The position numbers and the translations under genes were made by a program. The notes beneath the pieces were generated by a model, which had not been told where the DNA came from, did not search any database, and saw nothing but the letters and a program-made list of their open reading frames with translations. From the NCBI GenBank assembly GCA_021779415.1, contig JAJYAS010000006.1, positions 1-18,138 of the forward strand: a stretch of 18,138 nt of DNA. Direction: 5' to 3'. The DNA is from Bacillota bacterium (GTDB lineage Bacteria; Bacillota_B; Desulfitobacteriia; Desulfitobacteriales; Desulfitobacteriaceae). Below, piece by piece: positions 1 to 18,138 of the stretch; within the stretch, counting starts at the first letter, position 1; every line of letters begins with the position of its first letter.

Positions 1-85
1 ATCTTCGCAACTTTTGCAAGTCTTCTGCTGAAATATATGGAGGACCGGGGGCAATGTCCTCCAAACGAATGAGTGAAACCGGCAT
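1..85 (-). CDS. N-terminal part of an unidentified protein (runs off the left edge)
   Basis: Reading leftward from an ATG at 85-83, 28 codons are open to the window edge; the protein begins MPVSLIRLEDIAPGPPYISA. A very strong ribosome binding site (AGGAGGTGG, complement of 93-101) lies 7 bases upstream, and this is the main reason to call it a real gene start. There is no signal peptide or membrane segment in the visible part, and I do not recognise the family. It is divergent from the glycerophosphotransferase operon and shares its 5' control region. Confidence 0.6.
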   Translation of the reverse strand, partial: MPVSLIRLEDIAPGPPYISAEDLQKLRR

Positions 86-148
86 TTCTTATCCACCTCC
101 TAGAATTACTCGGCATTCCAAATTGATTACACAACTATCGATTTCTCT

Positions 149-178
149 TTGACATACTATGCATCTGAAAGATACAAA
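149..178 (+). promoter_or_regulatory. possible sigma-A-like promoter for the first operon
   Basis: A perfect -35 hexamer TTGACA lies at 149-154 and a weaker -10 (TACAAA, 173-178, 4 of 6 matches) follows with an 18-base spacer. Transcription would start near 185 and give a leader of about 130 bases that contains the inverted repeat at 194-232. The -10 is imperfect, so the call is tentative. Confidence 0.4.
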
Positions 179-193
179 GCGTCTAACTAAGAA

Positions 194-232
194 ACGCGTC
201 CCAATTGTTAATATTTAACATTTAGGGCGCGT
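194..232. repeat. long imperfect inverted repeat (operator or leader hairpin)
   Basis: The left arm 194-211 and right arm 215-232 are inverted copies with only three non-complementary positions among 18 (one is a T-G wobble), around a 3-base centre. The outer part is GC-rich (CGCG ends) and the inner part ends in GTTAA/TTAAC. It lies between two divergent genes and just downstream of the candidate promoter, so it could be an operator for a dimeric regulator or an RNA hairpin in the leader. It is not a standard terminator, because no T-run follows. Confidence 0.55.
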
Positions 233-318
233 CTGCATATTATATAGGAAGTTTTGATAATAAAAGTGGATTATGGAAAAAGCAACTGCTAGTTATTTAC
301 TAGGAAGGGGAGAGACCA

Positions 319-1215
319 TTGTCTAGGAAGATAAACTTTGTCGTTATAACCGATGGAGAAGAATCCATATATCCCATTTATGCTAAGACCCTTCAAAGTT
401 TTATTGGACCAATAAAACTCCATCTTCCAGAAAGCAGCATTTCAAATAAATCCATTCCCAGAGCAATCAATGTACACTTCATTCGTCAAGATGATTATAG
501 AACTATGGTTGATGCGAAGGAAGGTACAAGTGTATTTATCTGTCATGGCATTGCGGACAAACATTATTGGGATGGCCCATTAGTTAGTATGTTTGATTAT
601 ATATGCGTTCCTGGACAATTATGGCACGATAAGTTATTTAATGAAGGAGTTCCAATTGAAAAAATCTTAACTGTAGGTTATGCCAAGCTCGATCCAATAT
701 TTCAAGGACTAACTAAGAAAACTTCAGGTCCTCGAAATAGAGTATTATGGGCCCCGACACATAGTAACTCACCTTCGAGTTATCCGGGGTTTTTGGAGTA
801 CCTTGATAAATTCCCCGCTGATCTTGAAGTTATTTATTCCCCACATCCCTATAATAAGTCTAATCAAATGCCGACATTGCAAGAATTAACCGATGCTGAT
901 GTAGTTATTTCTGATTCAGGCAGCCTAGTTTATGAAACTTGGGCGATAGGTAAACCCGTGATTTTTCCAGATTGGTTGGTAAAAGAGAGGGTATTTCGCT
1001 TGTACCCCTACTCTTTCGAAGAGAAAATCTATAAGGAAAAAATCGGACTGCATTCTGATAACTTTCAAGATTTAGTAAACCTTGTTTACCACGCCTTAGA
1101 CGTGGGCATCGATCCCAGAGCCAAAGAATTTATAGACGGCATACTTTCCCCAGAATTACGTGGCAAGTCTGGGGAAAGTATCGCCAAAAAACTAATAAAA
1201 TTTGCAGATAAATAA
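319..1215 (+). CDS. CDP-glycerol glycerophosphotransferase-like protein (TagB/TarB type)
   Basis: The 298-residue protein has the GT-B-like pattern of the CDP-glycerol glycerophosphotransferase family (PF04464), which moves polyol-phosphate from a CDP carrier to a teichoic acid or other surface glycan on the cytoplasmic side of the membrane. Visible motifs are HG at 76-77, a GYAKLD segment at 120-125, LWAPTH at 143-148, SPHP at 174-177, and the donor-site-like ISDSGSL at 197-203 followed by E206 and KPVIFPD. No membrane segment or signal peptide is seen. The start is TTG at 319, supported by GGAAGGGG at 303-310 with 8-base spacing. The protein is short for the family, as it lacks the extra N-terminal region of many TagF-like enzymes. 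It is first of four close genes, and the neighbouring nucleotidyltransferase could make its donor. Substrate and acceptor cannot be told from sequence; a related GT-B enzyme (capsule or UDP-GlcNAc epimerase fold) is an alternative. Confidence 0.78.
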   Translation: MSRKINFVVITDGEESIYPIYAKTLQSFIGPIKLHLPESSISNKSIPRAINVHFIRQDDYRTMVDAKEGTSVFICHGIADKHYWDGPLVSMFDYICVPGQLWHDKLFNEGVPIEKILTVGYAKLDPIFQGLTKKTSGPRNRVLWAPTHSNSPSSYPGFLEYLDKFPADLEVIYSPHPYNKSNQMPTLQELTDADVVISDSGSLVYETWAIGKPVIFPDWLVKERVFRLYPYSFEEKIYKEKIGLHSDNFQDLVNLVYHALDVGIDPRAKEFIDGILSPELRGKSGESIAKKLIKFADK

Positions 1216-1253
1216 TATCTGGATAAATTCAACTAAACTATCAGGGGGCAAAA

Positions 1254-1790
1254 ATGATGGAAATAGTCGGGGTATTACAAGAGGAATTAAGACGTTTTGA
1301 CAGTTCTCTTCTTTCTTTACCGATTTCTCCTAACATCTTTATATTCGAAGAAAGAGTCCATTTAGTATGTTTTCATTGCTCTAGGTATAACTCAAAATGG
1401 ACCTGTCCTCCTCGAATACCCGATCTTGATTACGAACAAATCATGAAAGAATATACAAATGGTTTGCTTGTTTATTGTCAGATACCTTTTAAAAAGGAAG
1501 AATTTAAAGATGTTCGCACTGAGTCAACCAATCTTGTCCATAAAGCTTTACTGAATTTAGAAAAGGTTTTATGGGAGCAAAATTATCCGTTGGCCGTCTC
1601 CTATATTGGAGGTAGTTGCAAATTGTGTAAAAACGGTTGTGCAGTAGACCACTGCAGAAATCCATATTTATCACGGATTCCAATTGAGGCTACGGGTATC
1701 AACTTAATTACATCGCTTAAAAAAGTGGGTATTGAAATAGAGTTTCCGGTGACGGATTGTTTATCACGTTACGGCTTATTGTTATGGTAA
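1254..1790 (+). CDS. DUF2284 family Cys-rich putative metal-binding protein
   Basis: The 178-residue soluble protein matches the DUF2284 pattern (PF10050). It has a first Cys cluster with C39, C42 and C51 in the context KWTCPP, and a second cluster at C122, C125, C129 and C134 (CKLC...C...C) after a YIGG turn, with C75 and C169 in addition. Such clusters suggest an iron-sulphur or zinc site; the biochemical role of the family is not known to me. Two start codons (1254 and 1257) are in tandem behind AGGGGGC at 1243-1249. It sits 38 bases after the glycerophosphotransferase gene and 13 bases before the nucleotidyltransferase gene, so it is probably co-transcribed. A redox or radical-type step in making the activated group is possible, but that is speculation. 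Confidence 0.8.
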   Translation: MMEIVGVLQEELRRFDSSLLSLPISPNIFIFEERVHLVCFHCSRYNSKWTCPPRIPDLDYEQIMKEYTNGLLVYCQIPFKKEEFKDVRTESTNLVHKALLNLEKVLWEQNYPLAVSYIGGSCKLCKNGCAVDHCRNPYLSRIPIEATGINLITSLKKVGIEIEFPVTDCLSRYGLLLW

Positions 1791-1803
1791 AGGAAGTGGG
1801 GAG

Positions 1804-2529
1804 ATGAGATATATCATTCTTGCGGCCGGAATGGGTACAAGACTTCACCCTTTTACAAAAAACCTTCCCAAATGTATGTTAAACCTAGGGTTTAATGAAA
1901 CGATTGCCCAAAGAATGCTTAGAATCATTCGAAAGTATGACAGTTTGTCTGAAATAATTATGGTCACCGGATTCAAACACCAAGATATTGAAGATAGTTT
2001 AACTGGATGTGAGTTTATTTTTAACCCTTTTTATGAAGTCACTAACAGCATTGCTTCATTATGGTTTGCCAGACAATTCCTTAATGACAGCGTGACAATT
2101 ATTAATGGCGATATAGTTTGCTCGGAAAAACTTATGCAAAAGGTCATTGAGTATCGAGGAAAGGCTGTTGTATTCGTTGACGGATCAGTTAAAGAATATG
2201 GTGATTATAACGTCCAAGTCAGTGATGAACGTGTCGTGGTCATGAGCAAACTTCTTGATTCATATTACGGGGAATACGCCGGGATATGTAAATTAGATCG
2301 GGAAGCAATCAAGGCCTTGAGCCAAGAAATATGTCGCTTGGTAGATGAGGGCAACTACAACGAATGGTACGAGAATGCTCTCGTTCAAATGATATTGAAC
2401 TCGGACTTCCATTTGGAATATTGCGATATCTCCGATTATCACTGGACTGAGGTTGATTCAGTTAACCATCTAAGACTGGCCAAAGAACTTCAGAAAAAGG
2501 AATGGGAAAAATGGATAAACAAAAAGTAG
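1804..2529 (+). CDS. LicC-like nucleotidyltransferase
   Basis: The 241-residue protein is a NTP_transferase-fold enzyme that would join a phosphorylated sugar, polyol or choline to a nucleotide. The N-terminus carries the signature GMGTRL at 9-14 followed by PKCM with K23, and the metal-binding NGD is at 101-103. The segment around 76-90 (FYEVTNSIASLWFAR) resembles CTP:phosphocholine cytidylyltransferases of the LicC group more than typical glucose-1-phosphate enzymes. The start ATG 1804 has AGGAAG at 1791-1796. The stop overlaps the start region of the next gene, suggesting translational coupling. Beside a CDP-glycerol-transferase-like gene, a CDP-linked product is the best guess. The true substrate is open. 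Confidence 0.8.
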   Translation: MRYIILAAGMGTRLHPFTKNLPKCMLNLGFNETIAQRMLRIIRKYDSLSEIIMVTGFKHQDIEDSLTGCEFIFNPFYEVTNSIASLWFARQFLNDSVTIINGDIVCSEKLMQKVIEYRGKAVVFVDGSVKEYGDYNVQVSDERVVVMSKLLDSYYGEYAGICKLDREAIKALSQEICRLVDEGNYNEWYENALVQMILNSDFHLEYCDISDYHWTEVDSVNHLRLAKELQKKEWEKWINKK

Positions 2530-3239
2530 CACTAATAACCGGGTCTACAAAAGGGATTGGTAAACAGCTAGCAATAGACCTGCTTAAAAGAGGTTGTTTT
2601 GTTATTCTTAATTATGCAAACTCGAGGGAGAATGCTGAACAAGTTCGCTCAGAATTATCCACTATATCCTCCTCCTTCGCAATTATTAAAGCCGATGTAT
2701 CAAGCTTAAAGGGCCTAAAAAAGTTAGCAGGGGCAGTGAAGAAGTTAACCCGTACCTTAGATTATCTAATTTTAAATGCGGGCATCACCAAAAGAATACC
2801 TTTTGAAGAGATAAAGATAGAGGATTGGAACAAAGTGTTCAATACAAATCTAATGATTCCTTTTTTTCTCATACAAAAATTGAATCCCTTAATGCAGCCG
2901 GGTGGTAGGATCATCTTTATCGGATCATTGATGGGGATGGTTCCTCACGCCCTTTCTATTCCTTATGGGGTTTCCAAATCTTCTTTAGGGATGCTGGCTA
3001 AATACTTAGTAAAGGTCTTTGCTGACAGAAAGATTACTGTTAATGTTCTTGCTCCTGGATTTGTGGAGACACCCTGGCAAATGAGCAAAGAGCAGGAACA
3101 TAGGAAGCGAATTGAAAACAAAGTTGCGGTTGGGCGTTTTGCCACAGTTGAAGAAATATCAAGTACTGGTCTGCACTTAATCGACAACGGCTATATAAAT
3201 GGACAAGTGATTGTTGTAGACGGTGGCTACGCTAATTAA
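2511..3239 (+). CDS. short-chain dehydrogenase/reductase, FabG-like
   Basis: The 242-residue classical SDR has the NAD(P)-binding motif TGSTKGIG at residues 10-17, NAG at 89-91, and the catalytic set S139, Y152 and K156 (YGVSK). It ends with the usual VDGGY. The start is placed at ATG 2511 and not 2502: AAGGA at 2497-2501 abuts the 2502 codon but is 9 bases from 2511. It overlaps the nucleotidyltransferase gene by 19 bases. FabG relatives reduce 3-oxoacyl-ACP, but many act on sugars, polyols or other small ketones. In this operon a role in preparing the group to be activated is more likely than fatty-acid synthesis. No terminator was seen after it. Confidence 0.85.
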   Translation: MDKQKVALITGSTKGIGKQLAIDLLKRGCFVILNYANSRENAEQVRSELSTISSSFAIIKADVSSLKGLKKLAGAVKKLTRTLDYLILNAGITKRIPFEEIKIEDWNKVFNTNLMIPFFLIQKLNPLMQPGGRIIFIGSLMGMVPHALSIPYGVSKSSLGMLAKYLVKVFADRKITVNVLAPGFVETPWQMSKEQEHRKRIENKVAVGRFATVEEISSTGLHLIDNGYINGQVIVVDGGYAN

Positions 3240-3291
3240 TCTATGGCTGACATTTATCCGGGTTTTGGGACCCATATGATAAATATCAATA

Positions 3292-3302
3292 GGTGTAACA
3301 CC
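3292..3302. repeat. short palindrome GGTGT-A-ACACC upstream of the YVTN gene
   Basis: A perfect 5-bp inverted repeat with a 1-base centre lies 80 bases before the YVTN-protein start, in a 143-bp gap that otherwise shows no clear promoter or terminator. It might be an operator half; the length is too small to be sure. Confidence 0.25.
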
Positions 3303-3382
3303 CTTCATGAACCTTGAATAATATACGATGAAACTATGGTTAATATATGCCTCTACCTATCTAAGAAGGAGGGAATACACGA

Positions 3383-4936
3383 ATGTTATTTGAAAACCAC
3401 GCCTGGGTAACACTCGACAATGCCGTCGCTATATATAATGTTTACAGCGATGTGCTAGTCGCTACCATTCCCGTGGGGATTGCTCCTGCTTTCCCAAAAC
3501 GCACACCGGATGGTACAAAAGTTTTAGTCCCTAATTTCGGTAGTAACACCGTCTCCGTCATTTGCACCGCGGCAAATAAAGTCTTGGCAACTATCCCGGT
3601 GGGCCTCGCACCTACTTCAGTAGTGATTGACCCGACCAGTACAACTGCCTACGTGACAAACTCTGGAAGCGGAACTGTTTCAATCATTAGCATCCCTACC
3701 GAATCCGTCGTAGGGACGATCTCTGTTGGCACCGGGCCTGTCGATGTCACAATTTCCCGTGACGGTAGCCGTGTATATGTCAGCAATGGTGGTAGCGATA
3801 CCGTCTCTGTCATCAATCCTATCACGAATTCTGTCATCACTTCGATCCCTGTGGGTACTGCACCCAATGGCCTGGTCGTTAGCTTGGATAATACTAAGCT
3901 CTTTGTTGTCAACAGTGGCAGCAACAATGTCAGTGTCATTAATACCGCCACCAATGCTATTTTAAGCCTAATCGCAGTCGGCTCGAACCCGCAAAAAATT
4001 GCAGCAAACCCTGCAAATCCTGTCTTTATGTATGTGACTAACTTTGGGTCAAACAGTGTTAGTGTACTCTCGACAACCGGGCTTAACCTCATAGCGACCG
4101 TTCCTGTTGGTATAAATCCCCGTGGCCTAGATGTTACCGGCGATGGCACACAAGTATGGGTTGCTAACGAAGGGGACAGCTCAATCAGTATCATTAACAC
4201 AAGCACGAATACCATTGCTGCTGCACTACCGACTTCATTCCCGCCTCGAGGTGTTACAGTCGGCCGAGTCGGCTCCCCTCTATCGCCTGGTGAACCCATC
4301 GATTTGCTTGACCCTTATCAACTGGAAGAAATAACAGAATCCGTTTGCATCATCGTAGAAAAAGTTTATGCTAGCTGTCAACAAAGGGAATGCTTCCCGG
4401 CTTTCACCGTCACTTTGCCAACTGGTGTTCCTCCGTTTACCTTTATCAGCATGACCTTCGCCAACGGTTTGATTGTTCCCGGAAGTGTCGTTATTACACC
4501 CATTCCAGCCCGCCCAAATTTCTCGAGAGTTCAGTTCACGATTGAAATCCCCTACACGTTGACCCTGCGTGATTCTACCGGAACCTTGTTTACCCTCACG
4601 GGTAACCTACCTGATATTAACAAAGACATCGTGCTCTACTTCCCACCAACTCGACCGGAGTTTGACTTTAACTTGCGCATTGAAACAAGAACAGAGGTAT
4701 TAACAAGCCCGCTGTTCACGGTTGCCACGATTCAACTGGCCATCGGAAGCTTTGTTATTACTAAAGTAACTGGTGTCGTTCAACTCCTCGTTCCAGCTTT
4801 CGGGTTCTGCCCAGAACCTCCGACCTGTGAAGAGTTCCCAGTGATACCGCAAAATCCATGTCTCAATTTCTTCGACACTACACTCACCCCATTCCCGAGT
4901 GATTTCTTCCCGCCACAACTGGATACTTGCCAGTAA
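3383..4936 (+). CDS. seven-bladed YVTN beta-propeller protein with Cys-rich C-terminal domain
   Basis: The 517-residue protein begins directly with propeller blades. Repeats of the YVTN type recur about every 42 residues: NFGSNTVSV (51-59), NSGSGTVSI (93-101), NGGSDTVSV (135-143), NSGSNNVSV (177-185), NFGSNSVSV (220-228), NEGDSSISI (262-270), and a divergent first copy near 8-20. That makes seven blades over about 1-295. Residues 300-517 form a separate beta-rich domain with seven Cys (322, 332, 337, 476, 482, 493, 516) opening with VCIIVEKVYASC, a style I associate with Firmicute spore-related proteins, though I cannot name the family. There is no signal peptide, which argues for a cytoplasmic or mother-cell-made spore layer protein. 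The RBS is AAGGAGGG at 3366-3373. The gene stands alone, with a terminator after it. Confidence 0.85.
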   Translation: MLFENHAWVTLDNAVAIYNVYSDVLVATIPVGIAPAFPKRTPDGTKVLVPNFGSNTVSVICTAANKVLATIPVGLAPTSVVIDPTSTTAYVTNSGSGTVSIISIPTESVVGTISVGTGPVDVTISRDGSRVYVSNGGSDTVSVINPITNSVITSIPVGTAPNGLVVSLDNTKLFVVNSGSNNVSVINTATNAILSLIAVGSNPQKIAANPANPVFMYVTNFGSNSVSVLSTTGLNLIATVPVGINPRGLDVTGDGTQVWVANEGDSSISIINTSTNTIAAALPTSFPPRGVTVGRVGSPLSPGEPIDLLDPYQLEEITESVCIIVEKVYASCQQRECFPAFTVTLPTGVPPFTFISMTFANGLIVPGSVVITPIPARPNFSRVQFTIEIPYTLTLRDSTGTLFTLTGNLPDINKDIVLYFPPTRPEFDFNLRIETRTEVLTSPLFTVATIQLAIGSFVITKVTGVVQLLVPAFGFCPEPPTCEEFPVIPQNPCLNFFDTTLTPFPSDFFPPQLDTCQ

Positions 4937-4986
4937 CCGTTCATCTTGTTGTTCACTCTCTTATGTCAGAAATTGTTGCCCTTCTA

Positions 4987-5021
4987 AAAAGAAAGGGTCG
5001 TCCACAACGGCCCTTTCTTTT
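4987..5021 (+). terminator. rho-independent terminator after the YVTN gene
   Basis: An 11-bp perfect stem (AAAAGAAAGGG / CCCTTTCTTTT) is extended by three more pairs, one a T-G wobble, around a 7-base loop (5001-5007). The stem occupies 4987-5000 and 5008-5021. The A-run on the left and T-rich right arm make it plausible in both directions. It separates the YVTN gene from the next operon. Confidence 0.8.
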
Positions 5022-5080
5022 GCCAGTCAGAAAGTATAAGTTTTTATCCACAGGTCGGATCACTAATGCTCATGAAAATA

Positions 5081-5089
5081 AAGGAAGTG
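5081..5089 (+). promoter_or_regulatory. ribosome binding site that fixes a TTG start
   Basis: AAGGAAGTG stands 6 bases before TTG at 5096. The in-frame ATGs at 5066 and 5072 have no such site upstream, so translation of the coiled-coil protein most likely begins at the TTG. Confidence 0.65.
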
Positions 5090-5095
5090 ATCGTA

Positions 5096-6979
5096 TTGGC
5101 TTACCTAAGTCGAACCACTATTACTCCCCTTCTCCTAACCTATGAAAATAAATCCATGTACCTACACGTCGATCCTCAAGGATGTGCTCTTTTTGGTGTT
5201 GAGAGCCCGGAACCCTCCTATCGGGTCCAAGAACCGCTACTTCTTGCTCATGGAATCATGACCGATGCTAAAACGGTCCATCTCGTCGTCCTAAAAACAA
5301 GCGGAGAGCTTTGTTACACTCTAATTTCCGGATCTTCGACACCCCAGACAACGCTCATTGCTAAATTGGACGTCCGTGCCACAAGATATCGTCGCCTCTT
5401 TCTCTTTCCCCAAGGTAAGATCATACATATCTTTTACGCCTCTACACATCAAGCCATTCCAAATGTCTGGCATATTGAACATCGCCTCTGGAATGGCGTT
5501 TCTTGGCTCAGTACTCGCATGGGGGAAGTTGTTCACCCACGGGAACCCCTTTATCACGTTAACCTAGATAGTCAGGGAAACCTACATTTTTTAACCATCA
5601 CCTTTCAGGGGCGGCATTCTCTCTTGTTTACGAACCGCTTTAATGGAACGTTTAACATTTGGGGGTCTCCAACAGAAACGCTGAAAATTTCAGGCGAAGT
5701 CGTAGATATTGCCGCACTCATGACGTCGGATAATGTCCACCATCTCTATTGGGTAACTAAGGCTCCCAATGGGCGATTTGAACTACGCACTGCGCAACAG
5801 ATCGACGCCCATGAACTATCCAGCTCCTGGCATCCATCTCATGCCCCTATCAAAACCTTCAACTCCCCTTGGAAAAGCATGGGTGCCTTGGAGATCAACG
5901 GGGTTCTTTGGCTACTAGCCCGCACTGGGGAAGAAGTCCTCATGCTTAATGATGGTAAAGGATGGAAATTCGTCTCCTCTCATCCTACCTTCCATCAGCC
6001 CTTACAATGGGTGCATAAAGGCAAGAGGAATTTTCATCAAACCTACTGGCTGGAAGATCAAGTTGAGAGGCACTCTCCGGCTTATCACCACGAATTAGGC
6101 TTCACCCTTAAAAACCAGTCCGCTCCTTTGCCCCAACCCTTCCAACCTGTTCCTACCCAAACAATTCCCCCTGTACCTGCCTTCTATCCCGAACTATTAT
6201 CACCGAATAGTGATCCTCTCCCGCCAATCGTGGTGAATATAAGCCCTACCAACCAAACGAATATTCCTGTTCCAATTTCTGAGGAAATATCAAGTCCTCA
6301 ATTAACAATTGACGCAACAATTGAAGGACTCGAGGTATCTGAAGTATCCGAAAACCCAACTGAGGAAGTCCTTCTGCCCCAACCTTTGCAAGAAAACATT
6401 GAACTCGAACGGCTAGTCTCAACCGTTGCCCATCTTGAGGAGGAAAACGCCGAACTCCAACGTTTGGTCTCGACCGTCTCCCATCTCGAGGAGGAAAACG
6501 CCGAACTCCAACGTTTAGTCTCGACCGTTTCCCATCTCGAGGAAGAAAATGCTGAACTCCAACGTTTAGTTTCGACCGTTTCCCATCTCGAGGAAGAAAA
6601 TGCTGAACTCCAACGTTTAGTTTCGACCGTTTCCCATCTCGAGGAAGAAAATGCCAACATGAGTCTTGTCCTTCACAATACGCTTTCTAAATTTGACCAA
6701 ATATTGGAGACCATATCCGAAAATGCTTTTCAGGCCAAACAAGAAGTAGCTCTCCCTATTGCTGAAATCCCTTTTGATGAACTTGAACCAGTCAAGGAAG
6801 CCATGTCTAATCTTGAAAAGGAAACTGAAAGTCTGTCCCAAGTCCTTCGGGTTATGCTAGTCAAACAGGAGGAAAGCGACTCCTCTCTTGAAAAGCTGGA
6901 GACACAATTATCTCAACTTCAAACGGAAAAAGAGGTCGTTAAGAATAAAGGAGGTTTTTGGAACAAATGGATCACCTAG
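5096..6979 (+). CDS. propeller-like protein with repeat-built coiled-coil tail
   Basis: The 627-residue protein has no signal peptide or membrane segment. Residues 1 to about 335 are rich in Trp, His and beta-strand patterns, with recurring segments such as LWNGVSW, FNGTFNIWG and DGKGWKF, which suggests a propeller of the sialidase/BNR or lectin kind; the family is not recognised. A Pro/Thr-rich linker covers about 342-388. Residues 436-520 are five tandem 17-residue units (ELQRLVSTVSHLEEENA type) that should form a coiled coil, followed by more heptad-like helix and a basic, aromatic end (GGFWNKWIT). The start is TTG 5096 on the basis of its RBS. It overlaps the following DUF1858-like gene by 13 bases. 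A structural or spacer role on the spore or cell surface is inferred from architecture and neighbours only. Confidence 0.75.
   Translation: MAYLSRTTITPLLLTYENKSMYLHVDPQGCALFGVESPEPSYRVQEPLLLAHGIMTDAKTVHLVVLKTSGELCYTLISGSSTPQTTLIAKLDVRATRYRRLFLFPQGKIIHIFYASTHQAIPNVWHIEHRLWNGVSWLSTRMGEVVHPREPLYHVNLDSQGNLHFLTITFQGRHSLLFTNRFNGTFNIWGSPTETLKISGEVVDIAALMTSDNVHHLYWVTKAPNGRFELRTAQQIDAHELSSSWHPSHAPIKTFNSPWKSMGALEINGVLWLLARTGEEVLMLNDGKGWKFVSSHPTFHQPLQWVHKGKRNFHQTYWLEDQVERHSPAYHHELGFTLKNQSAPLPQPFQPVPTQTIPPVPAFYPELLSPNSDPLPPIVVNISPTNQTNIPVPISEEISSPQLTIDATIEGLEVSEVSENPTEEVLLPQPLQENIELERLVSTVAHLEEENAELQRLVSTVSHLEEENAELQRLVSTVSHLEEENAELQRLVSTVSHLEEENAELQRLVSTVSHLEEENANMSLVLHNTLSKFDQILETISENAFQAKQEVALPIAEIPFDELEPVKEAMSNLEKETESLSQVLRVMLVKQEESDSSLEKLETQLSQLQTEKEVVKNKGGFWNKWIT
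6401..6655 (+). repeat. five tandem 51-bp repeats inside the coiled-coil gene
   Basis: Units lie at 6401-6451, 6452-6502, 6503-6553, 6554-6604 and 6605-6655. The last two differ only in their final base, and divergence grows toward the first unit. The period of 17 codons keeps frame. The reverse strand gives a spurious long open frame here. The array is a likely site of copy-number variation between strains. Confidence 0.95.
6947..6955 (+). promoter_or_regulatory. strong ribosome binding site for the DUF1858-like gene
   Basis: AAAGGAGGT is a near-perfect Shine-Dalgarno sequence 11 bases before ATG 6967, placed inside the end of the previous gene. If the TGA at 7066 were a plain stop, this strong site would serve a product of only 33 residues. 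Confidence 0.8.
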
Positions 6980-7197
6980 ATTTAAATTCAAATCTCGCCG
7001 CAATTCTATCCAAGTATCCTCAAACTGCCACTACCTTCCGAAAATTCGGCATTCTCACATCTGGTTGAGGGGCCAAAAGCTTACTCAATATGAGCGTTGA
7101 GCAGGCTGCTCAACGATACCACATTAACCCTGCAACCCTCATTAAATCCTTGGAGGTTGCTATTGACCAATCTAACCATCAATGGAGACACTTCTAA
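6967..7197 (+). CDS. DUF1858-like redox protein, candidate selenoprotein (in-frame TGA at codon 34)
   Basis: From ATG 6967 the frame is open for 33 codons, meets TGA at 7066-7068, then stays open for 42 more codons to TAA 7195-7197. Both halves together (76 residues) fit the DUF1858 / hybrid-cluster-protein-associated redox domain: a helix with KYPQTATTFRKFGI at 16-29, the redox motif, then SVEQAAQRYHI at 43-53 and NPATLIKSL. Family members usually have G-I-x-C-x-G-C; here it is GILTSG followed by the TGA codon, so TGA takes the place of the second Cys and Thr31 takes the first, giving a TxxU motif. A hairpin with SECIS-like geometry follows (7095-7115). The gene is tightly packed: a 13-base overlap upstream, and the stop abuts the next ATG (TAAATG). 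The alternative is a recent nonsense mutation of a Cys codon, or a 33-residue product. I favour selenocysteine insertion, without proof. Confidence 0.65.
7095..7115 (+). promoter_or_regulatory. candidate bacterial SECIS hairpin
   Basis: CGTTGAGCA (7095-7103), loop GGC (7104-7106) and TGCTCAACG (7107-7115) form a perfect 9-bp stem with a 3-base loop whose first two bases are G. The loop begins 35 bases after the TGA at 7066-7068. As I recall the published bacterial SECIS consensus (short apical loop of at least 3 bases, G in the first two loop positions, about 16-37 bases from UGA), it fits, near the far end of the distance range. No T-run follows, so it is not a terminator. Confidence 0.6.
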
Positions 7198-8148
7198 ATG
7201 AACGTTCTTTTTTTAAATGATTCCTCCCTATTGAGCCTTGGATTGGCTTCAGGTTTTTCCCCACTAGATGACATCCGTTATCTTCCCGTTCGCTTACCGG
7301 ACTGGGAAAACCGTTTGACAGACATGTTGAGGAACTGGAAACCAGATTTCGCTTTTGCAGAGGGGGTTTCAATTTCAACGGTTGCCCAGAAGCTCTTTCC
7401 CTTGTTACGCCGTCATTCCCTTCCGCTCATCTATTGGGCAATCGATGATCCCCCAGACTGGACCCGCATGTCCCGTCCTTTGGGCCGGGGGGCCAAACTA
7501 GTTCTTACCCCGGCTCAAGAATGTCTACCCCGATATCAGCGCGAAAAAATACGTGCGCTTTATTTCCATTTCGCTTGTAATCCATCCTTTCATCACCCGA
7601 CAGAACCCTCGATCAAGTATACTTGCGATTTACTTCTTGTTGCTAATTACTATACTTCCTATCCTCAAAGGAAATTCGGATTAGAAATAGTCCTGACTCC
7701 GTTACGTTCAGTGCCATTTCAAATTAAAGTTTTTGGTAACGAACACTGGCTTGCCAACACAGACCTATACACCTTACCACCCGATATTTACCAAGGCTAT
7801 TTACCCTATGAACAGCTACCCTGCGCCTATTCCTCAGCTAAAATCGTTTTAGGCTTACATTCCGTAATAGACTCTCCCACCATGATGAGCATGCGCACCT
7901 TCGAAGCCTTGGGTTGTGGGGCCTTTTTTTTGACACATTGGTCCCAAGGCATTGAAAATCTCTTCAAAAATCACGTCCATCTCGTCTGGAGCCGCCATCC
8001 GGATGAGACCTTAGAGCTCGTGCGTTTTTACCTGAAACGTGAAGATCTCCGTCAAAAAATTGCCCGTCAAGGTCAAGAGGAAGTGTACCGTAACCATACC
8101 TATCAGCATCGCATCCAGTCCGTTCGGGCACATCTAGAAAAATTATAA
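7198..8148 (+). CDS. CgeB-family glycosyltransferase
   Basis: The 316-residue protein resembles CgeB/DUF3880-type proteins with a C-terminal glycosyl transferases group 1 domain (PF13524). In B. subtilis CgeB is linked to spore surface maturation. Seen here are the N-terminal Rossmann start MNVLFLND, the family hallmark YWAIDDP at 79-85, LTPAQECLPRY at 103-113, VFGN at 178-181, and the donor-domain segment SMRTFEALGCGAFFLT at 231-246. There is no signal peptide or membrane segment, so it acts in the cytoplasm. Its ATG abuts the stop of the DUF1858-like gene, so the two are probably translationally coupled. It would transfer a sugar to a surface protein or glycan; the substrate is unknown. Confidence 0.82.
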   Translation: MNVLFLNDSSLLSLGLASGFSPLDDIRYLPVRLPDWENRLTDMLRNWKPDFAFAEGVSISTVAQKLFPLLRRHSLPLIYWAIDDPPDWTRMSRPLGRGAKLVLTPAQECLPRYQREKIRALYFHFACNPSFHHPTEPSIKYTCDLLLVANYYTSYPQRKFGLEIVLTPLRSVPFQIKVFGNEHWLANTDLYTLPPDIYQGYLPYEQLPCAYSSAKIVLGLHSVIDSPTMMSMRTFEALGCGAFFLTHWSQGIENLFKNHVHLVWSRHPDETLELVRFYLKREDLRQKIARQGQEEVYRNHTYQHRIQSVRAHLEKL

Positions 8149-8177
8149 TTATATTTCCTTTTTGCGTTCTTATTTCT

Positions 8178-8203
8178 TTGCTTCTTCTTTCATCTTATAT
8201 AAT
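8178..8203 (+). promoter_or_regulatory. weak promoter-like sequence before the GT4 gene
   Basis: A perfect TATAAT lies at 8198-8203, 35 bases before the start codon. The nearest -35-like hexamer, TTGCTT at 8178-8183, is only 14 bases away, shorter than usual. The 90-bp gap is T-rich with no terminator hairpin, so read-through from the CgeB-like gene is also possible. Confidence 0.25.
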
Positions 8204-8238
8204 TACTAATGTGATTTTCCTAGGGGAGGAGTTCTCGA

Positions 8239-9234
8239 ATGAAAGTACTTTTCCAAGCTCGCCCTGACTTCATGAAAAACCCCGCTGGAGATACCGTCCA
8301 AATGGTTTCGACCGGACAAGAGCTTAAAAAACTCGGCGTTGAAGTGCATTTATCCGCTGATCCCAATATTGATCTATCTCCCTATGACGTTGTTCACATT
8401 TTCAATATTACCAGAATCAAAGAAAGCTATATGTTCTTTCTCAATGCCCAAAAGCAAAAGAAGAAGACCGTCCTATCCCCTATTTATTGGCCTCCTAATG
8501 CTTATTTCAAGCGTGAAGGGGCAAGCTCCAATGCTCTAGCTGTCTGGAAGCATATGCAGCCGATGCGGGCCCGCCTAGTTAGTGAATCGACTCTCTTGCT
8601 CCCCAATAGCCATTTGGAGATGAGCGTTCTACAGAACGACTTTCCTCAAGTCTCTTCTTATCGCGTTGTTCCCAATGGGTTTCCCGATTCCTTTATTGGG
8701 GCGAGCCCTCAGCTCTTTCGGGAACAGTTCCCTAATCTTCCAGACGAATTTGTGCTTTGTGCTGCCCGAATTTCAACACGCAAGAATCAGAATTGGTTGG
8801 CAAAAATATCACACGAACTCGGACTTTCGCTTGTTCTTATTGGACCTGTAAATGACCAAAAGTATTTCCAGAGTGTAACTTCCTATTCTAACGTCAGCTA
8901 TCTTGGTACTTTACAGGGCGAACTGCTCGCTTCTGCTTATTCTGCTGCAAAAGCTCATGCCCTGCCTAGTTGGTTTGAAACTCCAGGCTTATCCAGCATA
9001 GAAGCAGGTGCGTGCGGTACCGTTGTCATCTCTACGGACCAAGGAAGCCCTAAAGAATATTTCCAGGACATGGCCCTTTATGTGCACCCCCTAAATGATA
9101 CGAGCTTACGTATTGCCCTTGAACAATCCTTTAATGCCTCTCCCCTTCCCTTAATGCAGCATATACACAATCAGTATTCCTGGTCTAAAGTTGGAGAAAT
9201 GACCTTAGAAACTTATAAGACAGTACTGGATTAA
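8239..9234 (+). CDS. GT4-family (GT-B fold) glycosyltransferase
   Basis: The 331-residue protein has the layout of retaining GT4 enzymes: an N-terminal acceptor domain starting MKVLFQARPD, a VPNGF linker at 144-148, a donor domain with AARISTRKNQ (R177, K182) for nucleotide-sugar phosphate binding, and the EX7E motif E247...E255 in WFETPGLSSIEAGACG. It is soluble and cytoplasmic. GGGGAGGAG at 8223-8231 supports the ATG at 8239. It follows the CgeB-like gene after 90 bases and converges on the DUF6385-type gene. A role in building the glycan of the nearby surface proteins is inferred from position only. Confidence 0.88.
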   Translation: MKVLFQARPDFMKNPAGDTVQMVSTGQELKKLGVEVHLSADPNIDLSPYDVVHIFNITRIKESYMFFLNAQKQKKKTVLSPIYWPPNAYFKREGASSNALAVWKHMQPMRARLVSESTLLLPNSHLEMSVLQNDFPQVSSYRVVPNGFPDSFIGASPQLFREQFPNLPDEFVLCAARISTRKNQNWLAKISHELGLSLVLIGPVNDQKYFQSVTSYSNVSYLGTLQGELLASAYSAAKAHALPSWFETPGLSSIEAGACGTVVISTDQGSPKEYFQDMALYVHPLNDTSLRIALEQSFNASPLPLMQHIHNQYSWSKVGEMTLETYKTVLD

Positions 9235-9274
9235 TCATTACAATTGTGCCAAATAAACTCCCTGAAAAAAACGA

Positions 9275-9308
9275 AAGGAGCCCGGCACTTTCCCTTTCCG
9301 TGCTCCTT
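9275..9308 (+). terminator. possible terminator between convergent genes
   Basis: AAGGA...GCAC (9275-9288, with a 5-base bulge) pairs with GTGC-TCCTT (9300-9308) around an 11-base loop. It lies in the 105-bp gap between the convergent GT4 and DUF6385-type genes. There is no clean T-run after it, so its efficiency is doubtful. Confidence 0.4.
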
Positions 9309-9339
9309 CTGCTAGATAAATATCCCTTTATAGTTGTTT

Positions 9340-10059
9340 CTACAATTCTCCCTGGAAGAAAATATTCAGAGTGACCGCACTCGCCGCATTTACGGCGCTA
9401 TAATATACGCGCGCATACTTTAGAAATATCGAAGTGACTAAAGTCGTCAATGAGTTCTGGTTAATTGTAACTGGGCCAGCCTCGTCTAACCAGTTTGTCC
9501 CATCTGGGCTAATCTGCATTTTTACTAGGGCCTGGGCATTCGCATTTAATGAATCATTTACTACGCCAAAGGTCCATTCCCGAACCCCTAAAACGGTATA
9601 AGTTGTATCTCCGCTCCCTGCAGTATCTGTTATATTTGCAAGAATTGCAGATACATCTGTCGTCGCGCTAATAATAGAAAGTCCTGCTGATGTGATCAGC
9701 AAGCCGCTCGTCGGCGGAGTGATTGCCAAACCACCGGTTGGAGGGGTGATCGCTAGGCCTTCTGCCGGTGCTGTTACCGTCAAGCCATTCGTCGGCGCCG
9801 TGATTGCCAGACCCGTTGACGTAATCGCTAAACCATTCGTCGGCGGAGTGATCGCCATACCACCGGTTGGGGGGGTAATCGCTAGGCCTTCTGCCGGTGC
9901 TGTTACCGTCAAACCATTCACCGGTGCAGTGATTGCCAAACCTGTCGACGTAATTGTCAGGTTACCCGAGGAATCCGTGTTTAAGGCTGCATTATTACCT
10001 CCGAATATCTTGACTTTTGCCTGATCAGGATTGTCTTGAAAAATCTTAAAGTTAGCCAT
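9340..10059 (-). CDS. DUF6385-type protein with beta-repeat middle region
   Basis: The 239-residue protein has three parts. Residues 1-34 (MANFKIFQDNPDQAKVKIFG) contain the KIFG...N...T..G segment also seen in the two larger paralogs. Residues about 35-129 are 9-residue units such as GLAITPPTG and GLTVTAPAE, rich in Thr and Pro, likely to form an extended beta or solenoid rod. Residues 150-239 are the DUF6385-type C-terminal domain with VKMQISPDGTNW at 179-190 and the end FFQGEL. There is no signal peptide. I start it at ATG 10059, not at the ATG 33 bases further out, because the product then begins with a typical family N-terminus and GAGAGG lies upstream. The repeats hold many Thr residues that could take glycans from the adjacent transferases. 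The function of DUF6385 is unknown; spore surface localisation is inference. Confidence 0.8.
   Translation of the reverse strand: MANFKIFQDNPDQAKVKIFGGNNAALNTDSSGNLTITSTGLAITAPVNGLTVTAPAEGLAITPPTGGMAITPPTNGLAITSTGLAITAPTNGLTVTAPAEGLAITPPTGGLAITPPTSGLLITSAGLSIISATTDVSAILANITDTAGSGDTTYTVLGVREWTFGVVNDSLNANAQALVKMQISPDGTNWLDEAGPVTINQNSLTTLVTSIFLKYARVYYSAVNAASAVTLNIFFQGEL
9701..9958 (-). repeat. two tandem 129-bp repeats (each 4 x 27 + 21 bp)
   Basis: Copy one is 9701-9829 and copy two 9830-9958, offset by exactly 129 bases with high identity. Each encodes 43 residues made of four 9-residue units and one 7-residue unit. The pattern shows two levels of duplication, small units first and then the block. 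It stays in frame and may vary in copy number. Confidence 0.9.
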
Positions 10060-10199
10060 CTTCTGAGTTTTCCTCTCTTTCTTTTCATCCAAAATTTTCC
10101 ATACTATACATTACATGATATTCTCTATCTCGACGGAAAGTTTCACTTTTAGTATGCATATATTATTGAAACGAAAAGAGATAAGAGGAAAAACAAGCT

Positions 10200-12188
10200 A
10201 TGGCGGAAAAAATTAGTTTGTGCATGATTGTTAAAAACGAGGAGCAAAACTTAAAGCGCTGCCTAAATAGTGTATCGGGTATTGTCAATGAAATCATTGT
10301 CGTTGATACCGGTTCCATTGATTCTACATGTGACATCGCCCGTCAATATGGCGCAATCCTTCATCATTTTCTCTGGAACGATAATTTTAGCGATGCCCGA
10401 AACGCCTCCTTGGAACTTGCTCAAGGGGACTGGATATTATTCTTGGATGCAGACGAAGAGTTATCGTATGATAGCCGTGAGGTTCTGATTCGCTTAATTG
10501 AAAACGAAACGGTCGAAGGCTATTTTGTTAAAATATTAAATCACCTTGGGAAAGAAGGTTGGATCGAGACGGTTCCAGATCTTGTTTTTCGTCTCTTCCG
10601 CAATAAAAAGGAGTATCGCTTCCATGGTGCAATTCACGAACAAATCGCCGATGTCATTTTGGAGGAAAACTCTAAATCCCGTTATCAAGTTGCGGAGGAT
10701 CTCGTGATCATCCATCACGGTTATTTAGACGAATTAATTGAGATGAAAAACAAGAAACACCGTAACTTGACCTTAATTGAAAAGGAACTTGAACTAACCC
10801 CACAGAATCGATTACTCCAGTTCCATTATGGCGTAGAACTTTTCCGGGCTGAACGGTATACAGAGGCGGCTGCCGTCCTCATCCAGTCTGCAACCGACAT
10901 TGATCCGAGCACAATCTACCTTCCCAAACTCATACGCTATATTGTGATTGCTCAGCAAGCTTCAGGCCAACTCAGTGAGGCATTAAATTCTGCTGCGCTC
11001 GGCCTCCGTCTCTTCCCCAACTATGCGGATCTTTACTATTATACTGGTCTCATCCTGCTGGACCTTAAACATTATTCTCAGGCGCGCAATGCCTTTCTTC
11101 AGGCCCTATCCATGCCTGAACAACCACCGCAATACGCGTCCTTTGGCGGAATCAGAGGTTTTAGGTCTTACTATTATCTGGCTCAAATTTCGGAGTCCTT
11201 TTTGGACGAGGAAGAAGCGCTCAAGTACTACATCTATAGTCTTCGCGACAACGCACGCTTTACCCACGCTTTAGAGCGTCTTGTTGGCATTCTAAAACCA
11301 ACCAAAGAACCTGACTATACAAAGGAATGCTTGGAAAAGGTCTGTGATTTCTGTACGCCCGAAGCCAATCGACTTATGGGAGATATCTATTACCAGCACG
11401 GAGCCTACGGTCTTGCTTTATACTATTTCGACCAGGCCGAGGGCGAAGCAGCTGTTTTACCCGATATCAAACTAAAGAAAGCAATTTGCCTAATTCAGGA
11501 ACGACGTTTTTTTGAAGCGTTAAGGCTCCTAACTGATTTCACGCAGGAAAGCCCCAACTACCCTCTAGCAACCTTAAACAGGTTGTTTTGCTTCTGGATC
11601 CAAAACAATCCACAAAAAGTCCGTACCCTGTGGAAAGAGCTTCATGCCCTTGGTTTAGCACAGGATACAGATAATGTGATTTCCTTATTCCTAGCCTATG
11701 ATGCAAAACATGCACCTTCTCCCCAAATGGTTTTGGGTTCGGAAGGAATGTTCCTTTTGTTGGATATTGTCCAACGATTAGTCGCACTGCAAGAAATCGA
11801 GCGAGCGATGTATTTCTTACATGCTCTTCAACCGAAGTGTGTAATGGAGTATAATCTGAAGATTGCTCAAATCCTTGTGAATTATAGCGAGGAAAACCGT
11901 GCTATTCCGTTTTTGCAAACTGTTATTGAAAACGATCCATTAGCTGAAGCCCATTTCCAGCTTGCAGAAATTCTCTCCCACCTAGGACGGTTTAATGAAG
12001 CAGAGCTACATTATAAATATGCCCTCCATTTGGACCCGGACACTCCTCGCTCCTATGTTCGTCTTATAAACCTCTATACCGCTTGGCGGCAAAGCCTTCT
12101 GAAGGAAGCCTTTGCAAAATATCCCGAAAATGATGTTTTCAAGAAGTTGGCGGAGGAGGGGGCGTCCAATCATGAACGAACGGATTAG
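10200..12188 (+). CDS. GT2 glycosyltransferase with TPR-like tail (first of three)
   Basis: The 662-residue protein has a GT-A family 2 domain at about 4-190 with MIVKNEE (9-15), VVDTGS (34-39), DNFSDARN (61-68), the metal/donor motif LDADEE (82-87), and RLFRN followed by HGAIHEQ (142-148). From about 200 to the end it is helical with TPR-like units, for example FHYGVELFRAERYTEAAAVL and FQLAEILSHLGRFNEAELHYKYAL. This GT2-plus-TPR build is shared with SunS-like peptide glycosyltransferases and many Firmicute surface glycosylation genes. AAGAGGA at 10183-10189 supports the start. It is divergent from the DUF6385-type gene, a likely type of acceptor, and overlaps the next paralog by 17 bases. 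Confidence 0.88.
   Translation: MAEKISLCMIVKNEEQNLKRCLNSVSGIVNEIIVVDTGSIDSTCDIARQYGAILHHFLWNDNFSDARNASLELAQGDWILFLDADEELSYDSREVLIRLIENETVEGYFVKILNHLGKEGWIETVPDLVFRLFRNKKEYRFHGAIHEQIADVILEENSKSRYQVAEDLVIIHHGYLDELIEMKNKKHRNLTLIEKELELTPQNRLLQFHYGVELFRAERYTEAAAVLIQSATDIDPSTIYLPKLIRYIVIAQQASGQLSEALNSAALGLRLFPNYADLYYYTGLILLDLKHYSQARNAFLQALSMPEQPPQYASFGGIRGFRSYYYLAQISESFLDEEEALKYYIYSLRDNARFTHALERLVGILKPTKEPDYTKECLEKVCDFCTPEANRLMGDIYYQHGAYGLALYYFDQAEGEAAVLPDIKLKKAICLIQERRFFEALRLLTDFTQESPNYPLATLNRLFCFWIQNNPQKVRTLWKELHALGLAQDTDNVISLFLAYDAKHAPSPQMVLGSEGMFLLLDIVQRLVALQEIERAMYFLHALQPKCVMEYNLKIAQILVNYSEENRAIPFLQTVIENDPLAEAHFQLAEILSHLGRFNEAELHYKYALHLDPDTPRSYVRLINLYTAWRQSLLKEAFAKYPENDVFKKLAEEGASNHERTD
12152..12162 (+). 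promoter_or_regulatory. ribosome binding site that fixes the second GT2 start
   Basis: GGAGGAGGGGG lies 9 bases before ATG 12172. The longer open frame from 12112 would add 20 residues that merely read the end of the preceding gene and this site in another frame, so 12172 is preferred. Confidence 0.85.
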
Positions 12189-13932
12189 CCTCACCATGAT
12201 TGTAAGAAATGAATCCGCTCATTTAGTTAATTGCCTCGAAAGCGTTAAAAATAAAGTCGAAGAAATGATCATCGTTGATACCGGCTCAACCGATGATACC
12301 GTCAGCATTGCACAGCGTTATACCCCCAATGTTTATACCTTTCCTTGGCACAACGATTTTAGTGCAGCCCGAAACTTTGCCATTAAACGCGCTTCGGGCG
12401 ATTGGATCTTGGCCCTGGATGCCGACGAGGAAGTCCAGTGCCAAGATCAGAACTGTTTCCATTCATTACTAAATAGAGGAGAAGACAAAGAAGCCTTCTT
12501 GCTCCCTCTTCTTAATCCCATTTCAGATTCAACTGAAGAATTTAATACATTTTATGTACTCAGGTTGTTCAGAAACGACGGGCGCTATCAATACGTCGGC
12601 AAAATTCATGAACAAATCTCTCTACCGGATCAACAAAAAGTCGGACTTGCCACAGGCCCTATCTTAATGCATAAATCTCTGCCCCTCAAGATAAGGCACC
12701 AAAAAAGAAACCGCAATCTCCAACTGCTGAAAAAAGCCTCTCAAGAGGACCCTCACAATCCATTTTTGCACTATTACCTTGGCGTGGAGTGGCTCATGCT
12801 TGGTAAATCAGCTTATGCCCAACCTTTCTTGCAAAAAGCCTATTCCAGTCTAAGCGATGATAACCTGCTTTTTCGTGCACCTGCTTTAAAATATCTCCTC
12901 GTGTCCTTAAGAGCGTTAGGTCGAATCGATGAGGCTCTCTCACTCTGTCTTGAAGCAAGTCTGCAATATCCAAACTTTACAGATATCTTTTATCTGGGTG
13001 GGCTCCTCCTCGAAGAAAAGGAAGAATACCCTATTGCCCTGAAGTGGTTCAAGCATGCCATTAATTGCGGCAAACCCCCGGCATTGCTCAGCCATATGAC
13101 AGGGTCAGGAAGTTTCTTAGCCTATTATCACCTGGGCTTTTGTTATGAAAAAACGAGAAAAAATTCCGAGGCCAGAGGAGCTTATGAAACGGCACTTGAA
13201 CTTAACCCAAGGTATCATTACCCCCTTTACCCTCTCTTTTTGAACCTGCTTAATGAAAAGGGCCCTTCTCTCTGTTATCACCACCTAGAGGATCAAGGCT
13301 TCCTTGCCAATCCCCTTCTCTGCCTCGCCTCTGCAGATTTATTTTTTCTCTCGGATCGTGTGGAGCAAGCCTATCTCTGTTTAGCGACCCATAAAGACGA
13401 TTTCCTCGATGATGAACGCTTTCCTTTCTATTACGGGAAATATTGTATTTATTCTGGTAGGGCACACGCCGGGTTAGAATCTTTAAACCAGATTACACCG
13501 AACAGTCTCTATTACCCATCTGCCCAAGCACTTTCGCTTGTTGCGCTATCCCTGCTCGGTAATTTTCTAAGAGCTAAATCCTTAGCGCTCACACTATGGA
13601 AAAATCAATCAACCCGGTGTGAAGCGCATGTTTTCTTATGGTTAATCCAATTTATGAAGAAGGATTCAATTCCGCCATATCACTACAAACTGCAGGAAAA
13701 AGAAACCTTAACCTTTACTACTGAACTGTTTCTGAACTGTAAGCGTTATCGATTTCATGAGAGGTATAACGACCCCCTAGTTGAAACCTGGAGCAAGGGC
13801 CTTGAAGCTCTTTTAAAATCCTCGGAAAAGGGTCTCCAGCAACTGCTAGATGACTACGACCAACGTGTTCAGGACCTTAACCACCAACTCGTTGCTAAGT
13901 TTGGGATTGGTTGGATAAGCAATGAATACTAA
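12172..13932 (+). CDS. GT2 glycosyltransferase with TPR-like tail (second of three)
   Basis: The 586-residue paralog of the previous gene opens MNERISLTMIVRNE. It shows VDTGST (35-40), NDFSAARN (61-68), LDADEE (82-87), and the later RLFRN...GKIHEQ region. The tail is helical with TPR-like units such as AYYHLGFCYEKTRKNSEARGAYETALELNP. It is soluble, with no signal peptide. It overlaps the gene before by 17 bases and the gene after by 11, so the three are almost certainly one transcript with coupled translation. It probably adds another sugar, or works on another acceptor, in the same process. Confidence 0.87.
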   Translation: MNERISLTMIVRNESAHLVNCLESVKNKVEEMIIVDTGSTDDTVSIAQRYTPNVYTFPWHNDFSAARNFAIKRASGDWILALDADEEVQCQDQNCFHSLLNRGEDKEAFLLPLLNPISDSTEEFNTFYVLRLFRNDGRYQYVGKIHEQISLPDQQKVGLATGPILMHKSLPLKIRHQKRNRNLQLLKKASQEDPHNPFLHYYLGVEWLMLGKSAYAQPFLQKAYSSLSDDNLLFRAPALKYLLVSLRALGRIDEALSLCLEASLQYPNFTDIFYLGGLLLEEKEEYPIALKWFKHAINCGKPPALLSHMTGSGSFLAYYHLGFCYEKTRKNSEARGAYETALELNPRYHYPLYPLFLNLLNEKGPSLCYHHLEDQGFLANPLLCLASADLFFLSDRVEQAYLCLATHKDDFLDDERFPFYYGKYCIYSGRAHAGLESLNQITPNSLYYPSAQALSLVALSLLGNFLRAKSLALTLWKNQSTRCEAHVFLWLIQFMKKDSIPPYHYKLQEKETLTFTTELFLNCKRYRFHERYNDPLVETWSKGLEALLKSSEKGLQQLLDDYDQRVQDLNHQLVAKFGIGWISNEY

Positions 13933-15145
13933 ACAGACTGTCAGCTTATGTATGATCGTTAAAGATGAAGAAGACTGCCTTCTCGCTGCGATCCAGAGCG
14001 TTCGAAATATAACAGATGAACTAATTGTGATCGATACGGGAAGTACGGATAGTACTCCCCAATTGGCTCTTGCCTCGGGCGCAAAATTGTTTTACTTCGC
14101 TTGGACAAAGGATTTCTCGGAGGCCAGAAACTTTGCCCTAAAACAAGCCTCCTCTGATTGGATCTTAGTCCTGGATGCAGACGAAGTTCTTGAATCCGTT
14201 AGCCGAGAAGCCTTCAACGAGCTCTTAAACAATGTCGAGATTGAAGGGTATTTTCTCCGTATTAAAAATGCCCTTGACTCGAACCTAGGTGAGTCCAGCG
14301 ATCAAGTTGTGCGTTTATTTCGGAATAAACCAGTTTATCAGTTTGAGGGAGCCATCCATGAACAAGTAGCCCCTTGTATCCTTCGAGCGAATAACGGCAA
14401 AGGTTTATCCCTTGCCCCTCTCACCCTCAATCACTATGGTTACCTTAAAGATCGTTTGCAATCTAAAGACAAATTTTCCCGAAACAGTGGAATTATCCAT
14501 AAAGAACTCGTTAGAGATCCGAACAATCCTTTCCTCCTCCACTGCCTCGGGATTGAATATTATCAACAAAACTCTATTGCCGTGGGGCTAAAGTACCTTA
14601 CAAAGGCCCTAGTTCACATGTCTGGTAACGAGGGTTACTTTAAAGATGTTCTCCTCAATATTTCGCTTGGCTATCTCCGTCTTAAAGAAACCACAAAATT
14701 GATCGACTTCATAAGTAAGGCTCTAAGTATGTACCCAGACCAAACGGATTTCCTTTTTCTTAGGGGAACCGCTTACCTCTACCAAGCGAACTACCGCGAA
14801 GCGGCTGTGGACTTCAACCATTTCCTTGAGATTACTGAGAGTAAAACGAGTGCATCCAATTCTGATAACACAAAGAGCGTTGCCCATAATTTCTTGACAC
14901 TCACACTAAAAGAAATCCATCTATGTTGTTTAGTCATAGAACATCCAGACATGCAAACAGTTCATTTCAACACCAAGGATAAACTATCTATTGCTTTGAA
15001 GGAGGCCCTCCTCATTCTTTGTAACGCCTTACTCAGCAATTCTAGAGAAAATGGGTTACCTTTGAAAGGAGTTGATGATTATGAAACCTCGTGTTCTCCT
15101 TGCCCTTCGAAGAGTATGCTCCAAAACAACTGCGAGAATTATTAG
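13922..15145 (+). CDS. GT2 glycosyltransferase with short TPR-like tail (third of three)
   Basis: The 407-residue third paralog has MIVKDEE (11-17), VIDTGSTD (36-43), DFSEARN (64-70), LDADEV (84-89), and RLFRN...EGAIHEQ. The TPR-like tail is much shorter than in its two neighbours (ending near residue 380). The last 25 residues or so (from GVDDYETSC on) are encoded by the same bases as the next gene's ribosome binding site and first codons, and look unlike the rest of the protein. Either the tail has been eroded or the genes overlap by 65 bases. The start ATG 13922 has only a weak GGAT upstream and probably depends on coupling to the previous gene, whose stop it overlaps. Confidence 0.82.
   Translation: MNTKQTVSLCMIVKDEEDCLLAAIQSVRNITDELIVIDTGSTDSTPQLALASGAKLFYFAWTKDFSEARNFALKQASSDWILVLDADEVLESVSREAFNELLNNVEIEGYFLRIKNALDSNLGESSDQVVRLFRNKPVYQFEGAIHEQVAPCILRANNGKGLSLAPLTLNHYGYLKDRLQSKDKFSRNSGIIHKELVRDPNNPFLLHCLGIEYYQQNSIAVGLKYLTKALVHMSGNEGYFKDVLLNISLGYLRLKETTKLIDFISKALSMYPDQTDFLFLRGTAYLYQANYREAAVDFNHFLEITESKTSASNSDNTKSVAHNFLTLTLKEIHLCCLVIEHPDMQTVHFNTKDKLSIALKEALLILCNALLSNSRENGLPLKGVDDYETSCSPCPSKSMLQNNCENY
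15063..15070 (+). promoter_or_regulatory. ribosome binding site pointing to ATG 15081
   Basis: GAAAGGAG (TGAAAGGAG context) is 10 bases before ATG 15081. That ATG is in a different frame from the well-coding open frame that begins near 15091, which is the basis for suspecting a frameshift. Confidence 0.7.
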
Positions 15146-15369
15146 CCCGCTCATTAGATATCGATTACTTCAGCTTTCGTTTGTTTGATCTCTGGACAGA
15201 AAGACACTACAGAGAGGATCTACTTTGGCAAGCCCATAAATGGTATCGTCCCTTTATCGTACGAAATATTCCTGGATTTCAAGCCGAATGGCAAGAACCC
15301 CCCAACATTGTGGAAGGTTTCCCAGAAACATTATGGACTTACGTGGAGGAACTAGCCCTCTTCGCATAA
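15081..15369 (+). pseudogene. small unidentified gene with apparent one-base frameshift
   Basis: A good RBS and ATG at 15081 start MKPRVLL, but that frame then gives an implausible Arg-rich stretch and stops at 15188. One base over, from about 15100 to 15369, runs a protein-like sequence (PFEEYAPKQLREL... to VEELALFA) with no RBS of its own and only GTG 15091 or TTG 15100 as starts. Removing one C in the runs at 15098-15105 would join them into a 95-residue protein beginning MKPRVLL-PFEEY. The protein is acidic and aromatic-rich (several W and Y), with no membrane segment; I do not recognise it. It may be a real mutation, an assembly error, or a programmed shift. It is last in the glycosyltransferase transcript. 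Confidence 0.55.
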
Positions 15370-15403
15370 AACACCTTGGCTGGCTCAGACCTCAAGACCG
15401 CTT

Positions 15404-15437
15404 GGCCTTGTGCACTGTGTCACACAAGGCCCTTTTT
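15404..15437 (+). terminator. rho-independent terminator of the glycosyltransferase operon
   Basis: GGCCTTGTG (15404-15412) and CACAAGGCC (15423-15431) form a perfect 9-bp stem with a 10-base loop, followed at once by a T-run at 15433-15437. It ends the rightward transcript. The stop codon of the convergent holin-like gene lies inside the hairpin. Confidence 0.88.
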
Positions 15438-15734
15438 CTGGTCTTTCCCCACAGTATGGAAAAAGTCATGAGCAAAGTTTGCTCCCTTGCCTATCACAAG
15501 CCCAGTAATCACTACCCCTATCATCGGAGTCGCGATCTTAACATTTAATAATTGGAGTGCATCAATATTACTCTGAAAGGCTAGGAGTAACCCGCATGCC
15601 AAACTCAACACTTGCAACGTCAGTGGCCTAAACTTATCTGGGAAAAAAGGAATTGCATAAACAATGTCTTTGAACACCTCAACCACTTTCTCTACGACTA
15701 CGGCTAAGAGAAAAACCAAAGCAATTCCGTCCAA
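15420..15734 (-). CDS. small holin-like membrane protein
   Basis: The 104-residue protein has three likely membrane segments at about 4-20, 38-54 and 66-84. A charged stretch (VEKVVEVFKDI) follows the first, and GKGANFAHDFF follows the last, ending in a basic tail. The build is reminiscent of small phage-holin-like proteins found singly in Firmicute genomes, but the assignment is by general look only. It starts with TTG 15734, supported by GAGGTGAG at 15741-15748. No other phage gene is present. It is convergent with the glycosyltransferase operon and lies 87 bases beyond the end of a DUF6385-type gene, so it could share that transcript. Confidence 0.65.
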   Translation of the reverse strand: MDGIALVFLLAVVVEKVVEVFKDIVYAIPFFPDKFRPLTLQVLSLACGLLLAFQSNIDALQLLNVKIATPMIGVVITGLVIGKGANFAHDFFHTVGKDQKKGLV

Positions 15735-15821
15735 AGTTTTCTCACCTCTATTAATCCAGCTTCTGAGATAGGATATATTCCATTATATTCCTCAGAATTT
15801 GAAAGGTTCTTTGGCTTCAAG

Positions 15822-16784
15822 TTATCTCTGAGCCTGAAACCAAACCTGGAGGGGATTGGAAATTCCGGAACGGTAAATTAAGCGAACATAACGGAGAAAA
15901 TGATTGGGATTGATTACCTTAATTACTCCCGGCAATATCTCATGTTCCAAATCGTCCTCTGTCCAAATTGCACCATCCGGGCTAATTTGCAGTTGAACTA
16001 AGACGCCTACCGAACCGATATTGTGCACTGCATAAGAGTATACGCATACCTCAGATACATCTTTAGGCATGGTTGCAGCATAAACGTCCGAAGCAATTAT
16101 GGTCTCTGAACTTTGCACATACTTTCTTCCAGACACCATAACTTGAACCAAACCATCTGGCGTTGATGTTACAGGATTTCCATTACTTCCATAAATTTTC
16201 AGACCATCCGTAGCCGGTGTCAAAGCCCGTAAATCAGCTTTTATGGGTGTTTGAATTTTTCCTATAGAGTCGATATGACGAACGTATAGTTGTCCCTTCT
16301 CATCCAGTCGTAAAGCTTGCTTTGGGTAGAGCCTACATGCCTGAATTTCGCGGACTAAAATTATTCCCTCACCGAAGATCCCAACCTCAATTCTAATTCC
16401 TGTCACTCCTGCGGGAGTGGCAACAATCCGAGTGAATACTTCTGGCTCTGAGCCAGGTCGTACGGAAAACAAATCTTGACTCACTGCACCAAGATATACT
16501 CGAATATAGCAAGGAATCTCCGCCGGTTCAGTTTGAAGAACAACTCGAATTTCCCATCTCTGCCCTTCTCCGGCAGGAATCACAACATTATTTTCTAGAG
16601 TGATCCCGGCTCTCGGTCCCGATGGATGAATGATCCTGATTGCTCTTGGACCTTCTGGGATGCCAACCCACTCCCACATTGTTGCGGTATCTCCGCCTGT
16701 TTGAACCCATCCGTCCGGAAAATTCGGATTACTTTCTTGCGATAAACGGAAATGACTATTATAGACTTGATTTGTTTCAGTCAT
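15822..16784 (-). CDS. DUF6385-type protein with N-terminal jelly-roll-like domain
   Basis: The 320-residue protein has an N-terminal domain at about 8-155 (NSHFRL...DGWVQTGGDTATMWEW...RAGITL) that looks like a carbohydrate-binding beta-sandwich and is shared with the next gene. A linker with HIDSIGKIQTPI follows at 170-181, then LKIYGSNGNPVTST at 195-208. The C-terminal DUF6385-type domain has VQLQISPDGAIW at 263-274 and ends VWFQAQR. There is no signal peptide and no membrane segment. AGGTGGGG and GGCGGA precede ATG 16784. It lies 91 bases after its paralog, in the same direction. A surface role, probably on the spore, is inferred from the family and its glycosylation neighbours. Confidence 0.8.
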   Translation of the reverse strand: MTETNQVYNSHFRLSQESNPNFPDGWVQTGGDTATMWEWVGIPEGPRAIRIIHPSGPRAGITLENNVVIPAGEGQRWEIRVVLQTEPAEIPCYIRVYLGAVSQDLFSVRPGSEPEVFTRIVATPAGVTGIRIEVGIFGEGIILVREIQACRLYPKQALRLDEKGQLYVRHIDSIGKIQTPIKADLRALTPATDGLKIYGSNGNPVTSTPDGLVQVMVSGRKYVQSSETIIASDVYAATMPKDVSEVCVYSYAVHNIGSVGVLVQLQISPDGAIWTEDDLEHEILPGVIKVINPNHFLRYVRLIYRSGISNPLQVWFQAQR

Positions 16785-16875
16785 TTCCGCCCCACCTTTA
16801 AATATATATTAGAAAATATCTAAGAATTTACATTTACAGATAATACATATACCTTTATATGCTATGTAGCTGTAC

Positions 16876-17931
16876 TCAACTTTGAGCCTGAACCCATATT
16901 CTTAAAGTTGTTAAACCCTCTGCCCCATAGGCTAGCCTTGTATAACGCAAAAAAATTCCAGAGGGGATAATGACTAATTTTCCAGGACCAACCTCACGCT
17001 GAGATCCCTCTACCACCCAATGGACACCGTCCGGACTAAGTTCTGCTTGCACAAAGGCGCGATAGGTTCCGAAATTATAGACTGCAAACGAAAAGCGAGG
17101 CAACCCTGAAACATCGCGAGTTGTTGTCGAAGCTAAGGTCTGATTCGCGGTAACCTCTTCGAGGCTTTCGTTAAACCCGTGTCCGCTAATTTCCACTTGC
17201 GCTCGACCGCTATTTGAGGTGGCTAAGGGAACAGGACTACTGCCGAAAATTTGGACTCTGTCTCGCGTTGGTGTCAGGTTACGTACATTAGCATCGACCG
17301 TGGCTTGGACGGTTACCGGCACCCTTAGAGGAATGGGCATGGCAAGCTGAATCGGCTTAGTTATTTCTCCAATCGACTGAATATGATTTATTTGACGGAG
17401 CTCATTAGAAACCTTCTTTGCTCGCCTTCTCATGTAATTAGGTAGAATAGGATAAGCAATCAATTGGTATATGCCTAAACTGCCTGGTCCTACAATTCCC
17501 GTTTCTATGCGCATGAACCTAATATCTGAACCACCACTAATGACTTGCTTAAACTTTTCCAACTTCTGCTCGGGACTAAAGCTATATGTCCAAGGCTTAC
17601 ACACATCACCCTTTGACTTCATGGGATAGCAGCGCAAATAAGCCTTGCTTTCTGGTTTTTCACTTTTGAGAAGAATAATTACCAGCCAGTCTTCATCTTG
17701 TCCAAGGTCAAGAGAAGCTTCGTGCGTTTGGATAATTCCTGCTCTAATATCAGCCGAATGACGAATCTCTAAGACAGGTCTTTCCATAGGGTCCTGCCTA
17801 AACTCCCATCTCGTGGTGTGATTGCCACCGATTTTGAGCCACTCATCCGGAAGATCCGTGGCCTCCCCACTTCTTTTTAGGAAATCGCCATTATGTATTC
17901 CACTGAACGTCCCCTTTAGATTTCTCCTCAT
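16876..17931 (-). CDS. DUF6385-type protein, paralog of the preceding one
   Basis: The 351-residue protein parallels its downstream neighbour: an N-terminal domain with NGDFLKR, DEWLKIGGNHTTRWEF (29-44) and RAGI (63-66), a linker HIQSIGEITKPI (183-194), VQIFGSSPVPLATS (226-239), and a C-terminal domain with VQAELSPDGVHW (294-305) and the end IWVQAQS. A basic patch MRRRAKK at 167-173 is specific to it. The start is set at ATG 17931, because GGAGGG (complement of 17939-17944) is 7 bases away; the ATG 18 bases further out has no such site. There is no signal peptide. It is probably the first gene of a leftward transcript with its paralog. Confidence 0.8.
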   Translation of the reverse strand: MRRNLKGTFSGIHNGDFLKRSGEATDLPDEWLKIGGNHTTRWEFRQDPMERPVLEIRHSADIRAGIIQTHEASLDLGQDEDWLVIILLKSEKPESKAYLRCYPMKSKGDVCKPWTYSFSPEQKLEKFKQVISGGSDIRFMRIETGIVGPGSLGIYQLIAYPILPNYMRRRAKKVSNELRQINHIQSIGEITKPIQLAMPIPLRVPVTVQATVDANVRNLTPTRDRVQIFGSSPVPLATSNSGRAQVEISGHGFNESLEEVTANQTLASTTTRDVSGLPRFSFAVYNFGTYRAFVQAELSPDGVHWVVEGSQREVGPGKLVIIPSGIFLRYTRLAYGAEGLTTLRIWVQAQS

Positions 17932-18138
17932 CTTAAAACCCTCCACCATCAGACGATTGAGAAAGCACTATTCACCTAATCCTATCGATCAAATCATAAA
18001 AATAGCACTAAACAACAGACTTTGACCTAAGAAACTTAAACCTCCTGCAATTAATTTTTAATTTAACAAAAACTGGGCATTGAATCTCTACGTAATTCGT
18101 GCTAAATTTATGTTGTACAAGATATCTAGAGAAACTAA
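17932..18138. other. AT-rich gap at the right edge
   Basis: I see no convincing gene in this stretch. It should carry the promoter for the leftward DUF6385-type pair, but no well-spaced promoter stood out. An AGGAGG on the minus strand (complement of 18041-18046) has no start codon at a usable distance. Confidence 0.5.

Follow-up and report, generated by a model that had tools for sequence, protein, structure and literature searches.

The locus and its reading frame

The window (the whole stretch of 18,138 nucleotides that was analysed) carries a small gene with one in-frame UGA, placed between the genes of a coiled-coil protein and a glycosyltransferase; the features of the locus are collected in Table 1. 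In the preliminary description this gene was proposed to encode a selenoprotein, interrupted only by the TGA, overlapping the preceding gene by 13 bases and ending directly at the next one. The reading of the open frames agreed with these details: the TGA at 7066-7068 is the single interruption of the frame 6967-7197, the ORF before it stops at 6979, and the TAA at 7195-7197 abuts the ORF starting at 7198. The same description inferred an intact 76-residue gene with a strong ribosome binding site. The intactness was supported by the conservation of TGA or Cys at the codon and by the dN/dS values given below, but the spacing of the binding site was less favourable, as 12 nt, a long distance, separate AAGGAGG from the ATG. 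Despite this spacing the ATG is the likely start, because in six of the 26 closest loci (L028, L032, L036, L039, L041 and L044) an in-frame TAA stands immediately 5' of it.

Table 1. Features at the locus of the putative selenoprotein gene, in window positions
Feature	Position	Strand	Remarks
Promoter-like block AACACC, 13 nt, GAATAATATACG	3297..3327	+	before the YVTN gene; in 17/17 aligned loci
YVTN beta-propeller protein	3383..4936	+	six conserved Cys in its C-terminal Cys-rich beta domain
Coiled-coil protein	5066..6979	+	shares 13 bases with the putative selenoprotein gene and precedes it in 25/25 longer loci; N-terminal part unassigned
Putative lone-Sec DUF1858-like selenoprotein gene	6967..7197	+	76 residues, ATG to TAA
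In-frame UGA, predicted Sec 34	7066..7068	+	TGA in 31/36 orthologous genomes, Cys in 5
Short hairpin CTCA-ATA-TGAG	7084..7094	+	directly upstream of the main hairpin
Predicted SECIS hairpin	7095..7115	+	9-bp stem 7095-7103/7107-7115, loop GGC 7104-7106
Glycosyltransferase (PF13524)	7198..8148	+	starts at the stop of the putative selenoprotein gene; in 20/25 longer loci
Family 4-type glycosyltransferase	8239..9234	+	in 24/25 longer loci

Domain family and predicted fold

When the TGA was taken as a residue, the 76 amino acids matched Pfam DUF1858 (PF08984) over residues 5-59 with an E value of 6e-7 and 29.9 bits, against a curated cut-off of 32.2, and this accords with the earlier view that both sides of the TGA form one DUF1858-type domain. 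The PF08984 label is also precomputed on nine of the 15 relatives of the protein in the databases. The best NCBIfam match was TIGR03980 (31.3 bits, cut-off 44.95), the product being devoid of CxxC, and no model of NCBIfam release 20 covers a DUF1858-like form with a lone selenocysteine (Sec). Aligned by profile to 2k5e, a DUF1858 structure (search score 5e-5), the product has residue 34, encoded by the TGA, at the second Cys of the CxxC motif and residue 31, a Thr, at the first one.

The structural model of the protein, built with 21 aligned relatives, had a pLDDT of 85 and a pTM of 0.68. Its top two Foldseek matches were the DUF1858 solution structures 2k53 and 2k5e (TM 0.73 and 0.76) at weak E values of 0.03-0.06, and the next one was the N-terminal domain of YtfE (5fny_B, TM 0.68); every match had an E value above 0.001, namely 0.03 and above. 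According to the model the product is a small helical protein of the DUF1858/ScdA_N fold, in which one predicted Sec takes the position of the second CxxC Cys.

Orthologs and the residue at codon 34

Among 45 genomes of the family to which the window belongs 38 gave a match, and 36 of these belong to the same subfamily; the remaining two (G032 and G038) are weak, with 38-39% identity, that of G032 being a CxxC paralog (L062). TGA is found at exactly codon 34 in 31 of the 36 genomes and Cys in five (G018-G021 and G045). The identity is 68-86% in 26 of the 31 TGA genomes and 43-55% in the other five. Together with the window gene these make up the 32 TGA genes referred to below. A first genome scan had given 16 loci, 15 of them from Desulfosporosinus with TGA at codon 34 in all 15, and the sixteenth (L016, Cuspidothrix) was dropped since its match spans just 20 residues. 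Thus the close genomes, where homologs with Cys or TGA at this position had been suggested as a check, contain both forms, and the random lesions that would have spoken against the gene are absent from the codon.

The protein databases held 15 relatives: 13 have Cys at the site, one has Trp (P0003) and one is a piece of 36 residues from the downstream half (P0015), so Cys is present in 13 of the 14 that cover the position. P0003 comes from a contig of 532 bases, and its Trp codon is perhaps a genuine TGG, perhaps a TGA that was translated with another table.

The residue three positions before the Sec codon proved to be variable. In the 32 TGA genes it is Thr in 22, Val in six, and Ser, Pro, Ile and Cys (L047) in one each; the five Cys genes have Val or Phe there. 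Accordingly, the T-S-G-U or TxxU motif of the preliminary description cannot be kept as a motif: the TGA does replace the second Cys of CxxC, and Thr is right for the window, but it is not fixed in the family. As judged from the aligned sequences, the hallmark of the subfamily is rather one lone Sec or Cys without the partner Cys of DUF1858.

Ten of the 15 database proteins were included in a tree of 51 rows, which was built from few columns and left many forks open (left out were P0003, P0004, whose sequence is identical to L051, P0012, P0014 and P0015). In this tree the Cys forms P0001 and P0002 are nested among the Sec forms of Desulfosporosinus, and the CxxC paralogs make up a clade of their own with 100/100 support. 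The Sec label takes five changes on the tree, of which the well-supported branches force just one. In a wider search, 37 other genomes of the class gave a single weak match, with TAG (G063), and 398 genomes of the phylum at E 1e-13 gave six matches only, all of them known family members. Viral contigs, plasmids and phages were all searched and contained no relative, and a viral or plasmid origin was rejected.

Selection on the two halves of the gene

The median dN/dS of 27 close genes is 0.148 before the TGA and 0.147 after it, calculated only from pairs with dS above 0.15 (262 and 273 usable pairs, respectively, of 351). Purifying selection is thus equally strong on either side of the TGA. 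In the same 27 genes the downstream half contains neither a frameshift nor a further stop, so homologs without a conserved downstream half, named earlier as a refuting case, were not encountered. Given these values and the conserved TGA or Cys at the codon, a pseudogene or a chance lesion was rejected. A change of the genetic code was also rejected: TGA serves as the gene's own terminal stop in ten of the 32 TGA genes, and the code is therefore unchanged.

A candidate SECIS hairpin

The stem of the main hairpin starts 26 nt past the TGA, and its loop, beginning with GG, lies 35 nt past it. A hairpin with GG in the loop was recognized in all 32 TGA genes, with seven to nine of the nine pairs kept and AGG at the loop edge, and in none of the five Cys genes, where four to six of the nine pairs are formed and AGG is missing. 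The mean hairpin energy of the TGA genes is -10.2 kcal/mol, compared with -3.2 for synonymous shuffles that preserve the protein, and per gene 2 to 44 of 500 shuffles reached the observed energy; the window hairpin alone has a z-score of -4.1. The Cys genes lack this signal (-1.6 vs -1.5 after shuffling) although their protein segment is similar to that of the TGA genes. Furthermore, synonymous divergence is reduced over codons 35-50, where it amounts to 0.21 and the rest of the gene gives 0.43 (one-sided p 4e-4); it is zero at codons 40, 41, 46 and 47.

Covariation was not found for the hairpin, its pairs being near invariant (one two-sided change vs 1.0 by shuffling), and for this reason the case is built on the synonymous conservation and on the absence of the hairpin from the Cys genes. 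The RNAalifold consensus favours another, weak structure, which pairs the UGA itself with the 3' arm. Rfam at gathering thresholds returned nothing in the window, hence no match to a SECIS family. PMC1088965 places bacterial SECIS elements just downstream of the UGA, with a small apical loop containing guanosine, and a conserved G in the SECIS loop is mentioned in PMC1794560; a stem-loop of the kind set out in PMC1088965 follows the UGA in each of the 32 TGA genes. A further comparison is offered by SelD, which in these bacteria contains Sec: its genes in two relatives display the same layout, with one hairpin after another at a similar distance from the TGA; SelD is, however, an unrelated protein, and its hairpin loop is GUU, not GGY as in the gene described here. 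Based on these sequence comparisons, a SECIS-like RNA element tied to the TGA is predicted.

Selenocysteine machinery of the relatives

The lack of sel genes had been named as a further refuting case, and the relatives do possess them. In the 31 TGA genomes selA is over the cut-off in 29 (not in G007 and G040), selB is present in 30 (not in G030) and selD in all 31, while a tRNA-Sec of at least 60 bits occurs in 28 (not in G002, G034 and G035); 25 genomes have all four components and the other six have three of them. At the first scan of relatives selB had been present in 15 of 15. The threshold of 60 bits was set above the Rfam cut-off of 47, because matches of 46-50 bits, which are probably tRNA-Ser, appear in nearly every genome, including those without selA or selB. 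As for the Cys genomes, G018-G020 have all four components, G021 is without selD, and G045, a small genome, is without all four.

Three genomes (G008, G012 and G028) each carry two selA and two selB over the cut-off and two strong tRNA-Sec. One of the sets lies close together, with the higher-scoring selA, and the duplicate is perhaps a second, acquired Sec system.

The surrounding gene cluster

Synteny was counted in those 25 of the 36 genomes which have longer loci. Besides the neighbours in Table 1, the YVTN/Cys-rich gene is present in 24 (in L001 it is cut by the contig end) and a glycosyltransferase further upstream in 22. The abutting glycosyltransferase is missing from four Desulfitobacterium-like loci, so labelled after the database proteins that group with them (P0011), and from G045, and the second downstream glycosyltransferase from G045 only. 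Judged by this gene order, the putative selenoprotein gene occupies a conserved location in many related sulfate reducers. The preliminary description had assigned it to a surface-glycosylation operon; glycosylation is supported by at least three glycosyltransferase-like neighbours, with the surface as its possible target.

In 14 aligned sequences of the Cys-rich domain of the YVTN protein (window 4325-4933) four Cys are invariant and two nearly so. The domain gave no Pfam family and no fold match, its model being poor (pLDDT 62). In the Desulfitobacterium-like loci only this C-terminal domain is left of the YVTN gene; a beta-propeller thus precedes the domain in some loci and is missing from others.

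L002-L015, L082, L083, L085 and the window have the block AACACC-13 nt-GAATA..ATAC in common upstream of the YVTN gene, and it may resemble the promoters of sporulation (mother-cell) sigma factors. The two genomes searched each contain the exact pattern a single time, which does not show a regulon. A terminator-like inverted repeat, seen in the alignment between the YVTN and coiled-coil genes, suggests that the putative selenoprotein is probably on a transcript separate from that of the YVTN gene; concerning the promoter of this transcript the alignment was uninformative.

Decoding of the UGA and possible function

Taken together, the TGA/Cys orthologs, the dN/dS values, the hairpin distribution (32/32 vs 0/5) and the sel genes of the relatives support the proposal of a selenoprotein. 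We give a probability of roughly 0.9 to an intact gene for a small lone-Sec selenoprotein; decoding of its UGA as Sec, for which the computational evidence is strong, appears very likely. SelB and Sec-tRNA decode UGA codons of this kind. The ribosome would read the UGA at 7066-7068 as Sec, directed by the hairpin and served by the SelA/SelB/SelD/tRNA-Sec machinery of the Desulfitobacteriaceae relatives. The lone selenol might then react with a partner protein or a small thiol to give a transient mixed bond. Such a one-selenol (monothiol-like) redox action is suggested by the loss of the partner Cys and by the lone Cys that relatives have at the site; it is the most likely role of the protein, to which we would give even odds. 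The partner could tentatively be sought among the members of this putative surface or spore-coat assembly and glycosylation cluster, since the gene has a fixed place between the coiled-coil protein and the glycosyltransferases, one gene away from the Cys-rich protein.

Instead of taking part in thiol-disulfide exchange, the Sec might be a metal ligand or act in iron-sulfur or nitrosative repair, functions attributed to the ScdA_N domain of YtfE/ScdA. The weak profile and fold similarity to ScdA/YtfE is in line with this, but the residue is alone, a second conserved ligand is missing from the aligned family and no di-iron domain is fused or adjacent, and we regard the possibility as unlikely. 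Rather improbable is a selenium switch, where the UGA and its hairpin would also couple translation of the glycosyltransferase to the selenium supply, as ribosomes halting at the UGA would never get to the abutting start. In 31 of the 32 TGA genes the stop and the following start are indeed no more than 4 nt apart in either direction (-4 to +4); the tight spacing (+1), however, is found in four of the five Cys genes as well, so it is not tied to Sec. The combined possibility, that formation of the spore or cell surface in Desulfitobacteriaceae includes a selenium-dependent step, in which the lone-Sec protein acts on the Cys-rich protein of the cluster and the UGA-hairpin gates the glycosyltransferase, so that surface glycosylation would track selenium, is more speculative again.

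Sec is strongly preferred over the remaining readings of the codon. Hairpins past stops can stimulate read-through, and a suppressor or near-cognate tRNA might insert another amino acid, for example the Trp seen in P0003, with the hairpin as a stimulator. This is very improbable, since the exchange partner is Cys and not Trp in all five genomes and in the database proteins (13 of 14), the sel machinery co-occurs with the gene, and TGA terminates some of the very same genes. The least credible reading is that the UGA is a true stop after a peptide of 33 residues, the rest being dead or a leader for the glycosyltransferase; the standard code and the gene-calling databases, which list mostly Cys forms and the one downstream piece, would permit it, but the strong purifying selection on an unbroken downstream half and the TGA/Cys exchange at one codon contradict it.

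Relation to known selenoproteins

DUF1858 domain-containing selenoproteins with CxxU are tabulated in PMC9312934 and PMC13188914, with WP_012065717.1 as an example. Table 1 of PMC13188914 treats differing Sec motifs as separate subfamilies and contains no lone-Sec or TxxU DUF1858 entry. Among the open-licence papers listed for selenoproteins of DUF1858, Desulfosporosinus or Desulfitobacterium no report of the lone-Sec form came up. The earlier remark that the form was not known to have been described therefore holds for the lone-Sec subfamily, as far as these tables go, and not for DUF1858 selenoproteins as such: judged by sequence and gene order, the novelty is at the level of a subfamily of lone-Sec, synteny-locked DUF1858 selenoproteins.

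The tabulated CxxU form shares with it the DUF1858 domain and the Sec at the second Cys of CxxC. Compared by the tabulated motif, that form keeps the first Cys, whereas 31 of the 32 genes described here have Thr, Val, Ser, Pro or Ile in its place; unlike that form, the lone-Sec gene sits in a conserved glycosyltransferase cluster. The hybrid cluster protein-associated redox disulfide domain (TIGR03980) and the CxxC paralogs of the same bacteria (L061-L064) have the fold and the domain family in common with it, but it scores below the TIGR03980 cut-off and the paralogs are a separate clade. The ScdA_N domain of the iron-sulfur repair proteins ScdA and YtfE has a similar small helical fold; the lone-Sec protein differs in having no di-iron domain and one Sec or Cys aligned to the CCGG of ScdA_N.

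The gene would add a selenoprotein subfamily in which the Sec lacks a resolving partner. Since Sec and Cys versions exist naturally at the same syntenic place, with an exchange even within one genus, the question why Sec is used and not Cys becomes testable in a protein of 76 residues. If the role in the cluster is true, selenium would be linked to glycosylated surface or spore layers. It should be added that ordinary gene callers miss the gene, the full-length database proteins being Cys (or Trp) forms, accompanied by one fragment.

Other features of the window

The upstream coiled-coil gene contains near-identical tandem repeats of heptads at 6460-6660. Three DUF6385 proteins are encoded on the minus strand (9340-10059, 15822-16784 and 16876-17949) among GT2-TPR glycosyltransferase genes, and the first of them carries repeated glycine-rich segments. 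The GT2-TPR protein at 13922-15145 distantly resembles the model of the S-glycosyltransferase SunS, scoring 75 bits against a cut-off of 350.
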